Source: Natrinema marinum (lineage in GTDB: Archaea > Halobacteriota > Halobacteria > Halobacteriales > Natrialbaceae). From it: 64,000 bases of DNA. Within the stretch, counting starts at the first letter, position 1, and the number at the start of each line of letters is the position of its first letter. The position numbers and the translations under genes were made by a program. The DNA lies in assembly GCF_024296685.1 (NCBI RefSeq), contig NZ_CP100763.1, positions 806,001-870,000 on the forward strand, written 5' to 3'. The notes under the pieces were generated by a model. The model saw nothing but the letters and a program-made list of their open reading frames with translations, was not told the origin of the DNA and did no database searches. Shown here piece after piece: positions 1 to 64,000 of the stretch.

Positions 1-110
1 ATATATTTGAAGCGAATAATTTCACCTTTCGAAGACCATTGCGCTAGCCGAAACGATGGCCAGGGAATCGACGCGTACCACGGTGTCGGGACGAACGCGT
101 CGGGGTCGCC

Positions 111-1088
111 TCAGGCGGGCGCTCCCTCTTCGGCCTCGAGCAGTTCTTTGTACCGGTTGCGGATGGTGACCTCGGAGATGCTGGCGACCTCGCCGACCTC
201 GTTTTGGGTGACCTTCTCGTTGGTCAAGAGAGCGGCGGCGTACACCGCGGCGGCGGCGAGGCCGACCGGTGACTTGCCGCTGTGAGCGCCCGATTCCTTG
301 GCCGTCGACAGGAGAGACCGGGCGCGTCGCTCGGTTTCGTCGGAGAGCTCGAGCTCGCTGGCGAATCGCGGCACGTAGCTCTCGGGGTCGGCCGGCTGGA
401 CCTCGAGGCCGAGCTCCCGAATCACGTAGCGGTAGGTGCGCGCGACCTCGTCTTTCTCGACGCGGGAGACCGCCGAAATCTCGTCGAGACTACGCGGCGT
501 GCCGGCCTGGCGGGCGGCGGCGTACAGCGACGCCGTCGCGACGCCTTCGATCGACCGGCCCGGGAGGAGGTCTTCCTCAAGCGCGCGCCGGTAAATGACG
601 CTGCTGGTTTCGCGGACGTTGTCGGGGAGGCCCAGCGCGGAGGCCATGCGGTCGATCTCGCCGAGTGCTTGCTTGAGGTTGCGCTCCTTGGAGTCGCGGG
701 TGCGGAAGCGCTCGTTCCACTTTCGTAACCGTTGCATCTTCTGGCGCTGGCGGGAACTCAGGGAGCGCCCGTAGGCGTCTTTGTCCTGCCAGCCGATGTT
801 CGTCGAGAGCCCTTGGTCGTGCATCATGTTCGTCGTCGGCGCGCCGACGCGGGACTTCTCGTCTTTCTCGGCGGCGTCGAACGCTCGCCACTCGGGACCG
901 CGGTCGATCTCGCCTTCGTCGACGACGAGCGCGCAGTCCGCACAGACCGTCTCCGCGTGCTCGGCGTCGGAGACCAGTCGGCCGCCACACTCCGGGCACT
1001 GCTCGCGCTCGGTGGCGGTCTCGGTCGCCGTCTCGGACTCGGCCTGGCGTCGCTCCTCGCTCTGCGTTTGGATGGTGGAGTCAGTCAT
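111..1088 (-). CDS. tfb: Transcription initiation factor IIB (TFB)
   Basis: General transcription factor that binds the TBP-TATA complex, reads the BRE and recruits RNA polymerase. The 325-residue product has an N-terminal zinc ribbon (C31, C34, C49, C52), then the conserved B-finger/linker region with GPEWRAF and a DKDAYGRSLS stretch, then two cyclin-like repeats (about residues 125-220 and 225-320). The frame is open further upstream, but the ATG at 1088 gives the usual TFB N-terminus, and the upstream extension has no family features. Haloarchaea carry several tfb paralogues and I cannot say which one this is. It is transcribed divergently from gatC. Confidence 0.95.
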   Translation of the reverse strand: MTDSTIQTQSEERRQAESETATETATEREQCPECGGRLVSDAEHAETVCADCALVVDEGEIDRGPEWRAFDAAEKDEKSRVGAPTTNMMHDQGLSTNIGWQDKDAYGRSLSSRQRQKMQRLRKWNERFRTRDSKERNLKQALGEIDRMASALGLPDNVRETSSVIYRRALEEDLLPGRSIEGVATASLYAAARQAGTPRSLDEISAVSRVEKDEVARTYRYVIRELGLEVQPADPESYVPRFASELELSDETERRARSLLSTAKESGAHSGKSPVGLAAAAVYAAALLTNEKVTQNEVGEVASISEVTIRNRYKELLEAEEGAPA

Positions 1089-1259
1089 TGTCAGTACAGC
1101 AAGGTACCTCTCGCTGGAAAACGCGTTCTCGCGAATCATTGCGGACTGACAACACTTGGAAGTTTCGGTCGTTTCGGCGTCTTCCGACGCCCGTCGGCTG
1201 CCGCGTCGCGCGCCGGCAGTATCGAAACCCTTACTCTCCGGAGGCCGGTGCGAACACGT

Positions 1260-1538
1260 ATGAGCGACGACGCCGTCAGTCCCGAGGAGGTCCGCCACGT
1301 CGCGGAGCTGGCCCGCGTCGATCTCGACGACGATGAGGTCGACCGGTTCACCGGGCAGTTCGCGGACATCCTCGCGTACTTCGAGACGTTAGACGAGGTG
1401 CCGGAGGTCGACCGCGAGGCCGACCTCGCGAACGTGATGCGACCCGACGAGGAACGTTCCTCGCTCGAGCACGCGGAAGCGCTTCGGAACGCGCCGGAAA
1501 CCGAGGATGGCTACTTCAAAGGGCCGAACGTCTCCTGA
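1260..1538 (+). CDS. gatC: Asp/Glu-tRNA(Asn/Gln) amidotransferase subunit C
   Basis: Small structural subunit of GatCAB, which converts misacylated Asp-tRNA(Asn) or Glu-tRNA(Gln) to the amidated form. The 92-residue protein has the family pattern: an N-terminal helix with VRHVAELARV, then FADILAYFETLDEV, and a C-terminal tail ending in GYFKGPNV, close to the consensus 'G.f.VP.v'. A TATA-like CTTACTC stretch about 25-30 bases upstream suggests a nearly leaderless mRNA. gatA starts 2 nt after its stop, so the two are co-transcribed. gatB is not in the window. Confidence 0.93.
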   Translation: MSDDAVSPEEVRHVAELARVDLDDDEVDRFTGQFADILAYFETLDEVPEVDREADLANVMRPDEERSSLEHAEALRNAPETEDGYFKGPNVS

Positions 1539-1540
1539 AC

Positions 1541-2857
1541 ATGTCGGAAAATATTTTCATCACCGAGGAACGGATCGAGGGTGCCGACGACGGCCCGCTG
1601 GCCGGGACGACCGTCGCGGTCAAGGACAACATCTCCACCGAGGGCGTCCGGACGACCTGCGGCTCGGAGATGCTCGCGGAGTACGTCCCGCCCTACGACG
1701 CGACGGTCGTCTCCCGCCTCAAGGAGGCCGGCGCGACGATCGTCGGCAAAGCCAACATGGACGAGTTCGGGATGGGGACGACCACCGAAACCTCCGCCTT
1801 CGGCTCCACGGACAACCCGGCCGCGCCGGGCCACGTCCCCGGCGGTTCCTCGGGCGGTTCGGCGGCCGCCGTCGCGGCGGGCGAGGCCGACCTCGCGCTC
1901 GGTTCGGACACCGGCGGTTCGGTCCGCTGTCCGGCCGCGTTCTGCGGTGTCGTCGGCATCAAGCCCACCTACGGCCTGGTCTCGCGGTACGGCCTCGTCG
2001 CCTACGGCAACAGTTTAGAGCAGATCGGCCCCTTCGGCGAGACCGTCGAGGACGCCGCCGCACTGCTCGACGTGATCGCCGGCTCCGACGAGCGCGACGC
2101 GACGACACGCGAGGCGCCACGCGCCTCGGAGAGTCGAGCGGGCGACGCCCGTGAGACGCCGCGGCTCGAGGGCGAGCGCTACGCCGACGCCGCCACCGGC
2201 GATGTCGACGGGCTCTCCATCGGCGTCCCCACCGAGTTGCTCGAGGGTGCCGACGAGGGTGTCGTCGAGACGTTCTGGGCGGCGTTGGGCGAACTCGAGG
2301 ACCGCGGCGCTGAGTACCACGATGTCTCGCTGCCGTCGGTCGAGCACGCCGTCGAAGCCTACTACGTGATCGCGATGTCGGAGGCGTCGTCGAACCTCGC
2401 GCGGTTCGACGGCGTCCGCTACGGCCGGTCGGGCGGCTACGACGGCAACTGGAACGAGGCGTTCGCGAAAGCCCGCGAGGAGGGCTTCGGCGACGAGGTC
2501 AAGCGCCGCATCCTGCTCGGGACGTACGCGCTCTCGGCGGGGTACCACGACAAGTACTACAAGAAGGCTCAGGACGCCCGCGCGTGGGTCAAACAGGACT
2601 TCGACGAGGCGCTCTCGGACGCCGACGTGCTCGCGAGCCCGACGATGCCGGTGCCCCCGTTCGAACTCGGCGAGAGTCTGGACGACCCGCTCCAGCTCTA
2701 TCTCGCCGACGCGAACACGGTCCCAGTCAACCTGGCGGACCTGCCCGCGATCTCGGTGCCGGCCGGCGAGACCGACGGCCTCCCTGTCGGCCTTCAGCTC
2801 ATCGGCCCCGCCTTCGGCGAGGAGCGGTTGATTCGGGCCGCGAGCGCGCTCACCTGA
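1541..2857 (+). CDS. gatA: Asp/Glu-tRNA(Asn/Gln) amidotransferase subunit A
   Basis: Amidase-signature subunit that releases ammonia from glutamine for transamidation in GatCAB. The Ser-cisSer-Lys triad is visible: K28 in VAVKDN, the GGSSGGS motif at 101-107 (cis-Ser), and nucleophile S127 in GSDTGGSVR. The 438-residue length is close to archaeal GatA and shorter than most bacterial forms. Residues about 188-222 form a charged, poorly conserved-looking insertion after the DVIAG motif. The start codon lies 2 nt after gatC, indicating a tight operon. Confidence 0.95.
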   Translation: MSENIFITEERIEGADDGPLAGTTVAVKDNISTEGVRTTCGSEMLAEYVPPYDATVVSRLKEAGATIVGKANMDEFGMGTTTETSAFGSTDNPAAPGHVPGGSSGGSAAAVAAGEADLALGSDTGGSVRCPAAFCGVVGIKPTYGLVSRYGLVAYGNSLEQIGPFGETVEDAAALLDVIAGSDERDATTREAPRASESRAGDARETPRLEGERYADAATGDVDGLSIGVPTELLEGADEGVVETFWAALGELEDRGAEYHDVSLPSVEHAVEAYYVIAMSEASSNLARFDGVRYGRSGGYDGNWNEAFAKAREEGFGDEVKRRILLGTYALSAGYHDKYYKKAQDARAWVKQDFDEALSDADVLASPTMPVPPFELGESLDDPLQLYLADANTVPVNLADLPAISVPAGETDGLPVGLQLIGPAFGEERLIRAASALT

Positions 2858-2877
2858 GGTCGCCGGGGGACGGATAG

Positions 2878-2888
2878 ATTTTTATACA
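2878..2888 (+). promoter_or_regulatory. TATA box for the 2937 gene
   Basis: A TTTTTATACAC stretch sits about 50 bases before the ATG at 2937. At the usual archaeal spacing this predicts a start site near 2910 and a short 5' leader. It separates this gene from the gatCA operon. Confidence 0.6.
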
Positions 2889-2936
2889 CGTCTGCCAACT
2901 GTACCCATACCGAACAGCTAGCTCGGGAAGACTCTC

Positions 2937-3350
2937 ATGAAGATTGCACAGGACCAAGAAGTCGAGTTCGACGAATTCTCGAGGGCGTGTGACCTCGTCG
3001 AGGGCTACTTCGACGATACGATCGACGACGTCGCCCTGCACGCACCCGTCTCGCGACGCCAGCTCGTCGCCGTCCTCGCTCGTGCACAGCTCTCCGGTCG
3101 GCAACTCGCGATCGACGGGCTGACCGAGAAAGGCGATGTCGTCTATCAGTCCAACGATGAGACGCTGCTCTGGCTCGACGGCGGCTTCTGGACCGACATG
3201 CGCGGCCGTCACCACTTAGAGCCCGACGAGGGGCGGGCCGCACGCGAGGTCCACCGACGACTCATCGAAGCGATCGACGGCGACGTTTCCTACTACAACC
3301 GCGAACGCGACCCCTTCGTCCTGATCGAACAGTTCGATCCCTACGAGTAG
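2937..3350 (+). CDS. Conserved-looking hypothetical protein, 137 aa
   Basis: Soluble acidic protein of 137 residues that I do not recognise. It starts with a helical region, then has a SRRQLVAVLARAQLSG segment resembling a helix-turn-helix, a beta-rich middle (DVVYQSNDETLLWLDGGFW) and a tyrosine- and arginine-rich C-terminus (VSYYNRERDPFVLIEQFD). There are no signal peptide, membrane segment or metal-binding cysteines. It has its own TATA box, so it is probably a monocistronic gene after gatA. A DNA- or RNA-binding role is only a guess. Confidence 0.75.
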   Translation: MKIAQDQEVEFDEFSRACDLVEGYFDDTIDDVALHAPVSRRQLVAVLARAQLSGRQLAIDGLTEKGDVVYQSNDETLLWLDGGFWTDMRGRHHLEPDEGRAAREVHRRLIEAIDGDVSYYNRERDPFVLIEQFDPYE

Positions 3351-3500
3351 TGGCTCTTGCTCCGTCCCGAACGCCCGTTTCGCAGTACGCCCAAGTGAAC
3401 AGCCCGGCTCGAGCGACAGCGGCGGCCGGGCCGGTCACCGGACGGCCGTAGCGTATGCATACCCGGCGCTTATCCGTCAGACAGCGGTACCCTCTCTACC

Positions 3501-4301
3501 GTGTCTGTCGCCCCGGACCCGGCCGAGATATTCGATCGGGCGGTCGAAGAAGGCGAACGTCGCCTCGACCAGTCGCTGCTCGAACTCGTTTCGACGAGTT
3601 TCATCGCGGGGTTTACGATCGTCTTCGGCATCGCCGCGCTGGGCGTCGTCGATGCGCTGGTCGAACCGCAGTTCGGTGCCGTCGCGCACATCGCGGGGGC
3701 GCTCGCGTTCGGCGTCGGCGTCGTCTTCTTGGTCGTCGGGCGGACGGAACTGTTCAACGAGAATTTCTTCGATCCGGCCGCGACGGCGGCCGATCGGGAC
3801 GGGTCGTGGTTGCTCGGCCCGCTCGTTCGGCTGTGGACCGTCACCTTCGTTTTCAATCTCGTCGGCGGGTTCCTCTTCGCGCTCGTCTTCGCCGTCGACG
3901 GCGTCCTGCCGTCGGGGACGGCACACGCGCTCGGTCGAACCGCCGAGGAGATCGTTCGCCGTCCGCGGCGAGCAATGTTCGCGAGCGCTATCGTCGGTGG
4001 CGCGCTCGTGAGCATGCTCTCGTTCCTCCTCGAGGGCGTCAACACCGTCCGAAGCCGGATCACGCTGGCGTACATCGTCGGATTCCTGTTGGCTCTCGGG
4101 CCCTTCGATCACGTGATCGTAACCGCGATCCACGTTTTCTTCGGGATGCTCTTCGATCCCCGAATCACGTACGGAACGCTGTTCGAAACGATCGTGATCG
4201 CGACCGCGGGGAACCTCGTCGGCGGGCTAGGGCTGGTCACGTTTACTCACGTCGCGCAAGTGCGGGGCGCGCGGAAATCGAACGGGTCGAGCGACTCGTG
4301 A
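3501..4301 (+). CDS. Formate/nitrite transporter (FNT) family channel, YfdC-like
   Basis: Integral membrane protein of 266 residues in the aquaporin-like FNT family, whose members conduct small monovalent anions (formate, nitrite, hydrosulfide). Six hydrophobic segments are visible, starting with SFIAGFTIVFGIAALGV near residue 33. The motif GRTELFNENFF and the later IVIATAGNLVGGLG (asparagine-glycine helix break) fit the YfdC branch rather than FocA/NirC. The start is GTG at 3501, with a CGCTTATCC TATA element about 30 bases upstream. The substrate cannot be inferred from the neighbours. Confidence 0.82.
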   Translation: MSVAPDPAEIFDRAVEEGERRLDQSLLELVSTSFIAGFTIVFGIAALGVVDALVEPQFGAVAHIAGALAFGVGVVFLVVGRTELFNENFFDPAATAADRDGSWLLGPLVRLWTVTFVFNLVGGFLFALVFAVDGVLPSGTAHALGRTAEEIVRRPRRAMFASAIVGGALVSMLSFLLEGVNTVRSRITLAYIVGFLLALGPFDHVIVTAIHVFFGMLFDPRITYGTLFETIVIATAGNLVGGLGLVTFTHVAQVRGARKSNGSSDS

Positions 4302-4322
4302 CCGAGCGCCGCGAAAACCCGG

Positions 4323-4673
4323 CTACTCCTCGTACGCGAGGTTCATGATCCACTGCGAGAAGGCGTCGCTGTTGGGATCGACCTCCTCCTCGCCGATGAA
4401 CGGCGAGAGCATGTCGCCGGCCATCAGGAGGGTGAAATCGAGGTCGCGGGCCGTCGGTGCGATGTAGTACGTGTTGTGGCCGTCGTAGATCGTCTCCTCC
4501 CGGTCGACGAGTTCCTTCTCGACGAGGGATTCGACGATCCGGCTGCCCTTGCGCGAGGAGACATCGAGTTCCTTCCAGAAATCGCTCTGGTGGATACCGC
4601 CGGACTCGCGGACGAGTTCGAGACCGGCGCGCTCGTCCTCGGTGAGCTCGGCTTCGGCCGCGGAAACGCTCAC
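4323..4673 (-). CDS. Small winged-helix (MarR/Lrp-like) regulator
   Basis: About 116 residues. An N-terminal winged helix-turn-helix is visible (LTEDERAGLELVRESGGIHQ, then WKELDVSSRKGSRIVESLVEKELV), followed by a beta-wing and a short acidic C-terminal helix ending NLAYEE. A TTTAAG TATA element at about 4743-4750 predicts a start site near 4720, which favours the GTG codons at 4682 or 4673. A TTG at 4730 would add 19 residues. The gene converges with the FNT gene and follows the NRDE gene. The regulated genes are unknown. Confidence 0.75.
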   Translation of the reverse strand: MSVSAAEAELTEDERAGLELVRESGGIHQSDFWKELDVSSRKGSRIVESLVEKELVDREETIYDGHNTYYIAPTARDLDFTLLMAGDMLSPFIGEEEVDPNSDAFSQWIMNLAYEE

Positions 4674-4745
4674 GGCGACCACCTCGCCGTGCGCGTCGCT
4701 ACAGGCAGGAGTGCGTCCATATCCATACAAGACGGTGCGAACCGC

Positions 4746-5573
4746 TTAAATGTGCCCTTCCCCGTCGACCGCTGAATCGTCGCTCGCGACCCCGTCTGCG
4801 GCGTCGACCTGGGATCCGATCCCGGCCTCTCCCTCAGTGGCGACCGACACCGTCTCGTAACTCGTCCGGCAAGGCGGCCCCGGCGCGAAGGCGTAGTGAT
4901 CCGTTTCCGGGCCGATCGCGAGCAGCGACGACGACCGGGTTCCGAACCCGTCTCGGTGGATGCAGACGCCGTACTCGTGATCGCCGAGCACGTCGCCCGC
5001 TCGCTCGAGCCACTCCGACGCCGTCTCGCCGGACGTCGCCGCGAGCGCCTCGCGGACCGCTCGTGCGTTCGCCGCCTGCGCTCGGCCGGCCTCCGGCCGG
5101 ATCGACGGCACGTCGACCGCGTCGTCGACGGCGACGTTGACGACGACGTGGACACCGGGGTCGAACTCGGTCCGAGAGAGTGCGCCGTCCCACGCGTAGC
5201 AGACTGCGTCGGTCGCGTCGGCGACGACGAGATAGAAGCCGTCGTACTCGTCGGCTTCGACCGCGTCCTCGACGGTCGCCGCCGCGTCGGCGGCGGAGTC
5301 CGCCTCGAGCACGTCGGCGACGAGCAGCCCCCGCGAGCGCTCGCCGGCCAACTCGGCGTCGGTCCACTTGTTCGTGATTCCAGCGAAGACGCCGTGTTCG
5401 TTGTAGCCGATCCACGTGCCGCCGGCCTCGGTGTCGCGGGGAGCGACGACTAACGGATCCTCACTGAAGACCGCGGGCGATGTCGACTCGCGCTCGAGGG
5501 CCTCGTCGCGGTTGGCGGCGACCGCGACCGGAACGTCGTCGAACACCTGCCAGGCGAGAGTGAGCGTACACAC
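4746..5573 (-). CDS. NRDE/TANGO2 family protein
   Basis: A 275-residue member of the TANGO2/NRDE family (Ntn-hydrolase-like fold; eukaryotic members are linked to haem and lipid handling, but the biochemical role is unsettled). The family signature AVAANRDEALER lies near residue 20, followed by GGTWIGYNEHGVFAGITN, and the C-terminal region contains TRSSSLLAIG. The start is set at GTG 5573, which puts cysteine at position 2 (MCTLTLAW), the conserved N-terminal residue of the family. It follows menE on the same strand after 81 nt, so read-through from the menaquinone genes is possible. Confidence 0.85.
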   Translation of the reverse strand: MCTLTLAWQVFDDVPVAVAANRDEALERESTSPAVFSEDPLVVAPRDTEAGGTWIGYNEHGVFAGITNKWTDAELAGERSRGLLVADVLEADSAADAAATVEDAVEADEYDGFYLVVADATDAVCYAWDGALSRTEFDPGVHVVVNVAVDDAVDVPSIRPEAGRAQAANARAVREALAATSGETASEWLERAGDVLGDHEYGVCIHRDGFGTRSSSLLAIGPETDHYAFAPGPPCRTSYETVSVATEGEAGIGSQVDAADGVASDDSAVDGEGHI

Positions 5574-5654
5574 GGCTCGCGGTAGGAACGCCAGCGTCTT
5601 AACTTCCGTTCCGGCGGCAGTCCGTGCGGCGCTGGCGGCAGCCACCGATCCGGC

Positions 5655-7259
5655 TCACGCGGGGTCGGTCACGTCGATCCCATCTGCGAGCAGGCGCTCC
5701 CGGACCGCCTCGCGATCGACGGTTCCCGACGCCGTTCGGGGGAGTTCGCCGGCAAAGCCGACCGTCTTCGGCCGCTTGAAGCCGGCGAGCTGGCCGTCGC
5801 AGTGAGCGAGCACGGATCGTGGCTCGAGCGTCGCGTCCGAACTGGTTCCAGCATCGGGGACGATCAGCGCCGCGACGCGCTCGCCCCACTCCTCGTCTTC
5901 GAGGCCGACGACCGCGGTCTCCTCGACGCGGGGATGCGACCGGAGGGCCGCGATCACCTCGCCGGGATCGACGTTCTCGCCGCCGGTGACGATGCGGTCG
6001 CTACGTCGGTTGAGGATCCACAGCCGGCCGTCTACGTCTCGATAGCCGATATCGCCCGTGTGCAGGCCGCGGTCGCCAAACGCCGCCTCGGTGTGTTCGT
6101 CGTCGAGGTAGCCCGGCGTCACCGTCGGCCCCGAGACGACGAGTTCACCCTGCTCGCCGGCCCCGACGGCCGTTCCGGCCTCGTCGACGACGGACACGTC
6201 GGTGAACAACAGTGGCTGGCCGACCGTTCCCTCGTGCGTGCCGGTCTCGGCCGGCGTGGCCGTCGCGATCTGCGAGGCTGTCTCGGTCATGCCGTAGGTC
6301 GGGTGGACCGGCACGCCGCGCTTCCGGCAGCGCTCGAGCAGTTCGTCCGAGGCCGGCGCGCCGCCGAGGAGGACGAACCGGAGCGTGTCGGCGGGGTTCC
6401 AGCCGACCTCGAGCAAGCGCTTGCACATCGTCGGGACCAGCGAGACGCCCGAGATCTCGTACTCGCCCAGCACCCGCGCTGTCGACTCGGCGTCGAACTC
6501 GCGCTGGATCACGACCGGGGTTCCGTAGAGCACTGAGCGGAGGACGGGTGCCAGCCCGCCCATGTGGTACATCGGGAGACAGCAGAGCCATCGGTCGTCG
6601 GGGCCGACGCCGAGCCGGAACGCGGAGGCGGTCGCGCTCGCGACGAGGTTGCCGACCGTCAGCCGGACGCCCTTCGGCTCGCCGGACGTGCCCGAAGTAA
6701 ACATGATCAGCTGGGTATCGTCGCGCTCGAGCGCGACCGGTTCGACCGCTCGAGAGTCGGGGGCGAGGTCGGAGCCTGTCTCCTCGGCGACGGCCGACCG
6801 AAACGGTGCCGAGACGCGACCGCTCCGCGGCTCGTCGACCGAGTACACGTCGACCGCTTCGGGGGCTTGCTCGTCCGCGATCTCGAGCGCCGTCTCCTCT
6901 GTGGCTCGCTCGCAGACGATCGCGCCGAGTCCGGTGCGTTCGACCTTCGCAGCGAGTTCGCCGACCGTCTCGCGGACGTTCAGCAGGACGACCGTCGTCC
7001 CGGTCCGCATCGCGGCGAAAAAGAGGGTCGCGAAGGCCGGTCTGGTGTCCATCAGGACGCCGATCCGCTCGCCGCCGGTCCCGTCGCGTTTCTCGAGGAC
7101 GGACTCGAGGCCCGCCGCGGCGCGGTCGACCTGTCGGTCGAGATCGCGGACGGTCCACTCGGTCTCCGTCGTGACATCGATCAGCGCCGTCCGATCCGGC
7201 GTCGCCGCGACGCGGTGGGCGACGAGGTCCTGGGTCGGCCAGTCGACCGGTCCGGTCAT
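5655..7259 (-). CDS. menE: o-Succinylbenzoate-CoA ligase
   Basis: ANL-superfamily ligase that activates o-succinylbenzoate with ATP and CoA in menaquinone synthesis. The 534-residue product contains the AMP-binding P-loop MFTSGTSGEPKGVR (about residue 195), the HPTYGMTETAS core motif, the LHTGDIGYRD motif, and the catalytic lysine region GFKRPKTV near the C-terminus. The ATG at 7259 overlaps the menC stop by 4 nt (ATGA), showing translational coupling. The family assignment as MenE rather than a general acyl-CoA ligase rests on the menA-menC-menE order. Confidence 0.92.
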   Translation of the reverse strand: MTGPVDWPTQDLVAHRVAATPDRTALIDVTTETEWTVRDLDRQVDRAAAGLESVLEKRDGTGGERIGVLMDTRPAFATLFFAAMRTGTTVVLLNVRETVGELAAKVERTGLGAIVCERATEETALEIADEQAPEAVDVYSVDEPRSGRVSAPFRSAVAEETGSDLAPDSRAVEPVALERDDTQLIMFTSGTSGEPKGVRLTVGNLVASATASAFRLGVGPDDRWLCCLPMYHMGGLAPVLRSVLYGTPVVIQREFDAESTARVLGEYEISGVSLVPTMCKRLLEVGWNPADTLRFVLLGGAPASDELLERCRKRGVPVHPTYGMTETASQIATATPAETGTHEGTVGQPLLFTDVSVVDEAGTAVGAGEQGELVVSGPTVTPGYLDDEHTEAAFGDRGLHTGDIGYRDVDGRLWILNRRSDRIVTGGENVDPGEVIAALRSHPRVEETAVVGLEDEEWGERVAALIVPDAGTSSDATLEPRSVLAHCDGQLAGFKRPKTVGFAGELPRTASGTVDREAVRERLLADGIDVTDPA

Positions 7260-8350
7260 CGCTCCTCCCACACGTCCGAGACGCCCAGTCCCTTCGCCTG
7301 TGGCACGACCGCGGACCCCTTCTCGAGCAAGACGGGATCTCGCCCGAGATCCGTCGCGAGGAGGTCGCCCGTCGCGAGCCCGCAGGCCGGCACGTTCGGA
7401 ATCGCCGCCGCGAGGTGGACCGCGCCGGTCCGGGCGACGACGCCGTCGATGGTCGTCGTCACCAGCGGCGTAACCTCGAGTTCGGTCAGCCACGCGGCGA
7501 CCTTGCGAGCGACGTCGATCCCGCCCAACGCCATCGGTTTGAGGACCACGACATCCGCCGCGTCGGCCTCACAGATCGCGTCGACGCCGTGCTCTAACAG
7601 CCCCTCGTCGAGCGCGATGTCGACGCCGCGGCTCTGCGCCCGGAGATCGGCGTGACCCTCGAGCGCCCCCGCGGGAAGCGGCTGCTCGAGGATCGAGACG
7701 CCGTGGTCGGCGAAGCGCTCGAGCGCGCACTCGGCTTCCTCGTAGGTCCACGCTTCGTTGGCGTCGACCCGGAGTTCGACGCCGGAGCCGACGGCCTCGC
7801 GGACGCGCCGGACGCGTTCGACGTCTTCCTCGACGCTCCGGAGACCCGCCTTGAGCTTACAGCAGTCGAAGCCTCGATCGACCGCGCTACGCGCCGCGCG
7901 GACGGTGTCGGTCGTCGAGCCGTCGCCGATCGTCGCGTTGACCGGCACGCGGCCGACCATCGGGCCCTGCCCGAGATAGCGGTACAGCGGCGTCGCCTCG
8001 CGGCTCGCCTGCAGGTCCGCGAGCGCCAGCGCGAGTCCGTGTCTGGCTGCGACCTGGCGATCGACGGCCTCGAGCGCCTCGCTCGGCCCACCCGATTCGA
8101 GCGCGTCCCGGGCGCGCTCGAGGGCGTCCTCGCAGTCAGCGCCCGATTCCGTCCAGCCCTGTAGCGGCGTCGCCTCGCCGTAGCCGACGGCCTCGTCGTG
8201 GGGCCCGCCCGCATCCGCGGCCTCCTCGTCGATCAGCCGAACGAGGAAACCGTCGCGGGACTCGATCGTTCCGTCGGCCGTCTCGAGGGGCTCCGCGAGT
8301 TCCAGCGAGAACGACCGATACTCCAGCGAGAGGTCGTCGGTCGGACTCAT
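7256..8350 (-). CDS. menC: o-Succinylbenzoate synthase
   Basis: Enolase-superfamily enzyme that dehydrates SHCHC to o-succinylbenzoate. In its 364 residues the KLKAG catalytic-lysine segment, the metal ligands in VDANEAW and ILEQPLPAG, and the late VVLKPMALGG segment are all visible, as expected of a MLE-like barrel. It overlaps menA upstream (4 nt) and menE downstream (4 nt), so menA-menC-menE is one translationally coupled unit. Related N-acylamino acid racemases share the fold; the context decides for MenC. Confidence 0.92.
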   Translation of the reverse strand: MSPTDDLSLEYRSFSLELAEPLETADGTIESRDGFLVRLIDEEAADAGGPHDEAVGYGEATPLQGWTESGADCEDALERARDALESGGPSEALEAVDRQVAARHGLALALADLQASREATPLYRYLGQGPMVGRVPVNATIGDGSTTDTVRAARSAVDRGFDCCKLKAGLRSVEEDVERVRRVREAVGSGVELRVDANEAWTYEEAECALERFADHGVSILEQPLPAGALEGHADLRAQSRGVDIALDEGLLEHGVDAICEADAADVVVLKPMALGGIDVARKVAAWLTELEVTPLVTTTIDGVVARTGAVHLAAAIPNVPACGLATGDLLATDLGRDPVLLEKGSAVVPQAKGLGVSDVWEER

Positions 8351-9291
8351 AGCACCACCAGCCCCCCGGCGAAACAGAGGGCGTAGACCGCAAGCAGCTT
8401 GCCAGTCTGCTCGAGCGCCGGATTGAGCGCCTCGCCGTCGGTCCGCGTCCAGATCGTCCGTGCGATCATCGCGGCGTAGGGGAGAGTGACGAGCGGGAGC
8501 AAGACGCCGAGGCCGAAGTCCGCGCCGAGCCAGAACCAGAGCGGAACGACGTAGGCGAGCGCGAACAGAGCGGTGAACTCGAGGCGACTCGCCCGGTAGC
8601 CGAGCCGGACCGCGAGCGTGCGTTTGCCCGCCTCGGCGTCGGTCTCTTTGTCGCGGACGTTGTTCACGACGAGGATGGCCGTCGAGAGCCCGGCGACGGG
8701 GAGACTCGCGGCGATCGCCTCGCGCGTGACCGTCCCCGCCGGGATCGTCGTCGACAGCGGCTCAGCGAGGACGGCCGCCGCCTGCACGTAGTAGGTCCCG
8801 GTCACGGCGATGAGTCCGAAGAAGACGAACACGAAGAGGTCGCCTAGCCCGTGATAGCCCAGCGGATAGGGGCCGCCGGTGTAGGCCCACCCGCAGAAGA
8901 CGCTCACCAGCCCGACGACCAGGATCGGAACGCCTCCGACGTAGACGAGGTAGGTCCCGGTGAGGATCGCCAGGGCGAACGTCACCAGCGTCGCGAGCTT
9001 GACCTGCTCGGGCGAGATGAGTCCCGACTGGGTGACGCGAGTGAACCCCTCGCGGTCGTCCGTGTCGGCTCCTTTGACCGCGTCGTAGTAGTCGTTCGCG
9101 AAATTCGTCCCGATCTGGATCAGCGCAGCACCCACGAACGCCATCACCGCCGGCAACGGCGCGAACACCCCCTCGTGGACCGCGAGCCCCGTCCCCACGA
9201 TCACCGGAGCCGCGGCCGCGGGCAAGGTCTGCGGGCGGGCCGCCATCAGCCACGCCTTCGTCCGTGAGATTTCGACCTCGGCCGAACTCAT
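8347..9291 (-). CDS. menA: 1,4-Dihydroxy-2-naphthoate polyprenyltransferase
   Basis: UbiA-superfamily membrane prenyltransferase that attaches the isoprenoid tail to DHNA. The 314-residue protein has about eight or nine hydrophobic segments and both Asp-rich motifs: FANDYYDAVKGADTDD near residue 65 and VNNVRDKETDAEAGKRT near 205. The N-terminus reads KAWLMAARPQTLPAA, typical of MenA. The ATG at 9291 is 83 nt downstream of the lipoprotein gene, and the stop overlaps menC. Confidence 0.94.
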   Translation of the reverse strand: MSSAEVEISRTKAWLMAARPQTLPAAAAPVIVGTGLAVHEGVFAPLPAVMAFVGAALIQIGTNFANDYYDAVKGADTDDREGFTRVTQSGLISPEQVKLATLVTFALAILTGTYLVYVGGVPILVVGLVSVFCGWAYTGGPYPLGYHGLGDLFVFVFFGLIAVTGTYYVQAAAVLAEPLSTTIPAGTVTREAIAASLPVAGLSTAILVVNNVRDKETDAEAGKRTLAVRLGYRASRLEFTALFALAYVVPLWFWLGADFGLGVLLPLVTLPYAAMIARTIWTRTDGEALNPALEQTGKLLAVYALCFAGGLVVL

Positions 9292-9374
9292 GGCTCGAGT
9301 GTCCCACTCGAGAGAGTGTCAACGTTGGCATTGCGAGCCGGCCGATGTGTTCACAGTGGACAACGACGTCGAGG

Positions 9375-10619
9375 TCACCCTTCCGCGGCGATGGTATCGG
9401 GTACCGAAAGCTCGAGCGGCTCCATCTCGAAAAACGCCGTCTCGTACCCCTGATGGCGGGCGGTCTGGGGTGGCGAATCCACGACGATCAGCACCGAATC
9501 GCCGGCGCGGATGTCGGCGAGCGACAGCCCGTAGTGAAAGCCGAGTTCGCCGTCGAGGGTCGCCTCGAGAGGTTGATCGACCACCGTCGAGCCGTCGCGG
9601 GAGACGACCGCGCGAAGCGACGCGTTCGCGAGCGGGACGCGGTTGTACGGCGTCCGCGGCGAGACGAGCAGGTATCGGTCGTCGCCGTCGGCCAACCGGG
9701 AGCCGGACTCGAGTAGCGTGACGACGAACGCCGCGTCGCCGCTGGTCGGAAGACCGTCCGCCGAATCGGCACCGGAGGCCGCGCTCGGCTCGGTCAGGCG
9801 AGTGCCGGGATACTCTCCGGCCGGCGGCAGCGCGGAGTACGGGATTCTGGCGGCCGGATTCCCGTCGCCGCCGGCCCCGTCGCCGGCTTGCCCCTCATGG
9901 CCGAGCATCGGCTCGAGCGCGCCCCGCTTCCCCCAGCGCTCGCGCTCGAGGAGTTCGATACCGTTGACGACGGCCTTGCGGAAGGCCTCGTCGTAGGTGA
10001 ACTCGAACGTCGCGCTCGCGCGCTCGGCGAACCGTCCCGCGAACGAGCCGGTTCGTCGCGTCCCCATCGGCGGCAGTTCGACCGTGGCGGCGTAGGTGCC
10101 GTCTGCCGGGAGGACGATATTATCGCCGAAGTGAACCCCCATCTCCTGGGAGAGCATGGGCCACAGCGACAGCGTTCGCCGCCAATCGTCGCCGCCGTCG
10201 GTTCGCTCGAGCGCGACTCGAGGCCCGAGATCGAAGGGAATCACCGTCTCCGTCTCGGGATCCCAGACGGTGCACATCAGGTGGACGCCCCGCCCCGCTT
10301 CGGGCTCGACGAGTTGGCGCTCGGCTCCGGTGACGAGCCAGAACGGGTGCGGGTACGAGAGCATCGGTGCCACCCGGTAGTCGCCGGCGTCGACCGGCTC
10401 GAGGACGCGCATTGACTTGCGGTGGCCGGGGAGATAGACGGCCGCTGGCGGGTCCTCGATCCGGGGAATGGACGGAGTGTCCGTGACGGAGCCACCGCTC
10501 CCGCCGTCGGGTTCGCCGTCGTCGCTCTCGTTTCCCTCGCCGCCCGGAGCGGCACAGCCGGCGAGGACTATCGCACTCGAGAGCGCGGTCGCCCGCCGGA
10601 GGAAGGTTCGTCGATTCAT
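9375..10619 (-). CDS. Tat-exported lipoprotein, iron-transport (P19/Tp34-like) domain
   Basis: A 414-residue lipoprotein with a twin-arginine signal (NRRTFLRR), hydrophobic core and lipobox (VLAGC), so it should be anchored outside the membrane. Residues about 55-230 resemble the Fe2+ transport P19/Tp34 family: LPGHRKSM, GVHLMCTVWDPETE, then WPMLSQEMGVHFGDN and RRTGSFAGRF, with His/Met residues suited to metal binding. The rest (about 250-414) is a second beta-rich domain I do not recognise. It sits between menB (40 nt upstream) and menA (83 nt downstream) on the same strand, an odd place for a metal-binding protein. The family call is from memory of motif patterns and is moderate. Confidence 0.7.
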   Translation of the reverse strand: MNRRTFLRRATALSSAIVLAGCAAPGGEGNESDDGEPDGGSGGSVTDTPSIPRIEDPPAAVYLPGHRKSMRVLEPVDAGDYRVAPMLSYPHPFWLVTGAERQLVEPEAGRGVHLMCTVWDPETETVIPFDLGPRVALERTDGGDDWRRTLSLWPMLSQEMGVHFGDNIVLPADGTYAATVELPPMGTRRTGSFAGRFAERASATFEFTYDEAFRKAVVNGIELLERERWGKRGALEPMLGHEGQAGDGAGGDGNPAARIPYSALPPAGEYPGTRLTEPSAASGADSADGLPTSGDAAFVVTLLESGSRLADGDDRYLLVSPRTPYNRVPLANASLRAVVSRDGSTVVDQPLEATLDGELGFHYGLSLADIRAGDSVLIVVDSPPQTARHQGYETAFFEMEPLELSVPDTIAAEG

Positions 10620-10659
10620 ATCACTGGTTCACATCCGCCTCGAGGCGGGGTCCGGTCGC

Positions 10660-11550
10660 TCAGTAGTGCCAGGGGTAGTCGTCGAAGTCCGGGTCTCGCC
10701 CCTCCACGAAGGCGTCGCGGCCCTCTTTGGCCTCGTCGGTCATGTACCCCAGCCGCGTCGCCTCGCCGGCGAACACCTGCTGGCCGACCATACCGTCGTC
10801 GGTCATGTTGAACGCGTACTTGAGCATCCGCATCGCCGTCGGGCTCTTGGCGTTGATGCGTTCGCCCCACTCGAGGGCGGTCTCCTCTAACTCTTCGTGT
10901 GGCACCGCTTCGTTGACCATGCCCATCTCCGCGGCCTCCGCGGCGTCGTAGGTTTTCCCGAGGAAGAACACCTCGCGGGCCTTCTTCTGGCCAATCTGTT
11001 TCGCGAGGTAGGCCGAGCCGAAGCCGGCGTCGTAGCTGGCGACGTCGGGGTCGGTCTGGAGGAACTTCGCGTGCTCTTCGCTCGCGAGGGTGAGATCGCA
11101 GACGACGTGCAACGAGTGGCCGCCGCCGACGGCCCAGCCCGGCACGACGCAGACGACCACTTTCGGGATGTGACGGATCAGCCGCTGGACCTCGAGGATG
11201 TGCAGTCGCCCTTGTTCGGACGCGCGCTCCTCATCACCTTCGTACTGGTAGCCGTCTTCGCCGCGGATCGTCTGGTCGCCGCCGGAACAGAACGCCCAGC
11301 CGCCGTCTTTCGTCGAGGGGCCGTTGCCCGTCAGCAGGATACAGCCCACGTCGGTCTGGCGCTTGGCGTGATCCAAGGCGTCGTAGAGTTCGTCGACCGT
11401 TCCCGGCCGGAAGGCGTTGCGCACGTCCGGCCGATCGAACGCGATCCGGACCGTCCCGGAGTCTATCGCCCGGTGGTAGGTAATGTCCCTGAACTCGTCG
11501 TTCAGCGCGGCCGGCTCCCACTGCTCGGGGTCGAAGAGTTCCGATACCAT
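10660..11550 (-). CDS. menB: 1,4-Dihydroxy-2-naphthoyl-CoA synthase
   Basis: Crotonase-fold enzyme that closes the second ring of the naphthoquinone from o-succinylbenzoyl-CoA. The roughly 296-residue protein shows RPDVRNAFRPGTVDEL, the oxyanion-hole segment FCSGGDQ, the MenB-specific insertion with GYQYEGDE, GWAVGGGHSLHVVCDLT, and the tyrosine-containing YDAGFGSAYLA motif near the active site. It ends FDDYPWHY, typical of MenB. The ATG at 11550 is preferred to an unconserved upstream extension. Confidence 0.95.
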   Translation of the reverse strand: MVSELFDPEQWEPAALNDEFRDITYHRAIDSGTVRIAFDRPDVRNAFRPGTVDELYDALDHAKRQTDVGCILLTGNGPSTKDGGWAFCSGGDQTIRGEDGYQYEGDEERASEQGRLHILEVQRLIRHIPKVVVCVVPGWAVGGGHSLHVVCDLTLASEEHAKFLQTDPDVASYDAGFGSAYLAKQIGQKKAREVFFLGKTYDAAEAAEMGMVNEAVPHEELEETALEWGERINAKSPTAMRMLKYAFNMTDDGMVGQQVFAGEATRLGYMTDEAKEGRDAFVEGRDPDFDDYPWHY

Positions 11551-11641
11551 TTGCTCGAGTGTGGTCGGCGGCGGCAGAAATAGATTCGCGTCTCGAGCGG
11601 AGCCAACCCGAGGCGGCTGTCGGGGGCCACCGTGGCGTCGG

Positions 11642-14203
11642 TCAGGCGCTGGCGGCTTCCGCACCGTCGTAACCGGAGAACCGAACCCAGACCGCGAGCA
11701 GGCTCGGCAAGACGAGGACGCTCGCGAGGAAGGCGTAGCCGATCGCGACGCTCGTGACGAAGCCGAACCGTTGGAGCGACGGGACGAGCGCGAGCATCAG
11801 AACGCCGAAACCGGCCGTGGTCGTGGCGGCGCTGGCGAGCAACGCGCCCCCGGTTCCGCGGACGGTCCGCCGGAGCGCCGCGATGCTGTCGCCGCGGTAC
11901 TCCTCGACGAACCGCTCACCGATGTGGATGGCGTAGTCGACGCCGATGCCGATGCCGATCGCCGCGATGATGGCCGTCTCGGAGGTAAAGGGGATTCCGG
12001 CGAGGTACATGGTCCCGAACAGCCACGCCTGCGCGAGGACGACGGGGGCCAGCACGACCGCACCGAGGCCGAGCACCCGATAGCGGAGCCAGAAGATCGC
12101 CGTCAGGAAGGCGACGATGACCCCGAACGTGATGAGGAATCCGTTGACCAGCGTCTGCACCAGACCCCGTTGGACGAGTTCTTCGATGATCGGTTGCCCG
12201 GTCGCCGTCACCGTCAGTTCGGTCTCGCCTTCCATCGTGGTCGCGACCGCGCGCATCTCCTCGGTGACGGTCCCGGTGTCTGCCGCGCCGGAGAGCCCCA
12301 CGGAGAGCCGGAGCGAGCGGTACTCTCCGCCCTCGCGGTGGATCGTGGCCTCGGCCGCGGCCGGATCGGCCGCGTAGACGGCGTCGTAGATCGCGGTCAG
12401 GTTCTCGTCAGGAACGCCGTCGCCGTCCGTATCCGACTCCGCGACCATGTTGGCCACGGTCTCGTTCGTCGCGGCGACCGACTCGATCGTCTCGAGCGGC
12501 CCCGTCACCTGCAGATTCCCGTCGGCCAGCACTACCGCCGAAGACGTGTTGCGGAGGTCGTCCCTGCCGGCCGCGAGCCGCTCGAGCGTCGCCGGGTCGG
12601 TGACCGGCCCCTCGATTAGAAACTCGGCGCGCGATCGATCGCGCGCCTGCGCGAAGTTCGTGTTGATGTACTCGGCGTTCGACCGGAGCTGGTAGTCACT
12701 CGGCTGGAACGAGTCCGGCAGCGAGTCCATCCAGGCCGGCGAGTCCCGCGGGAGGAAGTCCGTCTGGTCGATGGACGTATCGATGTCCGTCGCGGCGGCA
12801 CCGCCGGCCGCGCTCAGGACGAGGGCGACGGCGATGACGACGTACGGCGCGCGCTGGGCGATGTCGGCACCGACGCCGAGCAGGCGTCCCGCGGCACCAC
12901 CGCGGCCGAACGCGCGCGTCTGCCGGGAGAGCCCGATCCGTCGTAGGAGGCCGTCGAGCTCGAGTTTCAGCGCCGGCAGCAACAGGCCGAAGACGAGAAA
13001 CGCCGCGGCGATGCCGACGGCGCTGACGATCCCGAACTCCTGGATCGACTGAAGCGGGCTGACCGCGTTCGAGAGGAAGCCCACGGCCGTGGTAAACGTG
13101 GCCGCGCCGATGGCGACGACGACGCCCGCGAGGCCGCGTCGCATCGCCACTTGCGGCGACGCGTCGGGATCGTCGACCATCGCCTCGCGATAGCGCATCA
13201 CGACGTGGAGCGCGTAGTCGATCGAGAGCCCGATCAGCAGAAACGGAACGGCGATCAGGATCTGCGTGACGCCGATACCGGCCCAGCCCATGAAGCCGGC
13301 CATCCACGCGAGCACGAGGACGACGCCGAGCAGCCCGAGGGCCACGTCGAAAACGTCTCGATAGGCGATCCCGAGCACGCCCAGAATCAACAGGAGTGCG
13401 ACCGGCGAGATCAGCGCGAAGCTCTCGCCGGTCGCCTGCGTGCTCTCCTCGTCGACGATCCCGGCACCGAAGACGAAGCTCTCGGCCGAGATACGTTCCG
13501 AGGACAGCTCCTGCAACTCGAGTTGGGCGTCGACGACGGCCGGCGGGAGGTCGTCACCGGTCGCGTCGCTCGTATCCTGGAACACGAACAGGACGCGCCC
13601 CGACGCCGTCGTCGATCCCTGTTCGTAGTCGGTCGGCAGCAGCGAGTAGGGGTCGACCGGTCCAGCAGCGCTCGAGCCGGGCGTCAACACCCGTTCGACG
13701 GTCGCCTCGACCTCGCGTTCCGACATGGACTCGAGTTGCGAGATCTGCGCCGAAAGCGACGGCGTCGCCGTGCCGGCTCCGGCGTTCGCCCCCTCGGCGC
13801 CGGTTTCGTTGCCGGCCTGTGATTGCCGAATGGCCGTCGTCGCGACGACGTTCGAGAGCCCGACCATCGGCCGGCGCTCCCGCAGCGTCGCGTTCACCGC
13901 TGGATCGTCCGTGACGGCTTGCTGGAAGCGCAACGTCTCGAGGAGGGATTGCTTCGAGAGGACGTTGTCGCCCCGGACGACGACCTGAACGACCGTCGCG
14001 TTTTCGCCGTCGGTCGTGAAGTTCTCCCGAAGCGCGTCGTACTTCTCGGCCTCCGTCGAGTCGCTTTCGAAGCTCGCGATCGACAGCCCCGAATCGACGC
14101 TCCCCGCCCCGCTGCCGACGATCAGCGTCAGTATCAGCATCACCGCGATGACGGTTTTGCTGTGGGCAGTGACGAACGCCGCGTACCGCTCGGCTGGGTT
14201 CAT
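11642..14203 (-). CDS. RND/MMPL-family exporter
   Basis: An 853-residue protein with two homologous halves. Each half has one N-terminal membrane helix, a large extracellular domain, and five more helices (clusters near residues 265-410 and 680-840). The RND helix motif is visible as IGLSIDYALHVVMRYRE in the first half and GIGIGVDYAIHIGERFVEEY in the second, giving the conserved D-Y pair of the proton relay. This architecture is that of MMPL/HAE3-type lipid or hydrophobic-compound exporters. A TATA element at 14227-14236 puts the start site close to the ATG. It diverges from a TrmB-type regulator, the likely controller. Confidence 0.88.
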   Translation of the reverse strand: MNPAERYAAFVTAHSKTVIAVMLILTLIVGSGAGSVDSGLSIASFESDSTEAEKYDALRENFTTDGENATVVQVVVRGDNVLSKQSLLETLRFQQAVTDDPAVNATLRERRPMVGLSNVVATTAIRQSQAGNETGAEGANAGAGTATPSLSAQISQLESMSEREVEATVERVLTPGSSAAGPVDPYSLLPTDYEQGSTTASGRVLFVFQDTSDATGDDLPPAVVDAQLELQELSSERISAESFVFGAGIVDEESTQATGESFALISPVALLLILGVLGIAYRDVFDVALGLLGVVLVLAWMAGFMGWAGIGVTQILIAVPFLLIGLSIDYALHVVMRYREAMVDDPDASPQVAMRRGLAGVVVAIGAATFTTAVGFLSNAVSPLQSIQEFGIVSAVGIAAAFLVFGLLLPALKLELDGLLRRIGLSRQTRAFGRGGAAGRLLGVGADIAQRAPYVVIAVALVLSAAGGAAATDIDTSIDQTDFLPRDSPAWMDSLPDSFQPSDYQLRSNAEYINTNFAQARDRSRAEFLIEGPVTDPATLERLAAGRDDLRNTSSAVVLADGNLQVTGPLETIESVAATNETVANMVAESDTDGDGVPDENLTAIYDAVYAADPAAAEATIHREGGEYRSLRLSVGLSGAADTGTVTEEMRAVATTMEGETELTVTATGQPIIEELVQRGLVQTLVNGFLITFGVIVAFLTAIFWLRYRVLGLGAVVLAPVVLAQAWLFGTMYLAGIPFTSETAIIAAIGIGIGVDYAIHIGERFVEEYRGDSIAALRRTVRGTGGALLASAATTTAGFGVLMLALVPSLQRFGFVTSVAIGYAFLASVLVLPSLLAVWVRFSGYDGAEAASA

Positions 14204-14226
14204 TACCGCTCCGTTCCGGGCCAGCG

Positions 14227-14236
14227 AACATAAGTG
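14227..14236 (-). promoter_or_regulatory. TATA box of the RND exporter
   Basis: Read on the minus strand this is CACTTATGTT, centred about 28 bases before the ATG at 14203, so the exporter mRNA is probably leaderless. It lies 2 nt from the palindrome at 14239-14250. Confidence 0.55.
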
Positions 14237-14238
14237 TT

Positions 14239-14250
14239 GTAGAATTCTAC
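14239..14250. promoter_or_regulatory. Perfect palindrome, candidate TrmB-type operator
   Basis: GTAGAATTCTAC is a perfect 12-bp palindrome located between the exporter TATA box (minus strand) and the CTAAATATG TATA-like box of the regulator (plus strand, about 14249-14258). A dimeric regulator bound here would block both promoters. The site is inferred from symmetry and position only. Confidence 0.5.
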
Positions 14251-14346
14251 TAAATATGTGTGTGGGCGGAAATCCCCGCTACTGATAGCCCCGCCGGTCG
14301 AAGAGCCGATCGACCGACCGAGAGAGCCGGTCTCCCGACGCCATCC

Positions 14347-15105
14347 ATGAGCACACAAGACGCGGTCGCGGCGCTGAAACGACTCGGACTCCCGAACTAC
14401 GAGGCGCGCGTGTTCGTCGCCCTCCAGCAACTGGGAACGGGGACCGCCCAGGAGGTCAGCGATGTCTCCGACGTGCCCCGCTCGCAGGTCTACGGCGCGG
14501 CCGACGACCTCGTCGAGCGGGGCCTCGTCGAAGTCATCGAATCGTCGCCGAAGCAGTACCGGCCGGTGAGCCTCGCCGCGGCTCGAGAACAGCTGACAGA
14601 TCGCCTCGAGCGCGAACGGGAGCGCGCCTTCGAGAACCTCGCCGACCTGCGGACGGAGTCGTCGGGGCGCGAGGACGACGGCTCCGTCTCGACGCTTCGG
14701 GGCCGTCAGCCCATCGACGATCGAATCGCGGAACTGGTCGGGACGGCCGACTCGAGCGTCGTCTTCGTCGCACCCGAGGGCGATTCCCTGTCCGATCGGA
14801 TCGAAACGGCGCTTCGCGATCGAGCGACGCAGGGCGTGTTCGTCACGGTCGTGACGGCCGAACAGTCGGAACGCGAACGCTTCGCCGATAGCCCGATCAC
14901 GGTCATCGTGATGGACGAGGACAACCCGGCCGATTTCGCGGGACGTGCGCTCATGGTCGACGAGGAGACCGTGTTGTTGTCGGTCGCCACCGACGACGAG
15001 GTCGTCGACGAGGAGGCGATGTGGACCGCCGGCAGCAGCATCGGCCGTATTTTAGCGCAGTTCATGCAGTCCGGGATCGAATCCGGCCGGGACCGGAACC
15101 CGTAA
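14347..15105 (+). CDS. TrmB-family transcriptional regulator
   Basis: A 252-residue protein with an N-terminal winged helix (VAALKRLGLPNYEARVFVAL, then AQEVSDVSDVPRSQVYGAAD), a coiled linker rich in Glu/Arg, and a C-terminal effector-like domain (from about residue 120) with a Rossmann-like beta pattern (DSSVVFVAPEG, GVFVTVVT, VIVMDEDNP). This matches TrmB-type regulators that sense small molecules. The ATG at 14347 is preferred to an upstream in-frame ATG because the winged-helix domain begins immediately after it. It is divergent from the RND exporter, with a palindrome between them. Confidence 0.85.
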   Translation: MSTQDAVAALKRLGLPNYEARVFVALQQLGTGTAQEVSDVSDVPRSQVYGAADDLVERGLVEVIESSPKQYRPVSLAAAREQLTDRLERERERAFENLADLRTESSGREDDGSVSTLRGRQPIDDRIAELVGTADSSVVFVAPEGDSLSDRIETALRDRATQGVFVTVVTAEQSERERFADSPITVIVMDEDNPADFAGRALMVDEETVLLSVATDDEVVDEEAMWTAGSSIGRILAQFMQSGIESGRDRNP

Positions 15106-15289
15106 CGCTTGCGAGCGACCGCTCCCGGCCACTCGACTCGGCGAGTCGTGTCGAATTCGCTCGGTTCTCGGACCGAGCGACGACGCTGGTTGAACCGATT
15201 TCGTGACTGATGGCCTCGAGCCGACGGAATTCGGCCGGTACTGTGTTTCGAAGCCACCCGCTGTCTCGTCTCGCGATCGGCGAATTTGA

Positions 15290-15309
15290 TATAGCGCTAC
15301 TTAGTTTAC
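15290..15309 (+). repeat. Copy 1 of the TATAGCGCTA...AGTTTAC motif
   Basis: Reads TATAGCGCTACTTAGTTTAC, identical at 17 of 20 positions to 40103-40122. The following GAG is shared with the reverse complement of the site at 42513-42532. It contains a short palindrome, TAGCGCTA. Function unknown. Confidence 0.5.
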
Positions 15310-15394
15310 GAGTCGGAAGGGCGTCACACGCGGACTCGGACGCACCGAGTGGTGTGACTAGCAGTCACCGACGACAGTCTGTTCGTCCGAGTGA

Positions 15395-15403
15395 TTTTTT
15401 ATC
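15395..15403 (+). promoter_or_regulatory. TATA box of the J-domain gene
   Basis: TTTTTTATC lies 22 bases before the ATG at 15426, the spacing expected for a leaderless haloarchaeal transcript. Confidence 0.65.
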
Positions 15404-15425
15404 TGGCCGTCCAATCGAGCACGCG

Positions 15426-16376
15426 ATGGGCGAGACGTACTACGACGTGCTCGGAGTCGACCCGGGCGCGACGGTGGACGACATCGAGTCGGCCTACCGC
15501 GACCGCGTCCTCGAGACCCATCCGGACCACTCCGACGCCCCCGACGCCGCAGAGCGGTTCCAGCGGGTTACGACCGCGCGGTCGGTCCTCACCGACGGCA
15601 CGGAACGGGCCCGCTACGACCGACTCGGCCACGAGGCGTACGTCGATCTCGCCCAGGGGACAACGTTCGGCGGCAACTCGAGCGACGCCGACGAGTCGGA
15701 GGCGTCGACCTCGTCGACCGGTCGAGCGAACGCGGAGACGGACGCGACTGACTCCGGAACCACCGATTGGACGCGCGAACAGGCGCGGCAGGTGCGGGAC
15801 GACGGGACGACCGAGGGGTCCGACCGCGGGCGGAGCCACCACGCTCGCCAGCGGGCCGAGCGACAGCACCGCCGAAAAAAGCGGCGCGCGGCGGGCGAGT
15901 GGCCGTTCGACGGCGAGCGAGTTACCGGAACGCGTTCGAGTTCGCGGACGTCGGCGGCGGCCGAACCCGACGGCTCGACCGGGAACGGAGCCGATGGGTT
16001 TCAGTACTCCGTCCACGACTGGGACGGCGACATCGATCTCGAGTGGGACAGGACCCGGATCGATCGGACGACGGCGATCACGGTCGCGGCCGTCGTCCTC
16101 TGTTATCCGCTGTTCGTCGTCGCGAGCCTCTCCTCGCTGTTTTCGCTCGCCGTCAACGTCGTCGTCGCCGCCTGTACCCTCGTCTTGATAGGATATCTCC
16201 TCACGATGCCGCGAATCGCGATGGCGGTCTTCGGCGCTTGGAGCGTCCTCTTTCCGGCCGCGATCGTCGGCTTCTCACTCGTCGAACCGATCTCTCTGGC
16301 GGGAGTATTCGCGCTCGGGTTCGCCTGGGTGCCGCTTGGCTACGCCGTCGCGTTGTGGTGGACGCTACGTCCGTAA
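15426..16376 (+). CDS. Membrane-anchored J-domain protein
   Basis: A 316-residue protein with an N-terminal J domain (residues about 4-66) including the HPD tripeptide at 32-34 and the YDRLGHEAYV end motif. A long charged, low-complexity linker (about 70-200) follows, then four hydrophobic segments (about 215-310). There is no G/F region, zinc finger or substrate domain, so it is not the DnaK partner DnaJ but a J protein that could recruit an Hsp70 to the membrane. It converges on menD, with only 25 nt between the stops. Confidence 0.82.
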   Translation: MGETYYDVLGVDPGATVDDIESAYRDRVLETHPDHSDAPDAAERFQRVTTARSVLTDGTERARYDRLGHEAYVDLAQGTTFGGNSSDADESEASTSSTGRANAETDATDSGTTDWTREQARQVRDDGTTEGSDRGRSHHARQRAERQHRRKKRRAAGEWPFDGERVTGTRSSSRTSAAAEPDGSTGNGADGFQYSVHDWDGDIDLEWDRTRIDRTTAITVAAVVLCYPLFVVASLSSLFSLAVNVVVAACTLVLIGYLLTMPRIAMAVFGAWSVLFPAAIVGFSLVEPISLAGVFALGFAWVPLGYAVALWWTLRP

Positions 16377-16401
16377 CGTCAAAATCGGCCGCTGGCGACC
16401 G

Positions 16402-18273
16402 CTACGAGTCGGCAGCGGAGCTGTCGTCGAACGTCTTCGCGACTGCTTCCGTGACGCGCTCGTCGAGTTCCTCCCGCCGACGGTGGCTCGTCGCCGAGTC
16501 GAATTCGACGGCGAGCACCTGTGTCCCGCTACGTTCGAGCGAACGTCGATACGCGTCGTCGAAGTCGGCCGGGGTGACGGACTCGAACTCGAGGTCGTAG
16601 AACGCCGCGAGGTCGTCGAACTCGAGCCCGTGCGGCGTCTTGAACTGGTCGGTAAACGGTGGCTCGAACCCTTCGATCGGCAGTTTATGGAAGATACCGC
16701 CGCCGTCGTTGTCCAGCAACACGATCGTGGCGTCCACGTCGCAGCGGCCGACCGCGAGCAGCCCGTTCGAGTCGTGGTAGAAGGCCAGGTCGCCGGTCAC
16801 GAGCACGAGCGGGTCGTCGGTGGCGCTGCCGGCCCCAAGCGCCGTGCTCGCGATGCCGTCGATGCCGCTGGCACCGCGGTTCGCGAGGACGGTAAGGTCG
16901 GCGCGTCGGGGTCGACCGAACCGGTCCGCGTCCCGGATCGGCATGCTGTTCGAGACGAACACCGTGGCCGGATCCGGCGCGTTCGCAAATACCGAGGCGA
17001 GCACTGCCCCTTCGAACGGCGCCTCCTCGAGCGCGTCCGCGGCGACGGCCTCGTCGCGGATCGCCCAGTGGCGGCGTTCGGCCGCGTCGAACCGCGCGCG
17101 CCACGCGTCGTCGCTCGGCGCTCGCGGGTCCGCCCCGCGGTCGCCACCGGAATCGCCGTCGGCGAGCGCCTCGAGCAGTCCGTCGACGACGGCCCCCGGC
17201 TCGGCGGCCAGGAGGTCGGTCGCGGTGAACGTCGCCTCGCGCCAGGCGCCCGCGGGATCGATCAGGAACTGTCGCGCGTCGGCGTCTCGAAGCCAGTGGC
17301 GGAGCGGTTTCGAGGTGGGCGAGGCGCCAACGCGGAGGACCACGTCCGGCTTCGGGATCTCGGTGACGTAGGCGTCGTAGCCGCCGTAGACCGACCGCGT
17401 TCCCCCGGTAGCGCTTTCGTCGCCGTCCGTCCCCTTTCGCTCGATATGCGACCCGAACCGCAGCCCCGAGAGCGGGTCTGCGAGAACGGGCGCGCCGAGT
17501 CGGTCGGCGAGTTCGGTTACGGCCGCCGGCTCGAGCCGCGAGAGGTCGGCCGGATCTGCTGGACCCGCGACGAGTAGCGGCCGGTCCGCGGCCTCGAGCG
17601 TCCGCAGGAGCGTTCGGAGATCGCCGTCGTCGAGCGTTCGCGTCCCGCCGGATGTTTCGACGAACGACCCGTCTCGACCCTGTGCAGCCGTCGTCTCGGC
17701 GAAGGAGTCCGGCACGTCGCCGGGCACGTCGATCGGCTCGAGGGGCTTGCGGAACGGACAGTTGAGGTGAACCGGGCCCGGCGCCACGCCAGTCGTTTCC
17801 GACAGCGCACGCGCGGCTGTCGTCCGCAGACTGCGGATTTTCCGCTCGTCGGGTTCGGGCTCGGGCAGTTCGGCGTACCACCGAACCGCGTCGCCGTAGA
17901 GTTTGACTTGGTCGACGGTCTGGTTCGCGCCGCTATCGCGGAGCTCCGGGGGCCGGTCGGCGGTCAGCACGAGCAGCGGTACGCGGGCTCGGTCGGCCTC
18001 CATGACGGCGGGGTGGAAGTTCGCCGCCGCCGTCCCCGAGGTACAGACAAGCGCCGTCGGCTCGCCGGTTCGACGGGCGCGACCGAGCGCGAAGTAGGCC
18101 GCGGAGCGCTCGTCGAGATGCGAGTAGACGTCGATCTCGGCGTGCTCGGCGAACGCGACCGTCAGCGGCGTCGACCGGCTGCCGGGGGCGATACAGACGG
18201 CCTCGAGCCCCCCGTTCGCGAGTTCGTCGACGAGGACGCGACCCCACAAGGTCGCGCGGTTCGGTGCAGTCAT
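16402..18273 (-). CDS. menD: SEPHCHC synthase
   Basis: ThDP-dependent enzyme joining isochorismate and 2-oxoglutarate to make SEPHCHC, the first committed step of menaquinone synthesis. It is 623 residues, longer than typical bacterial MenD of about 550-580. The N-terminal ThDP glutamate region (GLEAVCIAPGSRSTPLTVAF) and the C-terminal ThDP/Mg motif (LVTGDLAFYHDSNGLL...NNDGG-type) are present. The extra length is mostly Ala/Asp-rich loops, for example around residues 285-300 and 390-400. The ATG at 18273 overlaps the menF stop by 4 nt (ATGA). Confidence 0.94.
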   Translation of the reverse strand: MTAPNRATLWGRVLVDELANGGLEAVCIAPGSRSTPLTVAFAEHAEIDVYSHLDERSAAYFALGRARRTGEPTALVCTSGTAAANFHPAVMEADRARVPLLVLTADRPPELRDSGANQTVDQVKLYGDAVRWYAELPEPEPDERKIRSLRTTAARALSETTGVAPGPVHLNCPFRKPLEPIDVPGDVPDSFAETTAAQGRDGSFVETSGGTRTLDDGDLRTLLRTLEAADRPLLVAGPADPADLSRLEPAAVTELADRLGAPVLADPLSGLRFGSHIERKGTDGDESATGGTRSVYGGYDAYVTEIPKPDVVLRVGASPTSKPLRHWLRDADARQFLIDPAGAWREATFTATDLLAAEPGAVVDGLLEALADGDSGGDRGADPRAPSDDAWRARFDAAERRHWAIRDEAVAADALEEAPFEGAVLASVFANAPDPATVFVSNSMPIRDADRFGRPRRADLTVLANRGASGIDGIASTALGAGSATDDPLVLVTGDLAFYHDSNGLLAVGRCDVDATIVLLDNDGGGIFHKLPIEGFEPPFTDQFKTPHGLEFDDLAAFYDLEFESVTPADFDDAYRRSLERSGTQVLAVEFDSATSHRRREELDERVTEAVAKTFDDSSAADS

Positions 18274-19613
18274 CGGAGTTCGTCCAGGATCGGTCGGAAC
18301 TTCAACTGTACTTCGTCCCACTCCTCGTCGGGGTCGCTGTCGGCGACGATCCCGTTGCCCGCAAAGAGCGTCACCGCCCCGTCGGCCGCGACGCCCGAGC
18401 GGATGCCGACCGCGAACTCGCCGTCGCCGGCGGCGTCGAACCAGCCCACCGGCGCGGCGTACCAGCCCCGATCGAACGTCTCCGTCTCGCGGATCGTCTT
18501 CCAGGCCGCGTCCGGCGGTACGCCGCCGACCGCGGGCGTGGGGTGGAGCGCCTCGACGATCTCGAGGACGTGGCGATCACCCGGCAGTCGCGCCTCGATC
18601 GGCGTCTGGAGGTGCTGGATGGTTGCCAGCTTCCGGATCGTCCGCTCGCTGACGGTGAGTTCGCGCGCGAGCGGGGCGAGTTGCTCCCGGATGGCGTCGA
18701 CGACGAGCCCGTGTTCGTGCCCAAGTTTCGCGTCGGCTCGCATCCGCTCGGCGTACGCTTCGTCTTCGTCGGGAGTGTCTCCCCGCGCCACCGAGCCGGC
18801 GAGCGCCTCCGTCTCGACGCGCTCCCCGCGTTTCGACACCAGCCGTTCCGGTGGTGCGCCGAAGAACGTGCCGCTGTCGCCGTGGCCCACCAGAAACCGG
18901 TAACAGTTCGGGTATCGGCGGCCCAGCCGCTCGAGCGTCGCCGGCACGTCGACCGACCCCTCGAGGTCGACCGACAGGGCCTGTGCGAGCACCACCTTCG
19001 TCAGTTGGCCGTCGGCGATCCGCTCGAGCGCGGTCTCGACCTGCCGGGCCCACTGCTCGCGGGAAGTCGTGCGCGTCGTCGAACGGACGCCAGGAGTCGA
19101 GCCGCTCGCGTTCGGTTCCGTCGTCGACGCCGTCAGCAGTTCGTGCCAGCGCTCGAGGCGGTCTGCAGCCTCGTCGCCGCTTCCGACGGTCGTCAGCCAC
19201 GTTCCGTTGTCGGTTCGGCTGACTTGCACTCGCGGGACGACGAACGACGCGGCGGGAAAGCCGGTCCACGGCGGGTCCGGCTCGTGGCCGTCGTGAAACG
19301 AGAATCCGCCGAACGCCCGCGGGCGGGCCTGTGGGGGGCCGTCGTGTGCGATCCCGTCGAACAGCCGGCTCGCCCGCGTCCGAATACGATCGAATCGGTC
19401 GGGGCCGTCCGCCCGGATGCGGGCGGCGACCCCCCGGCCGACGATCGCGAGTCCGTCGGGCGCGGCCCACTGGACGCGCGTCTCGGTGTCGTCCTCGAGC
19501 AGCGCCTCGACCGCGGCGCCCTCGAGTTCGCGACACCGGCTGACCAGTTCGGCGGGTCGGTCCGCCGAGTCCGCACCGCCAGCAAGCCGACTCTCGCCCG
19601 ACGATCGGTCCAT
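18270..19613 (-). CDS. menF: Isochorismate synthase
   Basis: Chorismate-utilising enzyme that makes isochorismate for MenD. The approximately 447-residue protein has a variable N-terminal half and a conserved C-terminal catalytic half with TKVVLAQAL (base lysine region), TEALAGSVARG, the motif HLQTPIEARL, LHPTPAVGGVP, and a Mg-binding GEFAVGIRSG region. An in-frame GTG at 19622 is possible; the ATG at 19613 is chosen. It forms a coupled two-gene operon with menD. Confidence 0.92.
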   Translation of the reverse strand: MDRSSGESRLAGGADSADRPAELVSRCRELEGAAVEALLEDDTETRVQWAAPDGLAIVGRGVAARIRADGPDRFDRIRTRASRLFDGIAHDGPPQARPRAFGGFSFHDGHEPDPPWTGFPAASFVVPRVQVSRTDNGTWLTTVGSGDEAADRLERWHELLTASTTEPNASGSTPGVRSTTRTTSREQWARQVETALERIADGQLTKVVLAQALSVDLEGSVDVPATLERLGRRYPNCYRFLVGHGDSGTFFGAPPERLVSKRGERVETEALAGSVARGDTPDEDEAYAERMRADAKLGHEHGLVVDAIREQLAPLARELTVSERTIRKLATIQHLQTPIEARLPGDRHVLEIVEALHPTPAVGGVPPDAAWKTIRETETFDRGWYAAPVGWFDAAGDGEFAVGIRSGVAADGAVTLFAGNGIVADSDPDEEWDEVQLKFRPILDELR

Positions 19614-19670
19614 CGACCCCACGTCAGGACCGCCACGCCTTCAGCCTAACTATTCGGCGAACGGAACGGT

Positions 19671-20267
19671 CTAGCTGTACCGCTCTTCCTCCCACGGGTT
19701 CGCCGTCCGCGAGTACCCGCGTCGCTCCCAGTACCCTCGTTCGGAGTCGGTGAGGAACTCGACGCCGTCGACCCATTTCGCGCCCTTGTAGGCGTACTTG
19801 TGCGGCGTGACGACCCGGAGCGGCCCGCCGTGATCGGTGGGGAGCGCCTCGCCGTCGAACCCGGAGGCGAACAGGACCTCCTCGCGCATGCAGTCCTCGA
19901 GGGGCAGGTCGGTCGTGTAGTCGTCCAGCGCGGCGAACATGACGTGGACCGCGTCGTCGTGGACGCCGGCGCGCTCGGCGAGTTCCGGGAACGGAACGCC
20001 CGTGAACTCGCAGTCGAACTTGCTCCAGCCGGTCACGCAGTGAAAGTCCTGTCGCTGGGTGACGCTTGGGAGGTCGCGAAACTCGTCCCACGAGAGCGTC
20101 AGTTCATCGTCGACCGCGCCCGTAACGGTGAACTCCCACGTGTCGGGATCCCACTCCGGCGTCCGGCTTTTCGAGAGGACGGGAAACTCGGTCGTCTCGC
20201 GCTGTCCCGGCGGCAGTCGCTCGTCGCCGAACTCCCGATAGAGATCGGTCACGTCTGTCGCATCCAT
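19671..20267 (-). CDS. Sulfite oxidase-type molybdopterin oxidoreductase domain protein
   Basis: A 198-residue soluble protein of the oxidoreductase molybdopterin-binding (SUOX/YedY-like) family. The Mo-ligating cysteine is C77 in FHCVTGWSKFD, and GGPLRVVTPHKYAYKGAKWV matches the cofactor-binding C-terminal part. No Tat signal is seen at the N-terminus (MDATDVTDLY), so unlike YedY it would act in the cytoplasm. No haem or membrane partner is encoded next to it. The electron acceptor and substrate are unknown. Confidence 0.85.
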   Translation of the reverse strand: MDATDVTDLYREFGDERLPPGQRETTEFPVLSKSRTPEWDPDTWEFTVTGAVDDELTLSWDEFRDLPSVTQRQDFHCVTGWSKFDCEFTGVPFPELAERAGVHDDAVHVMFAALDDYTTDLPLEDCMREEVLFASGFDGEALPTDHGGPLRVVTPHKYAYKGAKWVDGVEFLTDSERGYWERRGYSRTANPWEEERYS

Positions 20268-20487
20268 ACTCGAGGCTACGCCCCGATCACCGTAGATGTG
20301 ACGCCGTCGATCGACCGTCGACGGGTCCGGGACCGCTCCGGCCGGCCGTCGGTACGCGTTCGCACGAAGAAAGGCGAGATTGCGGCCACCGCACCGCCAT
20401 CGAAACGGTCAGTTTGGCAGTGTATTAGGTGGTTTCCGGTGAAACCCTCGTCATCCCTTAGTACGGTCTTCCCGACTCTCCCGTTGC

Positions 20488-20787
20488 ATGGCGAGCAGAC
20501 AACAGCTAACGGAACGGGAAGTCACCGAACAGGAACCGGAAGAGATCGGAGAACAGGCGATGGGCCCGGCGTTCGTCGCGTCGGCGGCCTCGGTCGGCCT
20601 CTCGCTGTATTATTACTTCATTCGGGGTGAACGCCAGCTCGGGACGTTCGTCGGTCTCTGGCCCCCGACGATCCTCGCGTTCGCGAGCTACTTCAATCAG
20701 CGAAAGATGCGCAAGCAGCTGAACACGCTGACCCAGCCCGGAACGACGCTGAAAAACGCGTTCGATTCGGTCATGGGGAATCGCTAG
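20488..20787 (+). CDS. Small two-helix membrane protein
   Basis: 99 residues: a charged N-terminus (REVTEQEPEEIGEQ), two predicted membrane helices (about 27-45, with VGLSLYYYF, and 52-68, with FVGLWPPTILAFASYF), and a basic C-terminus (NQRKMRKQLNTL). I do not recognise a named family. A CCTTAG-type TATA element about 28 bases upstream supports the start. There is no obvious operon partner. Confidence 0.72.
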   Translation: MASRQQLTEREVTEQEPEEIGEQAMGPAFVASAASVGLSLYYYFIRGERQLGTFVGLWPPTILAFASYFNQRKMRKQLNTLTQPGTTLKNAFDSVMGNR

Positions 20788-20921
20788 ACGAACTCCCGGC
20801 TCGACGAGCCATCTGGTTCGGGTCCCACGCACCGTTTCGGCCATCGATTTTCGACCCGTGACCGCGGGTCGTTTCGGTTCGTTGACCGGATCCTTCTACG
20901 CGTTGTTGAGTCCCCGTCAAA

Positions 20922-20930
20922 CCTAAATAC
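20922..20930 (+). promoter_or_regulatory. TATA box of the RHH protein gene
   Basis: CCTAAATAC lies about 25 bases before the ATG at 20954, consistent with a leaderless transcript. Confidence 0.55.
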
Positions 20931-20953
20931 CCCCTCGCCGAAAGCCGAATCAG

Positions 20954-21181
20954 ATGCCGAAAGTAGAGATCACCATACCGGAGCACCTCGAGATGCAGAT
21001 CGCCCAGATGGTCGAGCGCGGCGAGTTCGTCAACCGCGAGGAGGCGATCGAGGATCTCCTATCGACGGGGATCAAGGCCTACAAGACCAGCGGACCGATG
21101 GACGAAGAGGAGGGCGCGACCGGCGGAACCGGCCTCGAAGACGACGGGATGATGGGCCACGACGACGAGTACGTCTTCTAA
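20954..21181 (+). CDS. Ribbon-helix-helix (CopG-like) small protein
   Basis: 75 residues. The N-terminal 45 form a ribbon-helix-helix: strand KVEITIPEHL, helix EMQIAQMVERGE, turn, then NREEAIEDLLSTGI. The acidic and glycine-rich tail (DEEEGATGGTG...DDEYVF) is probably disordered. Such proteins bind DNA as dimers, and without a neighbouring toxin gene a general regulator is likelier than an antitoxin. It converges with the small membrane protein gene, with 1 nt between the stops. Confidence 0.82.
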   Translation: MPKVEITIPEHLEMQIAQMVERGEFVNREEAIEDLLSTGIKAYKTSGPMDEEEGATGGTGLEDDGMMGHDDEYVF

Positions 21182-21182
21182 C

Positions 21183-21371
21183 TCACACGCCGACTGTCAG
21201 GAGGGGGATCCCGAAGGCGACCGCAGCGCCGACGATGGCGACCACGCCGCCGATCGCGACTTCTCGAGCCGTACATTCGCTCATCGGTGCGGTCGTGCGT
21301 GGTTCCTCGAGGTCGTGTCCGACGTCGGCTCCCGTATCGTCACCGTCGGGCGTTTCGGTGTCGTCTGACAT
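21183..21371 (-). CDS. Small single-helix membrane protein, 62 aa
   Basis: 62 residues: an acidic N-terminal half (SDDTETPDGDDTGADVGHD), a short conserved-looking hinge (APMSECTAREVAIG) and one C-terminal membrane helix (VVAIVGAAVAFGIPLLTV). The acidic face would lie in the cytoplasm. This resembles short haloarchaeal membrane proteins of unknown function. It is convergent with the RHH gene. Confidence 0.7.
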   Translation of the reverse strand: MSDDTETPDGDDTGADVGHDLEEPRTTAPMSECTAREVAIGGVVAIVGAAVAFGIPLLTVGV

Positions 21372-21512
21372 ACTCGTCTCTTTTCGTCTCCGGCACTTAA
21401 CACCACCTACACCGGGCCGACGCCGAAGTCACCGACACCGGATGCGACGGCAGATCCGGCCCGATCCAGACGCCTTTACTACCCACGGTGCGAATCCGCA
21501 GGTAGCAACTAC

Positions 21513-22328
21513 ATGGTACTGACCAAGCGCGTCATCCCGTGTATCGACGTGGATTTGGACGAGGACGGGAACCCGGCGGTCTACACCGGCGTCAACTTCG
21601 AGGATCTGAAATACACCGGCGATCCGGTCGAGATGGCCCGCGCCTACAACCGCGCGGGCGCAGACGAGTTCGTCTTTCTCGACATCACCGCCTCGGCGGA
21701 CGGCCGCGAGACCATGCTCAACGTGGTCGAGCGCGTCGCCGACGAAGTGTTCATCCCCCTCACTGTGGGCGGCGGTATCCGCACCACCGCGGACATCAAA
21801 GAGACCCTGCGCGCCGGTGCGGACAAGGTTTCCATTACGACGGGCGCGCTCGAGCGCCCCGAACTGGTCAACGAGGGCGCGCGCGCCTTCGGCAGCCAGT
21901 GTATCGTGATCAGCGTCGACTCCCGGCGACGCTTCGACGAGCAGGGCGAACACTACGTCGAGGTAGACGGCGAGTCTTGCTGGTTCGAGTGTACGAAGAA
22001 AGGCGGCCGCGAAGGGACCGGGATCGACGTCTTGGAGTGGGCCGCCGAGGCCGAGTCCCGCGGTGCAGGCGAACTATTCGTCAACTCGATCGACAAGGAC
22101 GGCACCAAAGACGGCTACGATCTCCCGCTGACGAAAGCCGTCTGCGACACCGTCGACACGCCGGTCATCGCCTCCTCGGGTTGTGGCAGTCCCGAAGACA
22201 TGTACGACGTGTTCACCGAGGCCGGTGCCGACGCCGGCCTCGCGGCCTCGATCTTCCACTTCGACGAATACTCGATCGAGGAGACGAAAGCGTACCTCGA
22301 CGAGCACGGCGTGCCGGTCCGTCTCTGA
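21513..22328 (+). CDS. hisF: Imidazole glycerol phosphate synthase, cyclase subunit
   Basis: TIM-barrel cyclase that uses ammonia from HisH to form IGP and AICAR in histidine biosynthesis. The 271-residue protein has catalytic D12 (VIPCIDVDLDEDG) and D136 (ISVDSRRRF), the phosphate-binding TVGGGIRTTADI, and SSGCGSPEDMYDVF near the C-terminus. A CTTTACTAC TATA-like element lies about 35 bases before the ATG. hisH is not adjacent, so the his genes are scattered as in other haloarchaea. Confidence 0.96.
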   Translation: MVLTKRVIPCIDVDLDEDGNPAVYTGVNFEDLKYTGDPVEMARAYNRAGADEFVFLDITASADGRETMLNVVERVADEVFIPLTVGGGIRTTADIKETLRAGADKVSITTGALERPELVNEGARAFGSQCIVISVDSRRRFDEQGEHYVEVDGESCWFECTKKGGREGTGIDVLEWAAEAESRGAGELFVNSIDKDGTKDGYDLPLTKAVCDTVDTPVIASSGCGSPEDMYDVFTEAGADAGLAASIFHFDEYSIEETKAYLDEHGVPVRL

Positions 22329-22397
22329 CGCGCTGACGCTACGCCCTGTTCTCTCCCTCCCCTCCCTGCGCGATTCGCGGGGTTCCCCGTCCAGCAG

Positions 22398-22406
22398 CCT
22401 TTTACC
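22398..22406 (+). promoter_or_regulatory. TATA box of the first zinc-ribbon/CAP-like gene
   Basis: CCTTTTACC sits 24 bases before the GTG at 22430, which supports that GTG as a leaderless start. Confidence 0.5.
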
Positions 22407-22429
22407 GACGCGGTCCTCGACCTTCGTGA

Positions 22430-23296
22430 GTGAGATGGCGGTGTACGCGGTGTGAAACGCCGCACGCGGAACGCGAACCTCCCTGTGACGCCTGCGGCCA
22501 CGATGCCCTCGAGCGAGCGGTCGCACCGGTGACCGACGGCGGCGAGCGCGACCCCGACCGCGAGCCGATCCCCGCCGGAACCGTCGACACCGGTCCCGAG
22601 TACGTCTGGGCCTGTCCGAACTGCGGCCGCGAACACGTCCGCAACACGCCGCCGTGTGCCCGCTGTGGCAACCCCGACCTCGAGCAAGTCGAGCGGAACT
22701 ACGACGACCTCGAGCGCGATCTGGCCGTTCCGGGCTGGCTCGAGGTGGCGAAGCCCTATCTGCCGATCCTCGTCGCCGTCGCGTTGCTCGTCGCCCTGTT
22801 CGCCACGGGCATCGTCCCGCCGACGGTGCTGCCGGGGATCGGTCCGTCGTCGCCGGCACCGCCCGACGCGCCCGGTAACGGCACTGAAGCGGCCGGGATC
22901 GACCTCGAGGCGGCCGAGGAACTGGTCCACGAACGGCTCGAGGCGGAACGGAACGCCTCCGAGAGCCGACGCTACGACGAGGGACTCGATGCGTACGCTG
23001 AGTACCAGAACCGGGGATTCGTCGCGGTCGAGTTCGACGACGCCGAACCCGACGCCGTCCGGGCCGACGAATTCGACCACGATTGCGGCGACGCGAGGCC
23101 CGTCGGCGCGCCGCTGGTCCTCAGCGAGCGGTCGATCGATTCCTACGAGACCGAGTCGGCACTCGCGGCGGACATCGCCGCGGGACTGTTCTCCTCGCGG
23201 TTCGGCGAGGAGGTTCGAACCGGGTTCGACGCGGAGGGACTCGATCTCCACGTCGCGCCGAATGGAGATATCTACATCTTCTACGCGACTTGCTGA
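22430..23296 (+). CDS. Double zinc-ribbon membrane protein with possible degenerate CAP domain (copy 1)
   Basis: 288 residues starting at GTG. Two CxxC-type zinc ribbons come first (C5, C8, C19, C22 and C62, C65, C76, C79), then one membrane helix (about 109-130, LPILVAVALLVALFATG), a proline/glycine linker, and an outer domain. The outer domain starts LVHERLEAERNAS, has FDHDCGD and ends GDIYIFYATC. These ends look like the helix-1 and last strand of CAP/SCP domains, but the histidines of the CAP site are missing, so that reading is inference. A paralogue follows in tandem at 23399. Confidence 0.75.
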   Translation: MRWRCTRCETPHAEREPPCDACGHDALERAVAPVTDGGERDPDREPIPAGTVDTGPEYVWACPNCGREHVRNTPPCARCGNPDLEQVERNYDDLERDLAVPGWLEVAKPYLPILVAVALLVALFATGIVPPTVLPGIGPSSPAPPDAPGNGTEAAGIDLEAAEELVHERLEAERNASESRRYDEGLDAYAEYQNRGFVAVEFDDAEPDAVRADEFDHDCGDARPVGAPLVLSERSIDSYETESALAADIAAGLFSSRFGEEVRTGFDAEGLDLHVAPNGDIYIFYATC

Positions 23297-23363
23297 CTCC
23301 GTAGTCGGGCTCGCGGTTCGCTTCCGACGAGCGGCCGGAGAACGGCTTTCATCGGCCACACGA

Positions 23364-23375
23364 CATATTTATTTA
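23364..23375 (+). promoter_or_regulatory. TATA box of the second zinc-ribbon/CAP-like gene
   Basis: CATATTTATTTA, a strong AT-rich TATA element, ends 24 bases before the GTG at 23399. The second copy therefore has its own promoter. Confidence 0.6.
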
Positions 23376-23398
23376 CGTGTAGGCGAGCCGTTCATTCA

Positions 23399-24232
23399 GT
23401 GAAGTGGAGGTGTACGTGGTGTGGGAAGCCACACGAGGAAAACGATCCGCCCTGCGATTCCTGCGGCCATAACGCCTTCGAGGAGGCGATCGTTCGGGTG
23501 GACGAGGGGGAAATAACCGAGCACGCGTCGTCGGAACCCGATTCCGTCGACACCGGCGCGGACATCGTCTGGGCCTGCCCGGATTGTGGTCGCGAACACG
23601 TCCGCAACTCGCCGCCGTGTTCCCGCTGCGGGACTCCCATGCTCGAGAAGACCGAGCGAACGTACGAGGACGTCGATCGCGACCTGAACACGCCGAGTTG
23701 GTTTCAGGTCGCCAAGCCGTATCTGCCGGTCGTCGCGGGCGTCGCTATCGTCGTCGCGCTGGTGGCGACGGGGGTCGTCTCCGTGCCGGAGTTGCCGGGA
23801 ACGGGGGCGCCAGCACCGCCGGAGGCACCCGGCGAGGGGACTGAAGCGGCCGGCATCGATCTCGAGGAGACCGAGCGGCTGGTCCACGAGCGCCTCGAGC
23901 GCGATCGCGAGCACTCGCGGAGCTACGACGACGATCTCGCGACGTACGCGGAGTACTACAACCTCGCGTACGTGGCGATCAAGTACGAGGACGCGAAGGT
24001 CGAGGCGGTCTCACTGGACGACTTCGGGCTCGAGTGTCACGGGACGCTCGACGAGGAGTGGCTTCCGTCGACCCTCTCTCTGTCGAGTTACGACGACGAA
24101 GGGGCACTCGCCGATGGCATCGTCGACCGCCTGCAAGCGCGCGGCGTCGATACCGGCTCGGAGTATACCGTCGAAGGGCTGGATATCCACGTGGTCGACG
24201 GCACGGTCCACGTGTTCTACGGGACCTGTTAG
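23399..24232 (+). CDS. Double zinc-ribbon membrane protein with possible degenerate CAP domain (copy 2)
   Basis: 277 residues, GTG start. It is a clear paralogue of the preceding gene: same N-terminus (MKWRCTWCGKPH vs MRWRCTRCETPH), both zinc ribbons, a membrane helix near residue 108-128, the shared linker GTEAAGIDLE, the helix LVHERLERDREHS, FGLECHG and the end VHVFYGTC. Conservation is highest in the ribbons and linker, and the outer domain has diverged. The zinc ribbons should face the cytoplasm and the C-terminal domain the outside, a transmembrane arrangement that could link an external event to a cytoplasmic partner. Confidence 0.75.
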   Translation: MKWRCTWCGKPHEENDPPCDSCGHNAFEEAIVRVDEGEITEHASSEPDSVDTGADIVWACPDCGREHVRNSPPCSRCGTPMLEKTERTYEDVDRDLNTPSWFQVAKPYLPVVAGVAIVVALVATGVVSVPELPGTGAPAPPEAPGEGTEAAGIDLEETERLVHERLERDREHSRSYDDDLATYAEYYNLAYVAIKYEDAKVEAVSLDDFGLECHGTLDEEWLPSTLSLSSYDDEGALADGIVDRLQARGVDTGSEYTVEGLDIHVVDGTVHVFYGTC

Positions 24233-24300
24233 GCGCTCCTCACGCGTTCACGAACAGGAGGGGAGATAGAGGAGACGATCGCTCCGTGGGTCGGACGCAG

Positions 24301-24582
24301 CTACGCGGCCGCTTCGAACGCGTCCTGGAACGCGTTCGCCTTCTCGCGGACATCGACGGCGGCCTCCTCGAGCGCTTCGAGGGGATCCGCGCCCTCGGTC
24401 TTGATCGTCAGGATGGGCTCGGTCTGGCCGCCCGACTGTTCGGGGTTAACGTCGTAGGTGGCCGCGCTGACATCGTCGTGCTCGAGCAGCGCGCCCTTGA
24501 GCACGTTCATGAACGTGTGGTCCTCGCCGGCGATCTCGATGGAGAGTTCGGTCTCGGTGCTCTCGGTGACCCGCAGTTCCAT
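24301..24582 (-). CDS. rpoL: DNA-directed RNA polymerase subunit Rpo11 (L)
   Basis: Rpb11/RpoL dimerises with Rpo3 (D) to form the alpha-like assembly platform of archaeal RNA polymerase. The 93-residue product contains the hallmark [18 protein letters not shown] and a C-terminal helix ([20 protein letters not shown]). The ATG at 24582 gives the normal length; the frame is open upstream but unconserved in character. It is divergent from the rhomboid gene. Confidence 0.95.
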
Positions 24583-24728
24583 ACCGTCGTCTCCGTTCGT
24601 CGGCCGCTTGTACCTTTCGAAGCCGCCGCTCGCCGGCCTGTGAGTCGTGTCCGCCCACGTCACGGTTCGCGGCTCGAGCGCCTTCGGTGAAGGCAAACCA
24701 CTATACGGCCCCGTTCGAACCACCGGGC

Positions 24729-26573
24729 ATGCGCGTGCTCGCGGTCTTGCTGACGGTCGTCGTCGCCGCGGCGTTGGTCGGATCGATCGCGGTCGTCAGG
24801 CGGGTCCATCGGCCACGTCAGCCCTGGCTCGAGGTCCTCCGGGCGCGGTTCGTCTACGGCGTTCCGTGGGGCTCGCTCGTCGTGATCGCGTTCGTCCTCT
24901 GTGTCTATCTGTTCGTCCAGGGCGGGATCGCGAACTTCGACGATCCCGTGACGATCCCGTTTCGCTCGTGGTCGTACTTCTATCCGCTCGGGATCCTCAC
25001 GGCGGCGTTTTCACACGCCGGCCCCGGCCACCTCATCGGTAACCTCTCCGGGACGCTCGTCGTCGCCCCGATCGCCGAGTTCGCCTGGGGGCACTACGCC
25101 GACGGTCACGACCCAGAGCGGGCCGAGTCGTGGCGAACCGATCCGCGGGTCCGTGCGTTCGTGCTCTTTCCGCTGGCCGTCATCGGCGTCGGTCTGGCAA
25201 CGAGCGCGTTCGCGCTCGGCCCCGTGATCGGCTTCTCCGGCGTCGTCTTCGCGTTGGCCGGCTTCGCCCTCGTCCAATATCCGATCGTGACGACCGTCGC
25301 TACGATCGGCGTCCAGAGCGTCGTCGTACGCCTCTACTATGCGCTGCAGGAGCCGATCCGGACGTACACCGCTCAACCGAGTCCCCCGTCGGCTCCGTCC
25401 TGGGCCGGGATCGCGATTCAGGGCCACGCCATCGGGCTCTTCCTCGGGTTCGTCCTCGGCGTTGTGCTCCTCGAGCGCCGGGGGTCCCGACCGAACCCAC
25501 TCCGGCTCTGGTTGGCAATCCTTCTCTTTGGGTTCTCGAAGGGACTGTGGGCGATCTACTGGTACGGGCCCGACGACTCGTTTATCCTGTTTCAGGGGCC
25601 GGGCGTCGCCGTCGTCTCGGTGCTCGCGCTCGTGGTCACGCTCTCGATGACCGCCTCGGAGAAGCCGCTTCTCCCGGCGCGACTCGAGGGGCTGGTGCCC
25701 GGTGTGGATCGCGAGTCCACGGAGACGAACGAGTCGGACCGGCCGGCGATCGATCGGACGCTCGCGTTGGCGGGCAGCGCCGGCGACCGAAGCGGTGCCG
25801 GCACAGCCCGACTCGAGCGCGTTCTCGAATTGGCCGACGGGACACAGCGACTCGCTCGCGAATCAGGACCGTCGTCGACCCTGACGCGGCGAGGAACTGC
25901 GTTCCTGGCGGTCGTCGGCATCCTGGCGCTGCTCGCCGGCATGGCCATCCCCTTCAACTTCCTCGTCGTCGAGGACGCCACCGCGTCGACCGAGGCCGCC
26001 GTCGAGATCGACGACTACACCGTCGAGTACGTCGAGGGCGTCCAGAACCGGCTCGTTACCGGCATCGGCATCGAGGCCATCGAGAGCGACGCCGGCCTCG
26101 AGTCGAGCGGGGTGATCGTCGCCAGCGACGACCGCGAGATCTGGCTCGAGGCGGTCAGCGCCCGGCGGCTCGCGTTCACGGGCGAGGAGACGGTCTACGT
26201 CGGCGGTCCCGGCTGGCGCGAGGCCGTCCACGTCGAACGGACCGGCTGGAAGCCAGTCGGCAACGAGACTGTCTACCAGGTCTGGCTCTGGCAAGACGGG
26301 ACGGATCGCCGGCTCGCGTACGAGTCCAACGCGTCGCGGGCCGCCGCCCGGATCGCCGGCCGAAACGTGACGATCCGCCCCGACGGCGGGGAGTACCGCC
26401 TCGCGGTAACCTCGAGCGAAACCGAGACCGCCGTGACTACCCTCGTCCCGGCCCAAAACGCGACGACCACGGCTGGCGGCCTCGTCTTCGAACGCCGAAA
26501 CGAAACCGTCTACGCGGCCGCCGACGGGACCCGCGTTGCGATCGCGAGCAAGGAGACCTACGGCGGCTACTGA
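24729..26573 (+). CDS. Rhomboid-family intramembrane serine protease with C-terminal extension
   Basis: 614 residues. The rhomboid core has the HLIGNLSGT motif (H101, N105), nucleophile S170 in [11 protein letters not shown] and catalytic H233 in [11 protein letters not shown], on separate membrane helices. A charged cytoplasmic linker (about 320-395), another membrane helix (about 400-420) and a roughly 190-residue beta-rich C-terminal domain follow, rich in N-glycosylation-type sequons (ETVYQ, NAS, NET). The C-terminal domain is probably outside and might be a binding or regulatory module. Its stop overlaps the convergent METTL5-like gene by 7 nt. Confidence 0.88.
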
Positions 26574-27232
26574 GAGGCGCTGTCACTGGTTCGACCGCTT
26601 CTCGGCCACTCGATCCGGAACACTTCGGCCGCGAGCGTCTCCTCTGTCGCGGTGTGGAACTCGAACTGGTTCGGAAGCGGAAACTCCGCCCGAAACGCGT
26701 GGGTCACCTCGCCCCCTTCGTCGGCGGCGAACGACTCGACGAACTCCCGGCTCCCCTCGTTGTGAATCGTATAGGAGACGGCGCCGATTTCGCTCGCCGT
26801 CTCGAGGAATCGACGATCCGCGTGGCGGTTCCCGCGCTGTGCGCCGAAAGGGGGATTCGAGAGCACGGTCGCGTCGGTGACCGAGAACGGATGGCGGGTC
26901 ACGTCGCCCCGGAGCCAGTCGACGCCGTGCTCACGGGCGTCCGCGGCTGCCGTCCGTTCGTTCCGCCGGGCGACCGCGAGCGCTCCGGCATCGATATCGA
27001 TACCCACCACGCGGTCGGCGCCGGACAGCGACGCCCCGATCGCGAGCATCCCCGTTCCCGTTCCGAGGTCGACGACCTGCCCCTTGAGGTCGCCCTGTAG
27101 CCGCGCCAGGTGACAGAGGTGGGCGGCCAGCTCCGGCGGCGTCAAATACTGCTCGAGCGCCGCTGACGGCTCCGAGAAGTCTTCGAGCGACTCGAGTCGG
27201 CGCGCGAGCGTGCGCCGTGAGGGACCTGCCAT
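26567..27232 (-). CDS. METTL5-like SAM-dependent methyltransferase
   Basis: 221-residue class I methyltransferase. The SAM motif VVDLGTGTGMLAIGA is near residue 53 and VVGIDIDAGAL follows. The N6-adenine/RNA-type catalytic motif NPPF occurs in LSNPPFGAQRGNRHADRRFL, then YTIHNEGSREFV. The N-terminal LEQYLTPPELAAHL resembles the LEQYPTxPxxAA of METTL5, which methylates rRNA adenine in eukaryotes. An archaeal rRNA or tRNA target is inference. A short ORF ends 4 nt upstream on the same strand. Confidence 0.85.
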   Translation of the reverse strand: MAGPSRRTLARRLESLEDFSEPSAALEQYLTPPELAAHLCHLARLQGDLKGQVVDLGTGTGMLAIGASLSGADRVVGIDIDAGALAVARRNERTAAADAREHGVDWLRGDVTRHPFSVTDATVLSNPPFGAQRGNRHADRRFLETASEIGAVSYTIHNEGSREFVESFAADEGGEVTHAFRAEFPLPNQFEFHTATEETLAAEVFRIEWPRSGRTSDSASQ

Positions 27233-27235
27233 CGC

Positions 27236-27409
27236 TCAGCCATCGACGGTAACGGTCGCGGTTTCGACGCCGAGGACGGAGACGGCGCGCAGAGAGTCTG
27301 GAGCGGTCGGCTCGAGTGCGGCGGGGGTCGCGTCGACCGGCCGACAGCGATCGATCGCGGCGTTCGGTAAGACCGTCGTGTTCATTGCCGCGTCATACAC
27401 TTGCTGCAT
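27236..27409 (-). CDS. Possible small protein, 49-57 aa
   Basis: A short frame directly upstream of the METTL5-like gene, 3 nt from its ATG. It starts at ATG 27409 (57 residues) or ATG 27385 (49 residues) and reads like a compact beta-type peptide ending SVLGVETATVTVDG. The tight spacing and GC3-rich codons are typical of a real first gene of an operon, but there is no recognisable domain and it could be an untranslated leader. Confidence 0.35.
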   Translation of the reverse strand: MQQVYDAAMNTTVLPNAAIDRCRPVDATPAALEPTAPDSLRAVSVLGVETATVTVDG

Positions 27410-27591
27410 GCAAAAAGGTTGTTAGATGCGTAGTGGTAATGTGTCGGGTTCGAAGTGGGGCCGTCCCGGCGGACGGACGTAGCGTCGTTCGAACGTGTTC
27501 GTCGTCGCACATCGGGTCTCAGAGAGAAAGAACGTAATACCTCGTCGACAGGTTCGAATAGAGTTAAGGATACCCCGGCGAAGTTACAGGT

Positions 27592-27774
27592 ATGGACGAG
27601 TGTCCGCGGTGTGGTGGGGAACTCGAGGAACTCGCGCTCGCCGACGTGTCGACGGTCTCGTGTTCGCGCTGTGGGTTCGCCGACATCCCCGTCGAACACC
27701 TGCCCAACGAGGAGGACGTCGAGTCCTGGCGGGACGCGTTCAACCGGTTTTACGAGCAGTCGGCCGAACGCTGA
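27592..27774 (+). CDS. Zinc-ribbon miniprotein, 60 aa
   Basis: 60 residues with two CxxC knuckles, CPRCGG (4-7) and CSRCG (24-27), followed by an acidic helix (NEEDVESWRDAFNRFYEQ). This TFIIB-type zinc ribbon plus helix is common among haloarchaeal micro-zinc-finger proteins. Its role is unknown, and protein-protein or nucleic-acid binding is possible. A GAGTTAAGGAT TATA-like stretch about 30 bases upstream supports the start. It is convergent with the actin-like gene. Confidence 0.82.
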   Translation: MDECPRCGGELEELALADVSTVSCSRCGFADIPVEHLPNEEDVESWRDAFNRFYEQSAER

Positions 27775-27782
27775 GGCACCAA

Positions 27783-27798
27783 CGTCGCCTAGGCGACG
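27783..27798. repeat. 16-bp perfect palindrome between convergent genes
   Basis: CGTCGCCTAGGCGACG lies 8 nt after the stop of the zinc-ribbon gene, in the 64-bp space shared with the actin-like gene. As RNA it could form a GC-rich hairpin. It includes CCTAGG, and CTAG is usually rare in haloarchaeal DNA. Confidence 0.5.
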
Positions 27799-27812
27799 AG
27801 ATCGAGCGGTCG

Positions 27813-27818
27813 AAAAAA
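27813..27818 (-). terminator. Poly-T terminator of the actin-like gene
   Basis: Six T residues on the minus strand, 20 bases after the stop codon at 27839, in an otherwise GC-rich region. T-runs of this kind end transcription in archaea without needing a hairpin. Confidence 0.5.
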
Positions 27819-27838
27819 TCGAAGCCGAGCCGTCGGCG

Positions 27839-28867
27839 TTACTCGTTTGCCGCCGCCGCTTCCGCTTCGTCGTCTTCCTCGTGGTCGATGTCCTCGTCGG
27901 AGCGGGCGGCGACGAGGCCACCGCGCGCGACGCTGTACAGCGGTTCGTTCGCGTGCGTCACGCCGCTGATCGAGAACGGAATGTTCGCTTCTTCCAGATG
28001 GTCGCGGAACAGTTCCTCGAAACCGCTCGGGCTCGAGGTGCCGCCGGTGACGACGACGGGCACGTCCAGCCCTTCTTCGACGTCTTCGTCGTCGACCTCT
28101 TTGACGATGTTCTCGATGACGTAGTCGAGCAGGTTCTCGTAGTAGATCGAGAGCGCGCCTTCGACGCCGCCGACGTCGGTCGTGAAGTCGAGTTCGAAGT
28201 CGTCTTCCTTGATGGAGGTGACTTTGTCGACGGGCGTCCCGGTCGCGCGGGCGGCCTGCTCGTCGACCCAGTCGCCACCGCGGGCGACGGAGAACTTCAT
28301 GACCGGCACCGCGTAGTACGACAGACAGACGTTCGTCATCCCGGCACCGAACGAGATACCGAGACCGGTGAAGTTGTTGTCCGCGAGTTCGCTGTAGATG
28401 ACGGACATCCCCTCGTTGATCGGTTCGGAGTCGTACCCCATGTCGTCGAGGAAGGATTCGATCGTCTTCTGGTGGTACAGCGTCGAGAGGTCCGAGTCGA
28501 TCGGGTCTGCGGGGGACGAGAAGTACAGCTTCTCGTCGGGATACGCGGGCTCACCGACGACCTGCTCGATGATGAGCTTCATCATCGGGATCGCGCTCTG
28601 CTCGTCGTTCGAGAGAATCCCGTGTTTCATCGGCCGACGCGTCTCCTTATTGAAGATGTTCGCGAAATTCAACGCGTCGTCGCCGACGACGTAGACCTTG
28701 TCGTCTTTGCGGATGTGGAGGACTTCGCTTCGCGAGAGCATCTGCTCGGCCATGTCCGAGTACTCGATCTCTACGAAGGAGTTACGCTGTTGCACGAAAA
28801 CCGTGTCGTTCCCATCCTGCTGTGCTGACAGGATGTTCATCGTTCCAACGTCTAGGCCTTTGGCCAT
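27839..28867 (-). CDS. Actin/MreB-superfamily filament protein, probable salactin
   Basis: 342 residues of the actin-hexokinase ATPase fold. The N-terminal phosphate-1 loop is [14 protein letters not shown], the phosphate-2 segment is [17 protein letters not shown], and the adenosine motif is [15 protein letters not shown]. The C-terminus is an acidic tail ([19 protein letters not shown]). By recall it matches the haloarchaeal salactin type (a dynamically unstable actin homologue described in Halobacterium) rather than crenactin or MreB; I cannot run the comparison. A perfect TATA box sits about 25 bases upstream, and a T-run follows the stop. The next gene upstream on this strand is an uncharacterised membrane protein. 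Confidence 0.8.
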
Positions 28868-28888
28868 GTGTGGGCAAGGCCACCGACG

Positions 28889-28899
28889 GATTATAAATC
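28889..28899 (-). promoter_or_regulatory. TATA box of the actin-like gene
   Basis: On the minus strand this reads AGATTTATAAT, close to the ideal haloarchaeal TATA box, 21 bases before the ATG at 28867. The transcript should be leaderless and expression strong. Confidence 0.7.
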
Positions 28900-28964
28900 T
28901 ATGTGCGTTGATTACTCTCTCACTCTGAAGAAAGCAACAGCGAGTTTCGGCCGCTAATTGGTTC

Positions 28965-29885
28965 TTAATTCCGCCCGAACGCGTTTCGAACTCGCTCGAG
29001 CAGGCTCGAGAGCGGTTTCGTCACCGTCGCGGCCACGCCCTCGTCGTCGGCCGTCGCCAGTTCCTCCGCGCGTCGCTGTTCGCGGAGTTCTTTGAGTTTG
29101 GCCGTCTGGTCGTCGACGGTCGAACTCGAGGTGGTCTGTTTCGTCTCGCCGCCTTTGAGCCCTTTGAGGCCGGCGACCTGCGCGTCGACGCCCGTCGATC
29201 GGGTCGTCGTCGTCCCAGCGTCGGTATCGACGTCGACGTCGTCGAAGTCGTTCTCGGAGAAACTCAGTCGCTTGTGTTCGGTCTTCTCGACGCCGCCCCA
29301 GGAGAGTTCGACGCCCTCCATCGCCTCGTCGATATCTTGCCGGACGTCCGCATCGGTGAGTTCGGGTTCGGCCTCGGTCTCGTCCCCGGTCGCGACCGCG
29401 TCGGCCTGCTGGGCCATGTCGAGATAGTGTGCGATCAGCGCCGCGCCGGTTGAGGCGGTGATGCCCGCGAGGCCGACGGCGTAGGTCGCAATGATCTCGA
29501 CGGTGTAATCGTTCCCGTAGCCGTTCCAGTGGTGCGGGTAGGCGGCGAGGAAACCGGCTACTGCAGCCAGGGTGATCGCGACGCCGCCGATCGAGGCGTA
29601 CAGCATCCGCCGTTCCGACGGCAGGAGCGTGACGATCCCGAGCATCGTGACTGGGAGTGCAGTCATCGCGAGCGCGTACGCGGGCCCCACCCACGCGAAG
29701 TAGCCCGCGGTGCGGGCCTCGAACGTGTTACCCCACAGGAACAGCAGGAGTCCGACGATCGCCAGCCCGATTCCGCCGAGGAACAGCCCGAACCCAACGT
29801 AGACGTCGGTTCGGTCCTCCGGTTCACCGATGTATCGACGATAGAGGTCGAAGAGATAGCCGTCTGCGGCCTGTTCCGCTGCCAT
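28965..29885 (-). CDS. Membrane protein with long acidic cytoplasmic tail
   Basis: 306 residues. Four or five hydrophobic segments occupy about residues 28-155 ([71 protein letters not shown]...). The tail (160-306) is acidic and Thr/Ser-rich, with distinct motifs that look constrained: [34 protein letters not shown] and a terminal amphipathic [15 protein letters not shown]. It lies upstream of the actin homologue on the same strand. The layout recalls haloarchaeal division-site membrane adaptors such as CdpA, but that is a hypothesis. Confidence 0.78.
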
Positions 29886-30126
29886 TAACCCCCCGTTTAC
29901 GCTCCAGTACTATGACTGTTGGGACGAGAACGGAACAGTCCCGTTCGCCGTTGTGGTCGCGGTCTGCCGAACGAGCGCTCGGCTTTCCGACCACCGGCGC
30001 GCCTTTGCGGTGGCTTGGCACGGGAACTGCCCGAGAGGCGGGCCGGCTCGCAGACATGTGTAAGCGGTCCTGAACGTATCCATAGTTTGATATCAGTCGA
30101 ATAGAGTGGTACCACCATCACGAATT

Positions 30127-30741
30127 ATGGCTGGTGACTCGACCGTCGTCCTCGTTGCGGACTCCGACTCCGACGTAACGACCGGGCTTCGATCCCTGCT
30201 CGTCGATGACTACCGAGTGGAGACGACGACGGACGGCGACGAGGCCCTCACAGCTCTCGAGGATGCCGACGTGGTCCTGGTCGGTCACGACCTCCGAACG
30301 GCGTCGGGGTCCATCGTCGCGGTCGAAATCGACCGTCGGGCAGGGGCATACTCGATGGCAGTGCTCAGCAGCGGCGACCGGGAGTTCGAGAGTTGCCACC
30401 TCACCACCGACTGTCTCGTCAAGCCCATCGACGAGGCGACCCTTCGCGAGACGGTCGATCGGCTGGCGCGTCGGGCCCGATACGACGAGTTGATAGCCGA
30501 GTGCGCGACGCTGGCGGCCAGACGCGGCAAGCTCGAGTCACGTGCGCGTGCAAACGACAACGGGGACGGGGAGTACGACGAGGACGGAGAGTACGAAGCC
30601 GTACAGGAGCGGCTCGCGGAGCTGTACGACGAGCTAGACGAACTGGTTGCGGCGTTCGACGGCGACGATTTCCGGGCGGCGTTTACGGCCTGTCACACCG
30701 GCACCGATCCCGGAACGCAACAGGTCGAGCGATTCTCCTGA
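30127..30741 (+). CDS. HalX-domain response regulator with degenerate receiver
   Basis: 204 residues: a receiver-like domain (about 6-115) and a C-terminal HalX-type helical domain (ARYDELIAECATLAARRGKLE ... YEAVQERLAELYDELDELVAAF). The conserved phosphoacceptor aspartate is absent. The strand VVLVGHDLRT has Gly53 where VVLLD is normal, and the acidic pocket reads ADSDSD. The conserved lysine is kept (CLVKPID). It probably works without phosphorylation, or acts as a decoy for kinases. The ATG at 30127 is chosen over one 21 nt upstream. Confidence 0.8.
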   Translation: MAGDSTVVLVADSDSDVTTGLRSLLVDDYRVETTTDGDEALTALEDADVVLVGHDLRTASGSIVAVEIDRRAGAYSMAVLSSGDREFESCHLTTDCLVKPIDEATLRETVDRLARRARYDELIAECATLAARRGKLESRARANDNGDGEYDEDGEYEAVQERLAELYDELDELVAAFDGDDFRAAFTACHTGTDPGTQQVERFS

Positions 30742-30761
30742 GCCGAGTCGGGAAGCGCCGC

Positions 30762-30770
30762 CGTTATACG
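30762..30770 (+). promoter_or_regulatory. TATA box of dph2
   Basis: CGTTATACG lies 22 bases before the ATG at 30793, indicating a leaderless transcript separate from the HalX regulator. Confidence 0.6.
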
Positions 30771-30792
30771 TCCGTGGCCGCAACAGAGGCTA

Positions 30793-31842
30793 ATGAGCCA
30801 GGAGCCGGAGTACTCCGAGGGCGACCTCAGGAACACCGGGATGCGTCTCAAGCACGATCGCGAGTGGGACTACGAACTCGAGCAGATCGTCGAGGCGATC
30901 GAGGAGCGGGACGCGACGAAGGTCGGACTGCAGTTTCCCGAAGGGTTGAAGCGACGGGGTCCGTCCGTCGCGGACGACTTACGGGAGTTGGCCGGCGACG
31001 ACGTAACGTTCATGCTGTCGGGCCAGCCCTGCTATGGGGCCTGTGACCTCGACACCTATCTGATGAAGCGCACCGACGTGTTCGTCCACTTCGGCCACTC
31101 GCCGATGAAGGACACGGAGAAAGTGATCTACGTTCCGTTGTTCTCGAACGTCGAGGTCACGCCGATCATGGAGGAGGCCCTCGAGACCTTGGAGCCGCCC
31201 GCGGAGACCGAAGGCGTCGGCCTCGTCACCACGGCCCAGCACATGAACCGCTACGAGGAGATGAGCGAGTTCTTGGAGGAACGGGGGTACGAGGTTCACA
31301 GCCGGCGCGGCGACGACCGGCTGACCCACGAGGGACAGGTGCTTGGCTGCAACTACGCGAGCGCGGACGTGCCCGCAGACCAGGTGCTCTACGTCGGCGG
31401 CGGGAAGTTCCACCCGCTCGGACTAGCGATGGAACACCCCGACAAACACGTCGTCATCGCGGACCCGGTCAACAACGTCGTCACCGTCGCGGACACGGAG
31501 AAGTTCATGAAGCAGCGTTACGGCGCGATCCACCGCGCGATGGACGCAGAGAAGTGGGGCGTCATCTTCTGTACCAAGATCGGCCAGGGCCGCTGGGAGA
31601 CCGCCCAGAAGATCCTCAACGACAACGATAACGCCTACCTCATCACGATGGACGAGGTGACGCCGGACCGCCTGCGGAACTTCGACATGGACGCGTTCGT
31701 CAACACCGGCTGTCCGCGGATTACGACCGACGACGGCCCGCAGTTCCACAAGCCGATGCTCACGCCCGGCGAGTACCGGATCGCCGTCGGCGACGAACCA
31801 CTCGACAGTCTCTCGTTCGACACCTTCCACGGGACCTGGTAG
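30793..31842 (+). CDS. dph2: Diphthamide biosynthesis radical enzyme Dph2
   Basis: Archaeal Dph2 uses a 4Fe-4S cluster and SAM in a non-canonical radical reaction to transfer the 3-amino-3-carboxypropyl group to the target histidine of EF-2. The 349-residue protein shows three cluster cysteines on its three repeats: C84 (CYGACD), C186 (VLGCNYAS) and C307 (NTGCPRIT). The segment QFPEGLKRRG near residue 47 matches the family N-terminus. It is a single gene with its own TATA box. Confidence 0.94.
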   Translation: MSQEPEYSEGDLRNTGMRLKHDREWDYELEQIVEAIEERDATKVGLQFPEGLKRRGPSVADDLRELAGDDVTFMLSGQPCYGACDLDTYLMKRTDVFVHFGHSPMKDTEKVIYVPLFSNVEVTPIMEEALETLEPPAETEGVGLVTTAQHMNRYEEMSEFLEERGYEVHSRRGDDRLTHEGQVLGCNYASADVPADQVLYVGGGKFHPLGLAMEHPDKHVVIADPVNNVVTVADTEKFMKQRYGAIHRAMDAEKWGVIFCTKIGQGRWETAQKILNDNDNAYLITMDEVTPDRLRNFDMDAFVNTGCPRITTDDGPQFHKPMLTPGEYRIAVGDEPLDSLSFDTFHGTW

Positions 31843-32088
31843 TCCGCTGACGGCGTGTTCCGATCCTGCCGACGGTATCTTCCTCTCGAGTCGCTACTCG
31901 ACGACTATCTAGTCGCGATGAATATCCTGACGAAACCTATGTTTGATCATCCTTGGATAATACACTACTACGTTCGTTTAGATATTAGTATGAAGGCGTG
32001 TGTTTCACACTCCAGAACGGCAACCAACAACTGATTCCAAAGCAGTTTGGAGCAGTTCTTTTGCCCGCTACGCTCCGACCGGTAGTCG

Positions 32089-33294
32089 ATGAATAACTCA
32101 GCTTCGAGCGGACCCACGGCCGATGCTCGCGACGAGCGCTTCAGCGCCCTCGCCGATAGCCGTCGCCGGACCGTCGTCCGTCTCGTCTCCGAACGAGCTC
32201 CCCGCGCCGTCGAGAAAGAGGACCTTGCGTTCCAGCTCGCAGCCGTAATCGATGATAAACGGCTCGCCGCCGTGACCGAGAACGACCGGAAACAGGCACT
32301 CGTCGACCTCCACCACCATCACCTCCCTCGCTTGACCGACGTAGGGCTGCTCGAGCAAACCGACGACGGGGCCATCGCGTTGGCCGATCACCGAGCGGTC
32401 GACGAACCCCGCCTCGAGGACGCCATCTCAGCCGATCGGACCGAGGACGCGGCCGAACTGGACGCCCTCTTCGAGGCGCTGGCCGACGAGCGCCGGCGGA
32501 CGGTCCTCTCGGTGCTCGGCGATCAGTATCACCCGATCGCGACGGAGACGCTCGCCCGTGACGTTGCCGCCCGCGAAGCCGGCACGACCGAACGCGCGGT
32601 CTCGGACGATCGTGTCCACGAGGTACACACCTCGCTCGTCCACGTCCACCTGCCGGTGCTCCACGAGGCCACGCTCGTCAGCTACGACGCGTCGGCGGGT
32701 CAAGCCGCCTACGAGGGCCACCCCGCCGTTCGCGCGGAGTGGCTCCGGTCCGCCGACGGATCGACGGTGACCAACGGGGAGACGGCCGCATCGATCGAGG
32801 ACGAGGCGCCCGTTCGCACGCTCGAGGGTCGCGAGACGATCGTCACGACCGGCCAATCACTCTGTGAGGGGACCGAGAACGAGCTGTTCCTGCTATTTAC
32901 GACGACCGGGCTGCTCGAGGAGGCCTGTTTCCGCCGGATCGAGGACGCGGTCGACCGGGGCGTCGACGTCTATCTCGGATCAAGCGATCCACGCGTCCGT
33001 GAACTCGTCCGCGAGCGCGTCCCAGGCGTCACCGTCTGGGAGCCCCAGCGGGACTGGTTCGACCTCCCAGCGGCCGGCGATTCCGTGGGGCGACTGGTGT
33101 TCGCCGATCGCGAGGCCGTCATGCTCGGTGCGATCGGACGCCCGTCGTCGGGCGACGATCGGCCCGCCGAAACGGCGATCGTGGGCAAGGGATCCCAGAA
33201 CGGGCTCGTCGTGCTGTTGCGACAGCTGCTCGGTTCCCGACTCGAGCGCCTCGACGGTCGGCGAGACGACGCTCACGTTCCGTTTTCGCTCTAG
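32089..33294 (+). CDS. Two-winged-helix regulator with TrmB-like effector domain
   Basis: 401 residues. Two similar haloarchaeal winged-helix domains lie in tandem: FSALADSRRRTVVRLVSE (about 20-110) and LFEALADERRRTVLSVLGDQ (about 127-220), each ending in an HHHLP/HVHLP helix near the wing. A C-terminal domain (about 245-390, ETIVTTGQSLCEGTENELF, VDVYLGSSDP) resembles TrmB-type effector regions. It is likely a transcriptional regulator with unknown target. The 246-bp upstream region is AT-rich, with a TTCTTTTGC TATA-like stretch about 30 bases before the ATG. Confidence 0.75.
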   Translation: MNNSASSGPTADARDERFSALADSRRRTVVRLVSERAPRAVEKEDLAFQLAAVIDDKRLAAVTENDRKQALVDLHHHHLPRLTDVGLLEQTDDGAIALADHRAVDEPRLEDAISADRTEDAAELDALFEALADERRRTVLSVLGDQYHPIATETLARDVAAREAGTTERAVSDDRVHEVHTSLVHVHLPVLHEATLVSYDASAGQAAYEGHPAVRAEWLRSADGSTVTNGETAASIEDEAPVRTLEGRETIVTTGQSLCEGTENELFLLFTTTGLLEEACFRRIEDAVDRGVDVYLGSSDPRVRELVRERVPGVTVWEPQRDWFDLPAAGDSVGRLVFADREAVMLGAIGRPSSGDDRPAETAIVGKGSQNGLVVLLRQLLGSRLERLDGRRDDAHVPFSL

Positions 33295-33435
33295 CCCGTG
33301 GTCGCTCGTCGCCGTCTGCCGTCCGCTTTTCTCTCGGCCTGACTGCCGCTCGTCGCCGCACCAGCACGATATCGTCGCCTCGGGCCATCAGTGGAGACGA
33401 CAACACTTACACAGCCGGTCCTCGCATCCACGCAC

Positions 33436-34269
33436 ATGATTCACAGCGACTGGAACGACTGGCTCGTCCGCGACGTTGCAGACGCGAACCCGGACGGCGT
33501 AGCCATCTGGTATCTCGGGTGTAACGGCTTCGTCCTCAAGGGGAGCGAGGGAACGACGATCTACGTCGACCCCTATCTCGGACTGGGCGATCCGCCCCGG
33601 ACGGTCCGGATGATCCCCGTCCCGTTCGATCCCGCCGACATCGACGAGGCCGACGCCGTTCTCGCGACGCACGAACACACCGACCACGTTCACGGACCGA
33701 GCCAGGCCCCGATCCTCGAGGGGACGGACGCGACGTTCTACGGTCCGGACGACAGCGTCGCAGTCGCTCGCGACGAGGAGAGCTGGACCGAGGAGTGGGA
33801 CGTAACCGACGACCAGCTCAGCGAGATCGCCGAGGGCGATACCCTCGAGATTGGCGAGTTCACCGTTCACGTCGAACCGGCGAACGACCCAGACGCGACC
33901 CATCCGGTGAGCTACGTGTTCGAACACGAGGGCAGCACGTTCTTCCACGGCGGCGACACGAAGCCGACCGACGAGTTCGAGCGACTCGGCGACGAGTACG
34001 AGATCGACCTCGCGGCGCTCGCGTTCGGCACCGTCGGACGGATTCCCGACAAGCAGACCCGCGAGCCGAAACGAACGCGATGGTACAACGACGAAAACCA
34101 GATCATCGAGTGTGCGGCCGCGCTCGAGTGCGAACGGCTCCTTCCGAGTCACTGGGACATGTGGAAAGGGCTCACCGCCGATCCGACGACGTTACACCAC
34201 CACGCGCGGAGCTTCGCGCATCCGAAGCGGCTCGAGATCGTCGAAATCGGCGACCGAGTCGATCTGTAG
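33436..34269 (+). CDS. Metallo-beta-lactamase-fold hydrolase, UlaG-like
   Basis: 277 residues with the binuclear metal motif HEHTDH (H79, H81, D83, H84) and HGGDTKP in the second half. IWYLGCNGFVLKG and VDPYLGLGDPPR fit the UlaG/L-ascorbate-6-phosphate lactonase branch (MBL-fold lactonases and phosphodiesterases). Late histidines (LLPSHWDMWKG, TTLHHHARSF) complete the site. The true substrate is unknown because no ascorbate pathway genes are near. The ATG at 33436 is chosen because the domain begins directly after it. Confidence 0.8.
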   Translation: MIHSDWNDWLVRDVADANPDGVAIWYLGCNGFVLKGSEGTTIYVDPYLGLGDPPRTVRMIPVPFDPADIDEADAVLATHEHTDHVHGPSQAPILEGTDATFYGPDDSVAVARDEESWTEEWDVTDDQLSEIAEGDTLEIGEFTVHVEPANDPDATHPVSYVFEHEGSTFFHGGDTKPTDEFERLGDEYEIDLAALAFGTVGRIPDKQTREPKRTRWYNDENQIIECAAALECERLLPSHWDMWKGLTADPTTLHHHARSFAHPKRLEIVEIGDRVDL

Positions 34270-34301
34270 CTACTGCCGGAGGGACGTGTGTCCGTCCGCA
34301 C

Positions 34302-34311
34302 GATTTATAGT
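34302..34311 (+). promoter_or_regulatory. TATA box of the hyperacidic protein gene
   Basis: GATTTATAGT lies 25 bases before the ATG at 34337, so the transcript is leaderless. Confidence 0.65.
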
Positions 34312-34336
34312 AATGGTATGGTAACGTTGGTCTCAT

Positions 34337-36199
34337 ATGAGTAGCACCGCCGACACGGACGACGTGGTCGAGGTCAGTACTGACGGACTCACCGTCAGAA
34401 AATCGTTCGCAGCGGACGAGTTCCCCGTCCCTGCGATTCGGTTCGAGATCGAATCGGACCGCGACTCCCCGATTACGTTTCAGCTCTCCGAAGATATTCC
34501 TGCTTCGTTCCCGATGGACAAGGTCGGGTTCCACCCGGATTATCACAGCGACGACTGGACGGCGTTTCAGGACAACCACGTCGAGTTCACCGCCACGCTC
34601 GAGCCCGACGAGCGACTCGAGACGGTCTACGGCATCCAGCTCGACGACGAGAGCAGAGCGACGGAGTTTCTCTCCGAGCCGACGCTCGTCGAACGCGACG
34701 CTGGCGACGACAGCGAATCGGACTCGGAGGCCGATGAAGTCGACGACGAGGTCATCGGTAGCATCGTCTCCGAGGACCGAAGTCGCGCGGTCAAGGACAT
34801 GATCGCCGGCGATTCCGAGTCCGTCCCCGGACTCGAGGACGACGAGCCGACGGACGAGACGGCCTCGGCGGAGTCGGCCGGCGACGACACGGACGATGAC
34901 CCGACCGACGCCGACGATACGCCGGAAGACGACGGGGGGCTCGACCTCAACCTCAGCGACATCGATCCCGATCCGGTCGCGGACGCGGCGGTGGAAGACG
35001 AAAACGAGGAGGACGATACGCCGGACATCGATCTCGGCTTCGAGGAAGAGGAGATTCCCGAGCCGGAGGCCGACGAGAACGCGCTCGGCGCCGCCGACGA
35101 GCCGAGCGTCGAAATCGATCTCGGCACCGACGCGACCGACGAACCGGCCGGCGAGGAGGAGTCGGACGACGACATCGGCGACGAGGTGGCCACAGCCGAG
35201 GAGACGGACGACGCCGGCCCGGAGATCGACCTCGATCTCGGCGACTCGGAGGCCGACGCCGACGACGACTCGGATACCGACCTCGATCTCGACGACTCGG
35301 AGACCGACGCCGACGGCGACGAGACCGACACCGACGATGAGTCCGAGGCTGAGCCGGACGAACTCGAGGCGGAGACGGAACCGTCGCCGGAGGACTCGCC
35401 CGAATCGCCGGCCGACGACGAGTCAGAGGCGGAGCCGAACGAACCTGAAGCAGACTCGGACGAACTCGAGATGGACTCGGTCGATCCCGAAGCGGACTCG
35501 GACGGACCCGAAGCGGATGGAGAGGACCTCGAGTCGACCGACCCTGCAGAGGATGCGACCGACGCCCCCGATGCGACCGACGAAGCCGACGAGACTGGTG
35601 CGGAGCCCGAACCGGAGGACGAGAACGCGGCCGGCGTCGAACCGACCGCCGACGCAGCACCGAACGCCGGTCCCGAGGTCGGCGGCTCGATCGCGGCCCG
35701 TCTCGCGACCGAGATCCGCGACGGAACCGTCGCCGACGAGGACCTCGAGGCCATCCGGGCCGAACTCGATCTCGAGCCGTCCGGCCCCGACATCGCGAAA
35801 GTCGAGCACCTCCAGTCCCGTGTCGAGGAGGTCGCCGCGTACACCGATTCCCTGGAGACGTTTCTCGAGGAGAACGGGACCGGCGCACAGCTCATCGAAG
35901 AGCTTCAGGCTGACCTCGGGGACCTCGAGGACGATGTTTCGGAGCTCGAGGACGGCCTCGAGGAGACGGACTCGCAGGTCGACGACCACGAAGGGGACAT
36001 CGCCGACTTGAGCGAGTGGAACGCGGATCTCGCCGCCGACATCGATGCCGTCGACGAGGACGTCGAGACGGTCGCGGACGACCTCGCGGACGTCGAGGAC
36101 GACCTCGAGACCGTCGAGGACGACCTCGAAGCTGTCCGCGACGACGTGACGGAAATTCAGGAGTGGCGCGACCAGCTCGGCTCGATGTTCTCCGAGTAA
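34337..36199 (+). CDS. Hyperacidic coiled-coil protein
   Basis: 620 residues in three parts. Residues 1-115 are a beta-rich globular domain (TVRKSFAADEFPVPAIRFEIES, ITFQLSEDIPASFPMDKVGFH, HVEFTATLEPDERLETVYGI). Residues about 120-455 are a low-complexity Asp/Glu/Ser/Pro tract. Residues about 460-620 are helical, with a SIAARLATEIRDG helix and a long coiled coil of repeated DDLETVEDDLEAV-type heptads. There is no signal or membrane segment, so it is cytoplasmic. The family is unknown to me, and the shape suggests a scaffold or spacer. A HisG-like gene follows after 97 nt with its own TATA box. Confidence 0.8.
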   Translation: MSSTADTDDVVEVSTDGLTVRKSFAADEFPVPAIRFEIESDRDSPITFQLSEDIPASFPMDKVGFHPDYHSDDWTAFQDNHVEFTATLEPDERLETVYGIQLDDESRATEFLSEPTLVERDAGDDSESDSEADEVDDEVIGSIVSEDRSRAVKDMIAGDSESVPGLEDDEPTDETASAESAGDDTDDDPTDADDTPEDDGGLDLNLSDIDPDPVADAAVEDENEEDDTPDIDLGFEEEEIPEPEADENALGAADEPSVEIDLGTDATDEPAGEEESDDDIGDEVATAEETDDAGPEIDLDLGDSEADADDDSDTDLDLDDSETDADGDETDTDDESEAEPDELEAETEPSPEDSPESPADDESEAEPNEPEADSDELEMDSVDPEADSDGPEADGEDLESTDPAEDATDAPDATDEADETGAEPEPEDENAAGVEPTADAAPNAGPEVGGSIAARLATEIRDGTVADEDLEAIRAELDLEPSGPDIAKVEHLQSRVEEVAAYTDSLETFLEENGTGAQLIEELQADLGDLEDDVSELEDGLEETDSQVDDHEGDIADLSEWNADLAADIDAVDEDVETVADDLADVEDDLETVEDDLEAVRDDVTEIQEWRDQLGSMFSE

Positions 36200-36265
36200 G
36201 CAGCTGTCGTCCGAACCGGCGGTCCGATTTTCGATCACTACGGCGACTGGTCCGGAAACACAACT

Positions 36266-36274
36266 CGTTTATCC
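36266..36274 (+). promoter_or_regulatory. TATA box of the HisG-like gene
   Basis: CGTTTATCC lies 22 bases before the ATG at 36297, fixing that start over an in-frame ATG 15 nt upstream. Confidence 0.55.
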
Positions 36275-36296
36275 GTCGCCAGTGGAGAAGCGAACG

Positions 36297-37223
36297 ATGG
36301 GCGAGACGATACCGATCGCCGTGCCACGGAAGGGGCGACCGCTCGAGTCGGTGCTCGATCGACTCGCGGAGCGCCTCGACGTTCCCGACCTCGCAGATGA
36401 CATCACGTCGACGCTGCGCCACGAGAAGGCGCTCACGAAAGGAACGCTCGACGCCGACGAAGCGGATGTCTACCATCGTCTCGCAGACTACAGCACCGTC
36501 GACGACCCGACCGAGCCCGAGTATACGCTGCTCCGCGACGATCGCGCCGGAAAGCCACGGCGAATCGTCTTCGATAGCGTCACGGTCCCGCTCGAGGGAA
36601 TCGTGGACGCGCCCGACGACGCCGCGGTTCAACTCGTCGGTCGCGAGGAACCGTTCCGCTCGCTTCGCACCCACGAGTTCGCGCTGGGCTTCGACAGCGC
36701 CGATCTCGTCCTGGAGGAAGTCGTCGAACTGCGGCCGGAGCCCCTCGGCCGGATCGCCGACGTGAACGCTCGGATCGACCCGTCCGACACCGACGTGCAG
36801 GTCGTCACCGGCCTCGGCGATACCGTCTACCACACGCTGTTGGCCACGCCCGAGGCGGTCCCCTCGGCGGAATCGATCGATCGGGACTTCCTCGAGGCCT
36901 ACGAGGGCCCGCTGTGTATCGAGCCCCGATACGAGCGACTCGTTCAGGCAGTGCTCGGAACGCGGACGCTCGACGGGATCGACTTTCACTATCCCGAGGA
37001 GGGTCGCGAGGAGGAGGCGGCTATCGCCGACGCCGGTCTGGGCGTCTACCTGACCGTCACCGGCTCGACCGCTCGCGACCACGGCCTCCTGCTCGGCGAG
37101 CAGTTGTTCCCCAGCGAGACCGTGTTGCTCGAGAACACCGCGGAAACGACCGAGACGATCGAGTTCGTCCGCTCGCTGTTGAACGGGACTGACCTCGAGA
37201 CGGAACTCGCGGTCGGCCGATAG
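36297..37223 (+). CDS. HisG-like (ATP phosphoribosyltransferase-fold) protein
   Basis: 308 residues. The start IPIAVPRKGRPLESVLDRLA parallels the HisG N-terminus (IAVPNKGRL...). A late segment, AGLGVYLTVTGSTARDHGL, parallels the HisG PRPP loop (VDLVSTGSTLRANGL), and LCIEPRYERLVQAVLG parallels the HisG domain-2 entry. The middle contains a 70-residue stretch unlike HisG (RHEKALTKGTLDADEADV...). True hisG is normally conserved and separate, so this is probably a diverged paralogue with altered substrate or a binding role. The relation is by motif pattern only. Confidence 0.6.
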   Translation: MGETIPIAVPRKGRPLESVLDRLAERLDVPDLADDITSTLRHEKALTKGTLDADEADVYHRLADYSTVDDPTEPEYTLLRDDRAGKPRRIVFDSVTVPLEGIVDAPDDAAVQLVGREEPFRSLRTHEFALGFDSADLVLEEVVELRPEPLGRIADVNARIDPSDTDVQVVTGLGDTVYHTLLATPEAVPSAESIDRDFLEAYEGPLCIEPRYERLVQAVLGTRTLDGIDFHYPEEGREEEAAIADAGLGVYLTVTGSTARDHGLLLGEQLFPSETVLLENTAETTETIEFVRSLLNGTDLETELAVGR

Positions 37224-37349
37224 CTCCGAACGACGGGGGTCGATCGGCCCACTCGTGCTGTACCGGCAGGGGGTTTCGTCATCGCTGTCCGAGCGAGGGG
37301 CCGATAGGGTCGGAACGTTCTCGCGGTCGTTTCGGTCAGATACCGTCAC

Positions 37350-37359
37350 CAATTATACA
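37350..37359 (+). promoter_or_regulatory. TATA box of the PQQ-propeller gene
   Basis: CAATTATACA lies 23 bases before the ATG at 37383, a near-ideal box for a leaderless transcript. Confidence 0.65.
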
Positions 37360-37382
37360 CGCGACACCGAACGGTCGGCGTG

Positions 37383-38600
37383 ATGGTCCCCTCCAGACGA
37401 CGATTCCTCGAAGCGGCCGGGTTCGCGGTCGCCGGTTCGATCGGTACCGCGTTCGTCTCCGCCAGTGCGGAATCCGATCCCGAATCCGAGTACGAGTGGC
37501 CGATGGCGCGGTACGACCCCGCTGGAACCGGGTATCACCCCATGGCGTCCGGGCCGAAAGACGGTGTCGAGGTCGCCTGGGAACACGACGCGACCGACTG
37601 GTTTCGCGGGACGGCGCCGCCGATCCGTCGCGGCGAGACGATTTACGCTGCGGGAAACGGCCTCCTCGCACTGGACAGCGAGACCGGAACGCGGCAGTTC
37701 GGTTCTCCCGGGCCGTATCAGTCGGGCCTCGCCCGCGCTCGGACGTCGGTCTACGACACCGACACGCTCGCGGTGACCGCACCGTCCGGCATTTTCGGAG
37801 TGAATTCCGGTGGTGGCATCGATCTCCCGGTACTGAATCGATCCATCGGTGCCGAGCGATGGGCGGGACCGCAGTCCTCCGGTCCTGGGTTCTTCGGTCC
37901 CGCAGACCCGGCGACTCCGGTCGCTGCCGACGGCACGATTTACACCGCAGTTCCCGGGACGAACTCGATCGTCGCACTCGATCCCGACGACGGCCGGGTT
38001 CGATGGCGAAACACCCACCACCAAGACGACAAAGTGAGCGTCTCGTTCAACCGACCCGCCGTAACGGACGGTCTCGTCTTCGTCACGAACTGGCCCTGGC
38101 AGGTAACTGCCTACGACGCCGAGACGGGAGCGCAACGCTGGCAGCGTGAACTCGGCGAACAGACGGTCCTCGCCCCAGTTGCGACCGAGATGGGGGTCGT
38201 CGTCCCGACTCGCAACGATGTCCGGCTGCTCGACGCGACCAGCGGGGAACGCCTGTGGAAACGGACCCACGGCGGAAACATCACCGAGTGCGTACCCGCG
38301 GTGGCCGACGGGACCGTCTACCTCCCCGACCAACGGGAGTCGATGCACGCGTTCGACCTCGAGACCGGCGAGGAACTGTGGACGACGCCGTTCGATGGCC
38401 CGGCGTCGCCGGTAGTCGCCGACGGGGTCGTGTACGCGGTTCGGTCGGGGTTCTCGCTGGTCGCAATCGATGCTGCCTCCGGCGAGCAACGGTTCGAGTA
38501 CCGGCCGTCGCAAGTCCCGCTTTCGACGCCGATCGTCGGCGACGAGGTTCTCTACGCCGCCAATCGCAACCGGGTCATCGCCCTGGGGGAAGCGACATGA
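37383..38600 (+). CDS. Tat-exported PQQ-like beta-propeller protein
   Basis: 405 residues with a twin-arginine signal (PSRRRFLEAAGFAVAG) and at least six PQQ/WD-like blades, each with a D-x-x-(T/S)-G-x-x-x-W core: LALDSETGTRQF, VALDPDDGRVRW, TAYDAETGAQRW, RLLDATSGERLW, HAFDLETGEELW, VAIDAASGEQRF. There are no dehydrogenase cofactor residues that I can identify, so it is probably a structural or binding propeller outside the cell. It overlaps the next gene by 4 nt (ATGA), so the two products probably act together at the membrane. Confidence 0.85.
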   Translation: MVPSRRRFLEAAGFAVAGSIGTAFVSASAESDPESEYEWPMARYDPAGTGYHPMASGPKDGVEVAWEHDATDWFRGTAPPIRRGETIYAAGNGLLALDSETGTRQFGSPGPYQSGLARARTSVYDTDTLAVTAPSGIFGVNSGGGIDLPVLNRSIGAERWAGPQSSGPGFFGPADPATPVAADGTIYTAVPGTNSIVALDPDDGRVRWRNTHHQDDKVSVSFNRPAVTDGLVFVTNWPWQVTAYDAETGAQRWQRELGEQTVLAPVATEMGVVVPTRNDVRLLDATSGERLWKRTHGGNITECVPAVADGTVYLPDQRESMHAFDLETGEELWTTPFDGPASPVVADGVVYAVRSGFSLVAIDAASGEQRFEYRPSQVPLSTPIVGDEVLYAANRNRVIALGEAT

Positions 38601-39406
38601 CGGCCGAGCCGACCGACGGACCGGTCAGGGATTCCCCGGCGTCGTCGCCGTCCGAGACGAAAACCGGGGCGGTGTTACGAACAGTGAGCGCCCGCCTCCG
38701 CCGTGATCCGGGACTCGTCGTCCCGTTTACGATCGCCGGGTTGCTCGTCGCGCTCGCCGACCGGCTCCGTCGGTGGGATCCCCTGCCGGTGGCGACACCG
38801 GACTCGTTTACCCGGACGGTCAGCGTCCAGCAGTCGGTCTTCCCGCAGGGAACTCCCCGAACGGTCAGACACGTCGGTGCGTTCGTCGACCTCCGCCTTC
38901 CGTATCTCCTCGGCGCCGTCGCCCTCGAGTCGCTCGTCGTTCTGGTGATCGGCCTCGCCGGGTGGATGACGATCACGCGCGCGTTCGGGGCCGAGCGTCG
39001 GCTCGAGTCGGCCGCTCGCTATCTCGGACTCCTCTCGGTAGTCGCGCTCCTCTCTCGCTCGTTCGGGTCGCCGTCGCTCGAGGTCGGAAGCCTCGTCCTC
39101 GGCGCGTTGGCGATCATCACCGTCGCTCTCGTCGGAATTCACCTGTTTCTCTTTCCCGGTTTTCTGGCCGCTGGCGAGTCGTTCGCGACGGCGCTCCGGA
39201 AGAGCTTTCTGGCGCCTCGAGGCCGGCGGTGGCCCGTCTTCTGGCTCATCGGTCTGCTCGGGCTCGCGTCCTGGGGGCTCGCACAAGTCCCGGTTGCGGG
39301 CGGCTTCCTGAGTACCGCAGTGGTGGCCCCCGTTCACGCCGTCTCGCTTGCCGTGCTGCTCGATGGCGCGGAGAGTAAGAGGGCAGCCGGTCAGCACAGT
39401 GACTGA
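38597..39406 (+). CDS. Polytopic membrane protein coupled to the propeller gene
   Basis: 269 residues with about five hydrophobic segments (PFTIAGLLVALADRL, LPYLLGAVALESLVVLVIGLA, VGSLVLGALAIITVALVGIHLF, FWLIGLLGLASWGLAQV, STAVVAPVHAVSLAVLL). A loop between the first two (about 65-95) is polar and outside. It resembles the general layout of haloarchaeal DUF4013-like or YIP-type membrane proteins, but I cannot assign it. Translational coupling to the propeller gene suggests a membrane anchor or partner. Confidence 0.7.
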   Translation: MTAEPTDGPVRDSPASSPSETKTGAVLRTVSARLRRDPGLVVPFTIAGLLVALADRLRRWDPLPVATPDSFTRTVSVQQSVFPQGTPRTVRHVGAFVDLRLPYLLGAVALESLVVLVIGLAGWMTITRAFGAERRLESAARYLGLLSVVALLSRSFGSPSLEVGSLVLGALAIITVALVGIHLFLFPGFLAAGESFATALRKSFLAPRGRRWPVFWLIGLLGLASWGLAQVPVAGGFLSTAVVAPVHAVSLAVLLDGAESKRAAGQHSD

Positions 39407-39425
39407 CCGTTCTGACGGGCCATAA

Positions 39426-39944
39426 TCAAGGAAGCAGCCAGTCGACGCTCGAGGCACAGGTCGACGAGCCGCTAGTCCCGTCTTCCTCGAGCGTCAGGTG
39501 GTGCTCTTGCTGTCGCTCGGGACACGTTTCGATATCGGTGTGCACGTGCGTCTCGTTGTTGCCGACATCCTCGACGATGTAGACCGTGACGTTGCCCGGC
39601 GTCCAGCCGTCGATCGTCGTGGTCGCCTCGTCGCCGGGTTTGACGGTGACCTGCTGGGACGGGATGCCGTCGTCGGCCACCGTCACGTTCCGGTATCCTT
39701 CGGGCCAGATCAACTGGGAGAGCGTCGCGAGCCGTCGGTCGCCGTCTTCGGTGGTGATAGCGAAGTTGGTGAGCAGTGCCGTCTGTCTGTCCTCGACGGT
39801 GTATGCAGTCACTCTGTACGTCGTGTCGTCCTCGTTTTCGACCGTCAGCGTCGGCGGCGCGTCGATGACCGCACCGGCGGCGACGGTGAGGCCGCTGAGG
39901 AGGATCAGGCCGGCAAGCAGGACGCCCACTCGTCGTGAGGCCAT
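39426..39944 (-). CDS. Secreted or membrane-anchored hypothetical protein
   Basis: 172 residues with an N-terminal signal/anchor helix (RRVGVLLAGLILLSGLTVAAGAV) and a beta-rich exported domain (TLTVENEDDTTYRVTAYTVED, GYRNVTVADDGIPSQQVTVKPG) ending in a Cys pair (ETCPERQQEHH, SSTCASS) that could form a disulfide. The ATG at 39944 is supported by a TATA element at 39969-39979. It converges with the gene pair at 37.4-39.4 kb. No family recognised. Confidence 0.7.
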   Translation of the reverse strand: MASRRVGVLLAGLILLSGLTVAAGAVIDAPPTLTVENEDDTTYRVTAYTVEDRQTALLTNFAITTEDGDRRLATLSQLIWPEGYRNVTVADDGIPSQQVTVKPGDEATTTIDGWTPGNVTVYIVEDVGNNETHVHTDIETCPERQQEHHLTLEEDGTSGSSTCASSVDWLLP

Positions 39945-39968
39945 ACTGGTCGTCGTGTCGGCAATACT

Positions 39969-39979
39969 GAAATAATTCC
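39969..39979 (-). promoter_or_regulatory. TATA box of the secreted hypothetical gene
   Basis: On the minus strand GGAATTATTTC, 24 bases before the ATG at 39944. It argues against the longer open frame that starts at 40019. Confidence 0.5.
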
Positions 39980-40102
39980 CCATTCGGTTCCGAAACTCTC
40001 TCTCTCTCCGGTACGCCACAGGCGCTCGCTAGCGCCGAAGCACGCCCGTCGCGTTCTCGGATCGACCCGACGAGATCGAACCCCGCCACGGGAGTGAATC
40101 AG

Positions 40103-40122
40103 TATAGCGCTATGAAGTTTAC
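40103..40122 (+). repeat. Left arm of the 20-bp inverted repeat (copy 2)
   Basis: TATAGCGCTATGAAGTTTAC. Its reverse complement matches 42513-42532 at 18 of 20 positions, and with three further flanking bases at 20 of 23. The two arms face each other across the recombinase unit, 2.4 kb apart. Confidence 0.55.
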
Positions 40123-40285
40123 TTGACCAGACAGAGACTGCTAGATTGAGTGTGAATGTAGTAACTATTCGGGAATTTCCACGAATCCGGCCACAAGAAG
40201 GCCAGAAACACTACTTTCGACCATCGCGGATACCTCGATACACTCCGACGACGCATCGTTCGCAACCGTGTCGATGCCATCACGA

Positions 40286-41335
40286 TCAGCGCTCGGTCAC
40301 GGAGTAAATACAGTCGAGATAGGTCTCCTGAACCCGATCGCCCCAGTTGTGCGTGTACGTATCGATCACGTCGCCGGCGACGTCGCCGCGAAGGTACTGG
40401 ACGATCCCTCGATCGCCGGTCCGATCCCGCAGATGCGTGGTGAAGAAGTGACGGAAGTAGTGTGGCGTCACGTTCTCTTGGGTACCGCCGCCGGTCCGGT
40501 ACCAGCCGCGCTCTCGAGCGTGTTTCTCGACGATATAGCGCACGTCCGACGGCTCGAGGCGTTCGCCCCACGACTCGCCGGTATCGAGGAAGAGGGGCCG
40601 CGCCGGCGACACCGCGTCCGGGCGGATCGCCAGCCACTCGAGGAGCGCGCGCCGAAGTTCGTCGTCGACCGGCACGACGGTATCGCGCTTTCGCTTGTTC
40701 GAGGCCGTCCGCTCCTCGCCGTTGACGGTCGTCCCGCGGGCCGGCTCTGCCGAGACGAACAGCGACGAGGGCCGGCGCTCGAGTCCGACCCGCGGAGACC
40801 ACTCGAGGTCGATCTCGGGCGTCTCGAGGGAGAGGTCGCACAGATCGAGATTGCAGAGTTCGCCGACGCGCATCCCCGTTTTGAGCAGGGTGATCACGAC
40901 GGCTCGCTCGAGTGGATGTGCGATATCGGCAACGAACGACCGCATTTCGCCGACCGAGATGTCCCGTCTGGTCGGGTTCGTATCGATCGATTCGGACATC
41001 TCCTCCATGACCAGCGCCATCGGATTCTCGTCGAAGACGCCGACGCGGGCCATGTAATCGTAGAATCGGTTGAGATACGACGCGTAGGACGCGATCGTAC
41101 TGTCTTCGAACTCGCCGCGCAGCGAGTGAATCCAGGCCATACACTCCCGGCGTTCGGCCGCCCCGACGGCGTCGACCTCGAAGCGCTCGGCGACGAACGC
41201 CTCGAACCGCCGGAGGACGCGCTCGTAGGCCTCGAGCGTCCGTTCGCTCTTGCCGTGGTAGCGCTGGTCGTCGAGGAAGTACGCGATCGGATCGTCGACA
41301 TCCGCCGGCGCTGTGGCCCCGGGCTCAGTCGCCAT
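40286..41335 (-). CDS. Tyrosine recombinase/integrase (XerC/D-like)
   Basis: 349 residues. A SAM-like N-terminal core-binding domain (about 15-120, SERTLEAYERVLRRFEAFV) precedes the catalytic domain. Catalytic residues are visible: R156 (TGMRVGEL), a lysine in the SNKRKRDTV beta-hairpin (K214/K216), the H292-R295 box (PHYFRHFFTTHL), H329 (YTHNWGD) and nucleophile Y339. All are intact, so it should be active. The start overlaps the upstream RHH/winged-helix gene by 11 nt. It could be a chromosomal Xer-type enzyme or the integrase of a small element. Confidence 0.9.
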   Translation of the reverse strand: MATEPGATAPADVDDPIAYFLDDQRYHGKSERTLEAYERVLRRFEAFVAERFEVDAVGAAERRECMAWIHSLRGEFEDSTIASYASYLNRFYDYMARVGVFDENPMALVMEEMSESIDTNPTRRDISVGEMRSFVADIAHPLERAVVITLLKTGMRVGELCNLDLCDLSLETPEIDLEWSPRVGLERRPSSLFVSAEPARGTTVNGEERTASNKRKRDTVVPVDDELRRALLEWLAIRPDAVSPARPLFLDTGESWGERLEPSDVRYIVEKHARERGWYRTGGGTQENVTPHYFRHFFTTHLRDRTGDRGIVQYLRGDVAGDVIDTYTHNWGDRVQETYLDCIYSVTER

Positions 41336-41729
41336 CGCCGCCTCCGTCGACCGTGGTGTACCCGCCGTGGCGACCGCTGTATCGAATCCGGTTGTTCGCC
41401 TGGAGTTTCTCGAGCGTCTCGTCCAGTCGCGACTCGATATCGTCGGAGACCGACTCGAGGAGTTCGTCCCACGAGTACGTGTCAGACGAGAGTGATTCGA
41501 GGACCTGTCTTTCGAGGCCGTTACCCCCAGGGTCTGGGGCCGGAGAACCGGAGTCCGTCTCGTCGGTCGAATCGGGTTCGAACCCCTTTCGACCGGCCTG
41601 TACCATCGTCCGGACGAACTCGCTTTGGCTCATCTCGAGATCGTCGGCGTGAGATTGCCACTCGGCTTTCTGGTAGGCCGGCACGTACGTTTTAACAGAT
41701 TTTCTAGAGGTATCCGCCGAGTCACCCAT
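41325..41729 (-). CDS. RHH plus winged-helix protein (DUF5805-like) coupled to recombinase
   Basis: 134 residues. The N-terminal half is a ribbon-helix-helix type domain (KSVKTYVPAYQKAEWQSHAD, MSQSEFVRTMVQAGRKGF). An acidic linker follows, then a winged-helix segment (ESLSSDTYSWDELLESV, RLDETLEKLQANNRIRYSGRHGGYTTV). With two DNA-binding modules it may act as the recombination directionality or regulatory partner of the recombinase it overlaps by 11 nt. The ATG at 41729 is preferred. An ATG at 41768 is too close to the TATA box (41781-41790). Confidence 0.78.
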   Translation of the reverse strand: MGDSADTSRKSVKTYVPAYQKAEWQSHADDLEMSQSEFVRTMVQAGRKGFEPDSTDETDSGSPAPDPGGNGLERQVLESLSSDTYSWDELLESVSDDIESRLDETLEKLQANNRIRYSGRHGGYTTVDGGGDGD

Positions 41730-41780
41730 ACGTCGTTCATCAGACGCGATGACCTTCAACCTTCCCATGATTCGAGCTAA

Positions 41781-41790
41781 GTATATTTAT
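41781..41790 (-). promoter_or_regulatory. TATA box of the recombinase operon
   Basis: On the minus strand ATAAATATAC, about 50 bases before the ATG at 41729. It predicts a start site near 41760 and a roughly 30-base leader. Confidence 0.55.
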
Positions 41791-41828
41791 CTCTGTTAGT
41801 GGTCCGTAATCTCTCCGGAACCTGTCCC

Positions 41829-41845
41829 CGTTATTTGAGATAACG
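41829..41845. promoter_or_regulatory. Inverted repeat upstream of the recombinase operon
   Basis: CGTTAT-TTGAG-ATAACG, six-base perfect arms with a five-base spacer, 39 bases upstream of the TATA box. It is suited to binding by the RHH protein (autoregulation), or it could be the core of a recombination site. Assignment is by symmetry and position only. Confidence 0.4.
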
Positions 41846-42512
41846 TTTAAGCACGGGATACGCGATCGGATAATAGAATTGCCAGTGGAGGACCACAATT
41901 TAGGATATAAGACTGACTGGGGCAAGCACTCGAGCGAAGTAACGGCCGTCTGAGCGAACGAAGTGCTGTCGTTTTCAGAGACCGGTCTCGAAACAACGCT
42001 CGAAAAACGGCGATGGGCTACGATCGTCGTGGTCGATGACGGCCCTCCTTCGGCGAGCCAGTGGCAACCGACTTGGGTCAGAAACAGACTGTCTCCCGAT
42101 TCGTTCCGCGATGGTGGTCTATCGATTCACGCTCGGTTGGGGCCTGCTCGCTATCTACCGACGGCTGGGCGAATTGAAACGGGGCCTGCGAGTTCCCGAG
42201 TCGCGTCTGTCGATCGACTGAAAGCGTCGGCGGCCGTACTCGCCTCTCTGCGCCTCCGTACTCGGCCGCAGTCGATCTTCTTATCTCTTTGCACCGTCTT
42301 CGTCCTCCCTGAGGGGGCACAGACGGCTCTAGAGGGCGGTCAGCACTCTCTCACTGGTGCATTCCCCTCTCGAGGGGGCCCCGTTCGTCGCCACCGTCGT
42401 ACTGCCACAGGAGGGTGGAACAGCGCGCCGTCGCGTTTCGATTCCTCCGGGGTGTGCCGTTCGTTTCCCCAGAGTCGTCGTCTCGAGCCCACTGCCGACG
42501 ACTATCGGGCTC

Positions 42513-42532
42513 GTAAACTTCATGGTGCTATA
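42513..42532 (-). repeat. Right arm of the 20-bp inverted repeat (copy 3)
   Basis: On the plus strand GTAAACTTCATGGTGCTATA, the reverse complement of 40103-40122 with 2 mismatches. On the minus strand the following GAG is shared with copy 1 at 15290-15309. It lies 43 bp from the 3' end of the PH-domain gene. Confidence 0.55.
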
Positions 42533-42574
42533 CAGAGTGGCCAAGTATGACGAGCGAGAACGAGCGCGTCTCGA

Positions 42575-44176
42575 TTACAGTTCGCCGTCGTCGACCGCTT
42601 CGTCGTCCACCGTCGTGCTCGCATCCCATCTTCCCCGACTGCTCGTTCGCTGTTGCTTGCGAACGCGAAGTCGCTCCTGTAACCGCTCCTCGATTTCGGT
42701 CTGGAGCTCGAGCCCCCGCATTGCGTCCACGTCGTAGGCCGTCGCGGCGCGCCCGAAAAACGAGGCGGAGCTGGCGGTGTCCGCCGTCACGCTGGCGAGA
42801 CCGCGCCGTCGTTGGAAGATCGTCGATTCGTGGAGGACGGCCTGTACTCGGTAGTGCGGGACGACCTTCGTCGTTCGCCGCCAGAACCCCGTGCGCGTGA
42901 GGAAGTATCGCTCGCCGACGCGAAATCCCCGGTTCGTCCACTTGAGGTGGGCGGCAATGGGGGCGATGACCGCGAGGGCGGCGACGAGGTACCACCGCCG
43001 GACGAACGGGGCGTACCGCGCGATCAGGTACGCGAGGCCGACGACGACGGCGACGACGAGCAGGTAGCGGACCGCGTAGCGTTCTCGCGAGCGTCGCGGG
43101 GGCGACTCTAAATCGACCGGCCCGAACGGTTCGATCGCACGCGCGAGCGCACCTACCCGATCGGCGTCGGCGAGGGGAATCGCGGACTCCGTTCCGCGGG
43201 CACCGGACTGGCCGGGCGCGTAGCCGGCGGTCTCGACGCTCAACGCGGCGTACCCGAACCAGCGATAGGGAATCGACTCGGAGATCGTCAGCGCCTGCAC
43301 TTTCTCGAGGGGGATCGTGCCGCTGTAGCGCTGGAGGAGGCCCCGCTCGTAGTAGAGTTCGTCGTCGGTGCGGGTAAGCCGGAAGCCGTAGTACCGGGAA
43401 ACCGTCAGGGCCGCGCTCAGCACCCAGGCGGCGAGCGCGAAAAGCAGGAGGCCCCAGACGAGGGCGAGCACTCCGCTCGCGGGCCCCGGAAGGGCCTCCA
43501 TGCGGTCGACGGGGACCAGCGTCGTGGGGTCGAGGCCGCTGGCGAAGGAAAGCGCGATGCCACCGAGGACGCTGGCACCCGGATCGATGGTGAAGATGCT
43601 CAGGACCGCGAGTTCTCGAGGCTGGATCTCGAATAGGACTTCCTCCTCCGCGGCGGCCGTCGTCTCGCGGGCTGTGGGAGTCCCCTCGAGTCCGGTCTCG
43701 AGCGCGTCGGCGTCACCTCCCTCGTCGGCCGCGTCGGCGCTCGCGCCGCGTCGCAGTTGCCGTCTGAGGCGGCGAGCCTCGTCTTCGTCAACGTACCGGA
43801 GGCTGACCTCGGTCTCACCACCGCCGGCGGTCTCGATGTGGACCGCGGCGATTCCGAGGAGCCGTTCGACGACGTTCTGTCGGATGTCGACGTTCTGGAC
43901 CCGTCCGAGTGGGAGTTCGCGATCCCGACGCGAGATCACGCCGGAGGTAACGTCGAACGTGTCCGCGGTGAGTTCGTAGTGGAACCGCTGGTAGTAGGCG
44001 AACTCGTAGACGATACCCATAACGATCCCGATGGTGACGAGCCCGAACACCGAGAGGAGGTTCATCCCGTTGCTGCCGGGCGAGACGACGACGCCGATGA
44101 CGAAGAAGACGAACCCCGTGTTGAGGCTGCGCGAGAGCGACCGGACGGCGATCGAGGCGGGGTGGAGTTTCTTCAT
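42575..44176 (-). CDS. Large PH-domain (bPH2/DUF304, YdbT-like) membrane protein, copy 1
   Basis: 533 residues with about three bacterial PH (bPH2) units between pairs of membrane helices. The first is around residues 70-150 (FDVTSGVISRRDRELPLGRVQNVDIRQ, then LLGIAAVHIETAGGGETEV), the second around 275-330 (ERGLLQRYSGTIPLEKVQALTI) and the third around 410-500 (FFLTRTGFWRRTTKVVPHYRVQAV). The C-terminus is charged. Bacillus YdbT of this type confers resistance to an antimicrobial together with YdbS. The start overlaps the upstream small PH gene by 4 nt. A paralogue is at 50770-52380. Confidence 0.86.
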   Translation of the reverse strand: MKKLHPASIAVRSLSRSLNTGFVFFVIGVVVSPGSNGMNLLSVFGLVTIGIVMGIVYEFAYYQRFHYELTADTFDVTSGVISRRDRELPLGRVQNVDIRQNVVERLLGIAAVHIETAGGGETEVSLRYVDEDEARRLRRQLRRGASADAADEGGDADALETGLEGTPTARETTAAAEEEVLFEIQPRELAVLSIFTIDPGASVLGGIALSFASGLDPTTLVPVDRMEALPGPASGVLALVWGLLLFALAAWVLSAALTVSRYYGFRLTRTDDELYYERGLLQRYSGTIPLEKVQALTISESIPYRWFGYAALSVETAGYAPGQSGARGTESAIPLADADRVGALARAIEPFGPVDLESPPRRSRERYAVRYLLVVAVVVGLAYLIARYAPFVRRWYLVAALAVIAPIAAHLKWTNRGFRVGERYFLTRTGFWRRTTKVVPHYRVQAVLHESTIFQRRRGLASVTADTASSASFFGRAATAYDVDAMRGLELQTEIEERLQERLRVRKQQRTSSRGRWDASTTVDDEAVDDGEL

Positions 44177-44661
44177 ACGGCGTCTTCACCCGCGCTCTCG
44201 ATCGCGAGCCGGCGCAGTGACTCCTGAAGATCTTCCGCGCGCGTCGGCGTCAGCCCGGGGATCGCCACGTCCGAACTCCGGGAGCCCGCCGTGTAGACGA
44301 CCACCGTCGAGAGACCGACGGTCCGCTCGAGCGGCGAGCGTCGGGAGTCGACGTGCTGGACCCGCACGTAGGGGACGACGGTCTGGATCCGTGTGAAGAC
44401 GCCGCGTTTGATGTAGAGGTCGTCGTCCCGGAGGTCGAACCGCCAGATGCCGTAGCGTCGCCAGGCGACGATGACGCGCAACACGGCGAGCGCGACGGCG
44501 AGTCCGATAGCGGCAGGGACGAGCGTCCCTTGTGCGGGGTTCGGGAGCTCGGTTCGGGTGAGCGCGAGCGCTCCGCCGACGATGAGTCCGCCGAGGATCG
44601 CGGCTCGAGCGACGGCGAGGATGAGCCAGACGACTCGCACTCGCGGAGTGAGCCGTTCCAT
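44173..44661 (-). CDS. Small PH-domain (bPH2, YdbS-like) membrane protein, copy 1
   Basis: 162 residues: two N-terminal membrane helices (VVWLILAVARAAILGGLIVG, GTLVPAAIGLAVALAVLRV), one bPH2 domain (WRFDLRDDDLYIKRGVFTRIQTVVPYVRVQHVDSRR) and a C-terminal helix (PTRAEDLQESLRRLAIES). The stop overlaps the large PH gene (ATGA), so both proteins are made together and probably form a complex. The ATG at 44661 removes an unlikely upstream extension. It diverges from a crotonase gene. Confidence 0.86.
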   Translation of the reverse strand: MERLTPRVRVVWLILAVARAAILGGLIVGGALALTRTELPNPAQGTLVPAAIGLAVALAVLRVIVAWRRYGIWRFDLRDDDLYIKRGVFTRIQTVVPYVRVQHVDSRRSPLERTVGLSTVVVYTAGSRSSDVAIPGLTPTRAEDLQESLRRLAIESAGEDAV

Positions 44662-44790
44662 AGCTGTCGTGACGGAACAAACGAGATTAAAGGGTTGGAA
44701 AGCGGTGGGCGTTCGCAGCACGTGAGAGCGACCGGCAACGGGTGCAATCGATCACCCGAATTTATGCGGCTCGCACGGGTGATGCCGATC

Positions 44791-45447
44791 ATGGCAGCAG
44801 CCGACCTCGTCGATGTCGAGCGAGCGGACGGGATCGCCACTGTCCGACTGAACCGGCCGGACAAGCTCAACGCCGTCACCCTCGAGCTCCTCTCGGAGCT
44901 ACGAGATGCGCTTCTCGACCTGCCCGACGAGGAGGTAGACGGACTCGTCCTCGCCGGCGACGGGCCGGCCACCTGTGCGGGTATGGACAGGGAGATCGTC
45001 TCCGATCCAGCGTACGACGAGAAGTACGCAGACCGGATCGACGAGTTGAACGACGACATCTACGGCTTTCTCGCTTCCCGGCCGTACCCGACGGTCGTGG
45101 CGGCCCGCGGGGCGCTCGTCGGCATCGGGTTCATTTTCTCCCTGCACTGTGACTTTCTCGTCCTCGGCGCGGAGACGACGCTGGCGCTTCCCGAGGTCCA
45201 GTTCGGCATCGCGTCGACGCACACGGTCGAACCGCTCGAGCGGATCGTCGGAACCCGAGCCGCAAAAGAGATCATTCTCACCGGCGAGGCGATCGAACCG
45301 GACCGTGCTCGCGAACTGGGGCTGGCGAACAGGGTCGTGCCGGAAGACGAGGTCGCGGACGCGGCGCTGGAGCTCGTCAGCGGGATCGCCGAACACGATT
45401 CGGACGCCGTGAGCGCACTGAAATCGGCGGCTTACGCCCCCGAGTAG
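44791..45447 (+). CDS. Enoyl-CoA hydratase/isomerase (crotonase) family protein, copy A
   Basis: 218 residues, short for a crotonase (usually about 255-260) because the C-terminal helices are reduced. It keeps RPDKLNAVTLELLSEL, an oxyanion segment (LAGDGPATCAGMD), RGALVGIGFIFSLHCDFLV and LPEVQFGIAST, in which the glutamate lies where crotonases carry a catalytic Glu. The substrate is unknown. A TTTATG TATA-like box at 44760 favours the ATG at 44791 (or 44782). It is divergent from the PH pair, as in the second copy of this arrangement. Confidence 0.82.
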   Translation: MAAADLVDVERADGIATVRLNRPDKLNAVTLELLSELRDALLDLPDEEVDGLVLAGDGPATCAGMDREIVSDPAYDEKYADRIDELNDDIYGFLASRPYPTVVAARGALVGIGFIFSLHCDFLVLGAETTLALPEVQFGIASTHTVEPLERIVGTRAAKEIILTGEAIEPDRARELGLANRVVPEDEVADAALELVSGIAEHDSDAVSALKSAAYAPE

Positions 45448-45546
45448 GCCGGGGCTGCTCGAAGACGAACGGTTGCGGTGCCGGGAGGAAAGACGTGGAA
45501 CTATCGGTCGGGACGAAACGAAAAGCCGGAAACGGGGGACGAGGCG

Positions 45547-45780
45547 TCAGTGGGTCGTGGTGCGGACGTCTTCGACGCGATAGAGGTCCTCCTGCAGCCC
45601 GTCACCGTCGCAGTCGTCGTTCGGACACTCGTAGTGCCAACCGTCCTGGGTTGCGTTCCCCTCGCGGAATCGCTCCCCGCATACCTGGCAGAAGAGTTGT
45701 CCCTTTTTGCACGTGTCCCGGTGAAGTTCGAGGGCGAGCTCGGTCTGGAACGACTGGTTGCAGTTGCGACAGGTGTGCAT
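45547..45780 (-). CDS. C2H2-type zinc-finger protein, 77 aa
   Basis: 77 residues with a classical C2H2-like finger at the N-terminus (CRNCNQSFQTELALELHRDTC, where the last ligand is Cys). A second zinc-binding unit follows (CQVCGERF ... YECPNDDCDGDG). The protein is small, and DNA, RNA or protein binding are all possible. The start is set at the ATG of MHTCRNC. The frame is open further upstream, with a basic extension that looks untranslated. Confidence 0.78.
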   Translation of the reverse strand: MHTCRNCNQSFQTELALELHRDTCKKGQLFCQVCGERFREGNATQDGWHYECPNDDCDGDGLQEDLYRVEDVRTTTH

Positions 45781-46080
45781 ATTTCGTCTGACGCGAGCCT
45801 CCATCAAAACTGCTTGGGTTCTTTTATTCCGCCGGATCTGCATCCGATTCGGCGTCACTACCCCGATTTACGGCCGATCGGTCGGCAAAAAAGAACGGGT
45901 GGAATCCGTGTTTACTCGGTCCCGAGTATTCCGTGTGCTGGTAGATCGCACGCTCTCTGGTATCTGGTACCGCCCCGCTCGAATTCGTGTTCCGAATGAG
46001 ATAGGTTAGCATCCGAGCGGCGATTTCTACCGATCGGTCGGCCCCACTAATTTGTGGCCACGGAGACAACGAGCCGGATA
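45781..46080. other. 300-bp gene-poor gap
   Basis: Between the divergent zinc-finger and CNNM genes. A minus-strand open frame (45824-46069) ends in an acidic tail (DAESDADPAE) but has AT-rich, atypical codons and no known motif, so it is not called a gene. A CACTAATTT TATA-like box near 46045 serves the CNNM gene. Confidence 0.5.
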
Positions 46081-47157
46081 ATGGATCCGCCTATCATCGC
46101 CGGTCGATTGATCGCAGGCGTCTTGCTCATCCTGGCGAACGGCTTCTTCGTCGCCATCGAGTTCGCGTTGACTCGAGCGCGGCAGTTCACCGAAGCGGAG
46201 TTCGTCGGCGGCGACCCAGCCCTCGAGCGAGCCTGGGAGATGACCGACAACCTGGAGATCTATCTCACCACGTGCCAGGTCGGGATCACGGCCTCGAGTA
46301 TCGCCGTCGGGATCGTCGCCGAGCCGGCTTTGGCGGCCATCTTCGAGCCATTCTTCGCGAACACGGCGCTGGCGACGATCGGCAGCGGGGCCATCCTCGC
46401 CTTCCTGATCATCAACCTCGTTCACCTGACCCACGGGGAACAGACGCCGACGTACCTCGGCGTCGAGCGATCGCGGATGGTCTGTCGGTACGGCGCGGGG
46501 CCGCTGTACTGGTTCAACTGGCTCATCTCGCCGCTGATCACGCTCGGCGACGCCATCGCCAAATGGACGCTCAGGCTCTTCGGCATCGAGATGACCGGCG
46601 CGTGGCTCGAGACCGAAGAGGATGTCATCGAATCCCGCGCGGATCTCCGGAACAAGCTCGGGTCGGTGCTCGAGGAGGGTGAACTCCCCGAGGAGCGACG
46701 CGAAGAGATCATGAACGCGTTCCAGATCGGCGAGCAGTCGATCAGCGAGCTGATGGTGCCACCGGAGGAGATCGTCGCGCTGTCGACCGAAGACGGCCCA
46801 GACGAAAACTTTCGGAAGATGGAAGAGCGACCGCAGACGCGGTATCCGCTCGTCGGCGACGAACTGACCGAGTTCCGCGGGATCGTCTACACGCCGATCT
46901 TCGTCCGCCACCGCGAGGAACTGGCCGAGGGCGATATCGACTTCGCGGAACTCGCGGCGCCGCCGATGACGCTCTCGCCTGACGTGGACGTCAGCGACGC
47001 GGTCGATCAGTTCCAGGCGGAAAATCAGGAACTGGCGCTCGTGATCGAAGACGGTGAGGTCGTCGGGTTGGTGACCGTAACCGACCTGCTCGAGGCCGTG
47101 ATGGGCGACATCGAGGATCCGCTCGATCAGGAGCAGGTCGAGATGGCCGATCGGTAA
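46081..47157 (+). CDS. CNNM/CorC (HlyC-type) membrane transporter with CBS domains
   Basis: 358 residues. The N-terminal CNNM (DUF21) domain has three or four membrane helices (LIAGVLLILANGFFVAIEFALTRAR, TCQVGITASSIAVGIVAEPAL, ILAFLIINLVHLTHGEQTPTYLG). Two CBS motifs follow (about 220-280, SISELMVPPEEIVAL; 290-350, PDVDVSDAVDQFQAENQELALVIEDGEVVGLVTVTDLLEAVMG). The C-terminal CorC_HlyC domain is absent, so it ends after the CBS pair. Family members export Mg2+ or related cations. The ATG at 46081 is favoured over GTG 46054 by the TATA position. Confidence 0.88.
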   Translation: MDPPIIAGRLIAGVLLILANGFFVAIEFALTRARQFTEAEFVGGDPALERAWEMTDNLEIYLTTCQVGITASSIAVGIVAEPALAAIFEPFFANTALATIGSGAILAFLIINLVHLTHGEQTPTYLGVERSRMVCRYGAGPLYWFNWLISPLITLGDAIAKWTLRLFGIEMTGAWLETEEDVIESRADLRNKLGSVLEEGELPEERREEIMNAFQIGEQSISELMVPPEEIVALSTEDGPDENFRKMEERPQTRYPLVGDELTEFRGIVYTPIFVRHREELAEGDIDFAELAAPPMTLSPDVDVSDAVDQFQAENQELALVIEDGEVVGLVTVTDLLEAVMGDIEDPLDQEQVEMADR

Positions 47158-47363
47158 TAGTTCGGACCGCGAATCGGCCACGCGACTGAGAGAACGGCTT
47201 CCGATTGCCCGCTTTCGATTTCCGTATCCATCGTACGGCCCCGAACGAGTCGGCTACAGGGACCGCGTCCCAGTCGATCGTGCCAGACTCTCTTTCTCCA
47301 GCGTGTCCTCGTGACCAGAGCGTTCCGCACGGGCTATCCATGATCCGCGGAATTTCAACCGCT

Positions 47364-47375
47364 CATAAGTAATAT
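47364..47375 (+). promoter_or_regulatory. TATA box of the frameshifted membrane gene
   Basis: CATAAGTAATAT lies 25 bases before the ATG at 47401, so the promoter is intact although the reading frame is broken. Confidence 0.55.
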
Positions 47376-47400
47376 GGATCGGTGACTCGTACCGCTTGCT

Positions 47401-47816
47401 ATGACAGGCAAGACAGAGCGACCACTCCTATCGAGGACGGCGGCTGTTAGTGGTCTGGTCGCCGGTCTGCTTCATGCGGGCACCTCTGTTTTGCTCTGGA
47501 ATTACTTCTTCGAACAGATAGGGGACGTTCTGTCGGTAGATCCATTTTTGGGACGTATCTTCTCATCGGGATGTTCGCCCTCGGATTCGTCCCAGTTGCG
47601 TACTCCGCGACGCAGAAGACCGTTTCGCCCGTTCTACTGGTCGGTGTAATACTGATCGTCTCGGTATCTCGTTCGTGGCTGGAACACCCACTCACTGCCC
47701 CGCAAGGCTCGCCGACACCGTTCGGTGTGTACATTTTTCTTTGGGTCGGCGTAGTCCTTCTCGCGGGTCTGGCAGGCGACATCGAACGCACCCTCAGAGA
47801 ACGAGAGACAGCGTGA
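47401..47816 (+). pseudogene. Membrane protein gene with a -1 frameshift
   Basis: The frame from ATG 47401 encodes a membrane start (SRTAAVSGLVAGLLHAGTSVLLWNYFFEQIG) and loses sense near 47550. The continuing frame, one base off, encodes GTYLLIGMFALGFVPVAYSA, then VLLVGVILIVSVSRSW and GVYIFLWVGVVLLAGLAGDIERTL to a stop at 47816. Joining them at the CCATTTTTGGG run (47540-47550), as if one T were missing, gives a plausible protein of about 138 residues with four membrane helices. Base composition is lower in GC than its neighbours. It is either a pseudogene or a homopolymer sequencing error. Confidence 0.65.
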
Positions 47817-47913
47817 ACACCGCCTCGAGGACACAGATACTATCGAACGGGGTTCAGAATCGAGAGAATACGGAACTCGGACCCCAATCACCCTCGTGGG
47901 ACGAGCGGCCGGT

Positions 47914-49326
47914 TCAGTCGTCCTGCCCGAGGATGCCCCGCTCGGTCATCTTCCGGGGGTCGAGCACCTCGTCGGCTTCCTCCTCGTCGAGGTAGCCTTT
48001 CTCGAGTACCACTTCTCGAACGGTCTTGTCCTCCTTGAGCGCGGTCTTGGCGACCTCGCTGGCCTTGTCGTAACCGATGTGGACGTTGAGCGAGGTGGCC
48101 ATCGCCATCGACTGCTCGACGCGTTCTTCGCAGTACTCCTCGTTGGCCTCGAGTTTCCGGACGAAGCGCTCGCCGAAGACCTGACTCGCGTTGGAGATGA
48201 GTTCAGCCGACTCGAGGAAGTTGTGGGCCAGCACGGGCTTGTAGAGGTTCAGGTCGATCTGTCCTTCCGCCGCGCCGGCGGAGACGGCGGCGTCGTTGCC
48301 GACGACCTGCTTGTGGACCTGGTTGACGGCTTCGGCGACGACGGGGTTGATCTTGCCGGGCATGATCGAGGAGCCAGGCTGGTTTTCGGGCTGTTCGATC
48401 TCGCCGAGGCCGTTTCGGGGGCCGGAGGCCAGCAGTCGGAGGTCGTTGGCGATCTTGTTCAGCGAACCGGCCACCGTGCGGAGCGCCCCGTGGGCCTCGC
48501 TCATCGCGTCGTGGGCGGCCTGGGCTTCGAAGTGGTTGTCCGCCTCGCGGAACTGGACGCCGGTCTCCTTCGTGATATACTCCGCAGCGCGGCCGGGGAA
48601 CTCGGGATGAGTGTTCAGCCCCGTCCCGGTCGCGGTGCCGCCCAGCGCGAGTTCGCCGAGGTGGTTCCGGACCTGATCAACGCGAGCCAGCCCCTTCTCG
48701 ACCTGCGTGCGGTAGCCGCCGAACTCCTGGCCCAGCGTCACCGGCGTTGCGTCCTGCAGGTGCGTACGTCCGGTCTTGACGACATCGTCGAACTCCTCTT
48801 CTTTCTCCTCTAGGGCCTCGCGGAGGGTGTCGAGCGCGGGGATAACGTCTTTCTCGACTGCCTCGAGGGAAGCCACGTGCATCGCGGTCGGGATGACGTC
48901 GTTGGAGGACTGCCCGTAGTTGACGTGGTCGTTGGGGTGGACGACGCGGTCGCCGATCTCGCTGCCCATGAGTTCGGCGGCGCGATTGGCGATGACCTCG
49001 TTGGCGTTCATGTTCGAGGAGGTCCCGGAGCCGGTCTGGAAGACGTCGACCGGGAACTGGTCGTCGTGCTCGCCGGCGATGACCTCGTCTGCGGCCTCGA
49101 TGATCGCCTCGGCGATGTCCTCGTCGACGAGCTCGAGGTCGCGGTTGGCCTGCGCGGCGGCCTTCTTGACGACGCCGAGCGCGCGGACGAACCGACGGCT
49201 GAACGTGATCCCCGAGATCGGGAAGTTCTGGATCGCGCGCTGGGTCTGGGCGCCCCAGTAGGCGTCCGCGGGCACCTGCATCTCGCCTAAGCTGTCCTCC
49301 TCGATCCGGTAGTCGTCGTCTGCCAT
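47914..49326 (-). CDS. fumC: Fumarate hydratase, class II
   Basis: TCA-cycle enzyme interconverting fumarate and malate. The 470-residue product has the superfamily signature GSSIMPGKINP, the substrate segments GSGTSSNMNANEV and THLQDATPVTLGQE, and SSNDVIPTAMH. The family-typical C-terminal end is present. The ATG at 49326 is supported by the TATA element at 49351-49359, while a longer open frame upstream has no conserved features. It is a single gene. Confidence 0.95.
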   Translation of the reverse strand: MADDDYRIEEDSLGEMQVPADAYWGAQTQRAIQNFPISGITFSRRFVRALGVVKKAAAQANRDLELVDEDIAEAIIEAADEVIAGEHDDQFPVDVFQTGSGTSSNMNANEVIANRAAELMGSEIGDRVVHPNDHVNYGQSSNDVIPTAMHVASLEAVEKDVIPALDTLREALEEKEEEFDDVVKTGRTHLQDATPVTLGQEFGGYRTQVEKGLARVDQVRNHLGELALGGTATGTGLNTHPEFPGRAAEYITKETGVQFREADNHFEAQAAHDAMSEAHGALRTVAGSLNKIANDLRLLASGPRNGLGEIEQPENQPGSSIMPGKINPVVAEAVNQVHKQVVGNDAAVSAGAAEGQIDLNLYKPVLAHNFLESAELISNASQVFGERFVRKLEANEEYCEERVEQSMAMATSLNVHIGYDKASEVAKTALKEDKTVREVVLEKGYLDEEEADEVLDPRKMTERGILGQDD

Positions 49327-49350
49327 ACGCGGAGCGTCGGGACCGGTCAG

Positions 49351-49359
49351 GTAAAATCC
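49351..49359 (-). promoter_or_regulatory. TATA box of fumC
   Basis: On the minus strand GGATTTTAC, 24 bases before the ATG at 49326. Confidence 0.6.
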
Positions 49360-49520
49360 ACCGAAAGCCCGATACGTCGGTCTCGTGGACGCCACCACCG
49401 AGGGCCCGAGATCGGTCACTTGAGCGCGCGCTCGAGGGCGACCGAGGCCGTCGGCTCGTGGGGCCGAACGGGTCCGCTCGCGAAACGGGCGAGCCGGAAG
49501 CCGCGGAAGCGAGACGTTCG

Positions 49521-50678
49521 ATGTTCCGTGTTTCATCGGACGCTGAACTAACGCTTTACCCGGCCCCGCGCGTATCACGAGTTGGGTGGAGCGACATCAG
49601 CCGGGAAACCAGTACGGGGTGGCTTCGCGACGACTCGTCCCTGGTGGTCGCGGTACAGGTCGTCGCGACCGTCGCGCTGTTTCTCTTCGCGATACGGTTG
49701 TTGGGGTCAGCGACGGACGCGCTTACCCCGTCGCTCAGGGTGGTGCTGAATCGGATCATCGTCGACGACGGCTCGGCGCTCGGCCTCAGCTGGCTGGCTT
49801 CGTACGTGTTGGCCAACGGGTCGATCGTCGCCGCCCTCTCGCTGTCCCTGTTCAATTCGGGGCTGGTCCTCCCCTCACAACTATTCTTGATGATCGTCGG
49901 CTCCCGGCTCGGCGGTGCGGCCGTCGTCGTCTTCATCGGAGCGTTCGATTACCAGCACGAAGAGATCGAGTCCCTGCGCGAGTCGACGAGTCTCGGGCTC
50001 CTGACCTTCCTGCTCACCCACTCGATCTACCTGCCCGCGATGGCGCTTGGATACGCCGCGATGCCGGCGATTCGGGTAGAAGACGGACGCGGTCGGGCGC
50101 TTCCCGACCTCGAGGTCTCGCTCCCGGACGCGCTCGCGATCGTCGCCGACGGACTCATCGACGCCGTCGGGCCCGGCATCGCGTTCCTCGTGGCGATCGG
50201 CTGTATCCTCGCGAGCCTCCGGTTGTTCGATCGGATACTCGATGGCCTCGACGAACAGCGGCTGCGTCGTCGCTACATCTCGAGGCTGAACGATAAGTGG
50301 GTCTCGTTCGGGCTCGGACTCGTCGTGACGGGACTCACGACGGGCGTCGCGTTTTCCCTCGGCGTGATCGTCCCGCTCTATAATCGGGGCCATATCAAGC
50401 GAACCGAGATCATGCCGTTCGTGCTGGGTGCGAACATCGGGACGCTGGTCGATACGCTCATCGTCGCGCTCGCACTGAACACGGCCGTCGGCGTGCGGAT
50501 CGTCCTCTTTCTGGTGGCTATCGGCTCGATCATATCGGTCGCGGCACTCGCGTTCTTCGCGCCGTACAGCAGGCTCATCGACAGCGCCCAGGATCGAATC
50601 CTCGAGGATCGAAGCATCTTCGTCGCCGTCCTCCTCTTTCTACTGCTCGTTCCGGTATTGCTGGTCGCGTTCCCGTAA
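49521..50678 (+). CDS. Na/Pi-cotransporter-like membrane protein
   Basis: 385 residues from the ATG chosen here, with about eight or nine membrane helices. Two inverted halves are recognisable: VAVQVVATVALFLFAIRLLGSATDALTP with ANGSIVAALSLSLFNSGLV, and FGLGLVVTGLTTGVAFSLGVIVPLYNRG with MPFVLGANIGTLVDTL. The GANIGT motif and the polar NGS/TGLTTG loops match the Na/Pi-cotransporter (PF02690-type) family, although the usual QSSS motif is altered. The start is uncertain (ATG 49521, or a GTG near 49643). No phoU-like domain is attached. The ion or solute is unknown. Confidence 0.78.
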   Translation: MFRVSSDAELTLYPAPRVSRVGWSDISRETSTGWLRDDSSLVVAVQVVATVALFLFAIRLLGSATDALTPSLRVVLNRIIVDDGSALGLSWLASYVLANGSIVAALSLSLFNSGLVLPSQLFLMIVGSRLGGAAVVVFIGAFDYQHEEIESLRESTSLGLLTFLLTHSIYLPAMALGYAAMPAIRVEDGRGRALPDLEVSLPDALAIVADGLIDAVGPGIAFLVAIGCILASLRLFDRILDGLDEQRLRRRYISRLNDKWVSFGLGLVVTGLTTGVAFSLGVIVPLYNRGHIKRTEIMPFVLGANIGTLVDTLIVALALNTAVGVRIVLFLVAIGSIISVAALAFFAPYSRLIDSAQDRILEDRSIFVAVLLFLLLVPVLLVAFP

Positions 50679-50769
50679 TTCCCAGCAGGTTACCTTCGAA
50701 GACGGGACCCGGCGAACGGTCCGACCAGAGCCTCGAGCCCGACGGGCGCTCCGACCGGAGTCGGGCCGA

Positions 50770-52380
50770 TCAAGTGAACTCGATCGACAACCTGAGATCG
50801 TCCTCGCGGGCGCGCTCGCGCAGCGCCGTCTGGAGGCGTTCTCGACCCGTGCCGTGCACGTCGCGGGCCGTCTCGAGGTCGATATCGTAGATCGTCGGCG
50901 ACCCCCACGCGAAGGTGCGCGAGCTGGCGGTGTCGACGGCAAGCGACGCGAGCCCGAGCCGGCGCTGGAAGATCGACCGCCGCGTCGAGACCGTTTGGAT
51001 CCGGTAGTAGGGGATGACGGTTGTCCGGCGCTTCCAGAACCCGCTTCGGATCACGAGGTGGTCGTCGCCGACGAAGTAGCCCAGGTTGGCGTATTTCAGG
51101 TGTGCAGCGGGCGGCACCGCGACGAAGACGACCGCGGAGAGATACCAGCGGTCGAACGTCGAGACCGTCGCGAACCCGAACGCGGCGGCGACGATCACGG
51201 CCGCGACGACGGAATAGCGGACGAGATACCGCCGGCGGGCCAGCGTCGGCGGACTACGGAACTGGGGCGTCTCGACGCCGGTCAAGTTCTCGGCGAACCG
51301 ATAGACGCGGTCGACGCCGGCCAGCGGAACGGCAGACTGACTGCCGCTCCCGCTGTCGGGACCGTAGCCCGCCGTCTCGACCCAGAGACCGGCGTAGCCG
51401 ACCAGCCGCTGGAGCGGGTTCTCGGTGACGGAGACCGACTGGACCTTCTCGACGGGGATCGAACCGCTGTAGCGCTGAACGAGGCCGCGCTCGTAGACGA
51501 AGTCCTCGCCCGCCCGTCCGAGCCGGAACCCGTGGTAGTTCGCGACGGTGTAGATCGCGCTCGCGACGTACGTGGCAGCCGTCCACTGGATCGCAGTGAT
51601 CGCGGCCAAAACGAGGAGTTGGCCGACGGCGGCGCCGTCGACCGCCTCCGGGCCGCCGAAGGGCTCGGCGGCCAGCAGGAGGAACTCGGGAACCAGTCCC
51701 GAACCGGAGTCGGCACCCTGCAGGAAGAACAGGAGCATGACGGGGAACACCGCTGCGCCCCACCGGAACGAGGTCAGGGCGTAGACGAGGAGTTCGCGGA
51801 CCTCGAGTTCGAACAGGAGGAGCGGTCCGCCCTCGTCTCGCGGCCGCTCGCGGCGTGTGGGATCGCCGGTGTCGGCTGTCGACTCGGACGTGGCAGCAGC
51901 CGTCCGTTCGTCGCCCGCTGTTTCGGCGTCCGTTTTCGCCGTCAGCCGCCGGATCTCCGACCGGAGCCGCTCGGCCTCGTCCTCGCTGACGAAGTTCAGT
52001 GTGGCTTCGGTCTGGCCGCCGCCAGCGGTCTCGATCGAGACGACGGCGAGTCCGAGGACCCGGTGCAAGACGCTCTGGGAGACGTCGACGTTCTGAGTGC
52101 GTCGATAGGGGATCTCTCGGGCGCGCCGCGAGAGGACGCCCGAGGTCACGTCGAAGGTACTCGCAGTGGTCTCGTAGGTGAATCGGTAGTAGTACGCGAT
52201 CCCGTAGGCGACGCCGACGACGAAGCCGATCGGGGCGAACAGGAATATCCCGTCGACGAGTCGATCACCGTCGAGACCGACGATGCCGCCGATCGCCATG
52301 AAAAAGAACGGAAGCGAGAGCCCGGTGACGCCGCGCTGGAGCGCCTGCGACACCGCGCTGAGCGGGTGGAGACGCTTCAT
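50770..52380 (-). CDS. Large PH-domain (bPH2, YdbT-like) membrane protein, copy 2
   Basis: 536 residues, paralogous over its length to the gene at 42575-44176. It shares the N-terminus KRLHPLSAV, the first PH unit (FDVTSGVLSRRAREIPYRRTQNVDVSQ, LGLAVVSIETAGGGQTEA), the second (ERGLVQRYSGSIPVEKVQSVSV) and the third (LVIRSGFWKRRTTVIPYYRIQTV, FQRRLGLASLAVDTASS). The central linker and membrane spans are diverged. The start lies 1 nt after the stop of the small PH gene. The family context is the same as for copy 1. Confidence 0.86.
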   Translation of the reverse strand: MKRLHPLSAVSQALQRGVTGLSLPFFFMAIGGIVGLDGDRLVDGIFLFAPIGFVVGVAYGIAYYYRFTYETTASTFDVTSGVLSRRAREIPYRRTQNVDVSQSVLHRVLGLAVVSIETAGGGQTEATLNFVSEDEAERLRSEIRRLTAKTDAETAGDERTAAATSESTADTGDPTRRERPRDEGGPLLLFELEVRELLVYALTSFRWGAAVFPVMLLFFLQGADSGSGLVPEFLLLAAEPFGGPEAVDGAAVGQLLVLAAITAIQWTAATYVASAIYTVANYHGFRLGRAGEDFVYERGLVQRYSGSIPVEKVQSVSVTENPLQRLVGYAGLWVETAGYGPDSGSGSQSAVPLAGVDRVYRFAENLTGVETPQFRSPPTLARRRYLVRYSVVAAVIVAAAFGFATVSTFDRWYLSAVVFVAVPPAAHLKYANLGYFVGDDHLVIRSGFWKRRTTVIPYYRIQTVSTRRSIFQRRLGLASLAVDTASSRTFAWGSPTIYDIDLETARDVHGTGRERLQTALRERAREDDLRLSIEFT

Positions 52381-52381
52381 A

Positions 52382-52861
52382 TCAGACCGCGTCCTCGGCC
52401 TCGCTCTCGACGGCCAGTTCCCGAAGCGTGTCCTGTAGACTTCGCGCTCTGTCCGGCGTCAGCCCCGGAATGCGAACGTCGGCGTTTCGCGAGCCTGCCG
52501 TGTAGACCACCACGCTCGAGAGGCCGAGCGCCCGTTCGATCGGGCCGAACTGGGTGTCGACGTGCTGGACGCGGACGAACGGGACGGCGGTCTCGACGAA
52601 GGTGACGACGCCGCGCTCGAGGTAGAGGGCGTCGTCTTGGAGTTCGAACCGCCAGACCTGATACAGCCGAAGGGCGTAGACGGCACCGAGGACGAGCCCT
52701 ATCGCGACGACGACGACGATCGCCGCCGTCGGCACGTCGAACTGCCACCGGCCGACGGTATCGACCTGGTCGACGGCCGCGAGGACGACTCCGAGGATGA
52801 CCGCGGCGATCGCCCCGCGGGCGATCCAGAGCAGCCTGATACGAGGATGGAGGGATTCCAT
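52382..52861 (-). CDS. Small PH-domain (bPH2, YdbS-like) membrane protein, copy 2
   Basis: 159 residues, paralogous to 44173-44661: MESLHPRIRLLWIARGAIAAVI, two membrane helices, WRFELQDDALYLERGVVTFVETAVPFVRVQHVDTQFGPIERALGLSSVVVYTAGSRNADV, and a C-terminal helix (TPDRARSLQDTLRELAVES) ending in the same EDAV. It is followed after 1 nt by the large PH gene and diverges from a crotonase-family gene. Confidence 0.86.
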   Translation of the reverse strand: MESLHPRIRLLWIARGAIAAVILGVVLAAVDQVDTVGRWQFDVPTAAIVVVVAIGLVLGAVYALRLYQVWRFELQDDALYLERGVVTFVETAVPFVRVQHVDTQFGPIERALGLSSVVVYTAGSRNADVRIPGLTPDRARSLQDTLRELAVESEAEDAV

Positions 52862-52997
52862 GTGTGTAACGTGTCAGGACTGGTGGATAAATCTACGGTT
52901 CGGTGAGCTGTCCCCGGCTCGGTGAGGTGGAGCCGTTCGCGGCAGAGCGAGGTGGGGGTGGTTGTGTTTAACACGCTCTTCGACGAATCGGTCACAC

Positions 52998-53810
52998 ATG
53001 GCTTCTGATGTACCCGGTACCGATCAGTGGGAGAACGTCGAAAGCAGCCGCGACGGCCATATCGGCCGGATCGCGCTCTCCCGACCCGAGGCGATGAACA
53101 CGTTCAGCACCGGCCTCGCACAGGATCTGGACGAAGCGCTCCGCGCGTTAGACGAGGACTCGGAGGTGCGAGCGATCGTCGTCCATGGGGCCGGCGAGAC
53201 CTTCTCCGCCGGAATCGACCTCTCCGAACACGGCGATCACGAAAGCGAAACGGAGTACGAGGAGTGGGTGACGCGGATGGAGGAACCGTTCCACACCGTG
53301 ACCGAGATGCGGACGCCCGTGATCGCCGCGGCCCACGGCCACGCGGCCGCCAACGGAATCGGGCTAGTCGCAGCCTGCGATCTGGCCGTGGCCGCCGAGG
53401 GCACGCAGTTCGGCGCGACGGCCCCCAAAGTCGGCCTCTTCTGCATGGGTCCGGCCGTCCCGCTGATGCAGGCGCTCACCAGAAAGCGGTGTCTCGAGTT
53501 GATCCTGACCGGGGAACTGATCGACGCCGAAACGGCCCTCGAATGGGGACTGATCAATCGGGTCACCCCCGAAGGAGCACACCTCGAGGCGGCGGTGGAG
53601 CTCGCCGAAACGATCGCGTCGAAGAGCCCGATGGCGGTCCAACTGGGTAAGGAGGCGTTTTACGAGATGGTCGAGATGGAGTACGACGATGCCCTCGAGT
53701 ACTCGAACGAGCGGTTCGCAGCCCTCTGTACGACCGACGACGCGAACGAGGGGATCGCGGCCTTCCTCGAGGGCGAGCCCCTCGCCGCTGACGAGTGGCC
53801 CGAGCGCTGA
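52998..53810 (+). CDS. Enoyl-CoA hydratase-like protein, ECHDC3-type, copy B
   Basis: 270-residue crotonase-fold protein. The oxyanion-hole segments are present (GAGETFSAGIDLSE; HGHAAANGIGLVAACDLAVA). Where hydratases have the first catalytic glutamate (consensus PEI.LG), this one reads APKVGLFCMGPAVPLM, and the second glutamate position is also unlike the hydratase. VGLFC...P and the C-terminal LGKEAFYEMVEM and GIAAFLEGEPL match the ECHDC3 branch, whose reaction is not known. The ATG at 52998 is preferred. It is divergent from PH pair copy 2. Confidence 0.82.
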   Translation: MASDVPGTDQWENVESSRDGHIGRIALSRPEAMNTFSTGLAQDLDEALRALDEDSEVRAIVVHGAGETFSAGIDLSEHGDHESETEYEEWVTRMEEPFHTVTEMRTPVIAAAHGHAAANGIGLVAACDLAVAAEGTQFGATAPKVGLFCMGPAVPLMQALTRKRCLELILTGELIDAETALEWGLINRVTPEGAHLEAAVELAETIASKSPMAVQLGKEAFYEMVEMEYDDALEYSNERFAALCTTDDANEGIAAFLEGEPLAADEWPER

Positions 53811-53811
53811 G

Positions 53812-54072
53812 TTACTGCTCGGCCTCGAGATCGTCGTACTCGTCGGGCGTGTACGTCGACAACTCGAGGGCGTGGATGTCCGTCGTCATGTGCTCGCCAA
53901 GACTGTCGTAGACCTTCTGATGTTGCTGGACCAGCGGCAGCCCTTCGAAGGCCGGCGAGACGACGGTCGCCGCGAGGTGGTCTTCGTCGTGTTCGTCGCG
54001 GGCGTGGGTGACCGTCGCGTCGGCGTCCTCGAGATTCGATTCGATGAGTTCTTCGACGGCTGCTGGCTTCAT
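53812..54072 (-). CDS. BolA-family protein
   Basis: 86 residues of the BolA/IbaG fold: KPAAVEELIESNLEDADATVTH, then HLAATVVSPAFEGLPLVQQHQKVYDSLGEHMTTDIHALELST, where the PLVQQHQKVYDSL helix is the family signature. In eukaryotes and bacteria BolA binds monothiol glutaredoxin with a shared Fe-S cluster. It lies 83 nt downstream of a NifU-like gene on the same strand, which supports an Fe-S role. It converges with the crotonase gene, with 1 nt between the stops. Confidence 0.86.
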   Translation of the reverse strand: MKPAAVEELIESNLEDADATVTHARDEHDEDHLAATVVSPAFEGLPLVQQHQKVYDSLGEHMTTDIHALELSTYTPDEYDDLEAEQ

Positions 54073-54155
54073 ATGCGGGAGTACGCCGCTTGCGGCAAAA
54101 ACGCCGCGGTCTCGGCAGCGGCTGCAGCGGCGTCGCCCCTCGGGAGGCGGCCGCG

Positions 54156-54482
54156 TCAGAAGGGGACGTCGTCCGGCACGTTCGGCCCCGAGGACCCCCC
54201 CTCGGCCAGTCCGTCGAAGCCGGTGCTGACGGTGACGCGGTCGATCGCGTCGATCTCGGCCGGCAGTCGCTGCTGGATCGCCTGAGTCGTCATCGAGCTG
54301 ACGCCACAGCCGTCGCACGCGCCGCTCAGGTTGATCGCGACGCGGCGTTCCTCGAGGTCGAGTTCGGTGATCGAGGAGTCGCCGCCGTGTAGCTCGATCT
54401 GTGGGAAGTTCCGCCGGAGGAACAGCGAGACCTCTTCGCGGACCGCGTCTTCGGTGGACCCTTCGGGCTCGGACTCGCTCAT
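54156..54482 (-). CDS. NifU C-terminal domain-like Fe-S scaffold
   Basis: 108 residues of the NifU-C/Nfu family, with the cluster-binding CxxC at C56 and C59 (SGACDGCGVSSMT). The helix EEVSLFLRRNFPQIELHGGD begins the domain and LPAEIDAIDRVTVST ends it. A glycine/proline tail follows. It carries or delivers Fe-S clusters to apoproteins. The ATG at 54482 is preferred to one 9 nt upstream. It probably forms a two-gene unit with the bolA-like gene. Confidence 0.88.
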   Translation of the reverse strand: MSESEPEGSTEDAVREEVSLFLRRNFPQIELHGGDSSITELDLEERRVAINLSGACDGCGVSSMTTQAIQQRLPAEIDAIDRVTVSTGFDGLAEGGSSGPNVPDDVPF

Positions 54483-54625
54483 GGCTGGCACGAGGGACCG
54501 AAGCGGTATATACTGTCGGTCGGACCAGTTCCCGGATCGAGCCGTCGGGGGCCGCTACCGATCCTTCCGTCTCCGTCGGGTCCGATGACGGCGACTTTAT
54601 GCCGACTCGAGACGCCGTCCCGACT

Positions 54626-55141
54626 ATGTCACTGGCAGCCGAGACGCGGCGGGCGGTCGATCGCCACCCCTTCCTTCGGACCGCACTGCGGGCCGGCGTG
54701 GTCAACTACACCGCCGCCGCTCGCTACCTCGAGATCGACGGCGAGCCGGATGCGGTCGCGACGGCGCTGCGACGGTACGCTGACGAGCTACCGGCCTACG
54801 AGACCGCGTCTCGAGACGCACGGGTCCGGATGGAAAGCGGAATCGGCCCGCTCGAGGGTGAGGGGGAGGGGACATCGACCGATGGCGACGCGCTGCTCAC
54901 CGTCGGCGGCGCGGCCTTGGGTCCCTGTGGCGGCGACCGAACGGCCATCGTCGCGACTGGCGATGTCGATACGCCCGCACTCGCCGACGCGCTCGCACGG
55001 CTCTCGACTGACGGGATATCGGCGGACGCAGCCGCCGTCGCGGACGGAACGATGGTGATCGTCGTCGAGCGACGCGAGGGGGCCAACGCGCTACGGGCGG
55101 TCGAGGGAGCGCTCGAGCACGTCGGCGTGTCTATCGACTGA
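54626..55141 (+). CDS. Hypothetical protein, 171 aa
   Basis: The N-terminal part is a winged-helix-like segment (TRRAVDRHPFLRTALRAGVVNYTAAARYLEID, then ATALRRYADELP). The C-terminal half is an alpha/beta domain (DRTAIVATGDVDTPALADALARL, DGTMVIVVERREGANALRAVEGAL) resembling an ACT-like fold. This suggests a regulator with an effector domain, but I do not recognise a named family. A GACTTTATG TATA element at about 54593-54601 favours the ATG at 54626. It diverges from the nifU-like gene. Confidence 0.72.
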   Translation: MSLAAETRRAVDRHPFLRTALRAGVVNYTAAARYLEIDGEPDAVATALRRYADELPAYETASRDARVRMESGIGPLEGEGEGTSTDGDALLTVGGAALGPCGGDRTAIVATGDVDTPALADALARLSTDGISADAAAVADGTMVIVVERREGANALRAVEGALEHVGVSID

Positions 55142-55395
55142 CGAGGATCGTCACGGTTCGAACAGTGGCGCGTCCAGCGGGTCTTCGTTCTAGCAATCGA
55201 GACCCGGCCGCCGTCGCGGACGAGAACGATCAGCGGATCGTCCACACCGCCACCGCTCGGAGGACGGCGGCGAGGGCGACGTTAGGTTGCACCGCTCGCG
55301 GTCGAACAATCGACGAGTACGGGAAACGAGGTTCTGACAAACCCGCCCAACCGGTCCGTTCGACTCGCGTACGCGGCGCTCGAGTGGCATCACAT

Positions 55396-55404
55396 CGTTT
55401 AACT
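55396..55404 (+). promoter_or_regulatory. TATA box of cysS
   Basis: CGTTTAACT lies about 29 bases before the ATG at 55434. The rest of the 292-bp gap upstream (55142-55433) shows no gene that I can support. Confidence 0.55.
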
Positions 55405-55433
55405 TTCGGCCGGGCGAAGCGAGCACAATCAGA

Positions 55434-56972
55434 ATGACCCTGCACGTGACGAATACGTTGACGGGCGAAACGGAGCCGTTCGAGCCGCAGGATCCCGACA
55501 ACGTTCTTCTGTACTACTGCGGTCTGACGGTCTCCGACCCGCCCCACCTGGGCCACGCGCGGTCGTGGGTCCACGTCGACGTCATGCACCGCTGGCTCGA
55601 GCACCTCGGTTACGACGTGCGTCACGTCGAGAACTTCACGGACGTCAACGAGAAGATCGTCGCCCGCGTCGGCGAGGACGATCTCGGCGACAGCGAGGGC
55701 GAGGTCGCCGAGAGCTACATCCGGCGGACGATCGACGACATGCGCTCGCTGAATCTCCTGCGCGCGGAGGTCTATCCGCGGGTCTCCGAACACGTCCCCG
55801 AGATCATCGACCTCGTCGAGACGCTGATCGAGAAGGGCTACGCCTACGAGTCGAACGGCTCTGTTTACTTCGACGTGAACAGCTTCGACGAGTACGGCAA
55901 GCTCTCGAATCAGGAACTCGAGGAGATCGAGTCTCAGGGCGACCCCGACGAGCGCTCGGAGAAGCGCAATCCTGCCGACTTCGCGCTCTGGAAGGCCGGC
56001 GGCGTCGGCCCCGACGCTGTCGAAGAGCACCGCCACGAGGGCGCGGCACCCGCTGCGAAGGCTTGCGAGACGTCCCTGACGTGGGACTCGCCGTGGGGTG
56101 AGGGCCGACCCGGCTGGCACATCGAGTGCTCGGCGATGAGCATGACCCACCTCGGCGAGACGCTCGACATCCACGTCGGCGGCCGGGATCTGGTCTTTCC
56201 CCACCACGAAAACGAGATCGCCCAGTCCGAGGCCGCGACGGACCACCAGTTCGCGAAGTACTGGCTCCACTGCGAACTGTTCCAGATGGACGACGAGAAG
56301 ATGTCCTCGAGCCTCGGCAACTTCGTCACCGTCGAGGAGGCGGTCGAGCGGTTGGGGACGAACGTCGTGCGGACCTTCCTCACCGCGGGCTCGTACAACA
56401 GCAAACAGCTCTACTCCGACGAGACGATCGCCGAGGCCGAGGAGCGTTGGGATCGCTTAGAGCGGGGGTACGAGGCCGCCGTCGAGGCGCTCGACTCGCC
56501 CGCCGCGAGTTCGAAGGCCGAGGACGGGCGGCTCCGGGACGAGGTCGACGGCGCGCGCGAGGCGTTCGCGACCGCGATGAACGACGACTTCAACACTCGC
56601 GAGGCGCAGTCCGCGCTGCTGTCGGTCGTCACGGCGATCAACCGCCACCTCGAGTCGGTCGACGCCGACGGCGCGGACGACGCGGGTGGCGAAGACGGCG
56701 CGACGGGCTACGATTATCGCGGACTTCGACGTGCGGTCGAGACGCTCGAGGAACTGGGCGGCGTGCTCGGCCTCTCCTTTTCGGGCGACACGACGGGGTC
56801 GGCCGAACTCGCCGGCGACGTGGTGGCTCTCGTTCTCGAGGTACGCGCGCGGGAACGCGAGGCCGGCAACTACGAGCGCGCTGACGAGTTGCGCGACGAA
56901 CTCGCGGCCCTGGGCATCGAGGTACAGGACACGGACGACGGCGCGACGTACCGACTGCCGTCGGGCGAGTGA
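55434..56972 (+). CDS. cysS: Cysteinyl-tRNA synthetase
   Basis: Class I aminoacyl-tRNA synthetase of 512 residues. Visible features are the HIGH motif as PPHLGHARS (38-41), the zinc cysteine C29 in YYCGLTV, a second zinc patch in GWHIECSAMS and VFPHHENEIAQSE, and the KMSKS loop as EKMSSSLGN. A C-terminal helical anticodon domain follows, with an acidic loop near 410-425 (DADGADDAGGEDG). Overall length is typical of the family plus a halophilic acidic insertion. It is a single gene with its own TATA box. Confidence 0.96.
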   Translation: MTLHVTNTLTGETEPFEPQDPDNVLLYYCGLTVSDPPHLGHARSWVHVDVMHRWLEHLGYDVRHVENFTDVNEKIVARVGEDDLGDSEGEVAESYIRRTIDDMRSLNLLRAEVYPRVSEHVPEIIDLVETLIEKGYAYESNGSVYFDVNSFDEYGKLSNQELEEIESQGDPDERSEKRNPADFALWKAGGVGPDAVEEHRHEGAAPAAKACETSLTWDSPWGEGRPGWHIECSAMSMTHLGETLDIHVGGRDLVFPHHENEIAQSEAATDHQFAKYWLHCELFQMDDEKMSSSLGNFVTVEEAVERLGTNVVRTFLTAGSYNSKQLYSDETIAEAEERWDRLERGYEAAVEALDSPAASSKAEDGRLRDEVDGAREAFATAMNDDFNTREAQSALLSVVTAINRHLESVDADGADDAGGEDGATGYDYRGLRRAVETLEELGGVLGLSFSGDTTGSAELAGDVVALVLEVRAREREAGNYERADELRDELAALGIEVQDTDDGATYRLPSGE

Positions 56973-57056
56973 GCGGCAGGCGAGCGCCGTCACACTGGCG
57001 ATCGTGACAGTCAGTTAGCCAGCCCGTTCAAGTGGGTGGCGCTCCACTATCTTGCA

Positions 57057-58187
57057 ATGACTGATTCCGACTCGTTCGTCACCGCGGGATTCGACGCCAT
57101 GCCCGCACACGTGGCGATCCTCGACGAATCCGGGACGATCGTCTACACGAACGAGTCGTGGGACACGTTCGGAGACACGCAAGGGCTACCCGAAACGACC
57201 GGCGGCGTCGGGAGTAACTACCTCGATGTCTGCGACGCTAGCGACGACGAAGAGGCCCCGGAGACGGCACGCGGCATCCGCGCGGTCGCGGCCGGCGAGC
57301 GCGACGAGTTCTCGCTCGAGTACCCCTGTCACACGCCCGAGCGCGAGCGCTGGTTCATGATGCGGGCGACGCCGTACGAGCACGACGGCGGGCGATTCGT
57401 CCTCGTCATGCACGTCGACATCACCGAACGGCACCGGCTCGAGCAGCAAAATCGCGACCAGGCCGAGCGCATGGAGGGGTTCGCGAAACTCCTCTCTCAC
57501 GACCTGCGCAACCCGCTGGCGGTCGCGCTGGCCCAGGCCGAGATGCTCGAACTGGACGACGATATCGACCTCGATCGCACCGACGGCGAGCGTAGCGATC
57601 TGCGCTCGTCGCTCGAGCGGATGGAGTCGATCATCGAGGACGCGCTGGTGCTCGTCTCGACCGACCGCGTCGAGAAGACCGAGCCGCTCCCGCTCGCGAA
57701 CGCGGTCGATACCGCGTGGGCACACGTCCGGACGGATGCGGCGACGGTGTCGGTGGTCGACGACATCGTGATTCGCGCGGACCCGACGCTCGTGAGCCAC
57801 CTCTTCGAGAATCTCTTCCGAAACGCGATCGAACACGCGGGCGAGGACAGCCACATCGAGATCGGAGCGCTCGAGGGACCGGCGGCGGCCGATGCGTCGG
57901 GCGAACGTACAGCGGAAGCGGACTCACTCGAGCGGCCGGTCACCGATGGGTCGGGTGACCGGGGAGTAGCCGACGGGTTCTACATCGAGGACGACGGCCC
58001 CGGCATTCCGGCCGACGAGCGCGAGCAGGTGTTCGAGTCCGGCTATTCGTCGGATGGCGGCTCCGGGTTCGGGCTGGCGATCGTTCGCGAAGTCGTCGAC
58101 GCACACGGCTGGTCGATCGAGGCGACGGCCGGTCGCGACGGCGGCGCTCGGTTCGAAATTCAGGGCGTGTCGACGCTCGACGCCTGA
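57057..58187 (+). CDS. PAS-domain sensor histidine kinase
   Basis: 376 residues: an N-terminal PAS domain (about 10-125, AHVAILDESGTIVYTNESWDTFG), a linker helix, a HisKA-type H-box with H148 (KLLSHDLRNPLAVAL), and an HATPase domain with the N-box HLFENLFRNAIEHA, the G1 box EDDGPGIP and the G2 box GSGFGLAIV. It lacks membrane helices, so it senses a cytoplasmic signal. No response regulator is adjacent. The ATG at 57057 begins just before the PAS domain. Confidence 0.9.
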   Translation: MTDSDSFVTAGFDAMPAHVAILDESGTIVYTNESWDTFGDTQGLPETTGGVGSNYLDVCDASDDEEAPETARGIRAVAAGERDEFSLEYPCHTPERERWFMMRATPYEHDGGRFVLVMHVDITERHRLEQQNRDQAERMEGFAKLLSHDLRNPLAVALAQAEMLELDDDIDLDRTDGERSDLRSSLERMESIIEDALVLVSTDRVEKTEPLPLANAVDTAWAHVRTDAATVSVVDDIVIRADPTLVSHLFENLFRNAIEHAGEDSHIEIGALEGPAAADASGERTAEADSLERPVTDGSGDRGVADGFYIEDDGPGIPADEREQVFESGYSSDGGSGFGLAIVREVVDAHGWSIEATAGRDGGARFEIQGVSTLDA

Positions 58188-58273
58188 GGTCGACGTGCCA
58201 GTCGGACGGAGAGTCATCAGGAAGTGAGGACCACCGCGGCGCTTATTTCCTCGAGTCTGGTCGGCGTCGATGA

Positions 58274-58969
58274 ATGAATCGACGCCTGTTCATCGGCGCG
58301 CTCGGGGCCAGCGCGGTCGGCACAGTGGCGGGTTGTCTCAGCGCCGGGGACTCGCGGACGATTTCGGCGACGCCGGCACGGGTCTCCGCGGACGCGGCTG
58401 CAACGGCCGGCTACGAGTATCAGGGGACCAGAGAGCGAGTCGAGACGGAACGGGTCGGCAGCGAGGACGTGGAGGTGACGAGTTACGTCAGCGTCTACGA
58501 CCGAGCGATGGAGTTACCGACCGCGGAGTTCGGCGAAGACGCGGTGAAAGCGGGCGTGTTCGCCGTGCTTGCCGCGCCGCAGGTCACCGTCGGCGACGAG
58601 ACGATCAACCCGATCAGCGACCGCTCGAGACGGGAACTCGCCAACCGAATCCAGCGCCACTACGACGGGTTCGAGATCGATCGGGCCGTCGGCGGCCGAG
58701 CGATCCAGGCGCTGGGCCAGCGCTTTTCGTTCCAATCGTACGAGGGAACCGCGGCCCTGCAGGGCGAAGCCGAGATCGCCGTCCGCCTCGATATCGCCCA
58801 GCGTCAGCACGAGGACGACTACGACGTCATCGCCGCCATCTACCCCGTCGAGGACCTGCTCGAGGGCGGGTCGGAGCAGGAGCGGATCGACACCCTCGTG
58901 CGGGGCCTCGAGCAGTACGACGACATCGAGGTCGAGATCGTCGAGAGCGGCAGTGACGGCGGCGACTAG
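58274..58969 (+). CDS. DUF6517-type Tat lipoprotein
   Basis: 231 residues with a twin-arginine start (NRRLFIGALG), a lipobox (VAGC) and a DUF6517-like body: a beta-rich YEYQGTRERVETERVGSEDVEVTSY, VYDRAMELP, AGVFAVLAAPQVTVGDETINPISD, and the end DYDVIAAIYP. This family is frequent in haloarchaea and its function is unknown. A CGCTTATTTCC TATA element lies about 30 bases before the ATG. An overlapping out-of-frame ATG at 58270 is ignored. Confidence 0.82.
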   Translation: MNRRLFIGALGASAVGTVAGCLSAGDSRTISATPARVSADAAATAGYEYQGTRERVETERVGSEDVEVTSYVSVYDRAMELPTAEFGEDAVKAGVFAVLAAPQVTVGDETINPISDRSRRELANRIQRHYDGFEIDRAVGGRAIQALGQRFSFQSYEGTAALQGEAEIAVRLDIAQRQHEDDYDVIAAIYPVEDLLEGGSEQERIDTLVRGLEQYDDIEVEIVESGSDGGD

Positions 58970-58990
58970 AAAACGTGGCCGATTTTTGCT

Positions 58991-60025
58991 TCAGAGGCCG
59001 ATCGCGGTGGCGATCGAGAGCCCGCTCGCGAGCGCGCCGAGCAGGTAGCCGGCGATCGCGCCCCCGTTGAGCAGCGGCAGGCCGGCGTGGGCGCGCCCCT
59101 CGAGGACCATGCGCATGAGAATCAGGAGGCCGACGATCGTCCCGACCAGCGCGCCGAGCGCGGGCAGATTCACCGCGAGCAGCGGGACCGCGAGCGTCTC
59201 GACCTCGAGGAACGAGGCCGCGCTGGCGACGAGCACCGTCGGGATGACGGCGTCGCCCAGCCCGATGAACAGGGCGTCGCGCTCGAAGGCGTCCGAACTC
59301 GAGTCCGCCGTCTCCGACGCCGGCGTGTCGGCCGCGTCGTCGGCATCGCTCGCGGGTGCCTCGGGCGGCTGACCGCCGTCGTTCTCGAGGACGTCCTCGG
59401 TGCTGCCGGCCGCCAGATAGGAGTACGAGAGCGTCGTCGGGACGACGAAGACGACGGGGATCTTGAGGTCCATCACGCCCTCGGCGAGGTCGAGCATGTG
59501 TTCGGTGCCGTAGACGCTGATGGCGTCGTAGACGGCCAGAACCGAGAGCAACAGCAGGGCCGGCAGGAGGCCGAAGCTGATCCCGAACAGCGCGGCGGCA
59601 CCGGCTCCCATCAACACCCCGGCACCGTCGATGACGTACCACTCGGGATAGAGCAAGAGCGCGGCCCCGACGGCGAGCGAGGCGGCGATGGCGAGCCCGC
59701 TTGCGACCCCCTCAGAGGCGACCGGCGAGACCAGCGGCGGCACGAGTTCGGCGAAGACGTACCACGAGATCATCACGCTGACGCCGACGAGTAAGAGCCT
59801 GATCAGCGAATCGAGGTCGTACTTGAACGCCGCGAGCATGAGCCCGGTCGCGACGAGCATGACGCCGACGTAGAGGATGCTGTTGGTCGGATTCTGTGGA
59901 TTCTCGACGGCCTGCCGGCCGGATTCGTCGAACGGCTCGACCAGCGCCAGCGAACCGAGCTGGACGCCGAGAAACAGCAGTACCGTCAGCCCCACGGCGG
60001 CGAGGACCCGAGTCCGATCGTTCAT
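58991..60025 (-). CDS. Presenilin/SPP-type intramembrane aspartyl protease (PSH)
   Basis: 344 residues with about nine membrane helices. The two catalytic aspartates are in the family motifs YD (D167 in LAVYDAISVYG) and GLGD (D258 in FIGLGDAVIP). A C-terminal PAL-like helix region is replaced by VNLPALGALVG, consistent with archaeal PSH. The loop between the catalytic helices (about 205-250) is long, acidic and Ser/Ala-rich, where presenilins are cleaved. It is single, convergent with the DUF6517 gene. Confidence 0.87.
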   Translation of the reverse strand: MNDRTRVLAAVGLTVLLFLGVQLGSLALVEPFDESGRQAVENPQNPTNSILYVGVMLVATGLMLAAFKYDLDSLIRLLLVGVSVMISWYVFAELVPPLVSPVASEGVASGLAIAASLAVGAALLLYPEWYVIDGAGVLMGAGAAALFGISFGLLPALLLLSVLAVYDAISVYGTEHMLDLAEGVMDLKIPVVFVVPTTLSYSYLAAGSTEDVLENDGGQPPEAPASDADDAADTPASETADSSSDAFERDALFIGLGDAVIPTVLVASAASFLEVETLAVPLLAVNLPALGALVGTIVGLLILMRMVLEGRAHAGLPLLNGGAIAGYLLGALASGLSIATAIGL

Positions 60026-60127
60026 AGCGCGGCGTTTGCACCCCGCTCCTATTGGTTTTTCCACTCCGGCTCCGGTGCGAAGCTTTCGGCCATCGTTGCG
60101 CGGATTTCAGTGCGGTCGGAAACAGCG

Positions 60128-60397
60128 CTACCGCGCGTACAGCGTCGCCCCGACCAGCGACGGCAGGTGTACGTCGTCGTCCGGCGTTACTGCCAGATAG
60201 GGCTGTGAGACGGGGCCGAACACGTCGACGACGCGGCCCACCTCCTCGAGGGAGTCGTCTACCACCATCGTCCCGATCTCGTCGCGGTGTGCGTCGATCT
60301 CGCCCGCGCCGTTGGTGCCGTCTGCGTCGTCTACTTCGTCCGCGCGTAAGACGGCGAGCCCCTGAGCGGTGCGGACGACCGCGCCGACCCGACGCAT
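60128..60397 (-). CDS. gar1: H/ACA RNA-protein complex protein Gar1
   Basis: 89 residues. Gar1 binds Cbf5 and helps turnover of the H/ACA pseudouridine synthase RNP on rRNA. The small beta barrel is recognisable: RRVGAVVRTAQGLAVLRA, then IGTMVVDDSLEEVGRVVDVFGPVSQPYLAVTPD. A variable acidic loop (DDADGTNGAGEIDAHRDE) separates the strands. It starts 1 nt after the srp19 stop, forming a two-gene operon common in archaea. Confidence 0.88.
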   Translation of the reverse strand: MRRVGAVVRTAQGLAVLRADEVDDADGTNGAGEIDAHRDEIGTMVVDDSLEEVGRVVDVFGPVSQPYLAVTPDDDVHLPSLVGATLYAR

Positions 60398-60398
60398 T

Positions 60399-60680
60399 TC
60401 ACTCGCGCATCGCGACGACGTACGCCGCGACGGCTTGCACGAGGTCGTTCTTCGAGGAGTCGTCGGCCCCGCGGACGACGACCCGGCCGCGGTCTGCCCA
60501 GGACTCCCGCGAGTAGGCCTTGTCCCGCTCGATCGTGGCGTCGTACCCGATCTGTTGGACGGCCTTCGCGATCTCGTCGACCGTCGGCTCTTCGACCGCC
60601 AGATCCTGCGACACGCGTCGTCCCTCGGCCCTCGAGAGGGTCGCATCGAGATAGGCGGGCCAGATGACGTTCTCGACCAT
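60399..60680 (-). CDS. srp19: Signal recognition particle protein SRP19
   Basis: 93 residues. SRP19 binds the tips of helices 6 and 8 of SRP RNA and allows SRP54 loading. [19 protein letters not shown] at the N-terminus (the family 'iwP.Y.d...s...Gr.v' pattern), [17 protein letters not shown] and GRVVVRG are all present. A GTTTAC TATA-like element about 20-25 bases upstream supports the ATG at 60680. Confidence 0.93.
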
Positions 60681-60774
60681 GCGCTTTCCTGAGTGGTCAG
60701 GCGAGTAAACGCTTTTCAAAGCGAGACGGCGCATCGAACGTAGCGGGAAGAGGAGAGACGGTGGCGATTGTGAG

Positions 60775-61854
60775 TTATCGTCGGCGCGTGACGAATCCAG
60801 CGGTGGCCAGCAGGGCGACGGCGGCGGCGGGGACGCCGAATCCGGGGATAGCGCTCTCGCCACTGCTCTCGTCGTCGGTCGATTCGTTATCGCTCTCGGT
60901 ACCGTTTCCGGCGGATACCTCGAGTTCGGCCTCCGCTTCCGCGTAGGCCTCGGGGTGGACGGTCTCGACGATGCTCACGACCGCGCTGACGACCTGCGGC
61001 GCGGGCTGGCTGATGTGGTTTGCGTTCACCGCGATGGTGTTGTCGTTCTGGTAGGCGGCCGTCGCCTGCACCGATTCGTGGATCGGCGGGCTCTCCCTGT
61101 CGTCCGGGTAGATGATCCAGTCGGGGTTCTCGTTGACGACCGTTTCGGGGTTGACCTGGCCGTAGGACTCGATACCCACCTCGGCGGCCATGTTTTCGAC
61201 GCCGGCGGTCGTCAGCACCTCGTCGATGAACGTCCCCGATCCGGCGGTGTAGCCGTCGCCCATCGCGTAGTACGCCGTCGGGCGGTCCACGTTTTCGAGC
61301 GTCCGTTCGACGATCGCGAGTTGTTCGTTCATCCAGTCGACGGTCTCTTCGGCACCGTCGCACTCGCCGGTGAGTTTCCCGGTGGTTCGGACGTTTTCTT
61401 TGACGTCCTCGAGCGATTCGGCTCTCTCGAACTTGTAGACGGTGAGCCCGGCGCTACGAAGTTGCTCGATGTCCTCGTCGCTCGTTATGCTCGCCGCCAG
61501 CACGAGGTCGGGCTCGAGGGAGATTACCTGCTCGTGATTGATCTCGAAGCCGTTCCCGACGTTCGCGCGGTCGCCGCGCTCGAGGTTTCCGGTCGCGCTG
61601 CTGTAGGCCATTCCCGTCAGATTTCCTTCGGCCCCGATTTCGAAGACCGTCTGGGCGTCGCTGGCCTGGAGCGCCACGATCGAGTCGGGTCGCTCCTCGA
61701 GCGTGATCGTCTCGCCCGTGGCGTCAGTCATTTCGAGCGGGAACTCGCACTCGACGGTCGATTCGGACTCCGCGTTCGACTGCCCGGCTGCGGCGGGCGC
61801 GAACGCGGAGACGATAAGCAGTACGGCCAGTAGTACGGGTACGTGTCGTCGCAT
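60775..61854 (-). CDS. btuF: Cobalamin ABC transporter substrate-binding protein, PGF-CTERM
   Basis: 359 residues. A Sec-type signal peptide ([16 protein letters not shown]) is followed by a periplasmic-binding domain of the BtuF/FecB class ([73 protein letters not shown]). A Thr/Asp/Glu-rich stalk follows, and the C-terminus is [24 protein letters not shown]-type, the PGF-CTERM motif of archaeosortase-processed surface proteins. It is divergent from btuCD across a 59-bp gap with one TATA palindrome. Confidence 0.9.
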
Positions 61855-61879
61855 CGCTATCACCTCTCCGCTACTTCAA

Positions 61880-61889
61880 CAAATATTTG
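61880..61889. promoter_or_regulatory. Palindromic TATA element shared by btuF and btuCD
   Basis: CAAATATTTG is a perfect palindrome, 25 nt before the btuF ATG (61854, minus strand) and 24 nt before the btuC ATG (61914, plus strand). It can serve as the TATA box in both directions, giving leaderless transcripts of equal geometry. Confidence 0.6.
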
Positions 61890-61913
61890 CCTACTGCAAG
61901 GCTGGTTGTTCGT

Positions 61914-63011
61914 ATGAACCGATCGGTCCGAACGGCGGCGTGGTCGACGGGGCTGTTCGTCCTGCTCGTCGCCGTCGTCCTCACCAGTGCGGCACTTGGA
62001 CCGGTCAGGATCGACCTCGTGACCGTCGCGATGGCGATGTTGAACGCGATCGTCGTCCCTTCGGGCGTAACCGTCGGCAGCGCATCGCTTCCCGTCCTCG
62101 GCGTTCCCGTTCCGATTCCCGTCCTCGAGTACGCGCCCCTATTCTCGTTCGATGTCCCGGCGACGCGCCAGATCATCGTCGAGGATATTCGGCTTCCCCG
62201 GATCATACTCGCGGCGACGGTCGGGCTCGCACTCGCGGCTGCGGGAACGGTGATGCAGGGGTTCTTCCGGAATCCGCTGGCGGATCCGTCGATCATCGGG
62301 GTCTCCTCGGGTGCGGCCGCGGGCGCGGTCGCCGCGATCGCGTTTCCGGCGGTGCTTCCGTTCGGGAGCCTCCACCTCTGGGCGTTCGCCGGCGCGCTCG
62401 CGACGGCGTTTCTCGTCTACGCCATCGCGACCGACGGCGGGCGGACACCGGTCGCGACGCTTCTGCTCGCCGGCGTCGCGGTGCAGGCCTTCCTCGGCGC
62501 GCTGATCTCGTACATGCTCGTTCACAGCGGCGACTCGCTCAGACAGGCCGTCTACTGGATGATGGGGCATCTCAACAACAGCCAGTGGAGCGACGTGAAG
62601 TTCGCCCTGCCGATCACGCTGCTCGGGCTCCTCGTCCTCTGTACGTACCGTCGGGAACTGAACGTCCTCCTGCTCGGCGAGGAGGACGCCCACCACCTCG
62701 GCGTCGAGGTCGAACGGACCAAACTGCTCCTCTTGGCGCTCGCGAGTATCGTCACCGCCGCCGGCGTCGCGGTCGCAGGCGTCATCGGTTTCGTCGGCCT
62801 CGTCGTGCCACACATCATGCGGCTCATCGTCGGCCCGGACCACAGAATCCTGCTGCCGACCAGCGCGCTAGCGGGCGCGTCTTTCCTCGTGGCGACCGAT
62901 ACGCTTGCTCGGTCGGGACCGGCCGTCGTTCCGGTCGGCATCATCACAGCAGCGCTCGGTGCCCCCTTCTTCCTGTTTCTTCTCATCCGCCGGGAGGTGC
63001 ACTCGCTGTGA
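61914..63011 (+). CDS. btuC: Cobalamin ABC transporter permease
   Basis: 365 residues, FecCD/BtuC-type permease with about ten membrane helices. The family motifs [41 protein letters not shown] and [20 protein letters not shown] (ATPase-coupling loop) are clear. The start at ATG 61914 is set by the TATA palindrome. The btuD GTG overlaps the stop by 4 nt. A haem or Fe-siderophore substrate cannot be excluded by sequence alone. Confidence 0.92.
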
Positions 63012-64000
63012 GCGAACCCGATCACCCCGGGGACGAGTCGAACGCCGATTCCGACCCCGATCCGGCGACGGTGTCCGTCGCCGACTGCTCGATCGCCTTC
63101 GGCGATCTCGAGGTACTCGAGAACATCTCGCTCACGGTCGATCCCGGCGAGTTCGTCGGGCTCGTCGGGCCCAACGGGGCGGGGAAAACGACCCTGCTCC
63201 GGCTCATCAGCGGGGCGCTCGAGCCCGATTCGGGAACGGTGACGATCGACGACGTGGACGTACACGGCGTCTCCTCGCGGCGCTCGAGCCGGCTCGTCTC
63301 GGTCGTGCCCCAGGATACGACGCTGTCGTTTTCGTTTCCCGTCCGCGACGTGGTCGAGATGGGGCGACATCCGCACCGCTCGCGGTTCTCGTCGGCCACG
63401 ACCGAGGACCGGGAGGCAGTCGAGAACGCCTTAGAGCGGACCCAAATCGCCGAGCTGGCCGACCGAGCGATCGACGAGGTCAGCGGCGGCCAGCGCCAGC
63501 GGGTGGTCCTCGCGCGGGCGATCGCCCAGTCGACGCCGGTCATGCTGCTCGACGAGCCCACAGCGAGCCTCGACGTGAACCATCAGGTCGAGACGCTCGA
63601 GTTGGTCCGCGAACTGGTCGACGAGGGGCGGACCGTGGTCGCGGCGATCCACGACCTCGATCTGGCGGCACGCTACTGCGATCGGCTCGTGATGCTCTCT
63701 GACGGGCGAATCGCCGAGGACGGCGCGCCGTCGACGGTGCTCACGAGCGAAACGCTCGCTGACTCGTTCGACGCGAACGCGGTGGTCACGCCGAACCCCG
63801 TGACCGGCTCCGAAACGGTGACCGCGCTGGCGGCCGCCCGCGAGTGCGAGCCCGAATCGGTGCCGGATCGCGTCCACGTGCTCGGCACCGGAGCCGCGGC
63901 CGCCGGCGTCGTCGCGCGCCTCGAAGCCGCGGGCGTCGAGGTGACGCTCGGCCCGGTCTCGAGCGGCGACGCGGCGGCCGAGGCGGCCCGGTCGCTCGAG
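63008..64000 (+). CDS. btuD: Cobalamin ABC transporter ATP-binding protein (runs off the right edge)
   Basis: 331 codons are visible, with no stop before the window ends. The start is GTG at 63008, overlapping btuC (GTGA). The ABC core has Walker A GPNGAGKT (K60), signature VSGGQRQRV, Walker [13 protein letters not shown] and the H-loop AAIHDLD. After the ATPase (ending about residue 265) a second domain begins, with [23 protein letters not shown]. This looks like a Rossmann-type extension as found in long haloarchaeal BtuD proteins. It completes the btuFCD uptake system. Confidence 0.9.

Follow-up and report, generated by a model that had tools for sequence, protein, structure and literature searches.

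The archaeal XerA/dif system consists of a single recombinase of the Xer family and a site of 28 bp that forms an imperfect inverted repeat (Cortez et al. 2010, PMC2958812). As described there, dif lies near xerA in Sulfolobales, with two dif copies (one of them highly conserved) at one chromosomal location in S. solfataricus, and the dif of Thermococcales is single, is located in the termination region and does not adjoin xerA. In the XerS/difSL system of streptococci and lactococci, the gene of the single recombinase adjoins its own site (PMC5357621). Xer-family recombinases have been suggested to invert DNA at short inverted repeats in Ureaplasma (PMC3599477). For Haloferax volcanii, a 2020 review stated that deletion of four of its xerC/D genes did not affect viability and that any part in termination had yet to be determined (PMC7776575).

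The stretch of 64,000 nucleotides of Natrinema marinum analysed here (the window) contains the gene of an Xer-like tyrosine recombinase flanked by two inverted copies of a short site. This arrangement, in which an inverted pair of sites surrounds the gene of its own recombinase, is best read as a new layout of Xer/dif. The pdif modules of Acinetobacter plasmids are genes bounded by inverted Xer sites, with plasmid-borne resistance cargo. The locus shares with them the inverted Xer-type sites that bound genes, but it is chromosomal, and the bounded genes are widely conserved and include the recombinase itself. It shares a single Xer-family recombinase and an imperfect inverted-repeat site with archaeal XerA/dif, whereas the accessible text of PMC2958812 describes no inverted pair around xerA, and its main text contains no word beginning with 'halo'. 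The XerA/dif site has an 11-6-11 bp build and usually occurs once per chromosome; the sites reported here have a centre of about 7 bp, form an inverted pair and number about 9-10 in the N. marinum genome. As in XerS/difSL, there is a single recombinase whose gene adjoins its own site, but XerS/difSL, in the accessible text of PMC5357621, has a single site and no inverted pair around the gene. The Ureaplasma system (PMC3599477) is similar in its short inverted repeats and suggested inversion by Xer-family recombinases; it differs in serving phase variation, whereas here the orientation of the segment is stable within genera and the recombinase gene lies inside it. Among the matches listed in a search of titles and abstract beginnings in the openly licensed literature, none described an inverted pair of dif sites flanking the xer gene of an archaeon.

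The left arm of the inverted repeat is the 20-mer TATAGCGCTATGAAGTTTAC at 40103-40122 on the forward strand, and the right arm at 42513-42532 is the reverse complement of this 20-mer with 2 mismatches (18/20). Complementarity of the arms extends to 24 nt at 88%. With up to 3 mismatches, the 20-mer had three matches in the whole window, the third at 15290-15309, while 100 dinucleotide-preserving shuffles of the window gave a mean of 0.00 and a largest count of 0. The inverted repeat reported in the preliminary description is real by this measure. That description had added that such a repeat could arise by chance a few times in a window of this size, which was too cautious, because the 3.77-Mb genome of N. 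marinum contained no matches beyond the same three and the reversed control gave 0. The left arm belongs to a downstream Xer-type site at 40097-40125 on the reverse strand (19.8 bits with model R1 and 36.3 with a position weight matrix, PWM), 163 bp past the recombinase stop. The right arm belongs to an upstream, inverted site at 42510-42536 on the forward strand (18.0 bits and 31.5, respectively). PWM scores of at least 12 occurred at only three places in the window, and the maximum on ten mononucleotide-shuffled windows was 6.5.

The recombinase gene (40286-41335, reverse strand) encodes 349 amino acids with Pfam matches to Phage_integrase (4.7e-15) and Phage_int_SAM_1. Residues R156, K214, H292, R295, D318 and Y327 were invariant in 68/68 recombinases, K214 being assigned by position only. 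Asp318 occupies the H/W position of the R-K-H-R-[H/W]-Y series, where XerA has a second His. The protein scored 116.7 bits against the NCBIfam XerA equivalog recomb_XerA_Arch (NF040815), under the cut-off of 220. Its gene start is overlapped by a gene on the same strand (41325-41768) for a DUF5805 protein (Pfam 3.7e-29, residues 73-137). The ribbon-helix-helix (RHH) label given to this unit in the preliminary description found no Pfam backing; apart from DUF5805, only weak, sub-threshold Pfam matches were obtained. No mention of DUF5805 was found in the openly licensed PMC papers searched. The rest of the site pair encloses a 0.74-kb tract (41769-42512) without a Pfam-supported gene; two ORFs scanned in it had no Pfam match, and no structured RNA was found in a search of Rfam to an E value of 0.1. 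The GC content was 0.607 between the arms, 0.583 in this tract and 0.664 in the whole window. A bPH-domain gene and a similar neighbour lie directly outside the upstream site (42575-44721, reverse strand; Pfam bPH_2 for 42575-44176). On the downstream side, gene-level comparison identified genes for a beta-lactamase-fold protein, a 620-aa protein and a 313-aa protein (33391-37223, forward strand).

A recombinase match was present in 58/61 genomes, that of N. marinum included, and in 47/47 near-complete genomes; the three genomes without a match were 59-78% complete, and one of the 58 (G048) had only a weak match (31%). DUF5805 was directly upstream of xer in 56/57 loci by tblastn match. Since the recombinase occurs in nearly all genomes and DUF5805 almost always precedes it, DUF5805-xer is a core chromosomal operon and not a passenger. 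A phage collection contained no close relative of the recombinase, only two records at 22%. Only two of nine plasmid records exceeded 60%, and both were on large haloarchaeal replicons.

Judged from sequence comparison, most haloarchaea examined keep a matching inverted pair of putative sites around the chromosomal recombinase gene. With xer oriented rightward, a degenerate copy of the arm followed the stop codon of xer in most loci, and a second copy, inverted, was located upstream of DUF5805. Alignment of 53 site sequences yielded ACnnATAAATCnTATATCGCTATATnAAnT, and ACnnRTAAAYCnYATATCGCTATAYnRA is an approximate summary consensus. The site is an imperfect dyad of RTAAAYC, a centre of about 7 bp and GCTATAY, a build that appears to resemble the core site of a tyrosine recombinase. 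The PWM was trained on 57 loci and applied at a threshold of at least 25 bits to 80 named loci from haloarchaea, which were the best among 220 relatives found; some training species were also among these test loci. In this set, the downstream site was found at the equivalent place in 78/80 loci and on the opposite strand in 0/80, the upstream inverted site was found in 69/80 and on the opposite strand in 2/80, and both sites were found in 67/80; at least one site was below 25 bits in the other 13/80. A one-mismatch search of 61 genomes gave 1-24 matches each compared with 0-5 for the reversed control among the matches listed, where the reversed control outnumbered the site matches in one incomplete genome (G037). 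The preliminary description had proposed to look for further copies of the 20-mer; matches to the site were largely arranged as pairs, one on the minus strand followed by one on the plus strand, and not scattered at random.

The orientation of the module relative to its flanks was compared by tblastx in 68 loci, namely the 67/80 with both sites and the window; the 13 with a site missing at 25 bits were excluded. The flanks were on the same sides in 656 genome pairs, inverted in 373 and ambiguous in 3. Flank matches on both sides were obtained for 369 same and 56 inverted pairs, and the 56 had no same-side match; they are not independent, as 54 involve L139 or L143 and the rest are L141 and L145 versus L161. 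Two-colouring of the loci by orientation left 2 conflicts. As a control, NifU neighbourhoods were delimited by set distances from the gene instead of by sites, and they gave 573 same and 0 inverted pairs. RIO2 neighbourhoods gave 306 same and 17 inverted pairs, all 17 with one genome (G049) and with one-sided matches.

These exchanges were visible at the gene level. In the window and in Natrinema mahii (L112), fumC-znf-bPH is on the DUF5805 side, and the genes for the 313-aa, 620-aa and metallo-beta-lactamase-fold proteins are on the xer side. Both flank gene sets are exchanged relative to the window in Halostagnicola (L139), Natronosalvus (L143) and others. Homologues of the beta-lactamase-fold, 620-aa and 313-aa genes are upstream of DUF5805 in the inverted lineages, and in two loci (L064, L065) homologues of the bPH genes are reversed and flank the module on its xer side. 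Between two Halorubrum loci (L168 and L160) the module is on the same strand at 87%, and one flank is reversed at 88-94%. Among 1328 flank matches of inverted type from 116 loci, those nearest to the sites start 16-84 bp away from them. Comparison across genomes has shown a conserved inverted pair of putative sites, its genetic link to xer, and inversions that end at or near the sites. Alignment with relatives, as the preliminary description had suggested, revealed the block in opposite orientation in other lineages, and not a block kept in one orientation with no conservation of the repeats.

On a tree of the recombinases from the 57 of the 68 loci that flank matches connected, orientation changed at least 5 times, with at least 3 changes forced by starred branches. 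Shuffled labels needed 13.5 changes, and 0/500 were as low as 5. In the portion of the tree with Natrinema, Natrialba and Natronococcus, 32/32 loci shared one orientation. Given this clustering and constancy, flipping of the module, as judged from assembled genomes, is real but slow. The earlier idea that the arms are recombination sites and that the DNA between them flips is supported on the evolutionary scale, with opposite orientations and breakpoints at or near the sites, but it is not supported as a frequent switch, as orientation is constant in 32 loci and the site centres differ.

The 6-bp centre was identical in both sites of 2/68 haloarchaeal pairs (1.7 with shuffled partners) and, in the methanogen-like genomes described below, of 6/30 pairs (4.5 shuffled), these 30 being the pairs of the 37 scanned loci L280-L316 with exactly one exact site per strand. 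In the window's own pair, 2/8 central positions differ. Tyrosine recombinases usually need matching overlaps, and mismatched overlaps recombine poorly; with centres that differ, selection therefore seems not to maintain the pair in a state fit for inversion. The differing centres argue against rapid switching and point to a standing function in recombination between identical sister sites, or in binding without recombination. Likeness of the two sites within a genome was not significant in 49/57 haloarchaeal loci with both sites, with p from 0.07 to 0.69 against shuffled partners for five position sets. In the methanogen-like loci, likeness gave p 0.017 for the centre and p 0.025 for the flanking positions, and since the flanking positions are also alike, relatedness may explain the likeness of the centres.

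Outside haloarchaea, the layout recurs with XerA homologues. The exact pattern RTAAAYNNNATNNNGCTATA matched 89/196 genomes of the phylum: 36/40 haloarchaea, 42/42 genomes of six families (f20, f27, f29, f33, f34 and f35), with matches on both strands in 37/42, and 11/114 of the remaining non-haloarchaeal genomes, with both strands in 0/114. The six families were grouped after the matches were seen, and the tally by family was made by eye from the table and sums to the total of 89. They are presumably Methanomicrobiales-like methanogens. No genome of families f29, f34 and f35 had more than one exact match on either strand. When 20 methanogen-like genomes were searched again, the matches were mostly pairs of a minus-strand site followed by a plus-strand site, and the reversed control gave 0. 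In 40 such loci, whose layouts were counted by eye, the pair was mostly beside genes for DUF5806, MobB and GlmM, names taken from one example of each. A XerA homologue was inside the site pair in 34/40 loci, three of these pairs having one site with a mismatch and one pair (L316) enclosing glmM too; xer was directly outside the pair in 4/40 (L281-L284), and a single site was found in 2/40 (L318, L319). The two recombinases scanned from this group (L285 and L289) scored 244.8 and 295.2, above the XerA cut-off that the window recombinase fails. Relative to DUF5806-glmM, xer pointed one way in 27 loci (L318 and L319 included) and the other way in 7, was outside in 4 and was unreadable in 2. Opposite states occurred within one genus (g92; L285 and L288 versus L286 and L287) and within one family (f35; L300 versus L301-L305).

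Taken together, the arms are probably inverted sites of Xer/dif type that bracket their own xer gene, and not the ends of an integrated element. Haloarchaea and the related methanogen-like families with XerA probably inherited from a common ancestor the layout of a site, xer with or without DUF5805, and an inverted site. We infer that the recombinase would bind RTAAAYC and GCTATAY, cleave the DNA and swap strands across the centre; the cut position and the purpose are predictions of the same kind. Recombination between the two sites would invert the module, which has flipped several times in evolution with breakpoints at the sites, but rarely; the rarity would probably come from the difference between the two centres. 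The main job would most likely be recombination of identical sites on sister chromosomes, which is dimer resolution, with inversion as a slow side reaction. Several observations run counter to this reading: the two centres of a pair are rarely identical, other pairs surround genes unrelated to recombination or DNA without an evident gene, the window recombinase scores below the XerA cut-off and has Asp at the position of the second His, the methanogen-like loci include 4/40 with xer outside the pair and 2/40 with one site, 13/80 haloarchaeal loci have at least one site below the threshold, and the module and flanks of L168 and L184 (below) have parted with no inversion to be seen.

We consider it unlikely that the sites are instead protein-binding sites, for the recombinase, DUF5805 or another regulator, whose role is to form loops or to insulate modules, with inversion as an occasional non-functional accident. 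Such binding would fit site centres that differ in nearly all haloarchaeal pairs, RIO2 bracketed by a site pair in 29/40 genomes with few inversions, pairs around DNA without an evident gene, and the four methanogen-like loci with xer outside the pair. It fits poorly with repeated inversions that stop at or near the sites, with the inverted-arm build typical of tyrosine recombinase sites, and with families f29, f34 and f35, where the few exact matches form a pair that usually encloses a XerA homologue. A phase-variable switch, with frequent flipping of the module in a population and consequent changes in the expression of neighbouring genes, is less probable still. Site-specific inversion systems combine inverted sites with both orientations of the segment, and here both orientations are found between species; a recombinase gene between inverted sites and flips documented between lineages are what such a switch would show. 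Those systems also have identical crossover centres, whereas here the two centres are rarely the same, orientation is clustered on the tree and constant throughout one clade, and the operon promoter is probably within the module.

The preliminary description had offered the ends of a small integrated element as one reading of the arms, and an integrated or transposed element with its own recombinase now seems very improbable. Observations in its favour come from the Halorubrum loci L168 and L184, in which the modules are 91% alike and no flank matches within the compared DNA, and from an extra opposite-facing xer/DUF5805 copy within the module of 4/57 loci. Simple inversion does not explain the former pattern, and module and flanks can part without visible inversion. 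Integrated mobile elements have patchy presence and direct-repeat ends, and insertion by a tyrosine integrase leaves direct, not inverted, repeats, so the inverted ends do not support an element. The recombinase is also near-universal in haloarchaea in conserved neighbourhoods, has no close relative in the phage collection and only two plasmid records above 60%, and has XerA homologues in the same layout outside haloarchaea. Chance resemblance of two 20-mers without biological meaning is refuted by the expectation of 0.00 in the window and by a site kept at the equivalent place across families.

For the Xer/dif-type reading, a more specific form can be proposed tentatively, and it is possible but doubtful. 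In haloarchaea and the methanogen-like group, mismatched (heterospecific) inverted dif-type sites at xer would each recombine only with their sister copy, so that dimers are resolved and inversion is suppressed; in haloarchaea the pair would have spread to other core genes and given rise to chromosome-wide Xer-bounded modules. This would be one way for core genes, RIO2 among them, to end up as recombination-bounded modules. The candidate site and recombinase are present in the majority of the haloarchaeal genomes analysed and also in relatives that do not belong to the class, and the recombinase gene appears to have stayed between its two inverted sites across a long stretch of evolution. A candidate site beside a candidate recombinase makes it directly testable whether chromosome dimers are resolved in haloarchaea, and at which place.

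Other sites were found in the N. marinum genome. Besides the pair around xer, there was a pair around an alpha/beta hydrolase gene, and two more enclosed DNA with no obvious gene (3764790-3765922 and 2876789-2877514); single sites were located downstream of RIO2 and at 15290 of the window. Site pairs around RIO2, around the alpha/beta hydrolase gene and around DNA without an evident gene are not explained by dimer resolution. NifU-DUF5783 was considered as a further site-bounded module and was rejected, as sites were present around NifU in some genomes but were inconsistent across the 40-genome set; it was then used as the control described above. The third copy in the window (15284-15313, reverse strand; 13.8 bits with model R1 and PWM score 36.9), for which no partner was found in the window, is about 120 bp upstream of a DnaJ-domain gene and also has TrmB as a neighbour.

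The borders of the module, that is, the inverted pair of Xer/dif-type sites and the DUF5805-xer operon between them, were not the same at all loci. The modules of the Halorubrum loci L160 and L168 contain homologues of the window genes encoding the metallo-beta-lactamase-fold, 620-aa and 313-aa proteins, indicating that the module borders move. The upstream site is found at a distance of about 4.6-4.8 kb in most of the Halorubrum loci that fall within L154-L189. In the methanogen-like genus g60 (L281-L284), other DNA was found inside the pair, and xerA, the gene of the archaeal chromosome-resolution recombinase, is located just beyond the '+' site.

Inverted pairs of the same site enclosed the RIO2 kinase gene in 29 of 40 genomes (L190-L229). 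In the N. marinum genome itself, site pairs at L091 (4791-5923) and L245 (314-1039) span 0.7-1.1 kb, and no acidic-protein gene was evident within either pair. A third strong copy of the site was identified in the window at 15284-15313 (-), with the gene of a TrmB-like regulator on one side, that of a DnaJ-domain protein on the other, and what we take to be menaquinone genes further out; this copy had no partner within the window.

Four loci (L047, L051, L061 and L063) carried a second, opposite-facing xer/DUF5805 copy within the same site pair, with the second-copy xer being about 60% identical, and three of the four also contained a third, partial xer there. Residue 318 of the window recombinase (xer, 40286-41335 (-)) is Asp at the position of the catalytic second His of XerA, as in all 68 haloarchaeal sequences.
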